A DNA stretch of 64,000 nt from Lacibacter luteus. GTDB lineage: Bacteria; Bacteroidota; Bacteroidia; Chitinophagales; Chitinophagaceae. This document shows positions 1 to 64,000 of the stretch, in pieces. A program made the position numbers and the translations under genes. The stretch lies in NCBI RefSeq assembly GCF_004118265.1, contig NZ_SDHW01000002.1:372001-436000 (forward strand), given 5' to 3'. Numbering within the stretch: position 1 is the stretch's first letter; each line of letters starts with the position of its first letter. The notes under the pieces are model-generated. The model had not been told where the DNA came from. It did no database searches and was given only the letters and a program-made list of their open reading frames with translations.

Positions 1-1
1 T

Positions 2-673
2 GGTGGTCCGAACGCAGGAACAGTATATGATGGCTGGGGTTTAAATATGCAGCAACAATGGTGGGCAAAAGAAGGGATGATACAGGTGGCAATGGATCAT
101 CGTGCAAGCGGCCACTTTGGTAAAGAAGGGATCAACTACATGCACCGCAACCTTGGTTACTGGGAAATGAAAGACTGGATCACAATTGTAAAATGGCTGA
201 TCGAGAACGCAAGTGTTGATAAGAACAAAGTTGCCATCAGTGGTTTCAGCTATGGTGGTTATATGAGTGCATACGCACTTACATATGGTGCTGATTATTT
301 CACACATGGCTTGGCAGGTGGTAGTGTTACCGACTGGAGTTTGTACGATAGTCATTACACCGAACGTTTTATGGATACGCCAAAAGAAAATCCTGAAGGT
401 TATAAATCTTCTTCGGTTTATACTTATATCGATCAATACAAAGGTTTGCTGCGTATCTATCATGGAACAATGGATGATAACGTACATATGCAAAACAGTA
501 TGCAGCTCATTAAGAAACTACAGGAAAAGAAAAAACATTTTGAGTTTATGCTATACCCTGGTGGCCGTCACGGCTGGCCTGGAAATCAGCAACTGCATTC
601 GCAAAATGAAATAGTGTTGTTCATTTATAAAAACTTATTGGAAAGAGAAGTGCCGAAGGATGTGTTGAAGTAA
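2..673 (+). CDS. Prolyl oligopeptidase-family (S9) serine peptidase, C-terminal part
   Basis: The window opens inside this gene; the frame is open from base 2, so the N-terminal beta-propeller is missing. What remains is the alpha/beta-hydrolase catalytic domain of a dipeptidyl-peptidase IV/prolyl oligopeptidase-like enzyme, usually an exported enzyme that removes dipeptides from peptide N-termini. The nucleophile elbow GFSYGG puts the catalytic Ser at bases 248-250. An Asp lies in HGTMDDNVH, and the catalytic His in GGRHGW near the C-terminus, so the triad is complete. Substrate specificity cannot be read without the propeller. It ends at a strong bidirectional terminator shared with the convergent next gene. 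Confidence 0.9.
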   Translation, partial: GGPNAGTVYDGWGLNMQQQWWAKEGMIQVAMDHRASGHFGKEGINYMHRNLGYWEMKDWITIVKWLIENASVDKNKVAISGFSYGGYMSAYALTYGADYFTHGLAGGSVTDWSLYDSHYTERFMDTPKENPEGYKSSSVYTYIDQYKGLLRIYHGTMDDNVHMQNSMQLIKKLQEKKKHFEFMLYPGGRHGWPGNQQLHSQNEIVLFIYKNLLEREVPKDVLK

Positions 674-690
674 AAGGAATGATTTTTTAT

Positions 691-721
691 AAAGAGGGTA
701 AGCTTTAGCTTACCCTCTTTT
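691..721. terminator. Bidirectional Rho-independent terminator
   Basis: A perfect stem of 13-14 bp (AAAGAGGGTAAGC pairing with GCTTACCCTCTTT) with a 2-4 nt loop is flanked by A- and T-rich runs on both sides. It sits between two convergent genes and overlaps the last codons of the minus-strand gene, so it can serve both transcripts. Confidence 0.85.
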
Positions 722-1774
722 CATAGACCAAATGCCATAGTCAATTTGCTCAGAGCTGGACCCGTCTGGGAATTTGATATTTGAATTAATTTCCCATTCC
801 CCTGTAAATTCATGTTTAAACGAGTTGTATGTGCCTTTATATGCCAACTGAGAATTAAGAACTTTGTGATCAGTCAACTCCTCGCTGGTTTCATCAACCA
901 TCCATGCTGAAACATATTCTTTAGTAAAAGAGATAAAGTTATCGTTAATGAATCCACTTATTTTCGCAAACCCTTTTTGTGAACCAACTCCTTCTAAATC
1001 CTGGCATTCCCCTTCAAATGTACCATCGTCTATATCGCTTAAATCTAAATTGAACGCCACCTTCTTACCATAAAGCTCATCTCCATATAGAGGTCCGTAC
1101 TCATAGTAACCGGTCCACTTGCCTCTCATTGAACTAATATTGCTTGAAACTAATTGATTCGATGGTAAGTATTTTTTAAAAGGCGTTTCAAACAATAACT
1201 GATCTCCCTCGTCTGCGTCAATACGAACACCGAGCAAACGTTTAGCTACTTCAAAACTGAAATCTTCCAGTAGCTGGTTTTCTTCAAATTTATCATCAGG
1301 TAAATCTTCATAACTCCAGTACATTGTATTGCCATCAACGAAGCCTTTATTATAAAGCACAATTTCTTCTGATAAGAATTCACCTCCATCTAAAATCTTC
1401 CCATTATCAGCGTCAATTGCTTTCACTCTTACTTTGTGTCCTTTATCAATTAATGAGTAACCATGAAAATTTGTTGTGCTTAAAAAAGCAATGGATAAAA
1501 TTTCAGATTCGGGATAAATAGAAATTAGTTGTCTTTCTTTATAAGTAGTAACATCGTTAATGAAATCGTCAATGATTTGAAAGCCATCACAAATAATAAT
1601 CGTGTTATTAAAGTAGCCAATATTAATGCTATTATCATCGGGATATAAACATTCATCTAACAATGTTTCTTCTGAGAAAGTGTAATTGTCAAGTCCCAGT
1701 GCGGAAAGCAGTTTTTTATCATCCCGAACATTACCAGGATCTTGTATAATAATCATTGAACCTTTCCAGCCCAT
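710..1774 (-). CDS. Conserved hypothetical protein, about 354 aa
   Basis: I do not recognise this protein. It has no signal peptide or membrane segment and is acidic. The N-terminal half (MGWKGSMIIIQDP start) looks like a compact alpha/beta domain. The last 150 residues, from about residue 215 (GKWTGYYEYGPLYG onward), alternate short beta strands rich in Gly and aromatic residues, resembling a small lipocalin/calycin-like barrel. The AT-rich codon use differs a little from the neighbouring metabolic genes. It overlaps the shared terminator at its 3' end. The next upstream gene on the same strand starts about 20 bp away, so co-transcription is possible. Function unknown. Confidence 0.7.
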   Translation of the reverse strand: MGWKGSMIIIQDPGNVRDDKKLLSALGLDNYTFSEETLLDECLYPDDNSINIGYFNNTIIICDGFQIIDDFINDVTTYKERQLISIYPESEILSIAFLSTTNFHGYSLIDKGHKVRVKAIDADNGKILDGGEFLSEEIVLYNKGFVDGNTMYWSYEDLPDDKFEENQLLEDFSFEVAKRLLGVRIDADEGDQLLFETPFKKYLPSNQLVSSNISSMRGKWTGYYEYGPLYGDELYGKKVAFNLDLSDIDDGTFEGECQDLEGVGSQKGFAKISGFINDNFISFTKEYVSAWMVDETSEELTDHKVLNSQLAYKGTYNSFKHEFTGEWEINSNIKFPDGSSSEQIDYGIWSMKRG

Positions 1775-1792
1775 AAAATTTATTTATTTTAA

Positions 1793-2161
1793 TTATTTAT
1801 TCCACAACACCAATCCTGCCGTAGCCGAAAGTAATGTATATGTCACGCCAAAAATCAAAATATCTTCCTTCGGGTTTCCATCAAGCGAACCCAGCCATAA
1901 AACGACTACGGTAATTAGAAACGTAACGATTGCATTAATGAGCGGCAGGAACAAAGCCAGCGCCCAATTGTTTCGCTCAACAGTCAACTGCAAAACTAAA
2001 AAATAGAAAAAGGTGAGAAAAACAAACACCACTAATGCGGTAAACAATTCTTCGCCCTTTGTATGGCCGCTGTAAGTTGGATAATAATGTGCCCAGTAAA
2101 AAGTGAACAGCAGTAACGCTGCGGCATAAAAAATACTGATGGATTGTAAACGGCTCAACAT
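1793..2161 (-). CDS. Small integral membrane protein, 4 TM segments
   Basis: A 122-residue hydrophobic protein with four predicted membrane helices and almost no extramembrane domain. The chosen start, MLSRLQSISIFYAAALL, lies 2 nt after the stop of the upstream lipoprotein gene, which fits translational coupling; a longer open frame (start at 2197) would overlap that gene and lacks family support. No catalytic motif is visible and I do not recognise a named family. It is probably co-transcribed with the upstream PPC-domain gene. Confidence 0.65.
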   Translation of the reverse strand: MLSRLQSISIFYAAALLLFTFYWAHYYPTYSGHTKGEELFTALVVFVFLTFFYFLVLQLTVERNNWALALFLPLINAIVTFLITVVVLWLGSLDGNPKEDILIFGVTYTLLSATAGLVLWNK

Positions 2162-2163
2162 GC

Positions 2164-2631
2164 TTACTGCTTTGGTTTTACCTGTAACTCTTCCCAAGGC
2201 GTAGTGCCGTCTTTCTCTCTTGTAAAGATCAATTGCGTGCCTTCGCCAATGATAATTTCGGCAGTGGTATAAACAAGATTACTGTCGAGTAAATGCCCGC
2301 CGATGGTTTTGCCGGTACTATCACTCACACTCATATGCAGGTGTGAACCATTTATGCTGACGGTACCAACCAAACTCACAATTTCAAAATGACCGGTTGC
2401 TTTATTTCCCTCCGGCTGATTGGCAAAACGAAGATGGTATTGCGTAACACTGCCCACACAGGTAACGATCCAGCCGGCTTCAATGTTATGCTGCTGCACA
2501 TACGATTGAATTTCCTGTTTCAGATCCTGTCCCGGTTTTAAACGGAAAGCATGTGTTTTTACATCGTCGTTTTGCATGGCTGGTTTTGTTTTACATGCGG
2601 CGAATAAAAAAAGTATAAGTATGTATTTCAT
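2164..2631 (-). CDS. PPC/DUF296-domain lipoprotein
   Basis: About 155 residues. The start MKYILILFLFAAC gives a lipoprotein signal peptide with lipobox FAAC; the longer open frame upstream consists of dispersed repeat sequence and is discarded. The rest is a PPC (plants and prokaryotes conserved, DUF296) domain: FRLKPGQDLKQEIQSYV, then GWIVTCVGSV, then the His-rich segment GSHLHM and a GGHLL turn that bind a metal in structures of the family. Members form trimers; the bacterial function is unknown. Export as a lipoprotein is unusual for a domain often found in the cytoplasm or next to AT-hooks. Confidence 0.8.
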   Translation of the reverse strand: MKYILILFLFAACKTKPAMQNDDVKTHAFRLKPGQDLKQEIQSYVQQHNIEAGWIVTCVGSVTQYHLRFANQPEGNKATGHFEIVSLVGTVSINGSHLHMSVSDSTGKTIGGHLLDSNLVYTTAEIIIGEGTQLIFTREKDGTTPWEELQVKPKQ

Positions 2632-2637
2632 TTTTTT

Positions 2638-2715
2638 GAACCACAAAGTCACGAAGACAGGAAGGATCACAAAGAAGGCTTGGTGAATCTTTGTGACTTA
2701 GCGCCTTCGTGGTTT
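2638..2715. repeat. Dispersed intergenic repeat with inverted arms
   Basis: The spacer carries an imperfect inverted repeat: AACCACAAAGTCACGAAG at the left and CTTCGTGGTTT at the right, with CTTTGTGACTTAG repeating the arm internally. The wording resembles the degenerate spacer sequences seen elsewhere in this window (for example 9417-9700). Confidence 0.55.
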
Positions 2716-2716
2716 A

Positions 2717-3538
2717 TCAGTCCACAAATAAATCGGTAAACAATTTTCCTCCCGGTGTTACACTGTACTTACTTAAATCAGTAATTCCTTCTGCAGCAAA
2801 AACTTCTTCATCAATAAATAAATTACCGGTGCAACTGTTCGATGGTTTGCTGAGGATCAAATGGGCAGCATCAGCCAACACATCAACCGTGCGACTCATC
2901 TTTGCCAATGCTTCACCACCTAACAAATTACGAACAGCAGCGGTGTCAATCGTTGTACGTGGCCACAATGCATTTGCTGCAACACCATCTTTCTTCAACT
3001 CTTCTGCCCATCCCAGCGTCATCATACTCATGTTGAATTTGGTGAGTGTGTATGCAATATGACCCGCCAGCCATTTTGGTTTTAAATGAACAGGCGGAGA
3101 AAGAGTAAGTATATGCGGATTTTTTCCTTTGCGTAAATGCGGAATGCAGGCTTTCGTCATAAGAAAAGTACCACGCACATTAATGCTGTGCATCAGATCG
3201 AAACGTTTGGCTTCGGTTTGTTCTGTTGGCGTAAGCGAAATAGCCGATGCATTGTTAATAAGAATATCAATGCCGCCAAAAGCTGCTACTGTTTGTTCAA
3301 CGGCTGCCTGTATCTGTTCTTCAAAACGAATATCTAACTGAATAGCTAATCCTTTACCACCTGCTGCCGTCATTTCCTCCGCTGCAGAAAAAATTGTACC
3401 ACCAAGCTTTGGATTTTCTTCTACACTTTTTGCTGCAACAACAACATTAGCACCTTCTTTCGCCAGTTTTAAACCAATGGCTTTACCAATGCCTCTTGAT
3501 GCACCGGTAATGAAAACTGTTTTTCCGTTAAATGACAT
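2717..3538 (-). CDS. SDR-family oxidoreductase, HSDL2-like
   Basis: A 273-residue short-chain dehydrogenase/reductase with a Rossmann fold. It shows the cofactor motif TGASRGIG (residues 11-18), NNAS (95-98), catalytic Ser147 and the YxxxK pair Tyr163/Lys167. The distinctive stretches LSPPVHLKPKW and ALWPRTTIDTAAV match the hydroxysteroid dehydrogenase-like protein 2 (HSDL2) subfamily rather than generic FabG. HSDL2-type proteins are linked to fatty-acyl or steroid metabolism, but the substrate is not established. It lacks the C-terminal SCP2 domain of the animal proteins. It stands alone, divergent from the beta-helix gene. Confidence 0.88.
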   Translation of the reverse strand: MSFNGKTVFITGASRGIGKAIGLKLAKEGANVVVAAKSVEENPKLGGTIFSAAEEMTAAGGKGLAIQLDIRFEEQIQAAVEQTVAAFGGIDILINNASAISLTPTEQTEAKRFDLMHSINVRGTFLMTKACIPHLRKGKNPHILTLSPPVHLKPKWLAGHIAYTLTKFNMSMMTLGWAEELKKDGVAANALWPRTTIDTAAVRNLLGGEALAKMSRTVDVLADAAHLILSKPSNSCTGNLFIDEEVFAAEGITDLSKYSVTPGGKLFTDLFVD

Positions 3539-3626
3539 AGCAAACTTTTTAAGAAATGAAAGTTAGTGAAAGCACTTCACGCATTGAAAAGAATTTGTAT
3601 TTTGTTTACAACCTTATACACTTGTT

Positions 3627-4817
3627 ATGCTTCGCCAAATTCATTTCAGCCTAACCACAATCTTATTGGTTTCATTTGCAACTGTCAACGCACAGGATAA
3701 TGATGAAAAGAAACTGCAGCGCCTGTTTGTAACAGCAACAGATAATTCAACCATCGAATTACCAGAAGGGACATACCAACTCAGCAGAAGTTTGTGGCTC
3801 GATGGAAAAAAGAATGTACACATCAAAGGAAAAGGAATGGATAAAACCATTCTCAATTTTACGGGACAGATAGATGGCGCTGAAGGAATAAAGATCACCA
3901 ATGGAAAAAACATTATCCTGGAAGGAGTAACAGTGCAGGATACAAAAGGTGATGCTGTGAAGACACAGTATGTTGATGGTATTACTTTCAAACAAGTGAA
4001 AGCAGAATGGACACGTGGTGCCAACAGCAAGAACGGTGCGTATGGTTTATATCCTGTGCAATGCAGCAATGTGTTGATCGATGGTTGTGAAGCAAGAGGC
4101 GCAAGTGATGCCGGTATTTATGTGGGACAAAGCAAACATATCATTGTCCGCAATTCAAAAGCAACAGAGAATGTGGCAGGTATTGAAATTGAAAATTCGT
4201 TGTATGCAGATGTGTATGATAACGAAGCAACCAATAACACGGGTGGCATTTTAATTTTCGATTTACCCGATCTTGTACAAAAGAAAGGTGGTTATGTACG
4301 GGTGTATCGCAACAATGTGCATCATAACAATCATATCAACTTTGCACCCAAAGGAAATATTGTGGGCAAAGTACCACAGGGAACGGGAGTGATGATCCTT
4401 GCTACCAATCATGTAGATGTGTTTGAAAATAAGATCATCAACAACATCACCGTTGGTACGGCTGTTGTGAGTTATTACATTACCGAGAACCCGATCAAGG
4501 ATTCATCGTATTATCCTTTTCCGTCGCAGATCAATATTTACAACAACAGTTACGAAAGGCAAAATGTACGGGCAACAGGCAAGGGAAGAATGGGGAAGAT
4601 GTATCGCTTTAAACTACGCTTTGGAAAAAATGTACCGCATATTCAGTATGATGGTATTGTAGATAGTAAATCGCCTGCTGAGATCTGCATCCGCAATAAC
4701 AGCAATCAAAGCTTTGCCAACCTTGATGCAGAAAAAGGATTTAAGAACATCAGTCGTGATGCTGCAAAACACGATTGCACGTTACAGCCTGTACCAAAAG
4801 TGGAGTTGAAGAATTGA
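3627..4817 (+). CDS. Exported parallel beta-helix protein
   Basis: A 396-residue protein with a Sec signal peptide (about residues 1-23, ending VNAQ). It folds as a right-handed parallel beta-helix: repeated coils such as GIKITNGKNIILEGVTVQD, DGCEARGASDAGIYVG and NSKATENVAGIEIENS carry the usual Asn ladder of NosD/CASH-type helices. Family members bind or cleave polysaccharide, but no lyase or glycosidase catalytic set is obvious. In other Bacteroidota related single-domain beta-helix proteins occur beside c-type cytochromes; none is present here. Convergent with the HAD gene; the 60-bp spacer holds a 12-bp palindrome (GAACAATTGTTC, 4849-4860). Confidence 0.8.
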   Translation: MLRQIHFSLTTILLVSFATVNAQDNDEKKLQRLFVTATDNSTIELPEGTYQLSRSLWLDGKKNVHIKGKGMDKTILNFTGQIDGAEGIKITNGKNIILEGVTVQDTKGDAVKTQYVDGITFKQVKAEWTRGANSKNGAYGLYPVQCSNVLIDGCEARGASDAGIYVGQSKHIIVRNSKATENVAGIEIENSLYADVYDNEATNNTGGILIFDLPDLVQKKGGYVRVYRNNVHHNNHINFAPKGNIVGKVPQGTGVMILATNHVDVFENKIINNITVGTAVVSYYITENPIKDSSYYPFPSQINIYNNSYERQNVRATGKGRMGKMYRFKLRFGKNVPHIQYDGIVDSKSPAEICIRNNSNQSFANLDAEKGFKNISRDAAKHDCTLQPVPKVELKN

Positions 4818-4877
4818 TTGTGCTTACTATTTAGTTTATAGCAACACTGAACAATTGTTCTTCAAAACTTATTTGTT

Positions 4878-5735
4878 TTACACACCCGCCGATTCACATA
4901 CATAAGTAGGCACAATACCCGTTGCACGGATGCGTGTTTCAGCATCGTCGGGCAAAGTGTTACCGGAGAGTACAAGCACAGTATCCAATCCAAATTTATT
5001 ACCGCCAAGTATATCGGTGTGCAATGTATCGCCCACCATTAAAATATCTTTTTTGCTGATAGGTGCGCTGCTGCGTTCACGTAAAAGATCGTATGCAAAC
5101 ATGAACATTTGCGAATCGGGTTTGCCAAAACGAATGAATTTTTTGCCTACTATACTTTCAATCATTGTCGCCACACCACCAATGGCAATAGATACATCAT
5201 TACTGCCGCTGATGGGATAAATATGGTCGGTGTTAGCTACAATTGCAGGAATTGTGCGCTTGCGTAAAATATTTACAGTACGGTTCAGATCATCAAACCA
5301 GTTAAAGCCTTCATCATCCAGCAACACCAATGCATTAACCTGGTCAATGTTGTATTGTGTAATTGCACTCACAGGCAAGGTATGCAAACCCGAACTGTCT
5401 ATATAGTGCGCTGAACTTTCGGTACCGAGGTAGGCAACAATACCGTCATTCACTTTCAGATCAAGATATTCTTTTGCCAGCATACCCGACGAAATAATAC
5501 GCTCCTGCTGAATAACATCTAACCCTATCTTATGATAGGTTTGCGCCAGTTGCTGCGGACTCCGGCTTGCATCGTTTGTAACAATGTAGTATTCTTTTCC
5601 CTGCTCTTCGAGATAAGCAAAAGTTTTATCCATGCCGGGTATTAAACCATTGTAACTTTTTATTACGCCGAAGGCGTCGAAAAAAATTACTTTGTACTTA
5701 TCTGCTACCGATTTAAAGTCCTGAACTGAAAACAT
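4878..5735 (-). CDS. HAD-superfamily subfamily IIA hydrolase-like protein
   Basis: A 285-residue cytosolic NagD-like HAD protein. Motif I is FFDAFGV (Asp20), motif II is VTNDAS, Lys lies in FGKPD, and motif IV is MVGDTLHTDILGG, so the core and C2A cap order fit subfamily IIA (phosphoglycolate/UMP/pyridoxal-phosphate phosphatases). The general acid/base Asp expected two residues after the nucleophile is replaced by Phe22 (D-A-F instead of D-x-D). Some uncharacterised IIA subfamilies share such a substitution (e.g. DxWG). Phosphatase activity is therefore uncertain. It is followed 33 bp away by the APH-like gene on the same strand. Confidence 0.82.
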   Translation of the reverse strand: MFSVQDFKSVADKYKVIFFDAFGVIKSYNGLIPGMDKTFAYLEEQGKEYYIVTNDASRSPQQLAQTYHKIGLDVIQQERIISSGMLAKEYLDLKVNDGIVAYLGTESSAHYIDSSGLHTLPVSAITQYNIDQVNALVLLDDEGFNWFDDLNRTVNILRKRTIPAIVANTDHIYPISGSNDVSIAIGGVATMIESIVGKKFIRFGKPDSQMFMFAYDLLRERSSAPISKKDILMVGDTLHTDILGGNKFGLDTVLVLSGNTLPDDAETRIRATGIVPTYVCESAGV

Positions 5736-5768
5736 GCCGTTGTTGATTTTAAGTGTTAGTGTACGGTG

Positions 5769-6830
5769 TTATTTCTTTACAGGTTTATCTTCTTTTATTT
5801 TAAGTGCCTTGATCAATTTTTCTGCATCAAAGTCTCTGTCAACCGAAGGCAGGTAAATATCATAAGCTTCTGCACGCAGTTTTTTTGCATACTGATCGCT
5901 GAAGAAATGACTGCCATCTTTAATTACATAATTGAGAATAAAGAAACGGTAGCCCTCTTTTAAGAAACGCAACTCATCTGCAGTAAGCGGATTTACTTTA
6001 TGATATTCTTCAAGGAAGATGATGAAGCGGTCTTCCATCATTGTGTTAATATAATAACTGAACACGGTTCTGTCGCCTGCATCACTCACCACTCTGCTGA
6101 AGAAATAAAAATCCATCATGCGGCTGCTCATGCGAAACCAATCATAATCCCAACGTGAATAAAGTTCGAGCTTATCTGTAACAGAGAAGTTGCCGATATT
6201 CCAATCAATAAAAACGGGAATCGTTTCAAACGAAGCTGCATTTGTTTTTAAGCGGTTCTTTAAAAACTGTTCGCAATGATACTTCACCAGATCGGCCTGT
6301 GCCCTTGTGCCGAATTGTTTTTCATCGTCCTCAATCATATCCATCAACGTATGAATATCGGTACGCAATGTTTTGGATGATTTGGGTAAAATATGCCGCA
6401 ACCTCGAACATGATTTGTGAAACTTCCCGATCTGCTGACCAAACTTGCGGATAAGCTTTTCGTCCAGTCGTTTAGGTAAGCGCTGCATTACACGTACAGG
6501 ATTGTAAAACACCACCCATGCCTCTGTTTTCTTTGTGCGGTAGTGATACGTGTACACCCGGTTGTTCTTCAGCAACGATTTTGCCAGCAGGTTTTCGAAC
6601 GGGTACAATAAGTTGTTGGAAAGTGTATGGATGATGCGGTGATCTTCTTTAAAATGTTCGTACTTGCCGAAATAAGAAAGCTTGGCAATGACGATATCTT
6701 CATCTTCGAATGTAATACGGTACACATGGTTGGTACTTACCATGGCGCTGATCTCTTCTATATGGGCAATCTTCTTGGTGGCGTCGTATCCTTCCCACGC
6801 TTTATGAATAATTTTTACTGCTTCTGTCAT
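5769..6830 (-). CDS. APH/choline-kinase-like phosphotransferase
   Basis: About 353 residues starting MTEAVKIIHKAWEGYD; the open frame extends upstream through repeat DNA and is not used. The protein kinase-like fold of aminoglycoside/choline kinases is recognisable: an N-lobe with NHVYRITFEDEDIVIAKLSYFG (ATP-contacting Lys), a hinge region, then the catalytic-loop equivalent VFIDWNIGNFSV (Asp and Asn) and the metal-binding RWDYDWFR. The usual loop His is absent. Conserved relatives in Bacteroidota have no known substrate; a small-molecule kinase role is inferred only from the fold. Same strand as the HAD gene downstream. Confidence 0.65.
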   Translation of the reverse strand: MTEAVKIIHKAWEGYDATKKIAHIEEISAMVSTNHVYRITFEDEDIVIAKLSYFGKYEHFKEDHRIIHTLSNNLLYPFENLLAKSLLKNNRVYTYHYRTKKTEAWVVFYNPVRVMQRLPKRLDEKLIRKFGQQIGKFHKSCSRLRHILPKSSKTLRTDIHTLMDMIEDDEKQFGTRAQADLVKYHCEQFLKNRLKTNAASFETIPVFIDWNIGNFSVTDKLELYSRWDYDWFRMSSRMMDFYFFSRVVSDAGDRTVFSYYINTMMEDRFIIFLEEYHKVNPLTADELRFLKEGYRFFILNYVIKDGSHFFSDQYAKKLRAEAYDIYLPSVDRDFDAEKLIKALKIKEDKPVKK

Positions 6831-6837
6831 AATTTTT

Positions 6838-7080
6838 TTTGAACCTCTAAGACCCGGAGACGCAAAGATATAAGCAGAGAATAAGAAGAAAAACCAATGT
6901 CCAAAAAACAAAATTCAAGAGCCAAAACCTCAATTCCTCTTCACCTCTGCATTCTCCGTGCCCACTGCGTGAAACAATATTGTAAGCGTAGCGAACAACT
7001 CATCTGTGTCATCTGTGACCCTGTTTCTTCCTTGTGAGCAAAGCGAACAACCTTCTTTCCTCTTTTCCTTCTTTTATCCT
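6838..7080. repeat. Spacer of dispersed degenerate repeats
   Basis: Non-coding. Contains two copies of a short element, tgtaagcgtagcgaacaac (about 6981-6999) and gtgagcaaagcgaacaacc (about 7033-7051), and phrases such as CATCTGTGTCATCTGTGACC that recur in other spacers of this window. No gene or clear hairpin seen. Confidence 0.5.
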
Positions 7081-7081
7081 C

Positions 7082-8431
7082 TTAGATAATCTCAAAATAC
7101 CTTTTCAGCTCCCAATCGCTTACATGCTTTGCAAACTGGCGGCACTCCCACAAACGTGTATTGGTAAAATGATCAACAAAGTCTTCGCCAAACAGATCTT
7201 TAGCAACGGATGAATGTTGCATGTGTGTTGTTGCTTCTAAAAGATTAGATGGCAACACACCGTTGTCTTTATAGTTATATCCATTTCCTTTTGTTGCAGG
7301 AATATTCAACGGCAGTTGATGTTTGATGCCATACAAACCCGAAGCCAGTGAAGCTGCAATGGCTAAGTACGGATTGGTATCGCTGCCGGGCACTCGCATT
7401 TCGGCACGTGTATATTTTTCTGATGGATGTAACACACGCACAGCGGTTGTGCGGTTATCAACTCCCCATGTAACAGTTGTTGGCGCCCACGCTCCTTCTA
7501 CCAGTCGCTTATAACTGTTGATTGTAGGCGCATACATCGGCAACACATGCGGTAAACAATACAGCAAGCCTGCCACATAATGTTCCATCAGCTGGCTCAT
7601 GTTGTGTTTGCCTTCTTTACTGTAGAATAAATTTTCCTTTGTTGAAGGATTCCAAAGGCTTTGATGAATATGACCACTGCAACCCGGTAATTGTTCATTC
7701 CACTTGGCCATGAACGAAGCCATGATGCCGTGCTTGTAAGCAATTTCTTTCACCGCTGTTTTAAACAACACTGCTTTATCAGCAGCAGCCAATGTGTTAT
7801 CATGCACAATGGCTGCTTCATACACACCCGGACCGGTTTCCGTATGAATGCCTTCAATAGGTATGTTGAATTTGTTAAGCTGATCAATAAGATCAAAATA
7901 AAAATCGCTTTGCAACGATGTACGCAGAATGGAATAACCAAACATACCCGTTGTAAACGGTTCAGGTTGTACAAACTGTTTTTGCTGCAGGCTGTGCGGA
8001 CTCTCGTTAAAGTTGAACCATTCAAACTCCTGTGCAAACTCAGCATGATAACCCATGTCTTCACACTCCTTCACAACTTTCTTTAACAACGAACGGCCAC
8101 AAGCTGCTACATTACTCTTGCTGAAATCGGCTAAGAAAAAAGGCAGATCATTTTGCCAGGGAATAGTACGTAACGTTGACGGATCGATATGCACCTGCTT
8201 ATCGGGATAGCCGCTATGCCAGCCCGTTAGTTGCACATTATCGTAAGCGGCATCATTACTGTCCCAGCCAAACACCACATCACAAAAACCGATACCGCTT
8301 TCGAGTGTATCGAGGAGTTTTAGTTTACTGATCACTTTGCCACGCAATACGCCATCAATATCAGCAAAAGCAAACTTCACCTGTTCGGCATTGTGTTCGT
8401 TCAGGTATTGTATCAATTCATCTTTTGTCAT
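7082..8431 (-). CDS. Glutamine synthetase-family protein (gamma-glutamyl-amine ligase type)
   Basis: A 449-residue GS-fold ligase. The N-terminal beta-Grasp part begins QVKFAFADIDGVLRGKV, which is typical of the PuuA/GlnA3-like branch that ligates glutamate to polyamines or other amines rather than to ammonia. The catalytic domain shows EFEWFNF, ETGPGVYEAAI (metal-binding Glu residues), SGHIHQSLW, and TTAVRVLHP (Arg). No adenylylation-site region was identified. No puuC/puuD-like genes adjoin it, so the substrate is not supported by context. Single gene, divergent from yjdF. Confidence 0.85.
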   Translation of the reverse strand: MTKDELIQYLNEHNAEQVKFAFADIDGVLRGKVISKLKLLDTLESGIGFCDVVFGWDSNDAAYDNVQLTGWHSGYPDKQVHIDPSTLRTIPWQNDLPFFLADFSKSNVAACGRSLLKKVVKECEDMGYHAEFAQEFEWFNFNESPHSLQQKQFVQPEPFTTGMFGYSILRTSLQSDFYFDLIDQLNKFNIPIEGIHTETGPGVYEAAIVHDNTLAAADKAVLFKTAVKEIAYKHGIMASFMAKWNEQLPGCSGHIHQSLWNPSTKENLFYSKEGKHNMSQLMEHYVAGLLYCLPHVLPMYAPTINSYKRLVEGAWAPTTVTWGVDNRTTAVRVLHPSEKYTRAEMRVPGSDTNPYLAIAASLASGLYGIKHQLPLNIPATKGNGYNYKDNGVLPSNLLEATTHMQHSSVAKDLFGEDFVDHFTNTRLWECRQFAKHVSDWELKRYFEII

Positions 8432-8454
8432 GAACCGTTTATTTAAGTGTGTAC

Positions 8455-8755
8455 AAAGTTGTGGCTTATAAAGGGTATTTCAAAGACATTCACGCAGAGA
8501 GAGCAAGGTACACAGAGGAAAACAGCCACGAATGACACTAATTGCACGAAACAAACCATATCGTTCTTCATCGCTTCTCTCTCTTGTACTCTGCGTAAAT
8601 AACATTATGAGCAAAGCGAACAACCCAATCTGCGTTAATCATTTCAATCCGTGTTATCTGTGACTCTATTTCTTCCCTTTAAGCGTAGCGAACATTCCTC
8701 TTTTCCTTTTTCCCTCTTTTAAACGCTTAGTTTACTATCTTGCCCTCAAACCAAA
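8455..8755. repeat. Spacer of dispersed degenerate repeats between divergent genes
   Basis: About 330 bp without a gene. Contains atgagcaaagcgaacaaccc (about 8607-8625) and taagcgtagcgaacatt (about 8680-8696), both copies of the short repeat found in neighbouring spacers. Promoters of the divergent glutamine-synthetase-family and yjdF genes must lie here, but no unambiguous -33/-7 pair was found. Confidence 0.5.
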
Positions 8756-8762
8756 AAAGCAC

Positions 8763-9416
8763 ATGCCCTTCAGTCTCGCTATTTCCACCTACCGTACACC
8801 GTTACAAAAAAATTACTGGCTCTGGATCTTCATCACTGTTTTTACAGGCGTATGGATCAGCACATTGGTTGGCACTACCGACATGAATAACTGGATACTG
8901 GAGAACACGCTCGTGTTTCTTTTTTTAGGATTCCTGTTGTTCACCTACCGCAAATACAAGTTCAGTGATCTCAGCTACCTGCTGGTATGTGTGTATCTCT
9001 GTCTGCATGTATATGGTTCAAAATATACCTATGCCGAAAATCCGTTTGGGTATTGGCTGAAAGATGTGTTTCAAACGGAGCGTAACCATTACGACCGTAT
9101 TGTGCATTTCAGTTTTGGTTTTCTGCTTGCCTATCCCATGCGGGAGTTGTTTTTAAAATGGATCGGTTATCCTAAACTCGTATCGTGGGTATTACCGATT
9201 GAGATCACACTTTCCATCAGTGCGTTTTATGAGTTGATCGAGTGGGCGGTGGCCGATGTGTTTTTCAAAGCACAGGGCGATGCTTACCTCGGCACACAAG
9301 GCGATATCTGGGATGCACAGAAAGATATTATGCTTGCTTTCTCGGGAGCAATTCTTGCAACAACCATTGTATCGGTAGTGAAAAGGTTGTTTAATATTTA
9401 TGAGAAAAGTAATTGA
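8763..9416 (+). CDS. yjdF: YjdF-like inner-membrane protein (DUF2238)
   Basis: A 217-residue polytopic membrane protein with six or seven hydrophobic segments. It has the family hallmarks: YDRIVHFSFGFL, the acidic helix FYELIEWAVADV and the loop GTQGDIWDAQKDI before the last helix. The family is widespread and of unknown function; conserved His, Asp and Glu residues at the membrane face suggest metal or substrate binding. It is a single gene bounded on both sides by repeat-rich spacers. Confidence 0.85.
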   Translation: MPFSLAISTYRTPLQKNYWLWIFITVFTGVWISTLVGTTDMNNWILENTLVFLFLGFLLFTYRKYKFSDLSYLLVCVYLCLHVYGSKYTYAENPFGYWLKDVFQTERNHYDRIVHFSFGFLLAYPMRELFLKWIGYPKLVSWVLPIEITLSISAFYELIEWAVADVFFKAQGDAYLGTQGDIWDAQKDIMLAFSGAILATTIVSVVKRLFNIYEKSN

Positions 9417-9824
9417 ACCACGGAGACAGGGAGACACAAAGAAAAACAGATAGTCCTTTGGCCGCACTCGGGTTTGCCACGAAATCCATTCTTCGTTGAA
9501 ACTACGAAGGGCAGGGCACGAAACACACGAAATCAAAACACATTCTTCTTAATTCAGGTCAGACCTCTCCAAGCGGCCTGACTTAGTACCCTCTGCGTGA
9601 AAAAACATTGTGAGCGTAGCGAACAATCAGTGTCAATCCCTCCAATCTGCGTTATTTGTGAATCCATTTCATATCTGAGAGCAAAGCGAACAAAAACCAG
9701 CAAAGGCTTGCAATTTGGTTGGGAATGCGCTACCTTATTTATCCGTTTCAACAACTCGTACTGCTTGATTGCTGCAAGTCCCGCCCGCTTTTTTCTTCAT
9801 CATTTTAAAACCAAATCAACTTTC
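9417..9824. repeat. Repeat-rich spacer
   Basis: About 400 bp with no supported gene, although frames stay open through it. It starts with an AACCACGGAGACAGGGAGAC-type phrase related to 2638-2715 and includes two copies of the gagCGTAGCGAACAA/gagCAAAGCGAACAA element (about 9609-9628 and 9677-9692). The frame from 9597 that continues into the next gene is translated repeat (HCERSEQ), not protein. Confidence 0.5.
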
Positions 9825-10367
9825 ATGAAACAGATCTTTGCCTTTTTATGCATGGCTTTCGCCATTACATCCTGCAACAACAGCCAGGAAAAAACTGCCG
9901 AAACCACAACAACAGATGCGCCTGCAGCTGCTGAAGTAACCCTACCCTACACGCTTTCATCGCCTTACCACAACTGGGCCATTGGCAGTAACGAAAATGT
10001 AGCTGCTGCTATGGCGGGTTTAAAAGCTTTTGTTGATAAAGATTCTGCTGCACTGGCAGCAAGCATCGGTGATTCGCTGGAGTTAAATTTTGATTTGTTA
10101 CAGACCAAGCTTAGCCGTGACAGTGCGATGAAATTTTTTGCTGATGCCCGTAAAATGTATAACGATCTGAAGGTAACCATGCACGACTATGTATCGGTAA
10201 TATCGGCCGATAAAAAAACCGAATGGGTAACCATCTGGTACACCCAAAGCTGGAAAGATGCAAAAGGTGTAGCCGACTCTGTGCAGGTAGTAAATGATAT
10301 TCGTATGAGCAATGGAAAAATGGTGGAACTGGATGAAAAGTCAAGCCGTTTTCAGAAAAAGAAATAA
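9825..10367 (+). CDS. Lipoprotein with NTF2-like (SnoaL-type) domain
   Basis: About 180 residues starting MKQIFAFLCMAFAITSC, a lipoprotein signal with the lipobox ITSC; the upstream in-frame extension is repeat DNA and is rejected. After a Thr/Ala-rich linker, residues 50-175 form an alpha+beta domain (AAMAGLKAFVDKDSAALAA, YVSVISADKKTEWVTIWYTQ, VVNDIRMSNGKMVELDEK) resembling the SnoaL/NTF2-like cone fold often found in exported Bacteroidota proteins. No catalytic residues are evident. It is followed by an imperfect terminator hairpin. Confidence 0.75.
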   Translation: MKQIFAFLCMAFAITSCNNSQEKTAETTTTDAPAAAEVTLPYTLSSPYHNWAIGSNENVAAAMAGLKAFVDKDSAALAASIGDSLELNFDLLQTKLSRDSAMKFFADARKMYNDLKVTMHDYVSVISADKKTEWVTIWYTQSWKDAKGVADSVQVVNDIRMSNGKMVELDEKSSRFQKKK

Positions 10368-10396
10368 ATGACTAAAGTAGATAAGACGAAAAGTGG

Positions 10397-10434
10397 AAAA
10401 GACTACGCTGCAAAATGCAACGTGGTCTTTTTTA
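10397..10434 (+). terminator. Rho-independent terminator
   Basis: AAAGAC pairs with GTCTTT, ACG with CGT and TGCA with TGCA around a short loop, followed by a TTTTTT run. It lies 30 bp after the lipoprotein stop. Confidence 0.65.
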
Positions 10435-10543
10435 TTTCGATTGATAAGGATACCAGTCGATAAGAAAAAAGCCATGTGTTTTGAGTTTTTATATGGCAAA
10501 AAAACTGCTGAATAAATCACACAAGCATTATTTTTATCCGAGT

Positions 10544-13500
10544 ATGAAAATCACTGCAATTTTAACATGGTTCATATTCATTTTTTTATTTGCACAGCCT
10601 GCTACAACGTACGCAAATAATTGTGCTGTTTCGGCTTCTTTTACACCTGCAACAAGAGACTCTGTTTTTACAACAGATCGGCCCGTATCGTTTCAAAGCA
10701 CCAGCACCAATGTCACTTCGCTGAAATGGGTAATCAATGGGCTGACACTCTCTACGTCGCCGTCTTTTAATTATTATTTTATTGATGCAGGCGTATATGA
10801 ATTCAAACTAATTGCTTCCAACGGAACTTGCAGTGATACATCTATCGCCGTGTATGTACTCACAGGACAGCAACCGGCCAACCGTGATAAAATTCAGGCA
10901 TACCAGGGACTTTCAGGGTTTACCAACACCCCCACCAGCATTACATCCGCAACAGGTGGAGGTTATCTGGCTGGAGGATATGTTGCAGATATTCCTGTTG
11001 GAAATTATACTTTTTACGAAAGCGGGTTGGTTATTAAAATTGCTGAAGGAGGTTGTGCCGAATGGTCCAGAACACTGCGTAACCAATTCTACACAAAAGT
11101 GGAAAAAACACTGGCGCTGAAAGATGGAGGATTCCTGGTTACCGGTCTCACCGATAACAAGCTTTTTCTGCTCAACCTCAGCAGTACGGGTGATGTACGT
11201 TGGAGCCGCACGCTCAACGTAGATGGCGAACAAATGACGCTTACCTCACTTCTTGAAACAGACGACGGACATTTTGTTATTGGGGGTCAGGTCTGGAATA
11301 AAGGAATTGTAGTAATAAAAAGCGATACAAATGGAAACGTCCAATGGACTCGCTTCTTCGAAAAACCTGGAGGATCGCTTACCGGTTATGTTGCTACCAA
11401 GCTTCTTCACAAAGACAACGATGTCTACCTCTTCTGTGATGTTGCCCTTTTTCAACCCGGACCCGTAACCGGAACGATAACCCCTTTCGGCAATCTGTTG
11501 AAACTAAATTATACTACTGGCCAAACCCGTTGGACCAAAACGATGTTGGTGAACAATGAATATGTAAACCCCCGGGATCTGCAATGGTATAAAGATGGCC
11601 TCGTCTTGAATTGTTTTGCCACCACCGGTATTACAAATGCCAACAACACAATCATTCATGTAGATACAGCCGGCAACCCCCGCTGGGCCAAAACCGTTGC
11701 CACCACCTCCATCCCTCTGGTTACCGCAAACTCTGTTCTGCTTCCCCTTCCCGGAGGAAGCTGGTATCTTGCTAACCACGGGATACAATTACTAAACCTT
11801 CAACCTTATTCGTTTGCCCATAGCATATTTGTCAAATTTGACGCTGACTTCAACCCTGTGTGGACCAAACACTATATGCGTTATGCCAATGCTCCATTGG
11901 CCTACGCAGCAGCCGGAGCAAAAGATGCGCTCGTGGGCCTGGGTAAAGAATCTGGTCCCGGCAACAACTACTTCACCGATCACTCCCTCAAATTTGCCTT
12001 TGTAAAAATGGACTCGGCAGCGGTCAATCCGTCTGATCCCTATTGCAGGGTTACTGAAACGCCGGTGACCATCCACGATGCTGTTGCCCGTAATGTGCCC
12101 TTTGCCTGGACCACCGAAGGTTCGGCTGTAAGTACATTCAGCCCGCAACCGCTTACCGTTACCGCCGCCTACCCGCATACCTATTTTCATTGTCCAACAG
12201 ATTTTATTGACTCCTGTTCCTTTATCAGATTATACGGCCCCACCGATATTTGCCGCCTCAACGAAACCGTTGAGTTTAAAGTAAAGCGAAACAACGGCTG
12301 CGCTATTCCGCTCAAATGGATACTTCCGCCAACCGGTTGTCAGATAATAAAGCAGACCGACAGTTCCTTGCAGGTTCGTTTTACTTCGTTTCAAAAACTA
12401 ACCGTTCGTGCCCTGCTCGAATTCTCCTGTAACCCTGTAATCGACTCGCTTGTTGTGGATGTTCGTCCCAAAGGAAACCTCACCCTCAACCTCGGCGCAG
12501 ATACCAGCCTCTGCGACGGTAACACAAGAATCCTAAAAGCAGGGAAGGGCTTCTTAAACTATTTGTGGAGCGATGGAACAACAGCCGATTCATTAACCGC
12601 CTCACAACCCGGTACCTACTGGGTACAAGTAAACGACTCCTGCAACAATATCCTCACAGATACCATACGCATTGCTCAGGCTCCTCCCGTGCCGCTGTCG
12701 CTGGGTCCCGATCGTGTGAAATGCAACAACGACACATTGCACATCAACGCTCCGGCCGGATTTATTACCTACAGCTGGGGGCCGGCTCCGGCCATCAGCA
12801 ATCCGGGTGCAGCACAAATCATTGTAAACCCCACAGCCGATATCAGTTATTTCCTCAAAGCCGAAAAAACACCGGGCTGCTTTGGCTTCGATACCATCCG
12901 GGTCAAAGTCAATAACTCGCCGCCTGTTCAGCTCGGGGCCGACTTATCATTTTGCAAAACAGATAGCGCAATTGTAAGCGCAGGATACGGTTTTGCCGGC
13001 TTTGCATGGAGCACAGGAGTTACAACACAACAGGCCGTCTTAAAAACATCAGGAACCTACTGGGTCATTGCTACAGCCGCAAATGGCTGTACTTCTTCCG
13101 ACACCATACAGGTATTGCAGGTGTTTGACACCCCTGTTGTAAAGCTCAACCAGGATACGGCCATTTGTACCGGCGACAGTAAGTTGCTGGATGCCGGTAG
13201 TTTCGATACCTACTTATGGAACACCGGTGCTACTACCCGCACCATCAGCATTTTCAATCCGGGAACATACAGCGTTACAGTAACCGATGCAAACGGATGC
13301 CGTGGCACAGGCGTCAGCAAACTCTCCGGCTTGCGCCCTTTACCGGTTCCTTACCTTGGTACAGATACCGCCGTTTGTTCGTATGGTACACTTGATCTCA
13401 ATACCGCCAGCAACTATACCTCCTACCTGTGGAATACCGGTGCCGCAACAAAACAAATCAACATCAGCCAGCCCGGCACTTACTGGCTGCAGGTGCAGGA

Positions 13501-13831
13501 TCAATACGGGTGCAAGGGCTCCGACAGCATCACCGTTACACGAAAAGAATGCCTCACCGGCTTCTATATGCCCAACGCCTTTACACCCGATGGAAACGGG
13601 TTAAACGATGTGATAAAACCTTTTCTTTTCGGAAGGGTGGCCGCTTATGAATTCAGTATTTACAATCGCTTTGGCGAACGCATTTTCGTTACCACCAACT
13701 TAACGCAGGGCTGGAATGGCCAGGTCAACAATCAACCACAACCTCCCGGTGTTTTTGCATGGCGATGTACCTGGCAAATGGTGGGCGAAAAACCGGAACA
13801 GCGAAGCGGTACGCTGCAGCTCATTCGATAA
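10544..13831 (+). CDS. Giant T9SS-exported PKD/Ig-repeat surface protein (type B sorting domain)
   Basis: About 1,095 residues. The start MKITAILTWFIFIFLFAQ gives a clean signal peptide ending ATTYA; ATG codons at 10481 and 10493 are possible alternatives. Order: a PKD-like domain (about 25-110), a long beta-rich region with WSRTL/WTRFF/WTKTM blades suggestive of a propeller (130-510), a second Ig-like region, then five tandem Ig/SprB-like repeats of about 70 residues, each of the form LGxDTxxC...YxWNTGATT...PGTYWVxVxD...GC. The end (FYMPNAFTPDGNGLNDV ... YNRFGERIF ... GVFAWRCTW) is the CHU_C/gliding-type C-terminal domain that directs type IX secretion, so the protein is expected on the cell surface or secreted as a large adhesin. 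Confidence 0.9.
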   Translation: MKITAILTWFIFIFLFAQPATTYANNCAVSASFTPATRDSVFTTDRPVSFQSTSTNVTSLKWVINGLTLSTSPSFNYYFIDAGVYEFKLIASNGTCSDTSIAVYVLTGQQPANRDKIQAYQGLSGFTNTPTSITSATGGGYLAGGYVADIPVGNYTFYESGLVIKIAEGGCAEWSRTLRNQFYTKVEKTLALKDGGFLVTGLTDNKLFLLNLSSTGDVRWSRTLNVDGEQMTLTSLLETDDGHFVIGGQVWNKGIVVIKSDTNGNVQWTRFFEKPGGSLTGYVATKLLHKDNDVYLFCDVALFQPGPVTGTITPFGNLLKLNYTTGQTRWTKTMLVNNEYVNPRDLQWYKDGLVLNCFATTGITNANNTIIHVDTAGNPRWAKTVATTSIPLVTANSVLLPLPGGSWYLANHGIQLLNLQPYSFAHSIFVKFDADFNPVWTKHYMRYANAPLAYAAAGAKDALVGLGKESGPGNNYFTDHSLKFAFVKMDSAAVNPSDPYCRVTETPVTIHDAVARNVPFAWTTEGSAVSTFSPQPLTVTAAYPHTYFHCPTDFIDSCSFIRLYGPTDICRLNETVEFKVKRNNGCAIPLKWILPPTGCQIIKQTDSSLQVRFTSFQKLTVRALLEFSCNPVIDSLVVDVRPKGNLTLNLGADTSLCDGNTRILKAGKGFLNYLWSDGTTADSLTASQPGTYWVQVNDSCNNILTDTIRIAQAPPVPLSLGPDRVKCNNDTLHINAPAGFITYSWGPAPAISNPGAAQIIVNPTADISYFLKAEKTPGCFGFDTIRVKVNNSPPVQLGADLSFCKTDSAIVSAGYGFAGFAWSTGVTTQQAVLKTSGTYWVIATAANGCTSSDTIQVLQVFDTPVVKLNQDTAICTGDSKLLDAGSFDTYLWNTGATTRTISIFNPGTYSVTVTDANGCRGTGVSKLSGLRPLPVPYLGTDTAVCSYGTLDLNTASNYTSYLWNTGAATKQINISQPGTYWLQVQDQYGCKGSDSITVTRKECLTGFYMPNAFTPDGNGLNDVIKPFLFGRVAAYEFSIYNRFGERIFVTTNLTQGWNGQVNNQPQPPGVFAWRCTWQMVGEKPEQRSGTLQLIR

Positions 13832-13910
13832 ACTACTGTTGAAAACAGATTGACCGGATCAATTCATGCAAATGCATTCAATGTAGCTGGTAATGGCTGG
13901 TTTTTGTCCG

Positions 13911-13938
13911 CCCGGGGTCTCACATTGTGGACCCCGGG
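13911..13938. other. GC-rich hairpin after the T9SS gene
   Basis: CCCGGGGTC pairs perfectly with GACCCCGGG, and CAC/GTG extends the stem inside. It lies 80 bp downstream of the surface-protein stop but has no T-run, so it may end or protect the transcript rather than act as a standard intrinsic terminator. Confidence 0.5.
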
Positions 13939-13974
13939 ATAAAATACAATCATTAGATGAATGTCTATCTGTGG

Positions 13975-14130
13975 CCTTATTCGTGTTCATTCGGATAATT
14001 CGTGGTAAATACTGAGCCGGTCGAAGGACAATCTGCGTCCATTCGTGTCCATCTGCGGCGTAAGCTATAGTCTTCCTTCGTGCCAATCCTGAGCGATAGT
14101 CGAAGGGCAGTGCCTTTCGTGGTTAACTTT
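13975..14130. repeat. Spacer repeats at the left edge of the accessory island
   Basis: Contains phrases of the TTCGTGTCCATCTGCGG type and two copies of a CTGAGC..GTCGAAGG motif: CTGAGCCGGTCGAAGGA (14012-14028) and CCTGAGCGATAGTCGAAGGG (14089-14107). The same motif recurs at 34351 and 37305. Confidence 0.5.
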
Positions 14131-14138
14131 ATACCACA

Positions 14139-14258
14139 ATGGCCGATGTCTATACTCCCCAGCAACGCTCCTTCAACATGAGCCGCATCAAAGGCAAAGA
14201 CATGAAGCCCTTCTTTATAGACAGCCCTTTCTGTGAGCACGCTAAAAAATTTAATTGA
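14139..14258 (+). pseudogene. vsr remnant (very-short-patch-repair endonuclease, N-terminal fragment)
   Basis: A 39-codon frame, MADVYTPQQRSFNMSRIKGK followed by DMKP, matches the conserved N-terminus of Vsr endonucleases, which nick 5' of T in T:G mismatches produced by deamination of 5-methylcytosine. After about residue 24 similarity stops: the expected leucine-rich helix, the metal-binding Asp and the FxHGCFWH zinc motif are all missing, and the frame ends at a TGA after 15 unrelated residues. It ends 3 nt before the glycosylase start. It is best read as a deletion scar; the short peptide could still be translated and couple initiation of the next gene. Confidence 0.7.
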
Positions 14259-14261
14259 ACA

Positions 14262-14927
14262 ATGAAGCCGCCTCTTTCAAAACACAGCATTGTTTTCTTT
14301 CAAGAAAAACTTTTGGAATGGTTCAAAGAAAGCGGTCGTTCTTTTCCTTGGCGTAAAAAAGGTCTAACACAATACCAATACATTGTTGCTGAAACTTTAC
14401 TGCAACGTACCAAAGCAGAAACGATCGCAAAATTTTACCCGCAGTTCATTAAGGATTTCCCTAGTTGGAAAGCATTAGCAAACACCAATCTTGAAAAATT
14501 AGAAACCTATTTAAAGCCAGTAGGCCTGTACAAGCAACGTTCTAAACGCTTGGTTAGCTTGGCACAGGAGATGGTAAAACGAAAAGGCCGTTTACCAAAA
14601 GAAAGGAGTGAGCTAGAATCAATTCCTTTCATGGGGCAATACATCGCAAACGCTGTGGAGTTAATTATTTTCAATCAACCGAGCCCGTTAGTTGATGTAA
14701 ATATGTCTCGTGTATTAGAACGTTTTTTTGGCCCAAGAAAAATGGCGGATATACGCTATGATACTTACTTGCAGCAACTCTCATACAAAATTGCAAATCA
14801 TGAACAATCAAAAGAGATCAATTGGGCTATCTTAGATTTTGCAGCATTAGTTTGTAGACCGAAACCATTATGTTTTATGTGTCCTGTTAACAGAAGATGC
14901 AAAAATTTTATAAGTTTATCCCTGTAA
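14262..14927 (+). CDS. HhH-GPD Fe-S DNA glycosylase, Mig/T:G mismatch type
   Basis: A 221-residue member of the Nth/MutY superfamily. Motifs in order: FPWR (28-31), AETLLQRT with Glu44, the helix-hairpin-helix IPFMGQYIANAV (121-132), VDVNMSRVL with catalytic Asp145, and a C-terminal 4Fe-4S set Cys198, 204, 207, 213. The residue after the hairpin is Tyr127, where Nth has the lyase Lys and MutY a Ser; Tyr with Asp is the signature of the archaeal T:G glycosylase Mig.Mth, itself encoded next to a C5 methyltransferase. It is therefore predicted to remove T opposite G at deaminated methylcytosines. Cysteine spacing is x5-x2-x5 rather than the usual x6-x2-x5. It lacks the MutY C-terminal MutT-like domain. 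First intact gene of the island. Confidence 0.88.
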   Translation: MKPPLSKHSIVFFQEKLLEWFKESGRSFPWRKKGLTQYQYIVAETLLQRTKAETIAKFYPQFIKDFPSWKALANTNLEKLETYLKPVGLYKQRSKRLVSLAQEMVKRKGRLPKERSELESIPFMGQYIANAVELIIFNQPSPLVDVNMSRVLERFFGPRKMADIRYDTYLQQLSYKIANHEQSKEINWAILDFAALVCRPKPLCFMCPVNRRCKNFISLSL

Positions 14928-14952
14928 TTTTACCCCTACAAACCAATCTGGA

Positions 14953-16428
14953 ATGGCGTTACCACAAAGAGAAAAATTAATGGAGGCACAGTTTCAAGCA
15001 TTCAAAGAGCTTGGCGGGGAAGCACATATAAGCGAAATTGATAGAAAAGTCACTTCTATTTTGGATTTAAGTGAGAAAGACTCCCATGAAATTCATGAAG
15101 GCAACAGAACAAAACTTGCTTACGAACTTGCTTGGGGTAGATTCTATTTAAAACAAGTAAACTTACTGGAAAAATTATCAAGAGGTCGCTGGTCATTGAC
15201 AGCTGAAGGTTTCGAAACTGACAAAATTGATACATATTCAATTGTTAACAATTACAGGCCGAAAGATTCGGTTGAGACAGAATTAGCAAATGACCTTAAT
15301 GATGACATTTTAAGAGAAGAAACAAATACTGAGGTTGAGAAAGAAGTACAAGAAATATCAATTGACATTAAAGATCCCTTTGATCCGAAATTAATAGATA
15401 TAAAGAGTAAAACAATGATGTTGAAAGCATTGTTTGAAAGGCTAAACCATGGTGAAATTGACCTATTTACAGATTTTCAAAGACAAGGTGATTTATGGGA
15501 TATAACAAAACAAAGCCGTTTAATCGAATCAATTCTTATTAGGTTTCCGCTACCTGCCTTTTATTTTGATGGCTCTGTTGACGATAAGTGGTTAATAGTC
15601 GATGGACTGCAAAGAGTTTCTGCTTTGAAGAACTTTGTAATTGACAAGAATTTTAAGGGTCAACCATTTAAACTGGCAAATCTTGAGTTTTTGAAAAATG
15701 TTGAAGGTCTATCGTATGATGATTTACCAAGAGATTTAAAAAGAAGAATAGACGAGACAGAAATAACCACTTACATAATTAGCCCAGGTACTCCAATCCA
15801 GGTAAAATACAATCTCTTTAAAAGAATTAACACAAGTGGGTTATTTTTAGAACCACAGGAAATTCGACATGCCCTGAATCAAGGTGAGCCGGCAAAGTTT
15901 GTAAAGGACCTGGCAGATTTACCTGAATTTAAGAAAGCCACATGTTATGCTATCAAAACAGAGCGTATGTTAGATAGGGACTTCGTTACAAGGTATGTCT
16001 CATTTAGGCTTATAAATTATAACGAGTATGAGCCCGATTTAGATAGCTTTTTAAATAAAGGCATGTCTTTAATCTCCACTATCTCACCTGTTCAGAGAAA
16101 TCAAATCAAAGTTGATTTTATTAAAGCAATGAATGCCTGCATCAGGTTATTTGATAAGTACGCCTTTCGAAAAAGATATCATATTGAAGATACTCGCAAG
16201 CCGATAAACAAAGCTTTATTCGAAACCTGGTCAGTTACTCTATCAAAGTTGTCCGAAGAAAGAATAAATAGCTTAATAAACGATAGCGATTCCGTAAATC
16301 TTCAGTTCATTCAGCTAATGAATAGCGACTACGCTTTTCAAAACTCAATTTCTACATCTACTAGCGATAAAAGTAGAGTTATAAAACGCTTTTCAGAAAT
16401 TCAAAATTTAGTAGATAACTTATGTTAG
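14953..16428 (+). CDS. Mrr_N winged-helix / DUF262 (GmrSD N-terminal-like) protein
   Basis: A 491-residue protein. Residues about 1-88 form an Mrr-type N-terminal winged helix (ELAWGRFYLKQVNLLEKLSRG, then RWSLTAEG), a DNA-binding module of type IV restriction enzymes. After an acidic linker (105-140), residues 150-480 are a DUF262 domain with FQRQGDLW (175-182), the nucleotide-handling motif VDGLQR (216-221) and FKRINTSG...PQEIR. DUF262 forms the N-terminal half of GmrSD-like restriction factors; the HNH half (DUF1524) is absent here. The Gln of the common DGQQR motif is Leu. It overlaps the following ATPase gene by 7 bp. Confidence 0.85.
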   Translation: MALPQREKLMEAQFQAFKELGGEAHISEIDRKVTSILDLSEKDSHEIHEGNRTKLAYELAWGRFYLKQVNLLEKLSRGRWSLTAEGFETDKIDTYSIVNNYRPKDSVETELANDLNDDILREETNTEVEKEVQEISIDIKDPFDPKLIDIKSKTMMLKALFERLNHGEIDLFTDFQRQGDLWDITKQSRLIESILIRFPLPAFYFDGSVDDKWLIVDGLQRVSALKNFVIDKNFKGQPFKLANLEFLKNVEGLSYDDLPRDLKRRIDETEITTYIISPGTPIQVKYNLFKRINTSGLFLEPQEIRHALNQGEPAKFVKDLADLPEFKKATCYAIKTERMLDRDFVTRYVSFRLINYNEYEPDLDSFLNKGMSLISTISPVQRNQIKVDFIKAMNACIRLFDKYAFRKRYHIEDTRKPINKALFETWSVTLSKLSEERINSLINDSDSVNLQFIQLMNSDYAFQNSISTSTSDKSRVIKRFSEIQNLVDNLC

Positions 16429-17537
16429 ACCAATTGCACATTTACAATTTCAAATCTTTGAAAAAAGCTCCAATGGATTTGAAAAGACTGAACATTCTTT
16501 CAGGCTTAAATGGCATGGGCAAGTCTTCAGTTATTCAATCATTGTTGCTACTAAGGCAATCATATCAAAAAGGCTTACTTGAAAAAGTAGGTCTTGTTTT
16601 AAAAGGTGATTATATAGAACTTGGCACAGGTAAGGACGTGTTTTATGAAGCTGCGGGAGAAGAAGAACAACTAACCTTCAAAACAGTATTCCAGCATTCT
16701 GAATCAATTTGGGCTTTTGATTATTCAGCACAAAAACATGTATTACCTGTAAATACTGCACTTTCAAAATTTGATGCTAGTAGTTTCAAGGAATCACTGT
16801 TTTCTAATAATTTTCAATACATAAATGCTGAACACATATCACCCTTAAGCCTTCATAAAAAATCGCAGCTTGATGTTAATGAAAATCGGCAAATAGGAAT
16901 TCATGGCGAATATGCAGTGCATTACTTGGTAGAGTTTGGAGATAAAGAAAAAGTTGTATTTGAAAATCTTATACACCCGAAAGCCAAATCTGAATTTTTA
17001 GGTCATAACGTAGAAGCATGGCTCAGTGAAATTTCTCCTGGAATAAGATTAAAAACAGACGATCTTTTTTCTGTCGATCAAACAAAGCTTGGCTTTGAAT
17101 TTGAAAATGGAACAGGATTTACAAATGAGTTCAGGCCTGTAAACGTTGGCTTTGGAATATCTCATATTTTACCAGTGTTGGTTGCAATTCTAAGCGCCAA
17201 AGAAGAAAAATTAATTCTCATAGAAAACCCTGAATCACATATACATCCGAGAGGCCAATCTGTTGTGGGCCAATTATTATTCAAAGCCTCTCAAAACAAT
17301 ATTCAGCTTTTAGTTGAAACTCATAGCGATCATATACTGAATGGTGTTCGTGTAGAAGCATTTCGTACTAAAGCCGGAGCAGATAATGTAGGCTTGTTCT
17401 TTTTTGAAAGAAATAAAGAAACGGAAGAGCACTTCAGTATTTTCAAAACGCCAATATTAGACAACAACGGGAGAGTTGATTCCTGGCCAGAAGGTTTCTT
17501 CGACGAGTGGGAACGCACTTTAATTGAACTAGTATAA
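16422..17537 (+). CDS. AAA/ABC-like ATPase with DUF3696
   Basis: A 371-residue P-loop ATPase of the OLD/RecF-like ABC superfamily. Walker A is GLNGMGKSS (28-36), the signature-like NVGFGISHILPV is at 241-252, and Walker B is LILIENPESHIHP (264-276), the form usual in DUF3696 proteins. A switch His follows in VETHSDHILNGVR. The C-terminal 50 residues (FSIFKTPILDNNGRV, then SWPEGFFDEW) are DUF3696. No TOPRIM nuclease domain is attached. The ATG lies inside the end of the DUF262 gene (7-bp overlap), indicating translational coupling; DUF262 and DUF3696 proteins probably act together. Confidence 0.88.
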   Translation: MLDQLHIYNFKSLKKAPMDLKRLNILSGLNGMGKSSVIQSLLLLRQSYQKGLLEKVGLVLKGDYIELGTGKDVFYEAAGEEEQLTFKTVFQHSESIWAFDYSAQKHVLPVNTALSKFDASSFKESLFSNNFQYINAEHISPLSLHKKSQLDVNENRQIGIHGEYAVHYLVEFGDKEKVVFENLIHPKAKSEFLGHNVEAWLSEISPGIRLKTDDLFSVDQTKLGFEFENGTGFTNEFRPVNVGFGISHILPVLVAILSAKEEKLILIENPESHIHPRGQSVVGQLLFKASQNNIQLLVETHSDHILNGVRVEAFRTKAGADNVGLFFFERNKETEEHFSIFKTPILDNNGRVDSWPEGFFDEWERTLIELV

Positions 17538-17542
17538 ATAAT

Positions 17543-18319
17543 ATGGAGGTAATTTTCAACGAAGTTTCCTTTCAGAATATTGCTGCTTCTCCGGAAGAAG
17601 CAAACAAATGGATGGATGACTTTTTTAACTCGTTAAAAACACTTGAAAAAAGATTGCACAAAACAGTTTACACAAGTTCTGTTTCAGCTTTCTCTGGTCA
17701 GTTTATAGCAAACAATTACGTTTTTAGCCAATGGCTAAGTAATATTAAAGATCGTGAATGGTTACGCAAAATAATTGCAATAACAACACATTTGCCGTTT
17801 CGTCATCCGGAGGGTATTTATCAATTTAATGGCCTTGCAGTTTATGGATTAGGTCTTGCTTTTGAAGAAGATAAACTTACATGCAGCTACCCTGTCACAG
17901 AATGGAATGCAAGTATTACATTCTCATCGGAGATCATTGACGCCGCTGATGTTGTGGTTCAAACACCTTGTGCAGTAAAAAATATTGTTTCTTCAAATTC
18001 AGTATTTGAACATTTTCCTGCATTTGTATTTGAACATCATGAAAAGCATGATAGCAAACGACACAATTTAAATGACGGTGAGTCCACTCTATATTACAAT
18101 ATACCTAACGATCAAGAAACTGTTCAAAAATTACTAGATTGTTCATTTTCAGAAAATGGTGAGGAAGAAGAACGTCGCTATGTCTACGACGAGAACCAAA
18201 AAAAATATGTAGAATTCAATTGTCATCAAGGCCTAAAATATCACGGATATCACATTGAAGATGCCAATAGGGTGCCTCATACAGTGAAACTGAAAATACA
18301 CAACTTCAAAGATTTATAA
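17543..18319 (+). CDS. Unknown protein of the DUF262/DUF3696 cassette
   Basis: 258 residues, 5 bp after the ATPase stop and so surely co-transcribed. No signal peptide or membrane segment. The middle (residues 80-135) contains aromatic-rich stretches (THLPFRHPEGIYQFNGLAVY), and residues 165-185 are His/Asp-rich. The C-terminal 45 residues, YVYDENQKKYVEFNCH followed by GLKYHGYHI and a basic tail, look like a small compact beta domain with several His and Tyr residues that could be catalytic, but I cannot assign it to a nuclease or toxin family. Its position suggests it is the effector or accessory partner of the trio. Confidence 0.75.
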   Translation: MEVIFNEVSFQNIAASPEEANKWMDDFFNSLKTLEKRLHKTVYTSSVSAFSGQFIANNYVFSQWLSNIKDREWLRKIIAITTHLPFRHPEGIYQFNGLAVYGLGLAFEEDKLTCSYPVTEWNASITFSSEIIDAADVVVQTPCAVKNIVSSNSVFEHFPAFVFEHHEKHDSKRHNLNDGESTLYYNIPNDQETVQKLLDCSFSENGEEEERRYVYDENQKKYVEFNCHQGLKYHGYHIEDANRVPHTVKLKIHNFKDL

Positions 18320-18326
18320 CTAAGTA

Positions 18327-18382
18327 GTTGATTATCAACAAAAATTTACAATTCACTATATTGTAACTAAATAATAATTTTG
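18327..18382 (+). promoter_or_regulatory. Candidate promoter/operator of the methyltransferase operon
   Basis: A perfect 13-bp palindrome GTTGATTATCAAC (18327-18339) lies upstream of TAATTTTG (18375-18382), which matches the Bacteroidota -7 box TAnnTTTG exactly. The box is 23 bp before the methyltransferase start. No well-spaced -33 TTG is evident, so the promoter call is moderate; the palindrome could be the binding site of the island's XRE regulator. Confidence 0.45.
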
Positions 18383-18405
18383 GTTCAGAATTCTAACTCA
18401 TTAAT

Positions 18406-19638
18406 TTGGAACCAAAAACACAACCTACCTACATAGACCTCTTTGCCGGCTGTGGCGGACTTTCGTTGGGCTTACACAACGCTGGCTGGAAAGGAATTTT
18501 TGCAATTGAAAAGAGTCCCGATGCTTTTGAAACTCTCGAATACAACTTGCTTTTAAAAAAAAATCATTTTGATTGGCCTGAATGGCTTCCTCAAACAAAT
18601 CATGATATCAACAAAGTATTGTCTGATTATAAAGAACAATTACTTCAGTTAAGAGATAAAGTTGACATGGTTACAGGAGGGCCACCTTGTCAGGGCTTTT
18701 CACACGCAGGGCTGAGAAAAGAAAACGATGTCAGGAATGGTCTTATTCGTTCCTACTTGCAGTTTATTATGCTGGTACGTCCTAAAATGATTTTTTTTGA
18801 GAATGTGAGGGGCTTTACCCAGGAATTTAAAACCAACAAAACAAAAGGCTGGGCCTATTCAGAGTATGTCCTAAGAGCACTGCGATTCTTTAAATACGAT
18901 GTCGAAGGCCACATGGTCGATTTTTCGAAGTTTGGTATTCCGCAAAAACGAACCAGGTTTATTCTTGTGGGAGTTCGTAAAGACGTGGCCACAACAACAA
19001 AAGCTTCTGCAAAGGATTTTTTCCGGCAGTTGAAATCGAATAAATATCAATTTCTGAAAAAGAAAGGTCTGCCGCAAAAGCCAACCTTAAGTAATGCTAT
19101 TTCCGACTTACTTAAGAAAGATGAAACTAATCTTGAGGCAACACCCGACAGGGGCAAAAAATTCAAAAGTGGTTTGTATGGAAATACTACTTCAAAATAC
19201 CAGGAAGTATTACGTGCTGGCTATGATAATGTAATTCCCGATAGCCACAGCTTTGCCAACCACAAAAAAGAAATTGAAAACAAGTTTAAAGATTTGCTCC
19301 GCACTGAAACACCTAACAAAAACATCAGCAAAAAGGCCAGGAAAAAGTATGGCATTAAAAAACATATGATTATTCCGCTCTCGCCAAACCACCCTGCCCC
19401 AACCATAACTACTTTGCCAGATGATTATATTCACTTTTCCGAACCAAGAATATTAACGGTAAGGGAATATGCCCGGATACAAAGCTTTCCTGATTGGTAT
19501 GCCATTAAGGGAAAATATACTACAGGAGGACCAATGCGGGTAAAAGAAGTTCCTCGTTATACACAAATAGGAAATGCTATTCCCCCTCTGTTTGGAGAGC
19601 AGGGAGGATTAGTTTTAAAACAACTAATCAGCAAATGA
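18406..19638 (+). CDS. DNA (cytosine-5)-methyltransferase
   Basis: About 410 residues, a C5 methylase with motifs in order: I DLFAGCGGLSLGL (11-23, SAM binding), IV TGGPPCQGFSHAG with catalytic Cys95, VI ENVRGF (Glu132), VIII QKRTRFILVG, and X YTQIGNAIPP near the C-terminus. The stretch between VIII and IX is long (over 130 residues) and basic and should contain the target recognition domain; specificity cannot be read. The only start fitting motif I spacing is TTG at 18406: an in-frame stop lies 12 bp upstream. The stop overlaps the next ATG (ATGA). No cognate restriction endonuclease is recognisable next to it. Confidence 0.93.
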   Translation: MEPKTQPTYIDLFAGCGGLSLGLHNAGWKGIFAIEKSPDAFETLEYNLLLKKNHFDWPEWLPQTNHDINKVLSDYKEQLLQLRDKVDMVTGGPPCQGFSHAGLRKENDVRNGLIRSYLQFIMLVRPKMIFFENVRGFTQEFKTNKTKGWAYSEYVLRALRFFKYDVEGHMVDFSKFGIPQKRTRFILVGVRKDVATTTKASAKDFFRQLKSNKYQFLKKKGLPQKPTLSNAISDLLKKDETNLEATPDRGKKFKSGLYGNTTSKYQEVLRAGYDNVIPDSHSFANHKKEIENKFKDLLRTETPNKNISKKARKKYGIKKHMIIPLSPNHPAPTITTLPDDYIHFSEPRILTVREYARIQSFPDWYAIKGKYTTGGPMRVKEVPRYTQIGNAIPPLFGEQGGLVLKQLISK

Positions 19639-21944
19639 GTAGTAAATATTTTAAAGTTAGTTCGGCCTTAAAAAATCTTATTGGAAGTGATTTGATCACC
19701 GACAATTTCGTTGCTGTATTTGAACTTGTAAAAAACTCATTTGATGCCAGAGCAACAGAGGTGAAAATCATTTTTAAGGACATATATTCAAATAATGCAC
19801 AAATAATCATACAAGATAACGGCAAGGGAATGGATTATAAAGATCTAACCGAAAAGTGGCTATTCCTTGGTTATTCTGCTAAAAGAGATAACACAGAAGA
19901 TGATTATAGAGATAAAATAAAGTCAGGAAGAGTTTATGCTGGAGCAAAGGGTGTAGGACGATTTTCTTGTGATCGACTTGGAAAGTATTTAAATCTTACT
20001 ACCGTCAGTAAAAAACCAAACAGTAGAATTGAAAATATTTTTGTTGACTGGAGTAAGTTCGAAAAAAATCAGAAAGTACTGTTTGAGCAAATTCCGGTAG
20101 TACATTCCGTAGCTCAAAAAACTAATTATAACTTAAAACATGGCACTATTCTGGAAATTTCAGGCGTTCCAGTTGATTTTTGGAACAGAGATAACTTTAA
20201 AAAATTAAAAGAAAAACTTTCAAAACTCATTCGCCCTGATCTTAACAGCTCTGATGATCTGCAAAAATTCAAAATCATTCTTTCCGTTCCAGATGAAGAA
20301 AGTAAAGACAAAGAGATTCTGAAGGAAAAGGGCAACAACGAGATACATCAGTACTATAGCACAATAAATGGCGAGATAAAAAACTTTGTATTCAATGAAC
20401 TTGATATAAAGACGACAAAAATTGAATCACAAATAGACAATACTGGAATAATTACAACAAGATTAACAGACAGGGAAAACTTTATCTATGAAATAAAGGA
20501 AAAAAGCCAATTTGATTTGCTTAGCAATATAAACATCACATTATATTTTTTAAACCGTTCTGGTAAAATAACATTTCATAAGCGAACAGGAGTTGAGCAT
20601 GTAGACTTTGGTAGTTTGTTTGTTTATAAAAATGGATTCCGGATTTATCCCTACGGCGAAAGAGGAGATGATTCTTTAAGATTGGAAAATCGAGCGCTTC
20701 AAGGTTACGCTAGGTATATTGGTCTAAGAAGTTTAATTGGTGAAATTTCAATTGGAAACTCAAATGAAGATCTACGAGAAACAACTAGCCGTGGAGATGG
20801 CTTGGTAAAAACAAAAGCATATGAACAGTTAACGAATACGGATGATGGATACTTGATTCAAACATTAAGAAGGCTTGAAAAGTATGTTGTAGATGTAACA
20901 CAATGGGGCGTTAACAGTGATGATGAAAATATTGATCTAACATCTAAAAAAGCAATCGAAGGTCTTGTAAAACTTATTGCAAATATTTCTGATAAGCAAA
21001 CTTTAGAATTAAAGTACAACAAGGATATCATCAATTTGATATCGCTTAGGGAAGAAAAAAGTGCAAAAAAATTAGTTCAAAATTTTAAGCGAATTGCTGC
21101 AGAATCCAATGATAAAAATCTTTATAAAGAGGCACAAAAAATTGAAAAGGCAATTACATCATCTTTAAAAAGAGCTGATTCTGCAGAAAAAGAAAGGGAT
21201 GCAAAAATCATTGAAAAAAAACAGGTAGAAAAAGAACTCGAAAAGAAAAAAGAGCAGCTAAGCATTGCTAATTCAATTGCCTCTCAGGATATTGACAACG
21301 TTACAAATCTTCATCATCAGGTCCGGGTGATTACAGACGTTATCAAAACTGAGTTGTTGTTATTCTCAAGAAAATTAGGGAAAGGCGCAATTATTTCAAA
21401 TGAAGAATTAAAGGATTTCATTGAGAAAATTTCCTTTGAAAACAATAAAATCGAAGCTATTTCGAAATTTGGATCAAGAGCAATATTTGAGAATTTTACA
21501 GACATTTCCAAAGCGGATTTAGCAGGCTTTATCGAAAACTATGTCAACAAAATTTCTAATTATTTTTCCTCCACAAAAACAAAGGTTCTTTTCCAGAATA
21601 ATTTGAAGAGTCCTTTTGAAATTAGGTTTCGTCCATTAGATGTTTCAATTATTATTGACAATATGATTAGCAATTCAAAGAAGGCCGACGCTACCTCATT
21701 ATATATTGAGTTAAATAAATCAAACGATAAGGAATTAAACATCTGCTTTAGAGATAATGGCAAGGGGATAAGCAAAGAGATAAAAGATGTAAATGAAATA
21801 TTCGTTAAGACTTTTTCAACAACAAGAAGTACTGGATTAGGGCTCTATCACATTATGAATATCATTACAGAAAACAAGTGGGAAATTTCAGTTAATACAA
21901 ATAATCCAAAAGGAGTTCAATTTAATATAATCGTAAAAAAATGA
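19635..21944 (+). CDS. Double-GHKL protein: MORC/Hsp90-like ATPase plus histidine-kinase-like C-terminus
   Basis: 769 residues, starting in a 4-bp ATGA overlap with the methyltransferase. The N-terminal ATPase has N-box ELVKNSFDA (30-38), G1 DNGKGM (61-66) and G2/lid GAKGVGRFS (103-111), the pattern of Hsp90/MutL/MORC-type GHKL proteins, followed by an S5-like and linker region to about 440. A highly charged coiled coil spans roughly 495-550. Then a helical segment with NLHHQVRV (His560/His561) resembles a dimerisation/phosphoacceptor helix, and a second GHKL domain follows: IDNMISNSKKA (674 on), DNGKGI (707-712) and TGLGLYHI. Two such ATPases in one chain, next to a receiver protein, suggests an ATP-gated sensor kinase. 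Confidence 0.85.
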   Translation: MSSKYFKVSSALKNLIGSDLITDNFVAVFELVKNSFDARATEVKIIFKDIYSNNAQIIIQDNGKGMDYKDLTEKWLFLGYSAKRDNTEDDYRDKIKSGRVYAGAKGVGRFSCDRLGKYLNLTTVSKKPNSRIENIFVDWSKFEKNQKVLFEQIPVVHSVAQKTNYNLKHGTILEISGVPVDFWNRDNFKKLKEKLSKLIRPDLNSSDDLQKFKIILSVPDEESKDKEILKEKGNNEIHQYYSTINGEIKNFVFNELDIKTTKIESQIDNTGIITTRLTDRENFIYEIKEKSQFDLLSNINITLYFLNRSGKITFHKRTGVEHVDFGSLFVYKNGFRIYPYGERGDDSLRLENRALQGYARYIGLRSLIGEISIGNSNEDLRETTSRGDGLVKTKAYEQLTNTDDGYLIQTLRRLEKYVVDVTQWGVNSDDENIDLTSKKAIEGLVKLIANISDKQTLELKYNKDIINLISLREEKSAKKLVQNFKRIAAESNDKNLYKEAQKIEKAITSSLKRADSAEKERDAKIIEKKQVEKELEKKKEQLSIANSIASQDIDNVTNLHHQVRVITDVIKTELLLFSRKLGKGAIISNEELKDFIEKISFENNKIEAISKFGSRAIFENFTDISKADLAGFIENYVNKISNYFSSTKTKVLFQNNLKSPFEIRFRPLDVSIIIDNMISNSKKADATSLYIELNKSNDKELNICFRDNGKGISKEIKDVNEIFVKTFSTTRSTGLGLYHIMNIITENKWEISVNTNNPKGVQFNIIVKK

Positions 21945-22870
21945 AACTAGATTATAATATTTTATGGTTCGAGGATATTAAAAGCTCTTTTGAAGCTAAA
22001 AAGCTTATTGTAAAAGAAATTGTTGAGGAATTTGGCTTTAATTTTTCCGAACCCCGTAACGAAATTGACGGAAGGAATATTGAGGCAATTGACTATGAAA
22101 AATATGACCTTCTACTTGTCGACTTAAATCTCGCCGGCACTAAAGGGCCAGCGCTAATTGACAAAATAAGACACAATGAAGGTGTGTATACTGAAGTAAT
22201 ATTTTATTCCTCCGATGGTGAAAAGGCAGTTCGAAACGTTTTAAAAGAATATGAAATCGATGGAGCGTATTGCGCTGGTCGTGAAAATGATGATTTTGAA
22301 GAAAAGGTACAGAAGGTAATTAAAACTACAATCAAAAAAGTTCAGGACATAAATAACATGAGAGGATTAATTATGGCAGAAACGAGTGATATCGATCATA
22401 CAATGCTCTCAATTATTAATACGGTTATCAGTACCAACTCCTTTGGGATTAAGGATAGTTTGACTCAAAAAATTTTTGAAAATGTACAAAGTAAAGTATC
22501 AAGCAAAAAGGATGATTTTGATAGGTTTCTAAGAAACAACAGAATTGAAAACGTTATAAAAGACAATATAATGTTTGATACATCTCAAAAAATATTAGCT
22601 ATCCAATTTATTATAGACTCTATTGATCACGAAATTACGCATCCACATAAAGGCAATCAATTTAGCACTAGTTATTCTGAGTTGAAGCAAAAGCGAGACC
22701 TATTAGCGCATGTTGTAGAAGTTTATGAGGATGGAATAAAGAAATTAAAAAGTGGAAATAGAGAACTAGAATTCACGGATGAGTTTTGTGTAGATGTTCG
22801 AGTTAAGATCAAAGGCCACTCAACTAATCTTGGGCAAATCTTGAGTTTAGTTGTTCAAACTAATTCCTAA
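21941..22870 (+). CDS. Receiver-domain protein with HEPN-like C-terminal domain
   Basis: 309 residues, overlapping the kinase-like gene by ATGA. Residues 1-130 form a receiver fold: acidic pair in ILWFED (11-12), phosphoacceptor Asp61 in LLLVDLNLAG, and Ser in VIFYSSDGE (90-91). The conserved receiver Lys is not where expected; CAGREND stands in its place, so phosphorylation chemistry may be altered. Residues 145-305 are all-helical, with KQKRDLLAHVVEVYEDG containing Arg252-x4-His257, the motif of HEPN ribonucleases. No DNA-binding output domain is present. It is inferred to be the effector of the double-GHKL partner, perhaps an RNase released on signal. The HEPN call rests on one short motif and helical content. 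Confidence 0.8.
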   Translation: MKLDYNILWFEDIKSSFEAKKLIVKEIVEEFGFNFSEPRNEIDGRNIEAIDYEKYDLLLVDLNLAGTKGPALIDKIRHNEGVYTEVIFYSSDGEKAVRNVLKEYEIDGAYCAGRENDDFEEKVQKVIKTTIKKVQDINNMRGLIMAETSDIDHTMLSIINTVISTNSFGIKDSLTQKIFENVQSKVSSKKDDFDRFLRNNRIENVIKDNIMFDTSQKILAIQFIIDSIDHEITHPHKGNQFSTSYSELKQKRDLLAHVVEVYEDGIKKLKSGNRELEFTDEFCVDVRVKIKGHSTNLGQILSLVVQTNS

Positions 22871-22964
22871 AATGAATGCTTATATTAGATTATAAGTGTT
22901 CTCATAAATTAGTTTTCGCCTATATTCAAAAAAGAATTTAGAAATGCAAGAGTTAAAACAATGC

Positions 22965-23528
22965 TTATTTATAAAATACATCAACCATTCTTTTTCCTGT
23001 CTTTCCATTGGCTAATATGATGGGCTTCTTTTTACGTTTCAAAAGTTTTCTATCTACCATGTAATTCAAAATCTGTGAAATCTGTTTACTGGTATAAGAA
23101 AAGCCGTTTTGACTACAAGCGCTTCGCACTTCTTTAACATAAACAGGTTTATCAAAGAAGCCGCTTTTATATAGTTTATTTTCAACGAAAAACGAACTCT
23201 TTCCTTCAGAATTGGTTTTTATAAAATAGCTGGTTGTATGCTTAGTGTCATTGTAAAAATTTTTTAGTAACGGCGCATTCCTTAATTCTTCAGTCAATTT
23301 ATAAGATCTGTCAGTAAGGTTCTTTGCAGAAATACCGAACTTATTTGCGATCTTTTCAGCTGCTCCTTCAGTAATTTCTCTTGTTCCATTCAACATTGCA
23401 TATACATGGCTTTCGGATATATTAATAAACTCTGCAAATCCAGAAATTTCTAAGCCTGATATTTTCCTCAGCTTAATTAGTCGTGCGGTTAATTGTTTAG
23501 ATGTGATTTTTGTTTTCGTACTTGCCAT
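22965..23528 (-). CDS. XRE-family regulator with C-terminal winged-helix-like domain
   Basis: 187 residues, very basic. Residues 10-70 form a Cro/C1-type helix-turn-helix (LTARLIKLRKISGLEISGFA followed by EFINISESHVYAMLNGTREI). The C-terminal 70 residues (VYVKEVRSACSQNGFSYTSK, QILNYMVDRKLLKRKKK) resemble a second winged helix. It faces the island operon tail to tail (94-bp spacer) and shares its low GC, so it is likely the island's control protein. A TCTCCC-AAA-GGGAGA hairpin abuts its start codon. The direction of control is unknown. Confidence 0.82.
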   Translation of the reverse strand: MASTKTKITSKQLTARLIKLRKISGLEISGFAEFINISESHVYAMLNGTREITEGAAEKIANKFGISAKNLTDRSYKLTEELRNAPLLKNFYNDTKHTTSYFIKTNSEGKSSFFVENKLYKSGFFDKPVYVKEVRSACSQNGFSYTSKQISQILNYMVDRKLLKRKKKPIILANGKTGKRMVDVFYK

Positions 23529-23578
23529 CTCCCAAAGGGAGAAAACATGTTGTCCTAAAAATTATTCAAAATATTTTG
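23528..23578 (-). promoter_or_regulatory. Leader hairpin and palindrome of the XRE gene
   Basis: TCTCCC-AAA-GGGAGA (23528-23542) runs directly from the start codon into the 5' leader, and a 12-bp palindrome CAAAATATTTTG (23567-23578) lies 40 bp upstream. Either may be an autoregulatory operator or a translation-controlling hairpin. No proof of binding. Confidence 0.4.
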
Positions 23579-23645
23579 TAATTCAAATGATGTCTATTAC
23601 TTTCACAGTCGAATTAATTAGAACATAGGCAAATACTATAAAAGA

Positions 23646-23858
23646 GTCTCGTTACTCAAAGTTTGACAGCCAAGAAAACGAGACGGTAAGTAAATGCCCA
23701 TATCTTCTATGGATACACTTTTTATCCTAAGTTTGATGTGGGCCTTACCGTTATTCCGCTTTTCTTGGCTGTCAAAAAACGAGTGAGTGGAAGAAAGTAG
23801 GGCCCACATTTTACAGTCTACTTACTCCATTGCAGGCTCTCTTAACTAGAATGAGAGC
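23646..23858 (+). ncRNA. Candidate structured non-coding RNA
   Basis: This 560-bp gene-free stretch (23529-24088) holds several exact inverted repeats. Arm A TTTGACAGCCAAGAAAA (23662-23678) pairs over all 17 bases with 23760-23776; nested inside, ACGGTAAG (23683-23690) pairs with CTTACCGT (23744-23751). ATGTGGGCC (23736-23744) in the apical region pairs with GGCCCACAT (23801-23809) outside the stem, forming a pseudoknot or a competing fold. GTCTCGTT (23646-23653) can pair with AACGAGAC (23677-23684), and a further hairpin GCTCTC/GAGAGC lies at 23836-23858. Such nesting with internal loops is typical of a functional RNA. Strand and ends are uncertain; a 6S-like RNA, a leader of the SusC gene, or an island-encoded RNA are alternatives. 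Confidence 0.5.
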
Positions 23859-24088
23859 ACTTAGTTTACATACCGCTATTTATCTACTGCTAACAAAGTT
23901 TTTTTGTAAGCCCAAGAACCCTGTGTAAACCGTATACTTACAACAATCCCATAAACCATTTTATTAACAGCGAAGAGGTTCCCACACCCTTTCACTGCTC
24001 CTTGCTAACTCACTTTTTGCAATAACAGTTATGGTTGGCGGCAGCCGGTTGGGAGGTTAAGAACTCCTTTGCCTACCAAATTGCAAAA

Positions 24089-27037
24089 ATGAAACAACTC
24101 ATTTATTGCCTGGTATTGCTTTGCCCCTTATTTAGCAACTGCCAGCAAATCACCATCAAAGGCAACATCATCAACGAAGAGGGCAATCCCGTTCCGGCTG
24201 CTACCATTACCATCAAAGGCACATCACGGTCCACGCTGGCCAACAGCAAAGGAGAGTTTACCCTCACCGGCACAGCCCCTTACGATACCCTCATCGTTTC
24301 AGCCATCGGCTACCAAACCGCTACCGAGCCCAACAATACAAGAGGGCTTGTAACGGTCATCCTCAAACGCAAAATCACCGAGCTCGATGAAACCGTCATC
24401 ATGGCCTATGGTACTACTACCAAACGCCTCAGCACAGGTAACATTGCAAAAATCAGTGCAGCACAAATCGGCACACAACCGGTCTCCAATCCTCTCGCAG
24501 CCTTGCAGGGCAGGATACCCGGTCTCTTCATTACACAAAACAATGGCCTCCCCGGTTCCACCTTCAACATCCAGCTCCGGGGCCAAAACTCCATTGCACA
24601 AGGAAGCCAGCCGCTCTTTATCATCGATGGGGTACCCCTCATGTTCAATACAGGCAATCTCGGCACCATCAACGCCGCCGTACAAAACCCGTTCAATACC
24701 ATCAACACGGCCGATATCGAAAGCATCGAAATCCTTAAAGATGCCGATGCTACGGCCATCTATGGCTCACAGGGCGCCAACGGGGTAGTGCTCATCACCA
24801 CCAAAAAAGGGAAGGCTGGTAAAACCTCCCTCGATCTGGCCATATACCACGGCCTCGGCAATACCACCCGCCTGCCCGCCTTGCTCAACACACAGCAATA
24901 CCTCCAAATGCGCAAAGAGGCCTTGGCAAACGATGGGCTCACGGCTTCACCCACCACCGATCCCGATCTGCTGGTTTGGGAGCAAAACCGTTATACCAAC
25001 TGGCCGGCCTTCCTCATGGGAGGTACAGCTAAAACAACCAACATGCAGGCAACGCTTTCCGGCGGTAACAGCCTCACCCGTTTCCAGCTCAGCGCCAACT
25101 GGTTTTCCGAAACTCCTGTCTTCCCGCAAAGTAAACCGGCCACCCGTTCCTCGGTAAGGCTCTCAGTCAACCATGCCAATCCTTCCGGCAAATTCAAGGC
25201 AACACTCACAGCAGCAGGCACCATCGATAAAAAGCAACTGCCCTTAACCGATCTTACTGCCTTCATCTTGCTGCCACCCAATGCTCCGGCCTTGTTCGAT
25301 GCAGCAGGTAATCTCCAATGGACCGATGGGCTCGACAATCCCATGAGTTACCGCTTCAATACCTACAACAGCACAACGCACAACTTCACAGGTAATGCCG
25401 TACTCCAGTACAGGCTCGCTCCATCCCTTGTATTCAGCACCAACCTGGGCTACAATTTTATGCAGCTTTCCGAGCAGCGGAAAACACCCATCAAAGCACA
25501 ACGCCCCTCTGCAACCACAACAGGCAGCACCCAATTGGTCAATGCCTTGCTCAACGGATGGATCACCGAACCCCAGCTTTCCTTCAAACAAAAATGGAAT
25601 AGCCACAACCTGGAAGTACTCGCCGGTCTTTCAGTACAACAACGGGTACAGCAATCAGCTTCCATATCTGCATCTCTGTACAACAACGACGATTTGTTGG
25701 GCAATCTCTCTTCTGCCGGGCAACTGGCAGTGGCAAACAGCTACAGCCTGTATCGCTACAATGCAGTCTTTGGTCGCATCGCTTACCGCTACCAAAACAA
25801 ATACCTCATCAACATCAACCTCCGTCGTGATGGTTCTTCCCGTTTTGGTCCGGCTAACCGCTTTTCAAACTTTGCAGCGGCAGGTGTGGCTTGGGTCTTC
25901 TCCGAAGAAGAAAACATCAAACAAGCCATTCCCTTCATCAGCTTTGGTAAACTGCGTTTATCCTATGGCCTTACCGGTAACGATCAGGTGGGCGATTACC
26001 AGTACCTCGATACATGGAGCAGCTTAACTGCTTACCAGTACCAAGGCACAGCAGGTATATTGCCAGCCCGTCTCTTCAATCCCTACTATGGCTGGGAGCG
26101 TACCAAAAAACTCGAAGCAGCTTTGGAACTTCAGTGTTTCAACGACCGTATCAGTGTAACAACCGTCTGGTTCCGCAACCGCAGCGATAACCAGCTGGTC
26201 TTCGATAAACTGCCCAACCAAACAGGCTTCCCCAGCATCCTCCGCAACCTCGATGCCTTAATCGAAAACAGCGGTTGGGAGTGGAGCTTCAGTGCAACCA
26301 CCCTGCAGGCAAAACAGTTTACCTGGAAAACCGAAGCCAATCTCACCATACCCGTCAACAAACTACTTCGTTACCCCGCTCTTGAATTATCAGCCAACAG
26401 GTACACTTACCAGCTCGGTCAGCCGCTCACTGTTTACCGGGCATTCCAATACAACGGTATCGATCCGCAAACGGGGCTTTACAGTTTTACCGATACAGAC
26501 AATGATGGCAATATCAGTTCACCCAACGATTTAAAAACAACAGGCTGGTTCGGCCCTCGCTTATATGGTGGTTTGATCAATACCCTTAACTGGAAAAACT
26601 GGTCGTTTACGCTGTTCATCCAATGGGTGCAGCAAACAGGGCGCAGCTATACCAACTCACTGGCCGCAGTACCGGGCACCATGTCCAACCAACCTTCGGT
26701 GGTACTTCACCGTTGGCAAAAACAGGGCGACAATACTTCCGTGCAGCGCTTCACCGCATCAGTTGCTTCACCTGCTTACACCGCATGGTTCAATCTTCGT
26801 TCTTCATCGGACGCACTGGTCAATGCTTCTTTTCTCCGGCTGAAGAATATGGAGCTCGCATACAGCTTTTCAAAACATTGGTTAAAGCGAAACAGGATCG
26901 AAAACCTGCGCATCTACATGCAGGCACAAAACCTGTTCACGCTTACGCCTTACAAAGGCACCGATCCAGAATCGCAGAACATACTCAGCCTGCCACCTTT
27001 AAACATTGTTACTGCAGGCATCAACATCACACTTTAA
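24089..27037 (+). CDS. SusC/RagA-type TonB-linked outer-membrane transporter
   Basis: About 982 residues. The start MKQLIYCLVLLCPLFSNCQQ gives a signal peptide; the frame open from 24035 has only a TTG upstream and is not used. A carboxypeptidase-regulatory-like domain (ITIKGNIINEEGNPVPAATI) leads to the linker VIMAYGTTTKR, the plug (ALQGRIPGLFITQNNG, then QPLFIIDGVPL and TAIYGSQGANGVVLITTKKG) and a 22-strand barrel ending in aromatic-rich strands. There is no STN domain, so direct FecR signalling is not expected. It forms an outer-membrane import pair with the SusD 11 bp downstream. Higher GC and codon use than the adjacent island. Confidence 0.93.
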   Translation: MKQLIYCLVLLCPLFSNCQQITIKGNIINEEGNPVPAATITIKGTSRSTLANSKGEFTLTGTAPYDTLIVSAIGYQTATEPNNTRGLVTVILKRKITELDETVIMAYGTTTKRLSTGNIAKISAAQIGTQPVSNPLAALQGRIPGLFITQNNGLPGSTFNIQLRGQNSIAQGSQPLFIIDGVPLMFNTGNLGTINAAVQNPFNTINTADIESIEILKDADATAIYGSQGANGVVLITTKKGKAGKTSLDLAIYHGLGNTTRLPALLNTQQYLQMRKEALANDGLTASPTTDPDLLVWEQNRYTNWPAFLMGGTAKTTNMQATLSGGNSLTRFQLSANWFSETPVFPQSKPATRSSVRLSVNHANPSGKFKATLTAAGTIDKKQLPLTDLTAFILLPPNAPALFDAAGNLQWTDGLDNPMSYRFNTYNSTTHNFTGNAVLQYRLAPSLVFSTNLGYNFMQLSEQRKTPIKAQRPSATTTGSTQLVNALLNGWITEPQLSFKQKWNSHNLEVLAGLSVQQRVQQSASISASLYNNDDLLGNLSSAGQLAVANSYSLYRYNAVFGRIAYRYQNKYLININLRRDGSSRFGPANRFSNFAAAGVAWVFSEEENIKQAIPFISFGKLRLSYGLTGNDQVGDYQYLDTWSSLTAYQYQGTAGILPARLFNPYYGWERTKKLEAALELQCFNDRISVTTVWFRNRSDNQLVFDKLPNQTGFPSILRNLDALIENSGWEWSFSATTLQAKQFTWKTEANLTIPVNKLLRYPALELSANRYTYQLGQPLTVYRAFQYNGIDPQTGLYSFTDTDNDGNISSPNDLKTTGWFGPRLYGGLINTLNWKNWSFTLFIQWVQQTGRSYTNSLAAVPGTMSNQPSVVLHRWQKQGDNTSVQRFTASVASPAYTAWFNLRSSSDALVNASFLRLKNMELAYSFSKHWLKRNRIENLRIYMQAQNLFTLTPYKGTDPESQNILSLPPLNIVTAGINITL

Positions 27038-27048
27038 AATACAGGCAC

Positions 27049-28401
27049 ATGCAAACACATAAAACACTTGCGTTCATGGCAGCATTGCTGCTCTTAGCTT
27101 CCTGCAAAAAGTTTGTAGAAATTCCCGGCCCCGAAAACCAGGTCATTGCCGGGCAGGTATTCGTTACCGATAGTAAAGCCACTTCGGCAGTAACGGGTAT
27201 CTATGGGTTCATGATCAATGCTGCACCGGCTTATTCCAATTTTCTTACAACCGTGTATGCAGGAATTTCTTCCGATGAAATGAGCCGCTTTAATCCTTCG
27301 CTCATTTTTCAGGAGTTCATCAACAATAAAATAACACCCGCCAATGCACAGGTGCGTAACTTATGGACGGGTTTATACAAACAAATCTATTATGCAAATG
27401 CCTGTATCGAAGGCATTGAAAAATCAACTTCACTAACGCCGGCAACAGCAACACAACTCACGGCCGAGTGCAGGTTCATCCGTTCGCTTTGTTACATGTA
27501 CCTCGTCAATATGTTTGGTGATGCTCCCTTGCTGCTTACAACCGATTACCAGGTTAACGCATTGGCTCCACGCACAGCTGAAGAAACAATCTGGCAACAG
27601 GTCATTGCCGATTTAACCTTGGCAAAAAACAAACTTCCCGAACAATACAGCACAGGCGAAAAACTGCGGCCCAACAAATGGGCTGCTGCTGCATTGCTGG
27701 CAAGGGCCTATCTCTACAACCGGCAATGGAGCTTGGCCGAACAGGAAGCAGCTGCAGTCATCAACTCCGGCATGTTTACACCCTTGCAGGCACCGCAAAC
27801 GGTCTTTCTTAAAAACAGCAAAGAAGCCATCTGGCAATTGGCACCACGCACCGGTGTGTTACAGGAAACGTCCAATCTTCGTCCGGCCGGTACCTCTCCG
27901 CAGATTTTTCTTACACCGCAGCAGCTCGCTGCATTTGAACCAAACGATCAACGCAGGCAGCGTTGGGTCGATAGTATCACCACCCAATCGGTAAAATATT
28001 ATTACCCGGCCAAATACCGAAATACCACAGCAACAGTAAACGAGTATTACATGGTGCTCCGCATGGCCGAACAGGTACTCATTCGTGCTGAAGCATTGGC
28101 ACAGCAAAACAAGTTAACAGAGGCAATAGCCGATCTCAATACCATCCGCACAAGAGCAGCCTTGCCGCCGCTTCCGGCCACGCTTACACAACAGCAAATA
28201 CTCGATGCAGTAGAGCAGGAGCGCAGGGTCGAACTCTTTGCCGAATGGGGGCATCGCTGGTTCGATCTTAAACGCACAGGTCGCATCAATACAGTAATGA
28301 ACGCAATAAAGCCCGCATGGCAACCAACGGCTGCACTCTTTCCGCTTCCGCAGGATGATGTATTAACAAACAGCAACCTCACACAAAACCCCGGCTATTA
28401 A
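27049..28401 (+). CDS. SusD/RagB-type nutrient-binding lipoprotein
   Basis: 450 residues starting MQTHKTLAFMAALLLLASC (lipobox LLASC). A much longer frame open to 26623 overlaps the SusC gene and is spurious. The protein shows SusD helix repeats: LWTGLYKQIYYANACIEGIE, RFIRSLCYMYLVNMFGDAPL, NKWAAAALLARAYLY, and the C-terminal RAALPPLPA ... RRVELFAEWGHRWFDLKR. It sits on the outer leaflet as a lid on the SusC barrel. No glycoside hydrolase accompanies the pair; the next gene is a thioredoxin-like protein, so the substrate need not be a glycan. Confidence 0.93.
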   Translation: MQTHKTLAFMAALLLLASCKKFVEIPGPENQVIAGQVFVTDSKATSAVTGIYGFMINAAPAYSNFLTTVYAGISSDEMSRFNPSLIFQEFINNKITPANAQVRNLWTGLYKQIYYANACIEGIEKSTSLTPATATQLTAECRFIRSLCYMYLVNMFGDAPLLLTTDYQVNALAPRTAEETIWQQVIADLTLAKNKLPEQYSTGEKLRPNKWAAAALLARAYLYNRQWSLAEQEAAAVINSGMFTPLQAPQTVFLKNSKEAIWQLAPRTGVLQETSNLRPAGTSPQIFLTPQQLAAFEPNDQRRQRWVDSITTQSVKYYYPAKYRNTTATVNEYYMVLRMAEQVLIRAEALAQQNKLTEAIADLNTIRTRAALPPLPATLTQQQILDAVEQERRVELFAEWGHRWFDLKRTGRINTVMNAIKPAWQPTAALFPLPQDDVLTNSNLTQNPGY

Positions 28402-28493
28402 TGATCATAAACGGCTGTCCGTCTAAAACAATTTGTTCACGGCTGAAATCCTTGCCTGTTCGGAGCCTGCCTTTCCCCTCCCGGAAGTGCCTG

Positions 28494-28525
28494 CTCCGCT
28501 TTGCGGAGGGGTGGGGTGGGTTGGG
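28494..28525 (+). other. GC hairpin and G-quadruplex motif between susD-like and thioredoxin-like genes
   Basis: CTCCGC-TTT-GCGGAG (28494-28508) is followed by four G-tracts, GGGG-T-GGGG-T-GGG-TT-GGG (28508-28525), on the coding strand, 62 nt before the next start codon. This fits the consensus for an intramolecular G-quadruplex that would form in the RNA. Confidence 0.5.
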
Positions 28526-28586
28526 TTTTCACTGAGCTTTCAATCACCTGCATTATTTTCTTTAACAACAACGAAAAAAACAATAA

Positions 28587-29810
28587 ATGAAAAAAACATA
28601 CTTGCTTTATCTGCTGCTGCTGGTTATCTATGGCAAAAGCCTTGCACAAACAGAATTAACGGTAGGCGATAAAATGCCGCCGCTTGTTTTAAACAATATC
28701 CTCAACAGCAAAACAACAGCTGCAAAACTGCAGGCAAAGAAAAACCAGTTATTGCTCATCGATTTTTGGGGCACCACCTGTGGCACCTGCATCGGTTCAA
28801 TGCCCAAAATGGCAGCATTGCAAAAAAAATGGGGCGATAGTATAAACATTATACTCGTCTCCCCCGAAGAAAAAGAAAAAATTGAAGACCTCTTCCGTCG
28901 TCGCAAAGAAGTAAAAACAATTGGTCTCCCCATTGCTTATGGCGATAAGATGTTGCGTAAACTTTTTCCCTATCAGTCCGTACCGCAAATCGTGGTAATT
29001 GATGATCAGCAGCGCATCAGGGCCATAACATTTCATGAATACATTACAGAAGAAAATTTAAACCGCATCCGCCGGTCCGATACAGCAACCTTACCGTTAA
29101 AACATGATATAATCGGGGTTGATTATTCTGTTCCGTTTATAACAACAGGTCTTGTCGGAAATGAGGATGTTTTTTTCAGCACACTGTTTACAAAAGAAAT
29201 ACCCGGCCTCTCTTATGGCTCCGGGTTTAAAAACAACCACACAAAATTTATTGCGAAGAACATGACGCTGCGGGATTTATATGAATCGGCTTACATGCGG
29301 CAGATTTTTATTCTCGCCAGGGAAAAGAATTTAAAAATACTGGTTGATTCAGGTGTAAACACAACGGATAGATACTGCTTTGAGTTAAATATTCAGGATC
29401 AGGGTAACAACAAAAGAAATGAGTTTTATTTACTGAACCAGATGCAACATGCACTTGATCAGTTCTTCGGGGTAAAAAGTAAAGTGGAAAACAAAACAAT
29501 GGAATGCTGGGTCATCCGAAGTAATAAAGAAACAGACACTACAATTGTTGCTGAACCTGCAGTAAAAGAAACATTCACTTCATTCGAACTGATCAATTAT
29601 GCAGCATCAGGCTTACCCGCCTATATACATGCTGTATTACCCGTTAACATACCCATTGTATATGAAGGACACCAGAAGAAACAGGTAACAATCAATTTTA
29701 GAAAACAAGACGAGTCCATCGAAAGTGTACAGCAACTACTGCAAGAGCGAGGATTCACAATGAAAATGGAAAAAAGAGAAAGTAAAATACTGCTTGTGGT
29801 ACAGCGGTAA
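28587..29810 (+). CDS. Exported thioredoxin-like (TlpA) protein with C-terminal DUF3738-like domain
   Basis: 407 residues. Signal peptide MKKTYLLYLLLLVIYGKSLA. Residues 25-170 are a TlpA/ResA-type thioredoxin domain with the active site WGTTCGTC and the cis-Pro loop SVPQIVVID; it should act in the periplasm as a thiol-disulfide oxidoreductase. The rest (about 190-407) has alternating strands (TLRDLYESAYM, YCFELNIQDQG, ECWVIRSN, PVNIPIVYEG) resembling DUF3738, which often follows thioredoxin domains in Bacteroidota. It lies 185 bp behind the SusD gene on the same strand and ends at a strong terminator. Confidence 0.85.
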   Translation: MKKTYLLYLLLLVIYGKSLAQTELTVGDKMPPLVLNNILNSKTTAAKLQAKKNQLLLIDFWGTTCGTCIGSMPKMAALQKKWGDSINIILVSPEEKEKIEDLFRRRKEVKTIGLPIAYGDKMLRKLFPYQSVPQIVVIDDQQRIRAITFHEYITEENLNRIRRSDTATLPLKHDIIGVDYSVPFITTGLVGNEDVFFSTLFTKEIPGLSYGSGFKNNHTKFIAKNMTLRDLYESAYMRQIFILAREKNLKILVDSGVNTTDRYCFELNIQDQGNNKRNEFYLLNQMQHALDQFFGVKSKVENKTMECWVIRSNKETDTTIVAEPAVKETFTSFELINYAASGLPAYIHAVLPVNIPIVYEGHQKKQVTINFRKQDESIESVQQLLQERGFTMKMEKRESKILLVVQR

Positions 29811-29831
29811 TAATCCATGTGAAAACCAATA

Positions 29832-29857
29832 AAACAGCCCTTGTCTAAGGGCTGTTT
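29832..29857. terminator. Bidirectional terminator
   Basis: AAACAGCCCTT (29832-29842), loop GTCT, AAGGGCTGTTT (29847-29857): a perfect 11-bp stem with T-rich 3' flank, between convergent genes. Confidence 0.85.
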
Positions 29858-29867
29858 CTGTTAAACA

Positions 29868-30188
29868 TCAATCCTTTTTCCGTTCCTCGTCATAATCACT
29901 TACCGTACTGTAGCCGGTATTGATATGATAAACAGTACTGCTGCCGCTGTTAAGCGACACTTCTCCCTGTGAAATCGAAAGGGCACGAGCACAGGGCGTA
30001 AGTGAACCGGGGCAGGAAATAGGTGGTTCGTCACCCATGGTTCCGTTTGTTGGATTGGTTGCATTACCATTTGCATCTACTGCAAACCATACAAGATCCG
30101 AATCGTAATTCCTGGTAACCGGTTGTGTAAACGCAACCATCACAGCTGCAAGTACAACCGCAGAAAAACCTAAAACATACTTTTTCAT
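29868..30188 (-). CDS. Small exported protein, DUF6520-like
   Basis: 106 residues starting MKKYVLGFSAVVLAAVMVAF with a signal peptide, chosen over an upstream ATG at 30236 that would bury the signal. The mature part is short and polar (NGTMGDEPPISCPGS, then LTPCARALSISQG) with two cysteines 8 residues apart, and lacks domains of known function. Small proteins of this layout (DUF6520) commonly sit after a MauE/DoxX-like membrane gene in Bacteroidota, exactly as here, which suggests the two work together in the envelope, possibly in thiol chemistry. Confidence 0.7.
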   Translation of the reverse strand: MKKYVLGFSAVVLAAVMVAFTQPVTRNYDSDLVWFAVDANGNATNPTNGTMGDEPPISCPGSLTPCARALSISQGEVSLNSGSSTVYHINTGYSTVSDYDEERKKD

Positions 30189-30301
30189 AAATGCATAATT
30201 TAAAATGATGCTTACTCTGTTCAGGGTTTTCAGCATGGCCCCTGCCCTCCGTAGCTTTAGCGAAGGAAGGCATCAATACATGTAATCGTTGCGCAACTTT
30301 T

Positions 30302-30736
30302 TCAGTATTGAATATCTTTTGCCACTTGTTGCTGTCTGCGTATCGCATACAACCCAAGCATAGTAAGGCCAATAAAAAACAGGTTAAACCATACATGCTG
30401 TTGCCAGCTCATCTTGCTGATCACACCTCCGCAACTGCACGGCAAATCAGCAACAAACAAAACCATATACAGTAAATACAGCGTAAACAAAACAAGCAAC
30501 AGCAAAGAAGCATACAAACCTGCTCTTCGTGTTCGTTCAAAAAACAGGAGCAGTACAACAACCAACTCAGTTACGGGTAGTAACCAGCCAATCGTGTCTG
30601 CTCCCTTATGAATCGGGGAAGATTCATCAATGAAACGTATAAAGTTTGCATAGTCGGTTAATTTACTGATAGCCGTATACGTAAACAGCAGAATCAGCAA
30701 ACTCGAACAAAGAAGTGCAACAGGAATGTTTTTCAT
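30302..30736 (-). CDS. MauE/DoxX-like redox-associated membrane protein
   Basis: About 144 residues with four hydrophobic helices, starting MKNIPVALLCSSLLILLFTY. The family shape is clear: YTAISKLTDYANFIRFI in helix 1, a hydrophobic pair of helices, then the cysteine loop LPCSCGGVISKMSWQQHVWF. MauE is needed for methylamine dehydrogenase maturation; relatives in other bacteria feed electrons to periplasmic thioredoxin-like partners. The convergent TlpA-like gene and the small two-cysteine protein downstream fit an envelope disulfide module, though this link is inferred. Confidence 0.82.
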   Translation of the reverse strand: MKNIPVALLCSSLLILLFTYTAISKLTDYANFIRFIDESSPIHKGADTIGWLLPVTELVVVLLLFFERTRRAGLYASLLLLVLFTLYLLYMVLFVADLPCSCGGVISKMSWQQHVWFNLFFIGLTMLGLYAIRRQQQVAKDIQY

Positions 30737-30990
30737 CGTCAATAAGTTTATCAACGAATCATTCCCCGCTTCACTCCTTAAAATTCTAAAATCATTTCAC
30801 CCTTTGCAAATAAATCAGGTTTCAAAAAAGTAATGAATCGTTTCAATTCGGTAATGAATAGTCTTAAAGAAAGGTTTCTTAGAATGTAACACATAAACTA
30901 CCCAATAGAGAAATTAGACTGCTGCACATAGTATGTACATGTTAATTATTTGCTGAAGCGACAGTAGTACATCAGCTAAATCAAGGAACC

Positions 30991-31029
30991 CTCCGGGATC
31001 AGGAGGTAATTGATCCCGGGGTCTTTTTT
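30991..31029 (+). terminator. Orphan terminator-like hairpin
   Basis: CCGGGATCA (30993-31001), loop GGAGGTAAT, TGATCCCGG (31011-31019), then GGTC and TTTTTT (31024-31029). The T-run is on the + strand, but no + gene precedes it in the 360-bp spacer. It could end a small RNA, or serve the minus-strand AraC gene less efficiently. Confidence 0.65.
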
Positions 31030-31094
31030 GGTTACTTTTTGGACAAGCAAAAAGTAACAAGAAGAAATTCAAAATGTATCTGTGTATTTAAGTT

Positions 31095-31469
31095 CTACTT
31101 GCATTTCAGGAATTTTTCAAATTGTTTTTTTTGAAACTGGCCGGGAGTTATTTTTTCAACCTTCTTAAAACACGTAATAAAATGCTGCACATTCTTAAAC
31201 CCGCATTGCATTGCAACCACTTTTACTTGTAGCGTTGGGTTATGTAATAAGCGTTTCGCTTGCTTGATTCTGCTTTGCAATAAAAACTGGTAAATACTGG
31301 TACCATATAACTTTCTGAAACCATACTTTAGTTTATAACTGTTAATACCAACATGCAAAGCCAGCTTTTCAATACTCAAATGTTGCGTTATATCAGCAGC
31401 GATAACGCTCTTTGCTTTTTTGATACATTTTAGTTCATGCGCACTGAAATATAATTTCTTTTCTTCCAT
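31095..31469 (-). CDS. AraC-type DNA-binding protein (HTH domain only)
   Basis: About 124 residues starting MEEKKLYFSAHELKCIKKAK. Nearly the whole chain is the double helix-turn-helix of AraC/XylS regulators: LSIEKLALHVGINSYKLKYG (first HTH), YQFLLQSRIKQAKRLL, then VKVVAMQCGFKNVQHFITCF and the terminal KITPGQFQ. There is no N-terminal ligand domain, so it resembles the short PchR-type C-terminal unit found alone in many Bacteroidota. The next gene on the same strand is the response regulator of a two-component system; joint function is possible but not shown. Confidence 0.85.
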   Translation of the reverse strand: MEEKKLYFSAHELKCIKKAKSVIAADITQHLSIEKLALHVGINSYKLKYGFRKLYGTSIYQFLLQSRIKQAKRLLHNPTLQVKVVAMQCGFKNVQHFITCFKKVEKITPGQFQKKQFEKFLKCK

Positions 31470-31519
31470 AATCATGCAATACATTCTTCCCCGATTGCAT
31501 GTACTATAAAATAATTCTG

Positions 31520-32173
31520 CTAAGGCTTATACAAACCATGCCGTATCGCATACACAACTATACCCGCAATGTTTACCGATCCTGTTTTCTGCATAATCAC
31601 ATCACGGTATTTATCAATAGTACGTTTGCTTAATTGAGTAAGCAAGGCAATTTCCTTGCTGGCATATTGTTCGCAAATAAGCCGTATAATTTCCTGTTCA
31701 GTTTCGTTCAGCACAACAGCATTTTCATCCCCGGGTAAACTTGTTTTTGCAAGCTGTTTAAACAGCCGCATAGAACCGTCGTTACTGAAATAGGTAAGTC
31801 CCTTGCGGGCTGTAACAATAGCTTCAAGTAATTCATACTTGCTGCAGCTCTTTAATAAATAACCGTTGGCACCCGCCTGCAGCATATCAATTACGAGGTG
31901 ATGATCGCTGAACATGGTAAACGCTAACACACCAAGCAACGGATAACGTTCTTTCAGAATCCTTGTGGCAGCAATACCATCCATCACCGGCATTTCAATA
32001 TCAGTAAGCACAACATCCGGCTGCAAGGCATCAACACGTTCCAGCAGTTCCTGTCCGTTGGCACAGGCTGCAATGATTTCCAGTGAAGACTCATTGCTTA
32101 ACATCAGTCCTATTCCTTCGGCAAGAACTGGATAATCATCGGCTACGATGATGCGGGTCTTTTCGTTCGTCAT
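31520..32173 (-). CDS. NarL/FixJ-family response regulator
   Basis: 217 residues starting MTNEKTRIIVADDYP; the start lies inside the kinase gene (38-bp overlap). Receiver domain with DD at 12-13, phosphoacceptor Asp58 (VVLTDIEMP), Thr/Ser in AFTMFSD and Lys in LKSCSKYE. The C-terminal LuxR-type HTH (NETEQEIIRLICEQYASKEI, then LSKRTIDKYRDVIMQKTG) binds DNA. Gene overlap with the histidine kinase marks it as the cognate regulator. Targets are unknown. Confidence 0.93.
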   Translation of the reverse strand: MTNEKTRIIVADDYPVLAEGIGLMLSNESSLEIIAACANGQELLERVDALQPDVVLTDIEMPVMDGIAATRILKERYPLLGVLAFTMFSDHHLVIDMLQAGANGYLLKSCSKYELLEAIVTARKGLTYFSNDGSMRLFKQLAKTSLPGDENAVVLNETEQEIIRLICEQYASKEIALLTQLSKRTIDKYRDVIMQKTGSVNIAGIVVYAIRHGLYKP

Positions 32174-32924
32174 AGATCTGTATAGGTAGTTCAAATAAAA
32201 ACTCAGTTCCTCTTATCTGCGGTTGAAGCTGTTTCATTTTACCGCCAAGTAAATAAGCTCTGTTCTGCAAACTGTTTAATCCAAGCCTTGTTCCGTCGAT
32301 CGTCGCTTTCAACCGCTCAATCCCTTTACCATCATCAGTATAAAACAAATACAGTTTGCGCTTATACTCACGTAATTCAATATGCAGGTTCTCTGCCTCC
32401 GAATGTTTTACGGCATTATACACCAGCTCCTGTACAATCCGGAAGATCTGCAATGCATAAAACGAAGAGGGCTTACTCACAAGCCGGTAATTTAATTTCA
32501 TCTTCATCTTGCTTACTTCGCTAAACTGTTCTACAAAATCGGCAAGTGCCGTTTGCAGTCCTTTTGTCAGTAATACTTTAGGTGTAAGATTACGGGCGAT
32601 CTCTCCCGAACGATGCATTAACGTTACAAGGTTTTGTACAGCATTGGCATGCCGTTGCTTTTCTGTATCTGTTTGTGGCTGCAGTTGCTCAAGCTGAATT
32701 TTGGTCATCGCCAGCAGTGGACCGAGTTCATCGTGCAGATCACTTGCAATCCTTGTCCGTTCTCGTTCCATTACCTCCATCTCAGCAAGAAGGTTTCTGG
32801 TAAGCATCCTGAAATGTTTCAGCTGTCCTCGGTAAACAGCATATCCAAAATAGAGTAACAAAGTTAAAATTACAGTTGCACTCAGGACGATTGCAGAATA
32901 TAAGGTCGTTTCAGTGGTATCCAT
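32136..32924 (-). CDS. NarL-partner sensor histidine kinase (HisKA_3)
   Basis: 262 residues. One N-terminal membrane helix (about 9-31) with no periplasmic domain, a short coiled linker, HisKA_3 dimerisation helix with phosphoacceptor His64 (ASDLHDELGPLLA), and a HATPase_c domain with VQELVYNAVKHSEA (N-box), TDDGKGI (G1) and GTRLGLNSLQNRAYLLGG (G2). With no own sensor domain, the signal may come from the seven-helix membrane protein whose gene overlaps its 5' end by 43 bp. It phosphorylates the downstream response regulator. Confidence 0.93.
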   Translation of the reverse strand: MDTTETTLYSAIVLSATVILTLLLYFGYAVYRGQLKHFRMLTRNLLAEMEVMERERTRIASDLHDELGPLLAMTKIQLEQLQPQTDTEKQRHANAVQNLVTLMHRSGEIARNLTPKVLLTKGLQTALADFVEQFSEVSKMKMKLNYRLVSKPSSFYALQIFRIVQELVYNAVKHSEAENLHIELREYKRKLYLFYTDDGKGIERLKATIDGTRLGLNSLQNRAYLLGGKMKQLQPQIRGTEFLFELPIQIYDERKDPHHRSR

Positions 32925-33538
32925 AATGTTGCAAAGGCATAAACCAGGTTAGTAAATAAGTTTATATACCCTAATAACTCGTAAATACGAAGGCGGAAGG
33001 CGGTGCTCTTGTTCAACCCGTAAAACCAAAAGACTTCTACCAGTATGGTATAAGTGAAGTAAACAATAAAACCCATACAAACAAGAAACTTGGTTTCATA
33101 CAGCAATGGTCCAGGCTCGCTGAACATCACATCACACAAAAGATTGATCGCCATAAACACAATGAATGTCGCATAAAGAATAATACAGTACGAAAAATAG
33201 ATATAAAGACTGCTCCTGTAAGCAAACTCCATTAACCATGCAAAACCAAAAAATAAAAGCAGGAAATAGAACTGTCGTTGTTTCCCTTCAAATAAACCCC
33301 ATTTGTAAAACTGCAAACAGATCAGGAACACTTCCAGCAATGTAAAAACGTTATAAGTTAACGCATTCGAATAACCCGAAGTAACAAGCAGCAGGCTCAC
33401 AAGCTCATGTAAAAAACCAAGCCACAGCAAAAACAAAAAAGGCAAAAAAGCCGGATCAGTTTTTCGTATCCTGATCCAGCCGATGATGGCACCAATGCCA
33501 ACAGTAAAACTAAAAGCTGCATTCAACTCAAAATTCAT
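32882..33538 (-). CDS. Seven-helix membrane protein coupled to the two-component system
   Basis: 218 residues, about seven membrane helices, no soluble domain. Features include HELVSLLLVTSGYSNALTYN, YKWGLFEGKQRQFYFLLLFF and a C-terminal YELLGYINLFTNLVYAFATLW. I do not recognise a named family, but similar proteins sit directly in front of HisKA_3 kinases in Bacteroidota. Its gene overlaps the kinase gene by 43 bp, so the two are translated together; a role as sensor or membrane partner of the kinase is inferred. Confidence 0.8.
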   Translation of the reverse strand: MNFELNAAFSFTVGIGAIIGWIRIRKTDPAFLPFLFLLWLGFLHELVSLLLVTSGYSNALTYNVFTLLEVFLICLQFYKWGLFEGKQRQFYFLLLFFGFAWLMEFAYRSSLYIYFSYCIILYATFIVFMAINLLCDVMFSEPGPLLYETKFLVCMGFIVYFTYTILVEVFWFYGLNKSTAFRLRIYELLGYINLFTNLVYAFATLWIPLKRPYILQSS

Positions 33539-33550
33539 GTGTTTGTTTTA

Positions 33551-33913
33551 TTAACTGTTCAGAGGCGAATCAGCAGGGCAGAGATCCGGGCACCGGATTC
33601 CTCTTTCCGCAATGTCTTCACCCTCTTCCATTGTTGAAAGCATACTTGCTGATGCAGGCAGAAGATCATGACCATTTGCATCAATGGCAACAATGATCGC
33701 ATGTACTTTCAGATCAATGCCCATGCCGTAATAAATGCGCAATCCGGCACAGCCATTCTTGGCAAGCAGCGTGTCAAATGCTGCTCGCTCAAATGCTTCC
33801 GATCGTGCAAGAATATTTCGTTGCTGAAATTCCGGCTTCAGGATATTTTCCTGCTGTGCACGGAAAAGAGTGGTCATTTCAATAGCTTCCTGGAGTGAAA
33901 TAAAATGGTTCAT
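33551..33913 (-). CDS. Conserved hypothetical protein, 120 aa
   Basis: A soluble 120-residue protein, no signal peptide. N-terminal helix (MNHFISLQEAIEMTTLF), then AFDTLLAKNGCAGLRIYYG and LKVHAIIVAIDANGHDLL, a small alpha/beta pattern, and a flexible C-terminus with two Cys (IRCPDLCPAD). Related short proteins occur in Chitinophagaceae next to signalling or adhesin genes; no function is known. It is 13 bp before the membrane-protein gene on the same strand and probably leads that operon. Confidence 0.72.
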   Translation of the reverse strand: MNHFISLQEAIEMTTLFRAQQENILKPEFQQRNILARSEAFERAAFDTLLAKNGCAGLRIYYGMGIDLKVHAIIVAIDANGHDLLPASASMLSTMEEGEDIAERGIRCPDLCPADSPLNS

Positions 33914-34123
33914 AAAATATGGTTTTGTTACTCCACAAAACTGTAAACGAATACACAGCTATACAATCCTGTTTATGCGATAACGCAAGGGGTATTTATA
34001 CTACTTACGAACCGCAGCAAATAAATACGATACGATAAATAACAGGAAGAACGGGTATTTTCTTGGTTTCAATTTAAAAAGAATCTCTTGAAATTTATAC
34101 CTCGTTTAACCGGAACATACACT

Positions 34124-34339
34124 ATGCAAACAGTACCCAACCGAATACCGCAGCGTGTTGTACTTTATACACGTGACGTAGAAAACATCACTGGCCGGCG
34201 TGGTCGTACAGCACGACAGCTTTTGCAAAAAATCCGTACCGCTCTTGGCAAATCAAAAGACGAATTCATCACCATCAAAGAATTTTCCCTCTTTACCGGC
34301 ATCGACGAAGAACTCATCAAAGACTTCCTCCAATCTTAA
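34124..34339 (+). CDS. Small conserved Bacteroidota protein, 71 aa
   Basis: Start MQTVPNRIPQRVVLYTRDVE; an upstream TTG at 34088 is possible. The protein is basic (ITGRRGRTARQLLQKIRTAL) with a C-terminal helical part (FITIKEFSLFTGIDEELIKD). The layout resembles small putative DNA-binding proteins common in this phylum with a winged or HTH-like core; the function is unknown. Single gene. Confidence 0.65.
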   Translation: MQTVPNRIPQRVVLYTRDVENITGRRGRTARQLLQKIRTALGKSKDEFITIKEFSLFTGIDEELIKDFLQS

Positions 34340-34344
34340 GCAAT

Positions 34345-34640
34345 GCCAAGTCCTGAGCGAAGTCGAAGTGTGAGCGACTTGCTCCCGTAACGTAGCGAAG
34401 GAGAGTGTCGAAGTAAATCATCATCTGTGTCCATTTGCGTCCCTCTGTGGCAAAAAAAGGTAAGTACAGCGCACCATCTATTCGTGTTCTTCGTGGCTTA
34501 CTTAATTTGTGTTTATTTGCGGCCATCTGCCGCCAAAAATATTCGTAAACCCTGTGTCATCCACGGTAATTTTCCCTCAACCCAACTTGCTAATATCTGT
34601 AAAGCATACTAACTTAAGGTACTGTAATCTTGTGGTACAC
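34345..34640. repeat. Repeat-rich spacer
   Basis: About 300 bp without a gene. Contains TCCTGAGCGAAGTCGAAGTG (34351-34370), the same CTGAGC..GTCGAAG motif as at 14012, 14089 and 37305, and phrases such as GTGTCCATTTGCGTCCCTCTG and TTCGTGTTCTTCGTGGC shared with other spacers. Confidence 0.5.
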
Positions 34641-34656
34641 CTTTAATCACTTGCAT

Positions 34657-36450
34657 ATGATATTCGATCCTTCTGCCATACTCACCGAAAAAATCTGCAA
34701 CGCCTCCGAAATATTTTTTGCACGTACCGACAGCAACTTAAAAATCACAGAAGCCAACGATCATTTCTGGTCCGTCTTCGGTAAAGAAGCCGCATACAAA
34801 AAAGGAACTCCCATTTACAAAAATACATTGTTCAATACGCTTGAAAATTTCGAAGAACTCTGCCGCAGCTGTTTACAACAACCTGGAATAACGCACAACA
34901 TACAGGTACAGATTAAAAACGAGCAGCAGCGCTGGCTTTGTATCGAACTGGAATCAGTAATCGAACAACAAGCAGTCACGGGTATTAGTTTTTTAGGTCG
35001 GGATATTACAGATCAAAAAAAGAATGAAGCCGAACTTTTATACCAGGTACGTCTCCTCGATCAGATTTCCGAGGCCGTTATAACAACCGATATTCTCTTC
35101 AACATACTTTCCTGGAACAAAGCAGCCGAAGACATTTATCATTTCACAAAAGAAGAAATGCTGGGCCGCAATGCATTCAATGTATTCACGTACAATTATA
35201 ACAACAGTTCTAAAGAAGAAGCGGCACATGATTTAATGGAATACGATTGCTGGCAGGGAGAGGTCGATTTCTTCCGTCACGATGATGCAGAACATATTTA
35301 CCTGCATGCCTCAGTAACAACTGTGCGTGATCAGCAAAATGCGATACTTGGTTATGTGGCAGTTAACAGGAATATCACTGCTAACAAATTAGCAGAACAA
35401 AAACGTTTCAGCCATGCACAACAGTTACTCGATGCCTATGCGCAAACAAGCAGCGAAGGATTGTTTATTATCGATGAAACATACAAACTCGTATACGTCA
35501 ACAATGCAGCCGTACGAATTGCTGAGCTGGCCATCAGCACGCAAATAAAACCAGGCGATGACCTGATGCAGTTCACACATCCCAAAAGGAAGCACGTACT
35601 GCAAAACGTATTACAGCAGGTGTTTCTTGGTAATACTGTACGTTACGAAGCCATGTACGACTTTTTTAACGATCAAAAAACTCATTGGTACACCCATACC
35701 ATTACACCAATTGCAAATGAAGCGGGAAAGGTTTTATTTGCCTGTGCTGTAAGTACCGATATCAGCAAAGAAAAACAGCTGCAGCAGGAGCTCTTATTAC
35801 GTAAAGAGCAAAAGCGAAAGGAAATATTATCCGAAATAATTGCAGCCCAGGAAAAAGAACGTCACCGTATCGCTTTCGAACTGCACGAAAACATTGCACA
35901 GTTGCTGGCAATGAGTAAATTCTATATGGCTGCAAGTGACGTTTCAGAACAACAGCAAAGAGCAGGTTTTATTGTCAGCAAAGCCATCACAGAACTGCAG
36001 AAAATCAGTTATGCCCTCGACCCGGAAAATCTCAAACAGGTTGGTCTTGTAGAAACCGTTACATTGTTGATCAATAACCTCAATAAAACACAAAACATTC
36101 ACATCCGGTTATTTACCGAATCTTACACCACCCTTTATCCCTGCGATCTCGAAATTGAATTAGCTGTTTTCCGGATAATACAAGACAAGCTTGATAATAT
36201 ATTCCGTTATTCCAATGCCGCTAACGCCGAAATCACATTATCAAAATCGCAAAAAGAAATTGTGCTTTGCATCAGTGATGACGGCATCGGTTTTAACATC
36301 AATGCAAAGGAGCAGGGCTTCGGCATCAAAAACATGTACAACCGCAGCGAACTCTACAATGGCTCACTTCTCATCAATACAGAACCGGGCAAAGGCTGTA
36401 TGTTAACGCTGGTAATACCAATACACAAAACTACTGCAACAAACAAATAA
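34657..36450 (+). CDS. Soluble multi-PAS sensor histidine kinase (HisKA_3)
   Basis: About 597 residues starting MIFDPSAILTEKICNASEIF; a TTG at 34630 is the only upstream alternative. No membrane helix. Three PAS-like domains: 10-115 (ending ISFLGRDITDQKKNEAELL), 120-250 (SEAVITTDILFNILSWNKAA ... GYVAVNRNITANKLAEQK) and 260-375 (SSEGLFIIDETYKLVYVNNA). Then HisKA_3 with AAQEKERHRIAFELHENIAQ (phosphoacceptor His) and HATPase_c with ISDDGIGFN and GFGIKNMYNRSEL. It is a cytosolic sensor; its response regulator is not adjacent, so it is an orphan kinase that may feed another LuxR-type regulator. Confidence 0.9.
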   Translation: MIFDPSAILTEKICNASEIFFARTDSNLKITEANDHFWSVFGKEAAYKKGTPIYKNTLFNTLENFEELCRSCLQQPGITHNIQVQIKNEQQRWLCIELESVIEQQAVTGISFLGRDITDQKKNEAELLYQVRLLDQISEAVITTDILFNILSWNKAAEDIYHFTKEEMLGRNAFNVFTYNYNNSSKEEAAHDLMEYDCWQGEVDFFRHDDAEHIYLHASVTTVRDQQNAILGYVAVNRNITANKLAEQKRFSHAQQLLDAYAQTSSEGLFIIDETYKLVYVNNAAVRIAELAISTQIKPGDDLMQFTHPKRKHVLQNVLQQVFLGNTVRYEAMYDFFNDQKTHWYTHTITPIANEAGKVLFACAVSTDISKEKQLQQELLLRKEQKRKEILSEIIAAQEKERHRIAFELHENIAQLLAMSKFYMAASDVSEQQQRAGFIVSKAITELQKISYALDPENLKQVGLVETVTLLINNLNKTQNIHIRLFTESYTTLYPCDLEIELAVFRIIQDKLDNIFRYSNAANAEITLSKSQKEIVLCISDDGIGFNINAKEQGFGIKNMYNRSELYNGSLLINTEPGKGCMLTLVIPIHKTTATNK

Positions 36451-36454
36451 AGGC

Positions 36455-36710
36455 TTCATTGTTCCTTCTGTGTCCTACGGCCTGCATCTTCGGTTTTCAA
36501 CTTGGAAATGCGTGAAACAACAATGAACGAAGTGAATCATCTTCTGCGTCCTTTTGCGTTCATCTGTGGTTGAAAGAATAGTAAGCGCAGCGCATTACCT
36601 CTGCGTGTTCATTGGTGCAATGCGTGGTTTACTAATCTGTGTCAATCTGTGAGCAATACATTGTAAGCGCAGCGCACAATCTCTGCCCTCTCCTTTTCTC
36701 TGCGTGAAAC
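36455..36710. repeat. Repeat-rich spacer
   Basis: Non-coding; includes gtaagcgcagcgcattac (36581-36598) and tgtaagcgcagcgcacaatc (36662-36681), variants of the AGCGTAGCGAAC element, and CTGTGTCAATCTGTGAGC-type phrases found in other spacers. Confidence 0.5.
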
Positions 36711-36713
36711 AAA

Positions 36714-36739
36714 AAAGCCCCGAATAATCTCGGGGCTTT
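36714..36739 (-). terminator. Rho-independent terminator
   Basis: AAAGCCCCGA (36714-36723) pairs with TCGGGGCTTT (36730-36739), loop of 6; on the minus strand the stem is followed by TTTTTTG. It lies 13 bp past the stop of the 56-aa gene and ends that transcript. Confidence 0.85.
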
Positions 36740-36752
36740 CAAACCGGCTCAC

Positions 36753-36923
36753 TCACTTCTTTCCAAACAACTTCTTCAAAACAAACGATACAACCAAACT
36801 CACCGTTGCACCCACAGCAGCAAGCACTGCTGTCTTTACAAGATCATTTGTATGAATGTTTGCGAAAAGAATCGTCAGCGTTCCTCCGGCAGTTCCTGTT
36901 TTCAAAAAGTACGAGTCTTGCAT
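36753..36923 (-). CDS. Small membrane protein, 56 aa
   Basis: A 56-codon frame starting MQDSYFLKTGTAGGTLTILF, with a glycine-rich hydrophobic segment, a short polar turn (NIHTNDLVK) and a second hydrophobic helix (VLAAVGATVSLVVSFVLKKL) ending in Lys-rich residues. Two short helices and a basic tail recall small holins or phage-derived membrane proteins, but this is only a resemblance. It lies 8 bp downstream of the 71-aa gene on the same strand and is followed by a strong terminator, which supports its being a real last gene of an operon. Confidence 0.6.
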   Translation of the reverse strand: MQDSYFLKTGTAGGTLTILFANIHTNDLVKTAVLAAVGATVSLVVSFVLKKLFGKK

Positions 36924-36931
36924 AGGAATAA

Positions 36932-37147
36932 TTAATTCCGCTCGTTTGTAACAGCAGTCTGGCTCACACTTCCGGCAACAGCACCGGCTACTGCTAAATA
37001 ACCGGCAACCTTAATCAGCACCGCAGGCAATGCCACAGGTGCCGCAAGAATAGCAGCACTTACACCTGCCAGCGCTACACCAATATTGCGCACTTGTTTA
37101 AAAAACTTTGGAGTACGTCGTTTGGCACGTTTCAAAATCTTATTCAT
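36932..37147 (-). CDS. Small basic membrane protein, 71 aa
   Basis: 71 residues: a very basic N-terminus (MNKILKRAKRRTPKFFKQVR) followed by an Ala/Val-rich hydrophobic stretch of about 40 residues (GVALAGVSAAILAAPVALPA, then VLIKVAGYLAVAGAVAGSVS) and a polar end. The arrangement resembles small membrane proteins found with the 251-aa protein upstream in Bacteroidota genomes. No function known; co-transcribed with the 56-aa gene. Confidence 0.65.
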   Translation of the reverse strand: MNKILKRAKRRTPKFFKQVRNIGVALAGVSAAILAAPVALPAVLIKVAGYLAVAGAVAGSVSQTAVTNERN

Positions 37148-37299
37148 GTTCTGTTTTTATGATGTGAAAAAATTGAATTCAAGAAACAAAAGGCAATACA
37201 ATTCCCCATCCGCTCAGGAGTGAATAGTTGAAGCAATAAATGATTGCTGTATTTCTGTTTAGAAAAAGGACTCCGTCGAAGAAAGAATGAATTGCCCTC

Positions 37300-37326
37300 T
37301 CCATCCTGAGCTTGTCGAAGGGAGGA
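37300..37326. repeat. CTGAGC..GTCGAAGG dispersed motif
   Basis: CCTGAGCTTGTCGAAGGGAGG (37305-37325), a fourth copy of the motif seen at 14012, 14089 and 34351; here in the spacer between the 251-aa and 71-aa genes. Confidence 0.55.
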
Positions 37327-37339
37327 GGGGGGATAAAAA

Positions 37340-38095
37340 TTAAACCCCACTCACCTTAACAAGCGATAGCGCATTAAACGCACCGTTCTTCAAACTGTAT
37401 TCGTTACCATTCACCTCCTGGTAAAACTCAATACCCAATACAAGAAACAATGGCTTAGTGCTGTTGGCAGTAACCTGGTGATTCAGGTTCAAAGCCGCCG
37501 TAGCAGTTGAATTGATCGGCAACGCATTGTTGTTACTGAAATCAATAACATACGTTTTGTTTTCAAAATCTATTTCCACACCGGCAGAAACCAGTTTGAA
37601 ATGAGTGGCACCACTCGGTGCAGCCACCATATTCACCGGAACAAACGGTGGAATAGAAATTGTCAGCGCACCGCTCACACGGTCAATGCTCACAGTGTAG
37701 GGCGCAAACAACGATGTACCGAGTTTACTGCTGGAGTTAAACTCAAACCCTTCCAGCAATTCAGCTTCGCCATCAATCACGTTACGCAATCCACGATCGT
37801 TGGTTGCATCTGCCTGTATCACCTTCAACATTTCTCGTGTCAGCCTTGCCAGCATACGACTGTCAGCTGTGTTCAATAATAAAGAGCGAAGTGCTGTACG
37901 CAATACCTTGCCTGCCTGTCCGGCTCTTCCAAATTCTGCACCGTTCTCACGGGTACGGGCAAACGCAGGATCATTGGCAATGCGTTCTGCATTCAAACTG
38001 CCTTTTTCTCTGGCGAGATACCCGTCTTTGCTTTTGTAAAATGTAATGTTACCGATTGTTCCTTTCAACGGAAGGATTCCTTTTTGTTGTGCCAT
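37340..38095 (-). CDS. Conserved Bacteroidota protein of unknown function, 251 aa
   Basis: Starts MAQQKGILPLKGTIGNITFY. The conserved N-terminal region (KGTIGNITFYKSKDGYLARE, ENGAEFGRAGQAGKVLR, SRMLARLTREMLKVIQAD) followed by a beta-rich half (VSGALTISIPPF, GVEIDFENKTYVIDF, FLVLGIEFYQEVNG) matches a widespread but unnamed family in this phylum. Its regular beta-rich C-terminal half and the two tiny membrane genes behind it suggest a phage-structural or surface-assembly origin, but no phage gene is near. No signal peptide. Confidence 0.75.
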   Translation of the reverse strand: MAQQKGILPLKGTIGNITFYKSKDGYLAREKGSLNAERIANDPAFARTRENGAEFGRAGQAGKVLRTALRSLLLNTADSRMLARLTREMLKVIQADATNDRGLRNVIDGEAELLEGFEFNSSSKLGTSLFAPYTVSIDRVSGALTISIPPFVPVNMVAAPSGATHFKLVSAGVEIDFENKTYVIDFSNNNALPINSTATAALNLNHQVTANSTKPLFLVLGIEFYQEVNGNEYSLKNGAFNALSLVKVSGV

Positions 38096-38507
38096 CGGTT
38101 TAAAATTTAAAACTGAAATAAGAAAGATGTTTCAGGGGTACATCCGTTTAAAACCCGTCTATTGCAATGACACAACAAGAGTACAAATACAAAAAACCGA
38201 AAGAAAATCAACCCGCCGCTTTTACCGCTTTATGCCAATTATGCCGTATTGGTACATTTATGCCGGAAAGGTCTTATTCCCATGCAAAGCGCATGCAAAA
38301 GAATAGTTAATGCAATTCGAAGGGCAGTCACGCTTGTTGCGTTTCTGCGTCTTGATCTTGACCTGTCTGTCACTTAGAAATTGTCACACAAGTAATCAGT
38401 ACCCGGCAACAAATCATAAAGCCTGCATACGAAACCAGACATCTTTTCCCAACCTGCTTTTCCAATCCATTCCCTCCTTACTTTCGCTCCCTTAAAAAAA
38501 TCAAAGC
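38096..38507. other. 412-bp spacer without a recognised gene
   Basis: Between divergent genes. I see no supported coding frame. A short hairpin (CCAAT/ATTGG around 38230-38250) and repeated ATGCC words (38230-38270) are present but not convincing. Promoters for both neighbours should lie here. Confidence 0.4.
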
Positions 38508-39278
38508 ATGCATCTTTCTGTGTTACAGCAACGCATCAGCAGCGTTCGCAACGATATTATACAACATCCGCTTTACCTGCGTTTGCAGGAGCTGGAACAT
38601 CTGCAACAGTTCAGCCAGTACCATGTGTTTGCCGTGTGGGATTTTATGAGCCTGCTTAAAAGTCTGCAAAACAAACTCACCTGTGTACACACGCCGTGGG
38701 TGCCCGTGGGCAGCGCCAATACCCGTTACCTTATTAACGAAATTGTTACAGGCGAAGAAAGCGATGTAGATGCAGAAGGTAATCGCACAAGTCATTTCGA
38801 ATTATACCTGCAGGCCATGCAGGAGCTTGGTGCCGATACCACAGCCATTGAACAGCTGCTGGCTTACCTGCAACAGGGCGTGCCCGTACAACAGGCATTG
38901 CAGCAACTGCAATTACCCAAAGCGGTGATCGATTTTTGTTCGTTTACCTTTTCATTGATCGATGATGCACCGGTGCATGTGCAGGCAGCGGTGTTTACAT
39001 TTGGCAGGGAAGATCTTATTCCCGATATGTTTCACGAACTGGTTACACGCCAGTCACAACGTTATCCGCAGCAGTTGGCAACCTTTAAATATTACCTCGA
39101 ACGGCATATTGAAGTAGATGGCGATCATCACAGCCGGCTGGCCATGCAAATGGTACAGGAGCTTTGTGGTAACGATGAACAGAAATGGAACGAAGCAGCA
39201 ACCGCCTGCGTGGAAGCTTTGCAGTTACGCAAAGGGTTATGGGATGGCGTGCTGGAAGCAATTACTGTTGCCTGCTGA
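38508..39278 (+). CDS. DUF3050 protein (heme-oxygenase-like fold)
   Basis: 256 residues, soluble. Matches DUF3050: [77 protein letters not shown] and [20 protein letters not shown]. Conserved His and Glu residues at these places are laid out as in TENA/heme-oxygenase-like di-metal proteins (Glu in GEESD, His in HFELY, His in DGDHH). The reaction is unknown; a di-iron oxygenase role is inference. It is convergent with the acetylesterase gene. Confidence 0.85.
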
Positions 39279-39303
39279 TAAATTCGATGCAGCAGCTCAA
39301 CGC

Positions 39304-40065
39304 TTACGGTGCTGCTTTTGTAGTAATTCTGCTTGTGAGTTCGAGTTTTAATTTCCGTATTTCAAAAAGTACCAGTTGCGCCATACGTCGTGCGCCGTAC
39401 TCGTTGAAATGGGTATTATCTTTTCGTCCGAGGGGATAATGCGGATGCTCCATTGTATCGAGCTGCATGTACAGCATCTTCGATGTTTCGGGACCAAGCT
39501 TTTGTACCAACTCACGACTGCGTTCGTCGAGATCAATCACAGGAACATTGTATGCACGGCCAACTTCCCAAACTGCTGCCGAATATTCTTTGTGCGTTTC
39601 TTTGATGTTGCCGTTACTGTCGAACACGAATCGTGTTACAGGTGTTACCAAAACAGGAATGGCTTTTTTGTTTCTTGTTTCAGTAATGAATTTGATGAGA
39701 TTGGTTTTGTAATCGGGCACAGGTGTGTAACGGTCTTTGTACTGCGGTTCTTTTGCTTCATCGTTATGACCAAACTGCATCAGCACATAATCGCCTTCCA
39801 TTAAACTGTCGGCAACGTTTTGCCAGCGTCCTTCGCTGATGAAAGTGCGGGTGCTTCGTCCGCCTCTTGCACGGTTGTTGACGGTTACGGTTGAATCCCA
39901 GAAATCTTCGAAGGGTGTGCCCCATCCTGTTACGGGCGATCGGTCTTTGGGTTGTGTACATACTGTTGAATCGCCGATAAGCCAGATGCGGATATTCTTT
40001 GGCGGAATTGCAAATGCAAAGCTGATGCAACAAAAAAGTAAAATGTAAAAACGGTTTTGTTTCAT
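39304..40065 (-). CDS. Rhamnogalacturonan acetylesterase-like SGNH hydrolase (CE12)
   Basis: 253 residues starting MKQNRFYILLFCCISFAFA (signal peptide); the upstream open frame is repeat DNA. SGNH blocks: I IWLIGDSTVC (Ser nucleophile), II GRSTRTF area with RGGRS (Gly), III MQFGHNDE (Asn) and V DNTHFNEYGA (Asp and His). The GDSTVC/NDE variants and the WGTPFEDFW stretch match CE12 enzymes that remove acetyl groups from rhamnogalacturonan/pectin. It is the last gene of the pectin locus, separated from the pectinesterase by an inverted repeat. Confidence 0.9.
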   Translation of the reverse strand: MKQNRFYILLFCCISFAFAIPPKNIRIWLIGDSTVCTQPKDRSPVTGWGTPFEDFWDSTVTVNNRARGGRSTRTFISEGRWQNVADSLMEGDYVLMQFGHNDEAKEPQYKDRYTPVPDYKTNLIKFITETRNKKAIPVLVTPVTRFVFDSNGNIKETHKEYSAAVWEVGRAYNVPVIDLDERSRELVQKLGPETSKMLYMQLDTMEHPHYPLGRKDNTHFNEYGARRMAQLVLFEIRKLKLELTSRITTKAAP

Positions 40066-40097
40066 AAAAAAAGTTTGAAGAAAATTTAATTCGGAGC

Positions 40098-40158
40098 CGA
40101 GGAACGAAGCAATCTGATTTTCATCTTTCTTTTTAATTGGAGATTGCTTCGTTCCTCG
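40098..40158. repeat. 18-bp perfect inverted repeat between the two esterase genes
   Basis: CGAGGAACGAAGCAATCT (40098-40115) is exactly complementary to AGATTGCTTCGTTCCTCG (40141-40158), with a 25-nt loop. The words resemble a dispersed GCTTCGTTCCTCGCAATGAC-type element. It could stabilise or partly terminate the pectinesterase transcript. Confidence 0.7.
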
Positions 40159-40251
40159 CAATGACGGGCTTCGAAGTGAAGCTCTCTTTCACCCTTCGTC
40201 CTCTGCGCTCTCTGTGTGAAATATCCTACATCCGAAATCATACATCCTCCA

Positions 40252-41202
40252 TCATCTCCACGGATCCCAGCCACTCAGTATCGTAATTGTATTCAGTTGC
40301 TTTGCTTCATCGGCAGTAATGCTTTTACTCCAGCTTACTCTTTCCGTTGTTGCAGCGCCTTCGCCGGTATTACCAAATTCTGCAAACGTTGTTGTGCTTT
40401 CGTTGGCAGCATTGCCCCAGTTATCCCAGCCTTTTTTGTTTACAATAGCAGAGAGATAACTGTTTACGATGAGCACTTTTGCATAAGGTCGCCACGGACG
40501 GCCGAGATAAAACGAACCATCAGCTGCATTGCCGGTAAACTTACAGTTGCGGAATACATAACCGAATGTTTTTTGTTGCGGAGTTGATGCTGCCGTAAAA
40601 TAGCCGCCTTTCTTTCCATAGATCACACAACTGTCGAACAAGGCTGTTGATGAACCGAAAATAAAATCAACGGTTCCTTCAATGTAACAATCAAAATAAT
40701 ACTGGCGGCTTTCGTTGCCATGTGTGTAGAGTGTATCCTGGAAACCAAGAAAGCGGCAATGAAAGAAACGTGCTTTATCGGCAGTAATGCGTACAGCTAC
40801 TGCCTGCCCCACCGGACCAGCTGCGTTTGCGAACGTAATGTATTCGGCCGTGAAGTTGTTGCCGAAAATAAAAAAGCTCGATGAACCTGATGTGCCGATC
40901 TCTTTGCCTGTACTGTCTTTGCGTTGTGCATAATCATCGAATGTAAGAATGGTGCTGTTTAAGTCTTCTCCTTTCATATGCACATTCGTTTTCGATTCAG
41001 GTAAACGTAACTTTTCTTTATAAATTCCTTTCTTAATTAAGATGATGGTTACTGCATTGTTTGAATCGGGCACGGCATTAATTGCTTCCTGCACAGTTGT
41101 AAAATCGCCGCTGCCATCTTTTGCTACGGTTATTTTTTTCTGTTGTGCACTTAGTTGTGTAACAAAGAAGAGTTGTATTAAGAAAAGAAAACGGATCATC
41201 AT
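40252..41202 (-). CDS. Pectinesterase (CE8)
   Basis: About 316 residues starting MMIRFLFLIQLFFVTQLSAQ; the upstream ATG at 41235 overlaps the previous gene. A right-handed beta-helix with all CE8 blocks: GSGDFTTVQEAINA, GNNFTAEYITFANAAG, QAVAVRITADKARFFHCRFLG with QDTLYTH (catalytic Gln), GTVDFIFGSSTALFDSC (catalytic Asp pair) and YLGRPWRPYAKV (Arg). It removes methyl esters from homogalacturonan outside the cytoplasm. Overlap in frame space with the alpha/beta hydrolase gene suggests co-transcription. Confidence 0.93.
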   Translation of the reverse strand: MMIRFLFLIQLFFVTQLSAQQKKITVAKDGSGDFTTVQEAINAVPDSNNAVTIILIKKGIYKEKLRLPESKTNVHMKGEDLNSTILTFDDYAQRKDSTGKEIGTSGSSSFFIFGNNFTAEYITFANAAGPVGQAVAVRITADKARFFHCRFLGFQDTLYTHGNESRQYYFDCYIEGTVDFIFGSSTALFDSCVIYGKKGGYFTAASTPQQKTFGYVFRNCKFTGNAADGSFYLGRPWRPYAKVLIVNSYLSAIVNKKGWDNWGNAANESTTTFAEFGNTGEGAATTERVSWSKSITADEAKQLNTITILSGWDPWR

Positions 41203-41231
41203 TGTTTGTTGTTGATTATTCTTCAGCAAGA

Positions 41232-42215
41232 TCATTTTAAAACTTTATGCAGAAAAGCAGCAGTTACATCAACGGTCTCATCTACCCACGGATGAAACAA
41301 CCAGAAGGGGTGCACCATTACATTAAACTTGTGCACCTGTGTGTAAAGTCCCCATTCGTTCATCATGCCGATGAGTTCATCCTGTCCTGCATGAAAGCGT
41401 GAATAGCCACTGTTGAGAAAAAGGATCGGCAACGCCGTGGTTGGTTTGGCCCAGTAAATAGCCGATGCTTCTTTCCAGATCAACGGTTTTTCTGCAAACG
41501 AACCACCCAGCCATTCAATATCGGGAGAGTTGGGTTTGCGTTCAAGATTAAGTGAAGCCGGTGCAAGAAAATCGAGCACACCATCAATATCAACAATTGC
41601 TTTCACTGTGCTGCCTGTTCCTGTATTTCCATGATCGCCTTCAAACTGAAGTACATTATTCGTCATACCAACAAGCGATGCTAATTGACCTCCTGCCGAA
41701 CAACCGGAGATGGCAATTCTGTTTGTATCGATATTGTATTTTGCTGCATTGGCTTTTACCCAACGTATGGCCGACTTAATGTTATACACTGCTGCAGGGT
41801 ATTTTGCCTCGAGTGATAACTGGTATTCAACCGGAATAGTTACAAAACCTTTTGCTGCCAGCATCTGTGCCATGGGCACCTGCATGCTGCGTGTACCTGA
41901 ACGCCATCCGCCACCATGTATCATAATAAGTGCAGGATACATTCCTTTTGCAGTTGGTGTAAATACATCGAGATGCAATTCTCTTTTGCCAAATGCAGTT
42001 TGCGGTAAGGTTGTATACACAAGATTGCGGTATGCGGTAACATTTGCAGGCACACTGTCTTTTGCAGGAACAGCATGCGGAAACTCCTTGTGAATTTGTT
42101 TGTACACATTCGCTACACTGTAACTGCTGTCGATAGGTATAGGTTTTTGTTGTGCATACAGCGATGTGCATGCTGCCAATAAAAGAAACGAGAGCTTATA
42201 AATTTTTAGTTTCAT
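41232..42215 (-). CDS. Exported alpha/beta-hydrolase esterase (BD-FAE/lipase-like)
   Basis: 327 residues, signal peptide MKLKIYKLSFLLLAACTSLY (a Cys at residue 16 could also make it a lipoprotein). The oxyanion loop is IHGGGWRSG and the nucleophile elbow GCSAGGQLA; Asp lies in a strand after YWAKPTTALPILFLNSG, and His near HPFWLFHPWVD. This is the acetyl/feruloyl-esterase type of alpha/beta hydrolase found in pectin and xylan loci. In this locus it probably removes acetyl groups from pectin together with the CE8 and CE12 enzymes. Confidence 0.85.
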   Translation of the reverse strand: MKLKIYKLSFLLLAACTSLYAQQKPIPIDSSYSVANVYKQIHKEFPHAVPAKDSVPANVTAYRNLVYTTLPQTAFGKRELHLDVFTPTAKGMYPALIMIHGGGWRSGTRSMQVPMAQMLAAKGFVTIPVEYQLSLEAKYPAAVYNIKSAIRWVKANAAKYNIDTNRIAISGCSAGGQLASLVGMTNNVLQFEGDHGNTGTGSTVKAIVDIDGVLDFLAPASLNLERKPNSPDIEWLGGSFAEKPLIWKEASAIYWAKPTTALPILFLNSGYSRFHAGQDELIGMMNEWGLYTQVHKFNVMVHPFWLFHPWVDETVDVTAAFLHKVLK

Positions 42216-42229
42216 TGTTTTTGTGTTGA

Positions 42230-42270
42230 ATGAAAAAAGAAAACAACGGGACTGTAGAAACAGCCCCGTA
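42230..42270 (-). terminator. Terminator/attenuator between susD-like and esterase genes
   Basis: ACGGGACTGT (42246-42255) pairs with ACAGCCCCGT (42260-42269) with one mismatch and an AGAA loop; the minus-strand 3' side is TTGTTTTCTTTTTT. It would limit read-through from susCD into the enzyme genes. Confidence 0.7.
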
Positions 42271-42311
42271 ACTCAACTATTGATTACTCGAATGCTTGCC
42301 GAACATTTTTA

Positions 42312-43829
42312 TTAATAACCTGTGTTCTGTGTTAAATTCGGATTGGCTTTGATCTGTTCGTTTGGTATAGGATAGATCTTGCGGAAGTCGGCCGTTACAC
42401 CTGTTTTAAATGCCCATGTACCGGTAAAGAAAGTTCCAAAGCGGATCATGTCTGTTCTTCTGCATCCTTCCCACAAAAATTCTCTTGCACGTTCGTCTTC
42501 CAGAATTTTTAAAGTAATGGATGAAAGTGATGTGGCATTGCTGCGTGTTCTTACCTGGTTTACCAACGCAACCGCTTCTGTTGTTGAACCCGATAAACGG
42601 AAGATGGCTTCTGCTTTCATGAGCAATATGTTTGAATAACGTTCCAGTATCAGATCGTTATCTGCATTAAAGCCCGACCATTTTGCACCCACCGGTGTGT
42701 ACTTCAAAACTTTGTAGCCTTCGTTATCCTGTGCTGCAACAATATCCTGTACAGGTATCAGCACCAGTTGTGTTCCGTTCGGATACTTCAACGGTGTACC
42801 ATCAAGATAATATTGCGGACCATACTGTACCATTGTTTTGCGCACATCCTGGTCTTCGTATTTATCCAATGCTACCTGTGTGGTGCTGTAACCGTTTGCC
42901 GGACCAAACGGCAGATTATAACGCAACCTGTCTAAACCATTTTGTGTGTAAAGAATAAACTGGTTGTTACCTGCATTTTGTGTGGGGTCTTTTGTAAAAG
43001 CAGAAATAATTTCTGTTGAAGCAGCCTGTGTAGGCGATGCAAAATTATCAATGGCCTTTGCTGTAAGACTATATGCACCGGTGTTAATGACATTGTTGCA
43101 CATATCAATTACTTTTTGCCATTGTGCAGTACCGGTGTACACCTGTGCATTTAGATACATATAGGCCAATGCTGTGTAAACCGATTCTTTGGTAAAGCGT
43201 GGATAATACGAAGCACGGTTTACGTCTTTTACCGATGGCAGATCGGCAACAGCTGCCAGCATTTCTGTTTCAATAAACTTATACACTTCTGCTCTTGCTG
43301 TTGTTTTCGGAAGATCTTTTGGATCGATGCGTGCAACAGTTACCAACGGTACATTGCCCCAGTTGTCCATTGCAAAGAAATAACCATAAGCACGCAGCGC
43401 TCTTGTTTCTGCTATCAATGCTTTCAGCTTGTCTTTGTTTGGCGATGCCTGTAAACTTTCCAGCACTGCATTGGCTGTTCCTATTTCCTGGAAAATATTT
43501 ACCCATGCACGTGCAATGGTTTTGTTATCTGCATCCTGTTTATGATTGGTGAGATCAACATTTGCCTGGTCGTACCAGCCACCGCTTGCTCTGCCGGGTA
43601 CAATAAATTCATCGGTGCTGAATTCTTTCATACGCCAGGGATCACCAATATCTACATTGTACGACAGCAATTGATAAACGCCCACAACAGACGACAGTGC
43701 GGCCTGTTCGTTTGCGTAATAATTATCGGGCGAAAGACTGCCGAATTTTTCTTCTTCCAGTTTTGTACAACCGGCGAGTAGGGTTGTTGCCAACAAGCCT
43801 GCTGCTATTATTTTAAAACGTTTGTTCAT
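42312..43829 (-). CDS. SusD/RagB-type lipoprotein of the pectin locus
   Basis: 505 residues. Signal peptide with lipobox LLAGC (MNKRFKIIAAGLLATTLLAG then Cys). SusD helical repeats include WVNIFQEIGTANAVLESL, ETRALRAYGYFFAMDNWGNV, ESVYTALAYMYLNAQVYTG and the C-terminal EDERAREFLWEGCRRTDMIR, ending in PNEQIKANPNLTQNTGY. It binds glycan fragments on the outer surface and lids the SusC barrel whose gene ends 22 bp upstream on the same strand. Confidence 0.95.
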   Translation of the reverse strand: MNKRFKIIAAGLLATTLLAGCTKLEEEKFGSLSPDNYYANEQAALSSVVGVYQLLSYNVDIGDPWRMKEFSTDEFIVPGRASGGWYDQANVDLTNHKQDADNKTIARAWVNIFQEIGTANAVLESLQASPNKDKLKALIAETRALRAYGYFFAMDNWGNVPLVTVARIDPKDLPKTTARAEVYKFIETEMLAAVADLPSVKDVNRASYYPRFTKESVYTALAYMYLNAQVYTGTAQWQKVIDMCNNVINTGAYSLTAKAIDNFASPTQAASTEIISAFTKDPTQNAGNNQFILYTQNGLDRLRYNLPFGPANGYSTTQVALDKYEDQDVRKTMVQYGPQYYLDGTPLKYPNGTQLVLIPVQDIVAAQDNEGYKVLKYTPVGAKWSGFNADNDLILERYSNILLMKAEAIFRLSGSTTEAVALVNQVRTRSNATSLSSITLKILEDERAREFLWEGCRRTDMIRFGTFFTGTWAFKTGVTADFRKIYPIPNEQIKANPNLTQNTGY

Positions 43830-43851
43830 CGTTTAAAGTTTGAAAGGTTCA

Positions 43852-46800
43852 TTAAAAGGTCATGTTAAATCCAAAGCTGAAACTGCGTGCTCTTGGATAA
43901 CCGAGATAATCAATACCCAATGGTGCAGTACCTGTTCTTGATACTTCTGCATTTACTTCGGGATCAACACCGCTGTACTTTGTAAAGAGCAACAGGTTTT
44001 GTCCGGATGCAAATACATTCACAGCAGAAATAAATGTTTTCTTCACCGGCACTTCGTAACTGAGTGTAAGATTTTCGAGCCTTACAAAACTTCCGTCTTC
44101 GATCCAGCGTGATGAATATACTTTCGGTGCATCTCTGTTCAAACCACTTGTAAGCGCAGATGACAATACGTTTTTGCCAGGCAGGTTGCTGAGGTAACTC
44201 ATGTTTGCTGCAGTAAGATTAAACACATCGTTTCCAACAGAACCTCTGAACAGGAAGTTGAGCGACCATTGTTTGTAACGGAATGTGTTTACTAAACCAA
44301 AAATGAATTTCGGTTGTGCACAACCGATAATGGTATCGGCACCTGCAACAAATGTTTCTTTACCACTTTTAATACCATCAAAACGTGGACCCCAGAAAGT
44401 ACCCAACGGCTGATTTGGTAAAATAAGCTGTGCGTATTTACCTAACGAAACTGTTCCCTGTAATGGCGCCATCAGAATATTGTTGCCGCTGAACTGTTCG
44501 TTTGATAAACTCAACACTTTATTTTTATTAAAGCTGATGTTGAAGTTCGATTCCCATTTGAAGGTATTCTTATCAATGATCTTTCCTGTCAGTTCAATTT
44601 CAACACCTTTGTTCTGTACACTGCCCACATTCGCCAATTGTGTGCTCACTGCTGTTGGCGATGGAACAGGAATGCGTAATAGCAGGTCTGTTGTTTTCTT
44701 TACGTAGTAATCAACCACACCACGCAATCTTCCTTCGAACAATGTGAAATCAATACCTGCATCAAACTGTGCAGTTTGTTCCCATCGTAAATTCGGATTG
44801 GCATATTGTTGTGGCAACACTGTAGTGATTCGTTGTCCACCCACAATATAACCGGCAGAGGTTGCGCCCAGTGTTGTAATAGAATTGAGATTACCGATTT
44901 CCTGGTTACCTGTAACACCATAGCTTACACGCAACTTAAGATCACTAACTGGTTTTACATTAAAGAATTTCTCTCTTGAAATTCTCCAGGCGAACGAACC
45001 CGAAGGAAACATACCCCATTTGTTACCCGAACCAAAACGGCTTGAACCATCACGACGCAATGTTCCTGTAAGCAGGAAACGATCGTCGTAATTATAATTG
45101 GCTCTTGTATAAAAAGAGATGAGCGTGTTGGTTCCCTTAAATGTATTTACGCCGGTAATATTGCTTGCTGCCTGTAAGCTGTACCATTTAAACTCATCCG
45201 ATAAAAATCCGGTTGCAGTTGTACGGTCGCCTTCACTTACAAAATACTGGTAAGAGTAACCACCCATTGCTTCTAGCGAATGTTTACCAAAACGTTTGTT
45301 GTAACGGATGAGTGCTTCAAGCAACTTGCTGTAGTCTTCCAGTTTCTGCACACTTGCATAACCATTTGTACCCTGGCCGATCAGATTGTTTTTACTGATG
45401 TAAGAGTTACGGTTGATGTTTTGATTGGTATAACCAAGGTTTACGTTTACACTTAACGGATCGATGATCTTTAACGTTGTAGAAAGATTACCGAGAAAAC
45501 GGTTATTGGTTAACTGGTCCAGTATCTGATCGGAATACGAAACCGGATTTACCCTGTACGGTGCAACGAAATAATAATTACCGTTGGGATCACGCACCGG
45601 GTATGTTGGGTTAAACACCAATGCTTCATAGTTCATACTTGTACCAAACTCACTACCTACTGTGTTTGATACAGGTGCCTGTTTTGAAAATGTTTGTCCG
45701 TAGTTAAGACGCATATCAAACGTAAGCTTATCGTTCAATGCAGAGTGATTGATGTTAACACGTGCATTTGTACGGCTTAATTCTGATGCAAGCATTACGC
45801 CTTGCTGTTTGCCAAAACCAATAGATGCACGATACGTGGTTTTGTTTGCACCACCTGCCATTGAGAGATAGTGATCTTGTGAAACACCTGTTCTGTAAAT
45901 AAGATCCTGCCAGTCGGTATTTGCACCTTTATCGTCAATAGCTAAACCAAGCGATGCAACGCCTTTGCGGTAATCAGCAGCAGAAAGTACATCCAGTGTG
46001 CCTGCAATTTTCGATACAGACATTGAAGAACCAACTGTAACTTTTGCTCTGCCTGTTGAGCCTTTCTTCGTAGTGATCACAATTACACCGTTGGCAGCTC
46101 TTGCACCATAGATGGCGGTGGCCGATGCATCTTTTAATACTGTTACCGATTCAATATCATCGGGGTTCAAGGTCATCAACGGGTTTGTTGGCTCCTGGTC
46201 AAACACATCAATACCATAGTTGTTGATGTTTGCCTGGCCCACGCCTGCGCTGTTCGAAATAGGAACACCATCAATTACATACAACGGATCGTTGGATGAA
46301 GTGAGCGAAGTACCACCACGCACTCTTACTGTATTGGAGCCACCGGGCTTACCGCTGTTGGTTGAAATATTTACACCTGAAATTTTACCCTGTATACTTT
46401 GTTGCGGACTCAACACCATGCCTTCGTTAAAGTCTTTACTACTGATCGCAGATACTGCACCCGTTAAATCTTTCTGGCGTTGTGTACCATAACCCACAAC
46501 AACGATCTCTTCGGTAGTAACGGGTTTTAATTTTAATGTAACCGTTAACGTTCCGCCGTTACCAATATTTACTTCTTCATCGTGGTAGCCAACAGAACTG
46601 ATGATGAGTATTTTCTTTCCATCCGGAACAGATAAACTAAACTCACCTTCTGCATTGGTTGTTGTACCAACATTACTTCCTTTTACAGTAACCGATGCCG
46701 AGCTTACGGGTTCTCCTTTTTCGTTCAGCACTTTTCCTTTTACATCAACCGAAGGCGGTGGTGGTGGAGGCAAAGGATCGGGTTCGCTTACAGGCTTTAC

Positions 46801-47163
46801 ATCCCTTGGCTTAACCACAATGATCTTTCCAACAATAGACCAAGTGAATGGCTGGTTTTTAAAACAGAGATCCAGCACTTCGGCCAACGGCTGGTTGTTG
46901 GCAACAACCGTTACCTTTTCGCCTTTTGCCAGCAACTGGTTTTCGTACCAGAAGTCGTAGCCGGTTTGTTTTTTAATGACTTTAAAAACTTTTTGCAGCG
47001 ATACATTTTTCTCAGATAAACTGACGTTTTGTGCATCACTTTTTGCGCTTACGTGTAAGCAAAATGCAAACAGCAGGAAAGCACTCAGTTTCATAATCCG
47101 CAGAGTTTTGGTGAAGCCCCTGGCACTGCACTGCCGGAGCATGATGGGAGCAAACAATTTCAT
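43852..47163 (-). CDS. SusC-type TonB-dependent transporter with STN domain (pectin locus)
   Basis: Up to 1,103 residues; MKLSAFLLFAFCLHVSA at residue 24 is an alternative start giving a tidier signal peptide. Order: STN domain (VSLSEKNVSLQKVFKVIKKQ ... VTVVANNQPLAEVLDLCF), a Pro-rich linker, carboxypeptidase-like domain, TonB/plug (EIVVVGYGTQRQKDLTGAVS; RVRGGTSLTSSNDPLYVIDG) and a barrel ending FSFGFNMTF. The STN domain contacts a FecR anti-sigma factor, so substrate transport can be signalled to the sigma factor encoded upstream. Imports oligosaccharides with the SusD partner. Confidence 0.95.
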   Translation of the reverse strand: MKLFAPIMLRQCSARGFTKTLRIMKLSAFLLFAFCLHVSAKSDAQNVSLSEKNVSLQKVFKVIKKQTGYDFWYENQLLAKGEKVTVVANNQPLAEVLDLCFKNQPFTWSIVGKIIVVKPRDVKPVSEPDPLPPPPPPSVDVKGKVLNEKGEPVSSASVTVKGSNVGTTTNAEGEFSLSVPDGKKILIISSVGYHDEEVNIGNGGTLTVTLKLKPVTTEEIVVVGYGTQRQKDLTGAVSAISSKDFNEGMVLSPQQSIQGKISGVNISTNSGKPGGSNTVRVRGGTSLTSSNDPLYVIDGVPISNSAGVGQANINNYGIDVFDQEPTNPLMTLNPDDIESVTVLKDASATAIYGARAANGVIVITTKKGSTGRAKVTVGSSMSVSKIAGTLDVLSAADYRKGVASLGLAIDDKGANTDWQDLIYRTGVSQDHYLSMAGGANKTTYRASIGFGKQQGVMLASELSRTNARVNINHSALNDKLTFDMRLNYGQTFSKQAPVSNTVGSEFGTSMNYEALVFNPTYPVRDPNGNYYFVAPYRVNPVSYSDQILDQLTNNRFLGNLSTTLKIIDPLSVNVNLGYTNQNINRNSYISKNNLIGQGTNGYASVQKLEDYSKLLEALIRYNKRFGKHSLEAMGGYSYQYFVSEGDRTTATGFLSDEFKWYSLQAASNITGVNTFKGTNTLISFYTRANYNYDDRFLLTGTLRRDGSSRFGSGNKWGMFPSGSFAWRISREKFFNVKPVSDLKLRVSYGVTGNQEIGNLNSITTLGATSAGYIVGGQRITTVLPQQYANPNLRWEQTAQFDAGIDFTLFEGRLRGVVDYYVKKTTDLLLRIPVPSPTAVSTQLANVGSVQNKGVEIELTGKIIDKNTFKWESNFNISFNKNKVLSLSNEQFSGNNILMAPLQGTVSLGKYAQLILPNQPLGTFWGPRFDGIKSGKETFVAGADTIIGCAQPKFIFGLVNTFRYKQWSLNFLFRGSVGNDVFNLTAANMSYLSNLPGKNVLSSALTSGLNRDAPKVYSSRWIEDGSFVRLENLTLSYEVPVKKTFISAVNVFASGQNLLLFTKYSGVDPEVNAEVSRTGTAPLGIDYLGYPRARSFSFGFNMTF

Positions 47164-47321
47164 ACTTTTGTTTGGTTTGGGTTAAACAATAAAAGATCAG
47201 TCACGATTGAATTACTGGCTTAACCTGAATTTCTTCCGCTCCGGCTGCAACCCGGGGCGGTTTTTATTTTTGGCAAGCCTTATTTTGTTGGATGTTTTTC
47301 AGCAGTTGCAACAACCTGTTT

Positions 47322-48500
47322 TCACGGCATCACGGTAAGTTTTCTTCCCTGTACGAGGAAATGAATATTGTTGAGTTCAAGCACTTTTAGTAATTCGGAT
47401 AAATTGGTGTTGCGTGAAAGATCGGCAGTAAACGTTCGCTTAGGTACTACACCTGCGTACTGCACATCTACATCGTACCACTTGCTTATCTGCCGCATAA
47501 TTGTTTCAAGATCGGCGTTTACAAAAGCAAAGCGTCCGTTCTTCCACGAGAGCACTTCCTCAATATCTGCATCGTTACGTATCTGCAAGGTATTGGCACC
47601 TGATGCCTGAGCCTGTTGACCGGGTTTTAAAATACCGTTGCTGTTGCCTTTGCTGATGCGTACACTTCCTTCTACCAGCGTTGTTTTTACAGCAGCTTCA
47701 TCGTCGTATGCATTAATGTTGAAGTGTGTGCCCAGTACTTCCACTTTTGTTGTGCCTGTTTGTACAATAAACGGCTTGACTTTATTCTTTGCTACTTCAA
47801 AATATACTTCACCTGTAATTTCCACTTTACGTTCTGTACCGGTAAACGCAACAGGAAAACGGATAGATGACGAAGCATTCAGCCATACTTGTGTACCATC
47901 TTCCAATGTTAACTTAAACTGTCGGCCACGTGGTGTTTCAACACTATTGTATGCATTACCGTTTGCATTATTTGCCTGCTGTGCATAGTTCAGTTGTCCT
48001 CCTTGTTTTATTGCCACAGCATCGCCCTGTTGTGTAAGCACACCATCCTGTACACTGTCGAGCACAAGCGTAGAACCATCGGCCATTTTTAAAATAGCAC
48101 CACTCTGGCCTGGAGGAATATCATTGTTTGTGGAAGTAATAACTGCAGATGCTGTGGATTGCTTTTCGCTTTTGTTATTGGTAAAGAAAAAAACAGATAA
48201 TACAATAAATGAGATGATGGATGCTGCTGCTGCAAAGCGGCGTAAAGCAACACTGCGTTGCCATAACGAAAGTTGTACGGCAGGTCGTTGCTGAAGAATG
48301 GATTGAAATAATTGTTCGGCTTTTTCTTCGCTGAGGCGGGCATCGGTTTGTAAGCTGTACCATTCGTTGCCCAGCATTGTTTTCAATGCATCGTCGTGCA
48401 AACCCGAATCTACTAACAAGTAGAATTCTTTTTCCTCCGCCGGGTTAAGACTGCGGGATAAATAACGTTCCAGCAAATAGTGCAATCGTTCTGTTGTCAT
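47322..48500 (-). CDS. FecR-family anti-sigma factor
   Basis: About 392 residues starting MTTERLHYLLERYLSRSLNP. The N-terminal 90 residues are the cytosolic sigma-binding helical part, followed by one membrane helix (AAASIISFIVLSVFFF), then the FecR beta domain (YNSVETPRGRQFKLTLEDGT, VWLNASSSIRFP, FEVAKNKVKPFIVQTGTTKV) and the C-terminal STN-like domain (ADLETIMRQISKWYDVDVQY). It holds the ECF sigma factor until the SusC STN domain signals ligand. The gene lies between the sigma and SusC genes. Confidence 0.93.
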   Translation of the reverse strand: MTTERLHYLLERYLSRSLNPAEEKEFYLLVDSGLHDDALKTMLGNEWYSLQTDARLSEEKAEQLFQSILQQRPAVQLSLWQRSVALRRFAAAASIISFIVLSVFFFTNNKSEKQSTASAVITSTNNDIPPGQSGAILKMADGSTLVLDSVQDGVLTQQGDAVAIKQGGQLNYAQQANNANGNAYNSVETPRGRQFKLTLEDGTQVWLNASSSIRFPVAFTGTERKVEITGEVYFEVAKNKVKPFIVQTGTTKVEVLGTHFNINAYDDEAAVKTTLVEGSVRISKGNSNGILKPGQQAQASGANTLQIRNDADIEEVLSWKNGRFAFVNADLETIMRQISKWYDVDVQYAGVVPKRTFTADLSRNTNLSELLKVLELNNIHFLVQGRKLTVMP

Positions 48501-48576
48501 GGCAAATAAACTGAGCCGGTAAAACATGGCCCTTTCTATAGCAGACAATCAACAGAAAAAAAAGGATTAGCTGTTT

Positions 48577-49170
48577 TTAAAAAAAATTTTTGAGGATGTA
48601 AAGGACAAAGATGCCGGTAGCAGAATAGCCTTCTACAAAATGTCGGATCTTGCGCAGGGCATTGGCAAGGTGAACTTTTACTGTATTGTGCGAAATGTTC
48701 AACGCTTTTGCAATTTCTTCTTTGCGCAGACCCTGTTCTTTATTGAGGCGGTAAACCAATTGCTCTTTGGGTGTAAGCTGTGCCGATGCTACATGCAGTT
48801 TTGCAAGCAGGTCTCTGTCGTCGATCTGTTTATCCATTGATACCAACAGAGCTTCCTGCAGTTCGGGTTTTAATTCCTGGCATTTTTCTCTTGCTGTTTT
48901 TTTCAGCTCGTTAAAACAACAGTTACGTGTAATGGTAATGATCCATGCTTCGGTGTTTTCAACCTCAGCAAACTTTTCTCTGTGCAACCACAGTTTTAAA
49001 AATACATCCTGGGTAATATCTTCTGCATGTGCAGCAGAATGGGTAATGTGCAGGGCAAAGCCATATACAGCATCCCTGTATTGGGAAAACAGTAAACGAA
49101 AAGCTTTTTCGTTTCCCTGTGCAAGATCACGCAACAACGTATGATCGTTATATGGCAATGAAGAACGCAT
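48577..49170 (-). CDS. ECF RNA polymerase sigma factor
   Basis: About 197 residues from MRSSLPYNDHTLLRDLAQGN; an ATG at 49197 is less likely. Region 2: AFRLLFSQYRDAVYGFALHI, AEDITQDVFLKLWLHREKF and the aromatic WIITITRNCCFNELKK. Region 4: LTPKEQLVYRLNKEQGLRKE and the HTH EIAKALNISHNTVKVHLANA. This is the sigma partner of the FecR gene 76 bp downstream, and is expected to drive the pectin locus. A hydrophobic tail of about 15 residues (ATGIFVLYILKNFF) extends past region 4. Confidence 0.95.
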   Translation of the reverse strand: MRSSLPYNDHTLLRDLAQGNEKAFRLLFSQYRDAVYGFALHITHSAAHAEDITQDVFLKLWLHREKFAEVENTEAWIITITRNCCFNELKKTAREKCQELKPELQEALLVSMDKQIDDRDLLAKLHVASAQLTPKEQLVYRLNKEQGLRKEEIAKALNISHNTVKVHLANALRKIRHFVEGYSATGIFVLYILKNFF

Positions 49171-49536
49171 CGTAACAGCAAAAATCGTTTTAATCAAAAC
49201 TCAACGTGCTGCGTTTCCTTCCAATTATAACTGCTGAAGAACAGCAGTTTAAAATGATATTTCAGTAAGCAGTCCGTCGAATTTGTACAACAAGTGTACT
49301 CAGATTTCTGAAGAATGTAAACGCTGCCGGAATTTTTTATTTACGCAATCGATTTCGTGCTGTTATAAAATTCAGCTTGTTTCGGGCAGTATCTTCCAAC
49401 CGAAAAGCAGAACTAACGAAGGTTCACTGCATGCCCGAGTTGGTCACTTTCGTGTTAAACTGCCTTGTATCGCTTGTTTACAACAATTATTGGCGTTTCT
49501 TTGCAACCTTATTTCAAATTTTGCATTTCTACTTTC
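49171..49536. other. 366-bp divergent spacer
   Basis: Between the sigma-factor and desaturase genes. Contains one clean hairpin, AACTGCTG-AAGAA-CAGCAGTT (49229-49249), 60 bp upstream of the sigma-factor start. No supported gene seen; frames that stay open here join the desaturase but lack homology. Confidence 0.45.
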
Positions 49537-50295
49537 ATGACGGCTATTCTTTTGTTTTTCTTATTGCACTGGTTCTTGTCATTGTTCTTCCATTCGTTTT
49601 TTCTGCATCGCTATGCATCCCATCAGATGTATACAGCAAAACCTTTCTGGGAAAAAACATTTTACTTTTTAACCTGGTTTGTACAAGGTTCTTCATTTTT
49701 AGTGCCTCGTGCTTATGCGGTAATGCACCGTATGCACCATGCTTACAGCGATACAGAGCAAGATCCGCATTCGCCGCATTTTTTTAAAGATATATGGCAA
49801 ATGATGATGCACACCGCACGCATCTTTAGTGGTTTTGTTACCGGTAAAAATGTGCCCGATGCACGGTTTACTAAAGAGTATCTTCCTGTGTGGGACAAGC
49901 TGGATAAGTTTGGCCATAACAATATTACCCGTGGCTTTTTTGTAGTGGGCTATATTGCTTTCTATTACTTTTTTGCACCAAGCTGGTGGTGGTTTTTGTT
50001 ACTGCCCGTACATTTCTTTATCGGACCAATACAAGGTGCTATCGTAAACTGGTTTGGTCATAAAATGGGCTACCGTAATTATTCAATCGAAGATCACAGT
50101 AAGAACACAACGCCATGGGGTGTACTGCTCATGGGTGAGTTGTTTCAAAACAATCATCATAAAGATCAGAACAACGCAAACTTTGCACGTAAATGGTTCG
50201 AGTTCGATCTTACATTTATTATTATGCGCATACTGCACAGCTTGCGTATAATAAAACTGAAGCCGCTTTATTTATCGCAGCAACAACGACAATAA
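49537..50295 (+). CDS. Acyl-CoA/fatty-acid desaturase-like membrane di-iron protein
   Basis: 252 residues starting MTAILLFFLLHWFLSLFFHS. Membrane helices alternate with three His clusters typical of front-type desaturases: HRYASH (HX4H), HRMHHAYSDTEQDPHSP (HxxHH) and QNNHHKDQNN (HH in place of the third box), plus NWFGHKMGYRNY. It should insert a double bond into acyl chains in the membrane using an electron donor encoded elsewhere. It ends at a strong terminator 25 bp downstream. A longer upstream frame (from 49465) is not supported. Confidence 0.88.
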   Translation: MTAILLFFLLHWFLSLFFHSFFLHRYASHQMYTAKPFWEKTFYFLTWFVQGSSFLVPRAYAVMHRMHHAYSDTEQDPHSPHFFKDIWQMMMHTARIFSGFVTGKNVPDARFTKEYLPVWDKLDKFGHNNITRGFFVVGYIAFYYFFAPSWWWFLLLPVHFFIGPIQGAIVNWFGHKMGYRNYSIEDHSKNTTPWGVLLMGELFQNNHHKDQNNANFARKWFEFDLTFIIMRILHSLRIIKLKPLYLSQQQRQ

Positions 50296-50317
50296 AAGAA
50301 TATTACATGTATACAGT

Positions 50318-50347
50318 AACGCCACAGAATGTTCTGTGGCGTTTTTA
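50318..50347 (+). terminator. Rho-independent terminator
   Basis: AACGCCACAGAA (50318-50329) pairs with TTCTGTGGCGTT (50332-50343) over 12 bp; followed by TTTTATTT. Ends the desaturase transcript. Confidence 0.92.
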
Positions 50348-50481
50348 TTTTTTGCAACAGGCAATCACCATTCTTGTTGTTAATGCTTACTGTTGTTTGT
50401 ATTACTAAAAAAACGTTAACACAAGTTGTTGATAAGCGGCAGCCGTTCATACATTAACAGCTACTGTTTTTACATTGCCGG

Positions 50482-51363
50482 TTGTACTTTGCCCTCGTGC
50501 AACACATTGAATTTGTTCATAGCGAACACTTTGAAAACAACTATCACCGACACTACGTATCGGGGCCGCTCTCTTTGTTTGTAGACTTTTTCTGGCAAAC
50601 AAAATTCGAACACCTCTGGCAAAAGTATCCGGATGGTTTCAGCGATGTATTATTTCCCAATCTCGGCTACTCTTATCTCATTAATCTTGGTTCGCCCTAC
50701 GAAATGCAGATAGAGCAAAACCGTCAGCACGTTAAAGGCGATGGATTTTTGCCAAGGCTGAATAATATTGAAGCTTTTCATAAACCTGGTAATCTACTGT
50801 TTGGTATTAAGTTTAAAGTAAGCCCAGTTATATTTGAGAAGAAGATAAATTTCTCCGAGTACAGCGGAACAATGTTTCCGTTGAGTTACCTCATCGATCA
50901 GTCGTTGATTAATGAAGTAAAACACAGTCACTCGTTTGAAAAGCGTGTACAGTTATTATCGCAGCAGTACGAACAAATGATTGAGCAGTATAAAGGATCG
51001 TTACAGCCCATGCATATTGTTACAGAAATTCTGCAACAGGCTGCTATTAATAATTCGTTTGAAACTTCGGTTGAAGAGCTTGCTGCCCGATACAATATTT
51101 CATCACGAACATTGCAACGTTACTTCGAAGCAGGAACGGGTGTAAGCAGTAAACAGGCTTTACAGGTATTGCGTATACGCAAAGCGGTAAGTCATATTGT
51201 TTCCCGTCCGCAAACATTTCATTACGGTGTATATAGTTATTACGACTATAGCCATTTTTATAAACACCTGCGTCAGTTTTTACAAAAAGAGAACCTGGCG
51301 CATTTACAACCTCATTTACAACTATTGCAGATTGCACGTAAAAAGCAGGTACAACAGCAGTAG
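50482..51363 (+). CDS. AraC-family transcription regulator
   Basis: About 293 residues. There is no ATG before residue 74; the likely start is TTG at 50482, or GTG at 50497, with an in-frame stop 25 bp upstream. The N-terminal 150 residues form a DUF6597-like sensor (YVSGPLSLFVDFFWQTKFEH, LFPNLGYSYLINLG), and the C-terminus is the AraC double HTH (SVEELAARYNISSRTLQRYF, VLRIRKAVSHIVSRP, YYDYSHFYKHLRQFL). The effector is unknown. The neighbouring desaturase is a candidate target by position only. Confidence 0.87.
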   Translation: MYFALVQHIEFVHSEHFENNYHRHYVSGPLSLFVDFFWQTKFEHLWQKYPDGFSDVLFPNLGYSYLINLGSPYEMQIEQNRQHVKGDGFLPRLNNIEAFHKPGNLLFGIKFKVSPVIFEKKINFSEYSGTMFPLSYLIDQSLINEVKHSHSFEKRVQLLSQQYEQMIEQYKGSLQPMHIVTEILQQAAINNSFETSVEELAARYNISSRTLQRYFEAGTGVSSKQALQVLRIRKAVSHIVSRPQTFHYGVYSYYDYSHFYKHLRQFLQKENLAHLQPHLQLLQIARKKQVQQQ

Positions 51364-51399
51364 TAATATTTTTTTCTTACAGCGGTTTCGGTTTAATCA

Positions 51400-51456
51400 G
51401 CCTCTTCTTCAACAGTAGCAAGTTTTACTTGCAGCTAAAAAAGAAGAGGCTTTTTT
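51400..51456 (+). terminator. Compound Rho-independent terminator
   Basis: GCCTCTTCTT (51400-51409) pairs with AAGAAGAGGC (51441-51450), with an inner GCAAGT/ACTTGC hairpin in the loop, followed by TTTTTT. Ends the AraC gene. Confidence 0.88.
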
Positions 51457-51619
51457 GTGCAAGAATTTATTCCTTCAATTTCTCATTTGAAAAAAAGAGG
51501 GCCGATAAGAATACCAGCCCGTTAAATCAACATGAGAAAAAATGTACTTGGTTATAAGAATGATGATGCTGCTTCACAGCTTTCGTTTGCACGCATCATT
51601 TTCTTCAAGCATCAATTGC

Positions 51620-54079
51620 TTACTGTGCACGTTGGCGTTCCTCCTCGGATGCTGTAGTTCTGCGCCTTGCCTGTTGCACTTTATTATTTCCAAAGCGATA
51701 AGTGAAGCTGAGGTTTGCTACTCGAGTTTCACGATATGCTTTCCAGTATTCGATATAGTTGTTGTAAGTGATGGTACCTTTTGGAAGATTGGTCCAGAAG
51801 ATATCGGTGATGTTGAGACGAACCTGTCCTTTTCCTTTCCATAAACTTTTTTGTACACCGGCACCAACACCCCATTGCGGACGCATCACCATAAATCCGT
51901 ACTGACCGCCTGAATTATAATTTGCAAACAACTCACTCGTCCAACCTTTACCAAACGTAAAGCTGTTGTTCGTGCTTAGGTTAGTAACCACTTTACCATT
52001 ATTCAATGTTGTGCCCGACAGGTTACCATTAAAATGATTATAAAAGATGTTGGCGTTATTCATCATGTTCCACCACTTGTTAATACGAACCGGCGCTGCA
52101 ACAGTTAAACCATAGTAGTCCGATGAAGTAAGGTTAACGGGTATCTGTACAGTAATATTATCATCGCTCGGAATATTCGGGAACGCATCTTTAAAGCGTG
52201 TAATAACAATATTCTGATTGTTCTTTGTTTTACTGTAGCCAAGTGTAAAGTTGATGTTCTTGATGGTGTAGCTCAACTCATAACTCCAGGTAAACTGTGG
52301 AAGCAATGATGGGTTTCCGGTTGAGTACGTTGTTACGTCAATCAGAAACATAAACGGATTCAGTTGCGAATAATTAGGACGATCAATTCTGCGGCTTACA
52401 GATACACCGAGTGTTTGGTCTTCTTTCAACTTATAATTAAAAAATGCACTTGGAAAAAGTTGTGTGTATGAACTGTCCCAACGGACTTCGCCTTTTACCT
52501 GTCTTGTTTTAACGTTGGTATTTTCAGTACGCAGTCCAATCTGCAGATCGAATTTTTTATATTCCTTTTTAAAATTCACATAAGCAGCATTAATGTTTTC
52601 ATCGTAATAAAAATGATTGGTTTTGTTTACATCATTTTCAGGAGTGCCGGTGCTCATATCAAAAAAGCGTGCATCATTATCGGCATGTACAAGGCTGCTT
52701 TTAAAACCGGCATCGATTCTTGCTTTGTTTTTAAACGGATGCGTATAGTCTGCTTTAATTGTTGCGAGGCGGAGAACACCATCCTGTAAACCGTCCAGAA
52801 CATAATCGGGCTGAAGACTGCTGCCATCGAGTTTGTAATACGATGTTGCTACATGCGAGTTGTTATTGATGCCAAAATAACCAAGATCAAGATCTGCTGT
52901 TAACTCCCTCCCTGTACTGTCGAAGCTGTGTTTAATATTAATGTTAGCAACGGCGTTTTTATTTTCGTTATGATTTTTTGATTGTGTGCGGAATGTAAAT
53001 ACGGGTTGTTTATAGGCATCGCTTACAACCGAACTGTTTCGGTTTGCCGGATCGAACATGTTGGCGTTACTGTTGATGACAAAGCCAACTACCGTTTTTT
53101 TCGAAGGAAAGAAATCTGCACCCAAGCGTAGTGTGTGTAAATTACCGGGAATTGTAGTGTAGTTGTTTTTTTCGTCCTTACCTGTAAACTCGCCGCTGTT
53201 TGTAAAGAAGTTTCGGTCGAGCAAGAGATTGTTGAGATTTTTTCGATAGCTATAGTTATAACCACCAAACAGGTTCATTTTTTTATTGCGATGATTAAAA
53301 TTGATACCGCCATTTGCTTTGGGATAAACACCTTGCCCGTATCCTGCAGTAATGCTGCCATTGGTACCAAAGCGTTGATCTTTTTTCATACGTATATCAA
53401 TAATTCCTGCATTACCTGCAGCATCATACTTCGATGAAGGATTGGTGATAAGATCAATTCGTTCAATGGCATTTGCAGGTAAACTGCGTAAATAGTTTAC
53501 GAGGTCGGCTCCACTCATTGGCGATGGCTTTCCATCGATCATAATAATAACACCACTTCGTCCACGCATACTTAAGTTATCGTTTGCGTCAATTAAAATT
53601 CCGGGCGAACGTTCAAGTACATCAAAAGCAGAACTACCTGCATTTACAACACCGTTATCAACGTTCACCACAATGCGATCACCTAAACGTTGTATAAAAG
53701 GTTTCCGTCCTGTTACTTCAATTGTTTTTAATTGTGTTGCAGACGGTTTCATTACAACATCTGCAACAGATGTGCTGAGCTGTTCTTCACTTACTGTTAC
53801 TATCGTTGAAAATTGTTTTTCGTAATTAACAGCACTTGTTCTTATGATGTACGAGCCGCTGGAGATCTGTTCAAGTTCAACAGTACCGCTATTATCGGAT
53901 AATGCAGTTTTTATTAAAGCAGAATCTTTACTGCGTAACAGTTCTGCTGTTGCGTTTGCAAGAGGTTGTTGTTCGTTTGTAAAAATTTTGAATGTAATTT
54001 TTCCACGCACAGAAGTTTGTGCTGTTGTTGTTGCGAAAGACAACAGAGAGATGATAAGGCTAATGGTAAAATTCTTCAT
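51620..54079 (-). CDS. TonB-dependent receptor, outer-membrane beta-barrel family (OMP_b-brl_3 type)
   Basis: About 819 residues starting MKNFTISLIISLLSFATTTA (signal peptide). N-terminal carboxypeptidase-like repeat (VRGKITFKIFTNEQQPLANA), then a plug (IEVTGRKPFIQRLGDRIVVN, GVIIMIDGKPSPMSGADLV, PSSKYDAAGNAGIIDIRMK) and an outer-membrane barrel with VSRRIDRPNYSQLNPFMFLI, the pattern of the outer-membrane beta-barrel protein family distinct from SusC. There is no SusD partner or hydrolase. The substrate is unknown; peptide or metal complexes are typical. The C-terminus is unusually basic and polar (QQARRRTTASEEERQRAQ). Confidence 0.9.
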   Translation of the reverse strand: MKNFTISLIISLLSFATTTAQTSVRGKITFKIFTNEQQPLANATAELLRSKDSALIKTALSDNSGTVELEQISSGSYIIRTSAVNYEKQFSTIVTVSEEQLSTSVADVVMKPSATQLKTIEVTGRKPFIQRLGDRIVVNVDNGVVNAGSSAFDVLERSPGILIDANDNLSMRGRSGVIIMIDGKPSPMSGADLVNYLRSLPANAIERIDLITNPSSKYDAAGNAGIIDIRMKKDQRFGTNGSITAGYGQGVYPKANGGINFNHRNKKMNLFGGYNYSYRKNLNNLLLDRNFFTNSGEFTGKDEKNNYTTIPGNLHTLRLGADFFPSKKTVVGFVINSNANMFDPANRNSSVVSDAYKQPVFTFRTQSKNHNENKNAVANINIKHSFDSTGRELTADLDLGYFGINNNSHVATSYYKLDGSSLQPDYVLDGLQDGVLRLATIKADYTHPFKNKARIDAGFKSSLVHADNDARFFDMSTGTPENDVNKTNHFYYDENINAAYVNFKKEYKKFDLQIGLRTENTNVKTRQVKGEVRWDSSYTQLFPSAFFNYKLKEDQTLGVSVSRRIDRPNYSQLNPFMFLIDVTTYSTGNPSLLPQFTWSYELSYTIKNINFTLGYSKTKNNQNIVITRFKDAFPNIPSDDNITVQIPVNLTSSDYYGLTVAAPVRINKWWNMMNNANIFYNHFNGNLSGTTLNNGKVVTNLSTNNSFTFGKGWTSELFANYNSGGQYGFMVMRPQWGVGAGVQKSLWKGKGQVRLNITDIFWTNLPKGTITYNNYIEYWKAYRETRVANLSFTYRFGNNKVQQARRRTTASEEERQRAQ

Positions 54080-54308
54080 GTGTCCGGTAATTAACAAATA
54101 CTCCGAACCATAAATGAAATACTCAAATAAGATAATTGTGCAGATGCATTGCTGCATCGTGCATGATGATTCGGTTACTCAAATTTGAAGTAAAAACGAA
54201 TACTATCGTAGAGATTAATGACAGAGAGTAAAACGAAAGATACCAGTGGAGAAATGAGTTATCTCCATTGTCAAAAAATTACCTTTTTCTACTAAGTTGA
54301 TGGATTAA

Positions 54309-56177
54309 TTAACGACCCATGTACACCATAAGAATCTGCACATCACTTGGGTTTACACCAGAAATGCGTGATGCCTGCCCGAGTGTACGTGGACGTATTT
54401 TATTAAACTTCTGTAATGCTTCGGTACTTAACGACGAGATCTTATTGTAATCGAAACTGTTTGGAATTTCAAGATTTTCTAACTGGCTCATACGTTGTAC
54501 CAGCTCTTTTTCTTTTTCGATATACACATCGTACTTCACTTGTATTTCTGTTTGCTCAAATATTTCTTTTGTATGAGTTCCTGCAAACTGTTGTAAAGTG
54601 GGTGAAGCTGCAACAAGTTCACTCAGCTGAATACCCGGACGCAACAACAGTTGCAATGCTTTTTGTTTTTGCGTAAGTGGTGCACTGTTATTTTTTTCCA
54701 GAAAAGAATTGATTTCTTCCGGGCCCAATGCTACATCTGCCAATGTTGCTTTTAGTTTTTCAACAGCTTCAAGTTTAGTACGGGTCTTATCCATTCTTTC
54801 CTGCGATGCAAGCCCCATTTTATAGCTCAACTCTGTTAAACGCAGATCGGCGTTATCCTGACGAAGCAATGTCCGGTATTCAGCTCTACTGGTAAACATG
54901 CGATAAGGTTCATCTGTTCCTTTACTGATGAGGTCATCAATCAATACGCCGATGTACGCATCGCTGCGTTTTAGAATAAACGTATCCTGTTCACTTGCTT
55001 TCAGGTGCGCATTAATACCTGCCATTAATCCCTGGCAAGCTGCTTCTTCATAACCGGTTGTTCCATTAATTTGGCCGGCAAAGAAAAGATTCTGGATCTG
55101 TTTTGTTTCTAAAGAATAGGTAAGCTGCGTAGGTGGGAAGAAATCGTACTCAATTGCATAGCCAGGTCGGAACATACGTGCATTTTCAAAACCCACCACC
55201 TTACGAAGCGCTTCGTATTGCACCTGTTCCGGTAATGATGTTGAAAAACCGTTTACATAGATCTCTACAGTATTCCAACCTTCGGGTTCTACAAAAAGCT
55301 GGTGACGCTCACGTTCTGCAAATCGATTGATCTTGTCTTCTATACTTGGGCAATAACGAGGGCCCGTTCCCTGGATCCTGCCCTGATACATTGGGCTTCT
55401 GTCGAAACCGGTTTTAAGAATATCGTGTACCTCAGCACTTGTGTAAGTAATAAAACAGCTGCGTTGTTCTTCGGGCTTTATTCTTGGTACATCCATATAA
55501 GAAAAGCCGGTTATTTCATCGTCTCCCATTTGCTCTTCCATTTTGGAATAATCCAGGCTACGGCCATCGATACGTGGAGGCGTACCTGTTTTTAAACGAT
55601 CACTTTCCAAACCAAGCTCAACAAGTTGTTCGGTTATTCCTGTTGCAGCCTTTTCTGAAATACGACCACCACCCAGTTGCTTTTCTCCAATATGAATAAC
55701 TCCATTAAGAAATGTACCGCTTGTTACAACAACTGCCTTTGCTTTAATTTCATGTCCAAGACCTGTTACGACCCCACAACATCTGCCATCCTTCACTAAG
55801 AGGCTGCGAACCATATCCTGGTAAAAATCAACGTTAGGAGTTTGTTCCAGCATTTCTCGCCATGTTGCAGCAAAGAGCATCCGGTCGTTCTGTGTACGTG
55901 GACTCCACATTGCAGGGCCTTTTGAACGATTAAGCATTCGAAACTGAATCATGCTCTTATCGCTAACAATTCCACTATATCCGCCCAACGCATCTATCTC
56001 CCGAACAATTTGTCCTTTAGCAATACCTCCCATTGCCGGATTGCAACTCATTTGAGCAATTGTTTGCATGTTCATGGTTACCAGCAAAACCTTGCTGCCC
56101 ATATTAGCAGCGGAAGCTGCGGCCTCACAACCGGCATGACCGGCACCTACAACAATAACATCATAATCTGGAAACAT
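54309..56177 (-). CDS. mnmG: tRNA uridine-5-carboxymethylaminomethyl modification enzyme MnmG
   Basis: 622 residues, the usual length. FAD-binding VVGAGHAGCEAA (9-20), the MnmG signatures SCNPAMGGIAKGQIVREIDA, GGRISEKAAT, RLKTGTPPRI, GYEEAACQGLMAGINA and the C-terminal SGVNPSDVQILMVYMG domain. With MnmE it installs the carboxymethylaminomethyl group at the U34 wobble position of certain tRNAs in the cytoplasm. In many genomes mnmG (gidA) lies near oriC with par genes; here parS sites are immediately upstream, in keeping with that. Confidence 0.98.
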   Translation of the reverse strand: MFPDYDVIVVGAGHAGCEAAASAANMGSKVLLVTMNMQTIAQMSCNPAMGGIAKGQIVREIDALGGYSGIVSDKSMIQFRMLNRSKGPAMWSPRTQNDRMLFAATWREMLEQTPNVDFYQDMVRSLLVKDGRCCGVVTGLGHEIKAKAVVVTSGTFLNGVIHIGEKQLGGGRISEKAATGITEQLVELGLESDRLKTGTPPRIDGRSLDYSKMEEQMGDDEITGFSYMDVPRIKPEEQRSCFITYTSAEVHDILKTGFDRSPMYQGRIQGTGPRYCPSIEDKINRFAERERHQLFVEPEGWNTVEIYVNGFSTSLPEQVQYEALRKVVGFENARMFRPGYAIEYDFFPPTQLTYSLETKQIQNLFFAGQINGTTGYEEAACQGLMAGINAHLKASEQDTFILKRSDAYIGVLIDDLISKGTDEPYRMFTSRAEYRTLLRQDNADLRLTELSYKMGLASQERMDKTRTKLEAVEKLKATLADVALGPEEINSFLEKNNSAPLTQKQKALQLLLRPGIQLSELVAASPTLQQFAGTHTKEIFEQTEIQVKYDVYIEKEKELVQRMSQLENLEIPNSFDYNKISSLSTEALQKFNKIRPRTLGQASRISGVNPSDVQILMVYMGR

Positions 56178-56234
56178 GTAAACAACGCTTTTAAGGCTGC
56201 AAAGATAACCTCTAATTAGCTGTTAACAGAGCGA

Positions 56235-56250
56235 TGTTTCACGTGGAACA
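56235..56250. other. parS site (ParB/Spo0J binding), exact consensus
   Basis: TGTTTCACGTGGAACA is the reverse complement of TGTTCCACGTGAAACA, the 16-bp parS consensus used by chromosomal ParB proteins in most bacterial phyla. It lies between mnmG and the CAP-domain gene, ending at the CAP stop codon. Confidence 0.88.
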
Positions 56251-56922
56251 TCAACGACATGCGAAGTCCTGTACCAGAATTCCTTTTCCTGAAGAGAGCT
56301 GAATAAAGGAAAGGCCAATTAGTTGAAACTTAGGATCTAGAATATTAACCCGATGTCCCTTGTCTGGCACAGCATGGTCAATTAATAAAGCAATTAATGC
56401 CTCAAGTCCGTTATAACTTCCATTAAATATATTCTCAGCACCGCAAGTATACTTTCCGGCTGCATGTATCCTTTGCACAAATGTTTTTCCAGATGATGAC
56501 ACATGGCTAATTACACCGTTTCTCTTCTTTAAGTCGAAAGCGTGGAGAGTTGCCATAGCAAACAACCCGGAATCAGGAAGAACAATTGACAGGGACTGAG
56601 GTGCTTTTAAAATATCGGCTTCCAATGAGCCTGTGTATGAAGACTTAGCCTCAGGGAACTGCAGAAGAAACTCTCTCATAACAGTGTTCCAAAACCTTTT
56701 AGGATTTTGTCTGAAGTAATTGAGCCAGTATACCGACTCCTGCTCAACTGGACTTAAGGATTTGTACGAGGAAGAAGCGTTTAAACTTTTTAGTAACGAC
56801 GAATCAACTACTGCCTTGTATGCAAAGGGCTTGTCCTTTAAAGTAAGCACACCCTGCGAAAAGCTTAAACTACTAAATAGGAAGAAACAAGCAAGGAGTA
56901 AAACACGTTTCACGTGGAACAT
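56251..56922 (-). CDS. CAP-domain (SCP/PR-1-like) exported protein
   Basis: 223 residues; signal peptide about 1-23 (MFHVKRVLLLACFFLFSSLS). A CAP domain follows: VYWLNYFRQNPKRFW, ATLHAFDLKKRNGVISH, FVQRIHAAGKYTCGAENIF (conserved His and Glu) and DKGHRVNILDPKFQLIGLSF. Bacterial CAP proteins are secreted; a lipid-binding or peptidase role is debated. Its first codons, ATG TTC CAC GTG AAA CGT, encode a parS half-copy, and its stop abuts the second parS. Confidence 0.88.
   Translation of the reverse strand: MFHVKRVLLLACFFLFSSLSFSQGVLTLKDKPFAYKAVVDSSLLKSLNASSSYKSLSPVEQESVYWLNYFRQNPKRFWNTVMREFLLQFPEAKSSYTGSLEADILKAPQSLSIVLPDSGLFAMATLHAFDLKKRNGVISHVSSSGKTFVQRIHAAGKYTCGAENIFNGSYNGLEALIALLIDHAVPDKGHRVNILDPKFQLIGLSFIQLSSGKGILVQDFACR
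56906..56921. other. Second parS site, inside the CAP gene start
   Basis: CGTTTCACGTGGAACA differs from the exact site at 56235 only in its first base. It overlaps the first codons (MFHVKR) of the CAP-domain gene, so ParB binding and translation of that gene share the sequence. The two sites are 671 bp apart. Confidence 0.8.
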
Positions 56923-56930
56923 AAATAAAT

Positions 56931-57362
56931 CTATTTCAAGTATAAACGCAGATAATGATCTTCCCGTTCCCTCATCTTCTTAATTTGTTGTGAAGACTTG
57001 TCGTTATAACCCACCAGATGAAGACACCCATGAAAAATTACCCGATGAAGTTCTGTTCTGAAGGACACAGCCCCTTGCTTTGCGTTATCCCTAACCCGAT
57101 CAATACTTATATATAATTCTGCCTCTATACCCGATTTTGATCTATTAATTGGAAATGTAATTATGTCAGTATAGTAATCGTGTTGTAGAAAATCCCTGTT
57201 GATCTGTAAGAGCGCCTCGTCTTTACAAAAAATAATATTGAGATTATGGAGCTTGTGTTTTTCCCTCTGAAACAAAAGCCTGATAGCACTTTTTAAAGCA
57301 TTGCGATTAGTGAAGGGGAAGCGAATATCCTGATAAAAAAAATTAACACAGCTCGTTGTCAT
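56931..57362 (-). CDS. ybeY: rRNA maturation endoribonuclease YbeY
   Basis: 143 residues. The metal site is HGCLHLVGYND with His111 and His115; the third His of the usual HGxLHLxGYDH motif is replaced (Asn120-Asp121 then Lys), as often in Bacteroidota, where Asp may complete the site. Other family blocks: IIFCKDEALLQINRDFLQHD, DIITFPI and AELYISIDRV. It trims the 3' end of 16S rRNA and acts in ribosome quality control. It starts 55 bp from the divergent feoA. Confidence 0.92.
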   Translation of the reverse strand: MTTSCVNFFYQDIRFPFTNRNALKSAIRLLFQREKHKLHNLNIIFCKDEALLQINRDFLQHDYYTDIITFPINRSKSGIEAELYISIDRVRDNAKQGAVSFRTELHRVIFHGCLHLVGYNDKSSQQIKKMREREDHYLRLYLK

Positions 57363-57416
57363 ACTTTCAAAATTCGGAAAGATTCAGTTAGCGATTGCGG
57401 TAACTTTGCATCGAAT

Positions 57417-57650
57417 ATGAAAAGATTATCGGAACTAGCACCCGGACAAAAAGCAATCATTCATTCTTTTGAAAACGACGAAATTTTTCTTAAGCTCATG
57501 GAAATGGGATGTGTTCCAGGTGAAGAAGTGTTAATGGAAATGCAAGCACCGCTTGGAGACCCAATTAGTATAAAGGTTGCCGGCTACCAACTTAGTTTAA
57601 GACTAGAAGAAGCTGAAAGTATTCTCGTTGACACAAATAAAAACCAGTAA
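57417..57650 (+). CDS. feoA: FeoA-like iron transport accessory protein
   Basis: 77 residues with the SH3-like FeoA fold: LSELAPGQKAIIHSF, LKLMEMGCVPGEEVLMEMQA, PLGDPISIKVAGYQLSLRL. In the ferrous iron system FeoA binds FeoB at the inner membrane; no feoB is present here, so FeoB is encoded elsewhere or this is a stand-alone FeoA-domain protein. It is 11 bp before nadD and co-transcribed with it. Confidence 0.92.
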   Translation: MKRLSELAPGQKAIIHSFENDEIFLKLMEMGCVPGEEVLMEMQAPLGDPISIKVAGYQLSLRLEEAESILVDTNKNQ

Positions 57651-57661
57651 TTCACCTAATT

Positions 57662-58252
57662 ATGAAAACGGGTTTATATTTTGGCTCCTTTAATCCAATT
57701 CATAATGGCCACTTAATTATTGCACAGCACGTATTAAATGAGACTGATTTAGAGCAGATCTGGTTTGTTGTTTCGCCACAAAATCCTTTCAAACAACAGA
57801 AAACACTACTTAACGAATACGATCGGCTTTATCTTGTAAACCTGGCAGTTCAAAAAGCAAACAACTTTAAAGCTGTAGACATTGAGTTCAATCTACCAAA
57901 GCCTTCGTACACGGTCAATACCCTCGCCTATTTACAAGAGAAATATCCACAACATCAGTTTGCGATAATTATGGGAAGCGATAGTTTGCAAAACTTAGAT
58001 AAATGGAAAAACGCAGAAACCATAATGCAAAACTTTCCCATTTATGTATACACAAGACCGGGCTTTCCTGCACAACAATCGCTCGTGAAAGAATTACACT
58101 TTCTGAAAGCGCCTTTGCTTGAAATTTCGGCTACACATATCCGTGAGTTAATTCACTCTGGGAAATCGATTAAATACTTAGTCCCTGAAGAAGTGTGCGA
58201 AGAGATCGAAAAAGCGGGTTACTACAAACTAAAAAATCCATCCAAGCAATAA
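57662..58252 (+). CDS. nadD: Nicotinate-nucleotide adenylyltransferase NadD
   Basis: 196 residues. Nucleotidyltransferase T/HIGH-type motif [10 protein letters not shown] (8-17), [29 protein letters not shown] and the C-terminal [10 protein letters not shown]. It adenylates nicotinate mononucleotide in NAD biosynthesis. Directly behind feoA; its 3' end overlaps the convergent chromate transporter gene by 24 bp. Confidence 0.96.
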
Positions 58253-59446
58253 ACATACAAAGGCAATTACCGGTGGTGGAATTTTGGTAGTTGCTAATAA
58301 TACAGTTGTTGAAAAAATTACAATCAGATTCAGGTAGCTGATCGTTTTCAGTTCTAAAATTGAAATATCTCTTGCCACATAAAAAGCAGAAGCAACCATT
58401 AATCCAACTGTTGCAGCCTTTATTCCTTCGAGTGACCGATAAACAACATTGTATTTTTTTAGATTATTCCATATAGGATAAAAGAATAATACAAGTAAAA
58501 GGCTCGGTAGAAAAATTGCCACGGCGCCAATTGCAATTCCTGCAATCTGACTTTCTTTACCCAAATCCCGCATAGCCATTCCGCCCGTGTATGATGCCAT
58601 TGAAAATACAGGTCCTGGAACTCCTTGTACAAACCCCGCACCGGTTAACAATTCTTCTCCAGTCATATACTGTGTTTTCTCCCGAATAACAAATTGTTCA
58701 TACATCATAGGCACTAATACTTGCCCACCGCCAAACACCAGGCTACCAAAACGGTAAAAATTTTCAAACAAGTTAAAAGCCCTTCTATTCTCCCACTCTT
58801 GTTTACGTGCTGTTTCGCTTAAAAAACCTGCAAGAATAAAAACAATGGCGAAAACCCAAATATTTGTCCACTTGATCTTTCTGTGTTTAACTTCCTTTTG
58901 GGGTTGCCCTTTGTTACCGAAATTTGTAACGACTCCGCCAATAACTAATATAATCGGAAACACCCAAGGTGTCTTAATAAAGAAATAAACAGCAAACGCT
59001 GCAACAATCATAATGACCCGGGTAATATTATTTTTAATTGCCGTCTTATAACTATGCCATGTGGCATATATTAAAAAACCAACCGCCATTGGCTGAAGGA
59101 ACTTGAAAATATCTGTATGTAAAGTGCGTTTATCCAGATAGTGTACAAAAAAAGAAAGCCCGCCCATAATACAACATGCGGGTGCAATCCATATTAGTAA
59201 AGTAACTAATGCAAGCGGAAGACCACCACGCTTGTATCCAATTAGTGTAATGGTTTGAGTTGAACTGGCCCCTGGTAACAACTGACAAAAGGCAAACAAA
59301 TCGGTTAGCTCCTGCTCGGTCAAGTCTTTACGTTTTTTTACAAAAACTTTCATTAACATTCCAATGTGGCCTTGTGGTCCACCAAAGGCTGTGAGCGTAT
59401 ACAACAGTACCGCTTTTAAGAAGGGAATGTGTCGAATAAATTTCAG
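58229..59446 (-). CDS. chrA: ChrA-type chromate efflux transporter, CTG start proposed
   Basis: About 405 residues of a long-chain CHR transporter: two homologous halves, the first with [15 protein letters not shown] and [20 protein letters not shown], the second with [20 protein letters not shown] and [20 protein letters not shown]. These pump chromate out across the inner membrane. The first in-frame ATG/GTG/TTG is TTG at 59404, which would remove conserved N-terminal residues; the frame reads [20 protein letters not shown] from 59443, and CTG at 59446 fits the family start. Either CTG is used or an ATG has been lost. Confidence 0.88.
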
Positions 59447-59459
59447 GGTTACGTATTTA

Positions 59460-60404
59460 TTATTTTTTTAATCCGATTTCTTTTAAGCGCTCATCTAAAT
59501 ATTCTCCTGCAGTAGCATCAGGGTAATGCTTGGGGTTAGCCTCATTGATACAACTTTCTAAACAAGCCAAAGACATGTTTCCCTTGGGATGCAAAAAGAA
59601 AGGAATTGAAAACCGTGACGTATGCCAAAGCTCTCTCGGTGGATTTACTACACGATGGGTAGTTGATCTCAATTTATTATTCGTAAGCCGTTGTAACATG
59701 TCTCCAACATTCACAACGATCTGTTCTGGTAAAGATGTAACAGCAACCCATTCGTTCTGCTTTGTAAGAATTTGCAACCCATCAGCCGAAGCCCCAACCA
59801 GAAGGGTTATCAAATTAATATCTTCATGTTGCTCTGCCCTTATTGCACTCTTCGGTTCGTTTGTTATGGGTGGATAGTGAATTGCTCGGAGAATAGAATT
59901 CCCATTACGAACCCAGCTGTCAAAATAAAATTCATCTAACCCTAAATAAATAGCAATCGCCTGAAGCAACTTTTGTCCACTTTGCTCAAATGCTCTATAT
60001 GCTGTATGAAATGTTGGATTAAAATTCCCTATCTCTCCAACCCTAACATTTTCGGGATACTCTTCCGGAATGTATTCTTCTCCTTCTGCTTTTTGTCCAT
60101 ATTGAAAAAACTCCTTCAAATCGGGAGCATCACTCCCCTTTGCATGTTCTTTACCAAAAGAGGTGTACCCTCTCTGTCCGGCCAATTCCGGAATTTCATA
60201 AGACCGTTTCCTTTCCAATGGCAAAGAAAAAAACTGCTGAACATATTTATACAAGTCTGCAATAAGCTCATCAGGCACTCCGTGATTCTTTACTGCAACA
60301 AATCCAACATCTTCGTAAGCCCGCCCAAGTTCGTTTACAAATTTTTGCTTAACCGCAAGATCGTCGCTACTAAACTCGGCGAGGTCTACTACTGGAATAG
60401 TCAT
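59460..60404 (-). CDS. 2-oxoglutarate/Fe(II) dioxygenase, isopenicillin-N-synthase-like
   Basis: 314 residues with the non-heme iron triad His193-x-Asp195 (EQHEDINL) and His250 (TTHRVV), plus Arg264-x-Ser266 (RFS) that binds the 2-oxoglutarate carboxylate. N-terminal DIOX_N region: IPVVDLAEF and [11 protein letters not shown]. Cytosolic oxidoreductase using O2; the substrate is not predictable. Close homologues lie beside unrelated genes in Bacteroidota. Same strand as the transporter downstream, but with no clear functional link. Confidence 0.9.
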
Positions 60405-60469
60405 AACAAAGGTTTTAATTTCAAGAAATGATCGTTTTCAGTTAGGTTTGAGTTGCAAAAATTACAAAA

Positions 60470-61531
60470 TTGATTGACTCTAAGAAAGGTTTTTTATTTC
60501 TTTCACTACTTTTTGTTCTAACCGGTTATGGATGCTTTCCTTCCTATAACACGCAAACTGGTGAGTATAAAAATTTTTTCCAGCCATCAGATAGTATTCC
60601 CGACTATAGCAATTTCAAATTCTGGGCAGCTCATCCCTGGAAAAAAGACCCATCTGATAGTATCCCTCTTTCTCTAAGAAAGATCCCCATTGATACAAGT
60701 GTTGATGTCTTTTTTATTCATCCAACCTCTTTTACAGACCCTCACCTTAATGACCTGGTATGGAATGCTTCGCTTTCCGATGCCGATTTGAATGCAAAAA
60801 CAGATTATACAAGTATACTATACCAGGCAAGTGTGTTTAATGGAAGCTGTCGTGTTTTTGCTCCACGCTATAGACAAGCTCATTACTTTTCGTTTCTTAC
60901 AAAAGACACTTTAAAAAGTAAAGCAGCTTTAAGCTTAGCTTATAAAGATGTTGAAGCAGCTTTTCTTTACTACTTAAAAAACTATAATAATGGACGACCT
61001 CTTATTATTGCATCCCACAGCCAGGGTACTTTACATGCGGCCCTGCTCTTGAAAGAATATTTTGAGAATACCCCTTTACAGCAACAACTTGTTGCAGCTT
61101 ACATTGTTGGTCTACCGGTAAGCGAAACCTATTTTTCGCTATTGGAACCTTGTGCCACTCCAACACAAACGGGATGCATAAATTCCTGGAGAACCCTTAG
61201 GACTGGCTATATGCCAGATTATGTGCAACAAGAAAAAACAAAAGCTATTGTAACAAATCCTTTAAGCTGGATAAAAACAGATTCGCTTATATCACGAAAG
61301 AAAAACGAAGGCTCGGTACTCTATAATTTTAATCGAAAATATAAGTATACGAACAGTGCAAAAATTGAAGGTAATATCCTTTGGACAAATCGCCCCCGCA
61401 TCTTCTTTAGCTTTCTATTAAAAACAAAAAACTATCATGCCGGAGATTATAATCTCTTTTATTATTCGATTAGAGAAAATCTTAAGCAAAGAATAGCGGC
61501 TTTTACTCTTAAAGAAAAATCCATGCAATGA
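60470..61531 (+). CDS. DUF3089 alpha/beta-hydrolase-like lipoprotein
   Basis: About 353 residues; the start is TTG at 60470 because no ATG precedes the signal sequence (MIDSKKGFLFLSLLFVLTGY). The lipobox GYGC (Cys22) makes it a lipoprotein. DUF3089 blocks: VDVFFIHPTSF, YRQAHYFSF, the elbow IIASHSQGT with a Ser nucleophile, and YIVGLPVSETYF. Related esterase/lipase-like proteins are common in Bacteroidota; substrate unknown. It overlaps the next gene by ATGA. Confidence 0.82.
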   Translation: MIDSKKGFLFLSLLFVLTGYGCFPSYNTQTGEYKNFFQPSDSIPDYSNFKFWAAHPWKKDPSDSIPLSLRKIPIDTSVDVFFIHPTSFTDPHLNDLVWNASLSDADLNAKTDYTSILYQASVFNGSCRVFAPRYRQAHYFSFLTKDTLKSKAALSLAYKDVEAAFLYYLKNYNNGRPLIIASHSQGTLHAALLLKEYFENTPLQQQLVAAYIVGLPVSETYFSLLEPCATPTQTGCINSWRTLRTGYMPDYVQQEKTKAIVTNPLSWIKTDSLISRKKNEGSVLYNFNRKYKYTNSAKIEGNILWTNRPRIFFSFLLKTKNYHAGDYNLFYYSIRENLKQRIAAFTLKEKSMQ

Positions 61532-63147
61532 AAACATCTACGTTGCTATTTATTGTGATTTGTTTTGCTATTCTAACTAGAAGTTTATACCTACTTGTAT
61601 TTCCGCTACAACTAACAGACTATTCCTTAATAAACACTGCAGCTGAAAACTTTGTAAGTGGTGATGGGTTAGGCTTTATGCGTTCGACTCAGAAAGATCT
61701 CTCTACCGTCTATTTTGAAGGTTTGCGTTTATGGCCCCCCCTGGTACCCTTATCGCTTTCTTTTTTCATTAAAATGACGGGCAGTGCATTTCTTGCAAAT
61801 ACAATTTTGTTACTCCTTATTTTAATTTTGTTTCACTATTATCTATACAATCTTCTAAACCGACTTTCGATAAACAAAGCAGGAAAAATTATTGTATTTC
61901 TAATTGTAGCACTAAACATAGATCTCATTAAACAACCCGGGCTAAGTGACCTTGCAGCAGCTACATTTTCTATTGGAGCAACCTCCTGTTATATTTCTCT
62001 TATTCTCAAAAAAACAGAATACTCTATTTTTAAGTTAAGTATTGTTGCATTTCTCTTCTTTTTACCCGCAGCCTTTCGTTATCAGTACTATCCCTTAACA
62101 ATCTTGTTTCCTACTTTACTTTATGCTTCCGGGGTTTACTTAAAAGATTTATTGCTCAAAAAAAATGCCCTAATCCTCTTTGGATTTATACTGACATTTA
62201 TTACTATACAAGAACTCTTTTTGTTTCTATATACCTCGCAACCATTAACACAATCCATTTCAATGGATGAATCTGGCTTTTTTCCGTCAAACCTAGCAAT
62301 CATTTATCCGTTCTTTATAAAGACCTTCGCAAGTATCTCGTATATAGAAAACAGATTTCTTTCTTTTCTCTTACCTATACATCAATACTATTCGTTTGCT
62401 ATTGTTATATTATTGGGAGCCTGGTTGTATTTTCTTAGCAAAAACATCATTCAGCGCAAACTAACATCAGAAAAAAATATTGTAAATCGTGAGAAAACAG
62501 TTCTTCTCTCTGTTCTTACCATTTTATTAACTCCAATTTTAACTCTCTTGCTTTTATCTGTTACGCATGCAAAACAAACCGATGGTGTTGAAGGTTGGAC
62601 ATACGTTCAAGAAGGACGCTACTATATTGGATCTTCAATTCTTGTTCTGGTTTTAACAACCTGGTTTATACAAAACAACATAAAACATGTATCAAAGCTA
62701 TTCTTCAGCGTGGGAAAGTTTTGCCTGCTTCTTATATTAAGTTATAATCTTCTCTTAACAGCAAGTTTCTATAAAAATCTCATAACTAAAGAAGTTGTAA
62801 TTAAAGGCGTAAATCCCAACTCAGACCGCAAAAAGGTTGAACAGATTATTGATCACCTAAACATAAATGCTACCAAAAAAGTAATAACATATAACGATGC
62901 CTCACTTGCATTTTATCCTTATAAAAAAAATGTTGTGGTAACACAAAAAATCTCGTCACTTAATGAAACCGGGTTTGAAACTTCTCAGACAATTCAACTA
63001 TTAATTATTGCCGATAAGCCAATTAACAATTCTGACAGCGTGCTTATTCACAAAACAAATGCAAAACAAATTTCTTCCTTAAAGAGATGCACGATTTACC
63101 TTGCAGAAATTTCACCATCACAACAAACAAACATTGAGCACAACTAA
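61528..63147 (+). CDS. Polytopic membrane glycosyltransferase, GT39/ArnT-like
   Basis: 539 residues with about 11-12 membrane helices. The N-terminal loop SLINTAAENFVSGDGLGFMR carries an Asp-type motif, followed by WPPLVPLSLSFF, a pattern of the PMT/ArnT (GT-C fold) family that transfers sugars from polyprenyl-phosphate donors in the outer half of the membrane. A soluble C-terminal part of 100 residues follows the last helix. It lies between the DUF3089 gene (4-bp overlap) and a GT2 enzyme that may make its donor. Confidence 0.78.
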   Translation: MKTSTLLFIVICFAILTRSLYLLVFPLQLTDYSLINTAAENFVSGDGLGFMRSTQKDLSTVYFEGLRLWPPLVPLSLSFFIKMTGSAFLANTILLLLILILFHYYLYNLLNRLSINKAGKIIVFLIVALNIDLIKQPGLSDLAAATFSIGATSCYISLILKKTEYSIFKLSIVAFLFFLPAAFRYQYYPLTILFPTLLYASGVYLKDLLLKKNALILFGFILTFITIQELFLFLYTSQPLTQSISMDESGFFPSNLAIIYPFFIKTFASISYIENRFLSFLLPIHQYYSFAIVILLGAWLYFLSKNIIQRKLTSEKNIVNREKTVLLSVLTILLTPILTLLLLSVTHAKQTDGVEGWTYVQEGRYYIGSSILVLVLTTWFIQNNIKHVSKLFFSVGKFCLLLILSYNLLLTASFYKNLITKEVVIKGVNPNSDRKKVEQIIDHLNINATKKVITYNDASLAFYPYKKNVVVTQKISSLNETGFETSQTIQLLIIADKPINNSDSVLIHKTNAKQISSLKRCTIYLAEISPSQQTNIEHN

Positions 63148-63829
63148 TGATCATACAGCAAACGTGCATGTGATTGTACCAGCATACAACGAGACCCCTA
63201 TGCTGCGTTCGGTTGTTGAAGCAATACTGGCCAAAGGATATACTGTTGTTGTTGTTGATGACGGTTCGCTTATAGACCAATCGGCTTGCCTGACAGACCT
63301 TACTGTCCACTTTTTGAAACATGAAATAAATCTTGGTCAGGGAGCAGCATTGCAAACAGGTACAGCTTTCGCTTTGCTAAACAAAGCAAACTTTATTGTT
63401 CATTTTGATGCAGATGGCCAACATTCGGCAGAAGATATTTCCGCTCTGCTTACACCGCTATTCCAAAAAAAAGCAGAAATTGTTTTTGGCTCCCGCTTTC
63501 TTTCAAAACCACTAGCTATTCCAAAAAGAAGAGTAAGGCTGTTGCGCTTGGCACGTTACATCAACTTCTTCTTTACAGGCATTTTACTTACAGATGCACA
63601 TAATGGCCTAAGAGCCTTAACAGCAACATCAGCAAAAAAAATTTGTATAACAGAAAACCGAATGGCACATGCATCTGAAATTCTGTTTCTAGTAAAAAAA
63701 CACAATCTTTCGTTCACCGAAGTTCCTGTTCACATTTCCTATACCGACTATTCAAAACAAAAAGGGCAATCTGCGTGGAATAGCATCAGAATCTTTTTCG
63801 ATTTACTTTTACATAAACTATTTGAATGA
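63134..63829 (+). CDS. GT2 glycosyltransferase, DPM1/polyprenyl-phosphate sugar synthase-like
   Basis: About 231 residues. No ATG fits; the likely start is TTG at 63134 (STTNDHTANVHVIVPAYNE), overlapping the previous gene by 14 bp. GT-A motifs: VIVPAYNE, VVVDDGS, HEINLGQGAALQTG, VHFDADGQHSAEDI (DxD-like Asp pair) and GSRFL. It resembles dolichol/undecaprenyl-phosphate mannose or glucose synthases. It probably supplies the lipid-linked sugar for the GT39-like enzyme upstream; the ATGA overlap leads into the next gene. Confidence 0.85.
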   Translation: MSTTNDHTANVHVIVPAYNETPMLRSVVEAILAKGYTVVVVDDGSLIDQSACLTDLTVHFLKHEINLGQGAALQTGTAFALLNKANFIVHFDADGQHSAEDISALLTPLFQKKAEIVFGSRFLSKPLAIPKRRVRLLRLARYINFFFTGILLTDAHNGLRALTATSAKKICITENRMAHASEILFLVKKHNLSFTEVPVHISYTDYSKQKGQSAWNSIRIFFDLLLHKLFE

Positions 63830-64000
63830 CAGGAATTCAACTTATACTCATCAGCGGCTTTCTCTTAGCTCTCTTATTCTTTTTCATCCGCTGGCGAAAT
63901 AACATTGCAGATGTTTTGCTATTTACTGTGCTTTCATCTACCGCAATCATCTTTATACTTTATCCTGAGTGGACCAATGTAATTGCACATAAACTGGGTG
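63826..64000 (+). CDS. DUF2304 membrane protein, N-terminal part
   Basis: Starts in an ATGA overlap with the GT2 gene and is cut by the window end. The 58 visible residues (MTGIQLILISGFLLALLFFF, then a basic turn IRWRNN, second helix VLLFTVLSSTAIIFIL and PEWTNVIAHKLG) fit DUF2304, a short membrane protein almost always next to GT2/polyprenyl-phosphate sugar synthases and thought to help lipid-sugar translocation. Confidence 0.8.
   Translation, partial: MTGIQLILISGFLLALLFFFIRWRNNIADVLLFTVLSSTAIIFILYPEWTNVIAHKLG

Follow-up and report, generated by a model that had tools for sequence, protein, structure and literature searches.

The window, as we call the whole stretch of 64,000 nucleotides from Lacibacter luteus that was analysed, holds eight intact open reading frames between positions 14262 and 23528 according to its ORF listing. 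The GC content of these genes is 0.32–0.39, against 0.47–0.50 in the genes on either side, and those from 14262 to 22870 follow each other closely on one strand. A preliminary description of this DNA had spoken of a nine-gene AT-rich block; the base composition agrees with this, but the number of genes does not, since the start at 14139 is not that of a gene. A Pfam scan of the eight proteins upholds the earlier domain assignments in essence, including the statement that Z1 helicase and PD-(D/E)XK genes are missing, as neither family matches any of the eight. The last gene (22965..23528, reverse strand) encodes an XRE-family regulator (HTH_3, 2e-6, Pfam) in convergent orientation, which possibly controls the island.

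Three consecutive genes match the PADLOC profiles NsnA, NsnB and NsnC in this order, names which we take to denote components of Menshen. The first (14953..16428, forward strand) matches NsnA over residues 113–489 (2.2e-132) and consists of a GmrSD_N/DUF262 domain (Pfam, 8e-18) preceded by an extra N-terminal Mrr_N domain (8e-14). The second (16422..17537, forward) encodes an AAA ATPase with DUF3696 (Pfam AAA and DUF3696, 1e-14; NsnB, 4.6e-108). The third (17543..18319, forward) matches NsnC at 1.4e-21 and nine NsnC models altogether, and no Pfam family above the cut-off. By these profile matches, the stretch 14953–18319 is identified as Menshen, in which, according to the accessible part of PMC10952713, a DUF262 gene is accompanied by a partner of OLD type. 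The trio had been proposed as a second, separate arm, which is borne out, and it had also been counted among genes belonging to no known named system, which is wrong. An NsnA relative at E <= 1e-25 occurs in 12 of 247 genomes of the phylum, the genome under study being one of the 12. Comparison with 13 other NsnA loci (11 from the phylum and two from the same genus) displays a recognisable NsnB at nine. The Mrr_N domain distinguishes the NsnA of the window from that of other Menshen loci, as it is present in none of the 10 relatives scanned from these 13 loci. A methylase gene lies near NsnA at two of the 13 (L158 and L159).

The gene preceding the trio (14262..14927, forward) is predicted to encode a Mig-like HhH-GPD mismatch glycosylase (Pfam HhH-GPD, 9e-18) and to serve as an accessory repair gene. 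Its GQY motif places a tyrosine at the lysine position of endonuclease III, as in 7 of 7 copies, which we take to be the signature of MIG thymine glycosylases. Relatives are found on 6 of 80 loci that carry the methylase, kinase and regulator genes described below (the best 80 of 246). The glycosylase gene lies 6–133 bp upstream of the methylase gene, with no trio between them, in L048, L049, L058 and L068; in L055 and L089 it has a convergent orientation. Since glycosylase and methylase are adjacent elsewhere, the Menshen trio of the window sits between two such neighbours.

Further upstream, positions 14139..14210 (forward) read as codons 1–24 of a gene for a Vsr endonuclease, after which come unrelated codons and a stop. 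Across 86 bases, this remnant shares 84.9% DNA identity with the beginning of an intact vsr gene (Vsr Pfam, 1.2e-35) in a genome of the same genus (G400, locus L139). There, the left-flank gene of the block recurs (73% DNA identity), and after it come the intact vsr and genes for C5 methylase, GHKL, Z1 and AIPR proteins, a set close to the classical layout in the accessible part of PMC2292703, of which the window retains the vsr start only. This suggests that the site formerly housed a Z1/GHKL/Vsr system. Judging by the remnant and the layout in G400, that is by two genomes, one methylase/GHKL system apparently replaced another at this site.

Downstream of the trio lies a gene for a C5-cytosine DNA methyltransferase (18406..19638, forward; C5 methylase Pfam, 1.6e-54; a TTG start is assumed), followed by that of a sensor kinase (19635..21944, forward). 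The kinase is predicted to comprise an N-terminal MutL/paraMORC-like ATPase, a coiled coil, a DHp helix with His561 and a C-terminal histidine-kinase ATPase, with Pfam matches to HATPase_c_3 (4e-26) and HATPase_c (4e-17). It had been described as a double-GHKL protein; the two ATPase domains are indeed present, but by the sequence comparisons the protein is a fusion of a MutL-like ATPase with a true histidine kinase rather than just two GHKL domains. The N-terminus displays profile matches to PMS1/MutL (6.5e-7 and 2.4e-5), and residues 25–227 match the N-terminus of restriction enzymes of the BbrUII/HgiDII family (3e-19); the methylases of this family, M.HgiDII and M.BbrUII, are listed as 5mC enzymes in the accessible part of PMC5867850. 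The family profile aligns with HK853 across the DHp and ATPase domains (about 9e-18), whereby the invariant His561 falls on the phospho-acceptor histidine of the HK853 H-box 'SHELRTPL'. This position is histidine in 84 of 84 kinase family rows; the one remaining row of the 85-row alignment, L130, is of the HEF_HK type, is the sole row without histidine at 561 and was excluded from the 84, and the kinase of L121, cut by a contig end, is outside the alignment. The hallmarks of a two-component kinase, a DHp histidine and an N/G-box ATPase, are thus present. The AF2 model of the kinase is of moderate confidence (pLDDT 77.7, pTM 0.55). In the PDB it matches HK853 cores best (TM by target 0.56–0.63), and Hsp90/TRAP1 ranks lower down; in a check on the S5 domain, the Hsp90/TRAP1 alignment extends over about 500 columns, but at an rmsd of 14–15.

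The next gene (21941..22870, forward) encodes a response regulator with a receiver domain (Asp61) and a C-terminal helical domain that carries R252-x4-H257 and is a predicted HEPN RNase. The Pfam receiver match (4.5e-6, 27.2 bits) lies slightly below the cut-off of 30.2. Conservation was assessed in 74 regulator sequences, namely a 72-row alignment plus L107 and L119, with short regulators left out. Asp61, Gly69, Arg77, Tyr89, Arg141, Gly142, Arg252 and His257 never vary in this set; the acidic pair is D or E at position 11 (74 of 74) and D (63) or N (11) at position 12, and position 90 is Ser or Thr throughout. The receiver is atypical in that no conserved lysine closes strand 5 (positions 104–120 in the 74 sequences). 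The AF2 model, which is confident (pLDDT 92.4, pTM 0.86), displays two domains, the receiver and then the helical domain; in the latter, R252 and H257 lie at a helix end ahead of a beta hairpin.

The earlier label "HEPN-like" holds as far as the motif is concerned: R-x4-6-H is found in 74 of 74 regulators, with Asn in 71 and Asp in three (the window among them) at position 253. It does not hold as a family match, since no Pfam HEPN family matches the regulator of the window, and support comes from relatives. PF18735 matches three of 20 domain-only relatives (best 1.6e-6) and PF18737 two; HEPN_Swt1 is found in three, RiboL-PSP in one and MAE_28990 in one of the 72 full-length rows (among 25 of 61 families listed), and one to three of the 72 match CARF-HEPN and Csx1 models of PADLOC weakly. 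Searches of PDB and viral folds with the whole regulator are dominated by matches to the receiver, no HEPN structure being among the 50 PDB matches listed, and among PDB sequences, nothing named HEPN is matched by a profile of this half of the protein at E up to 10. Hence, the HEPN identity of the C-terminus is a prediction from the invariant motif and the weak matches of a few relatives.

A search with the regulator in 395 genomes of the phylum yielded matches in 20. Eight of these, including the genome under study, are long with bit scores above 58, and the other 12 are short matches at receiver level; kinase and C5 methylase genes adjoin the regulator at all seven long matches that lie outside the window. 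A pattern scan based on the kinase alignment covered 84,980 species genomes and returned 287 stretches with 246 relatives, of which the best-scoring 80 were kept, so that these loci are biased to close relatives (the rows L023–L025, which are the same contigs as L084, L071 and L091, were set aside). Judged by record titles, the relatives come from Bacteroidota, Bacillota, Planctomycetota, Pseudomonadota, Verrucomicrobiota, Acidobacteriota and others. A full-length receiver-HEPN gene lies directly 3' of the kinase in 69 of these best 80 loci, and two (L087 and L121) stop at a contig edge. Among 72 loci examined, a methylase is found beside the kinase in 71 (68 longer than 300 aa, three cut or split: L092, L064 and L106) and is absent at L101 only. 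With a full methylase (>300 aa), the order methylase, kinase, regulator on one strand is kept in 63 of 68 loci, and in the remaining five the methylase gene is read from the other strand. The gaps in 62 co-directional loci range from -29 to +20 bp between methylase and kinase and from -41 to +9 bp between kinase and regulator. Judged by gene order and spacing, methylase, kinase and regulator form a separate, widespread operon, which we refer to as the triad. Locus L069, counted among the 63 ordered loci, has methylases on both sides. The XRE-family regulator is not conserved with the triad: no relative is found at the 80 loci (best 80 of 246), and no copy lies within seven genes of the kinase in 14 further loci displayed.

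The output end of the triad varies. Seven of the best 80 of 246 loci (L055, L066, L076, L079, L117, L120 and L122) have a receiver-only regulator; the kinase is kept and the methylase is present in most, and the absent HEPN domain was counted against a reading with RNase output. In three of these (L117, L120 and L122), a gene for a HpaII-type nuclease lies between methylase and kinase; the L117 protein matches Pfam at 8.5e-141 and is 80% identical to that of L122 and 63% to that of L120. These loci and the remaining receiver-only ones point to an exchangeable output, and fit a purely regulatory role equally well. Two loci of the 80 (L061 and L116) have instead a different protein of 231–238 aa, which resembles a receiver by eye, and a second unknown gene behind it. 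A CHAT/caspase-like effector at these two was considered on GHG and Cys motifs recognised by eye, and is not supported, as Pfam and PDB gave no relevant match.

The closest published layout is that of HEF_HK and Response_reg_2 with C5 methylases (Bellieny-Rabelo et al., 2021; PMC8011034), where, in the accessible part of the paper, histidine kinase-like and response regulator-like genes are linked in 91.6% of 644 regions, together with C5 methylases, Vsr and HNH_2. Like the HEF_HK (PF19191)/Response_reg_2 (PF19192) pair described there, the triad has a kinase of HATPase_c_3, DHp and HATPase_c, a receiver protein, a C5 methylase and Vsr or HNH_2 neighbours. Yet seven HEF_HK examples have kinases of 966–1001 aa and regulators of 525–575 aa, the regulator of the triad being shorter, and the motif R[N/D]xx[A/G]H occurs in none of seven PF19192 examples, as against 74 of 74 triad regulators. 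A profile link between the kinases covers the N-terminal half only (E 3e-36), and that between the receivers is weak (E 7e-4, probability 26%). Neither PF19191 nor PF19192 matches the proteins of the window, nor 8 members each at E up to 1; PF19192 matches two of 72 regulator rows (best 0.0017). By sequence comparison, the receivers of the triad and Response_reg_2 are distantly related. No genome is common to the match lists of both families (triad 7 of 395, HEF_HK 7 of 296 genomes; the samples are not identical). Filing the pair under HEF_HK/Response_reg_2 was hence rejected, given the absent Pfam match, the absent HEPN motif (0 of 7) and the partial profile links, and the sequences place the triad in a different family built on the same plan.

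Direct fusions of a paraMORC ATPase with an HEPN domain (Ymh) in restriction-modification (R-M) neighbourhoods are described in the accessible part of Anantharaman et al. (2013; PMC3710099). The triad likewise couples a GHKL paraMORC ATPase with a predicted HEPN domain beside R-M genes, but instead of a direct fusion it has two proteins bridged by histidine kinase and receiver. That GHKL and HEPN occur as a pair is hence already known from that source (PMC3710099, accessible part), while the kinase-receiver link between them was not found in print. GHKL ATPase, DNA methylase and Vsr-type repair are also shared with the paraMORC/MORC R-M systems (Iyer, Abhiman and Aravind, 2008; PMC2292703, accessible part), and the N-terminal GHKL ATPase with a methylase by which paraMORC R-M systems are recognised is present in the triad. 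Unlike these systems, the block in the window has neither Z1 or another SF2 helicase nor a nuclease, and its GHKL domain is fused to a histidine kinase. Taken together, the HEF_HK plan and the paraMORC-HEPN precedent make the triad a variant on known layouts.

Detocs, reportedly described by Rousset and colleagues in 2023, is said to use a two-component phosphorelay in anti-phage defence, with no methylase and with a nucleotide-destroying effector. It shares the phosphorelay with the triad, and no Dtc model is among the PADLOC matches listed for the window; the system is named in a table of PMC10952713 (accessible part). HATPase and REC domains also figure in the legend of Fig. 6F of the DefensePredictor paper (PMC13092281, accessible part), within systems that are predicted but unvalidated. 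In PADLOC, nothing matches the regulator and the kinase matches TmtA weakly (1.3e-4), so there is no prior defence evidence for the triad. A receiver-HEPN protein with a methylase was not found described in the literature searched, in which subscription journals are thinly covered.

The domain fusion, the conserved operon, the conserved phospho-acceptor His and Asp and the HEPN motif can be read directly from the sequences. A phosphorelay from kinase to regulator is well supported on this basis, and the earlier proposal of such a relay from the double-GHKL to the receiver-HEPN protein, tied to the C5 methylase, gains support from the conserved His and Asp and from the gene order. As the conserved His, Asp and HEPN residues are encoded in one tight operon, a relay to an RNase is the simplest reading. 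We hypothesize that the C5 methylase labels host sites as self and that the MutL/paraMORC-like ATPase clamp of the kinase engages DNA. Unmodified or invading DNA would then cause autophosphorylation of His561 by the C-terminal kinase ATPase, the presumed direction of signalling being from His561 to Asp61 of the response regulator. Phosphorylation of Asp61 may free or dimerise the HEPN domain, whose putative RNase activity (R252/H257) would cut RNA and stop the infected cell or the phage, in a presumed phage defence. The glycosylase would mend T:G mismatches arising from deamination of 5-methylcytosine, the task that Vsr performs elsewhere, and the Menshen trio between glycosylase and methylase would work independently. 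Because the co-encoded methylase would mark host DNA, the kinase is presumed to be triggered by a lack of methylation or by a sign of infection that it senses on DNA. For the whole chain, a methylase-licensed phosphorelay ending in RNA cleavage and defence, we consider the chances evenly balanced; our confidence in the phosphorelay alone is higher. More tentatively, and with somewhat less than even confidence, the triad may be an R-M system whose restriction arm is a phosphorelay, in which a MutL-like clamp coupled to a histidine kinase senses that the methyl mark is absent, a receiver-gated HEPN toxin cleaves RNA, and the output domain is exchanged between lineages.

Other explanations must be weighed against this methylase-licensed relay. 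The preliminary description treated the whole block as one new island, and the tight one-strand spacing from 14262 to 22870 and the uniformly low GC would fit co-transcription and a single integrated eight-gene defence system. However, no Nsn relative is found at any of the 80 triad loci outside the window (best 80 of 246), neither kinase nor regulator is found near NsnA at any of the 13 other NsnA loci within the stretch retrieved around each, and the glycosylase adjoins the methylase without the trio in four relatives. One integrated system is thus contradicted as a general pattern and very improbable, and the nine-gene version was rejected; the conserved neighbourhood expected elsewhere exists for methylase, kinase and regulator, not for these together with Menshen. 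Two separate systems adjoin in the window.

For the triad itself, the helical domain of the regulator might be no toxin, and the relay might tune expression or activity of methylase or nuclease in an ordinary R-M system. The seven loci with a receiver lacking an output domain, three of them with the HpaII-type gene, and the Vsr or HNH_2 relatives on 13 of the 80 loci (best 80 of 246) would agree with this. Against it, all 74 sequences retain R252 and H257 although the regulator evolves fastest of the triad (median identity 0.26, against 0.41 and 0.54 for the other two proteins), and 67 of the 80 loci (best 80 of 246; two families scanned, some loci short) have no HNH_2 or Vsr relative, so that we regard mere tuning as unlikely. 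A kinase triggered by the presence of 5-methylcytosine, be it the mark of its own methylase on phage DNA or foreign methylation, which is the reading put forward in the preliminary description, would also account for a methylase in 71 of 72 loci. By our reasoning, the own methylase would then mark host DNA and the toxin would stay on, unless phosphorylation inhibits HEPN, which makes such a trigger rather improbable.

If the methylase-licensed relay is correct, the triad joins DNA methylation as a self-mark, MutL/MORC-type ATPases and two-component signalling, which are usually studied apart, and displays a GHKL clamp that reports the state of DNA through phosphorylation. The conserved residues would open each step to single point mutations. 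Eukaryotic MORC proteins likewise act beside DNA methylation, and a bacterial case with a readable output may be useful for this question.

The regulator has no match in plasmids; the kinase matches 85 plasmid records, all partially and none at 80% query coverage, and two phage records, again partially. Mantel correlations are 0.82 between GHKL and REC proteins, 0.56 between MT and GHKL and 0.56 between MT and REC (0 of 2000 permutations), values that still include shared ancestry. In its target-recognition region, the methylase of the window has identities of 0.15–0.17 to three HpaII-linked methylases, 0.15–0.20 to three HEF_HK-linked ones and 0.26–0.51 to 20 methylases of the main family.

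At three related loci (L117, L122 and L120), the regulator of the triad of C5 methylase, sensor kinase and regulator consists of a receiver only, and a gene for a HpaII-type restriction endonuclease sits between methylase and kinase (L117:8904-9983, PF09561, 8.5e-141; L122:8904-9983 and L120:2792-3865, 80% and 63% identical to the L117 copy, respectively). The third gene is replaced at two other loci by a two-protein substitute (L061:12334-13795; L116:12283-13693), comprising a protein of 231-238 amino acids and one of 243-251 amino acids, the latter displaying GHG and Cys motifs by eye. A search for family matches to these substitute proteins found none; they may be another effector.

The kinase of locus L022 (L022:6678-9500) displays an additional N-terminal region of about 115 residues, without a match in a Pfam scan, which the other seven kinases of its set (A2) lack.

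The island in the window is adjoined by the truncated start of a vsr gene (14139-14210). The gene flanking this remnant also flanks an intact Vsr/C5 methylase/GHKL/Z1/AIPR system in a same-genus genome (locus L139 of G400). NsnA, the DUF262 protein of the Menshen trio, carries an N-terminal Mrr_N domain (14953-15290) that lies outside the Menshen NsnA profile; a scan of 10 further relatives of NsnA showed this domain in none of them. An inverted repeat around TTTGACAGCCAAGAAAA / TTTTCTTGGCTGTCAAA was seen by eye in the stretch that separates the XRE gene from the gene that follows (23660-23790).
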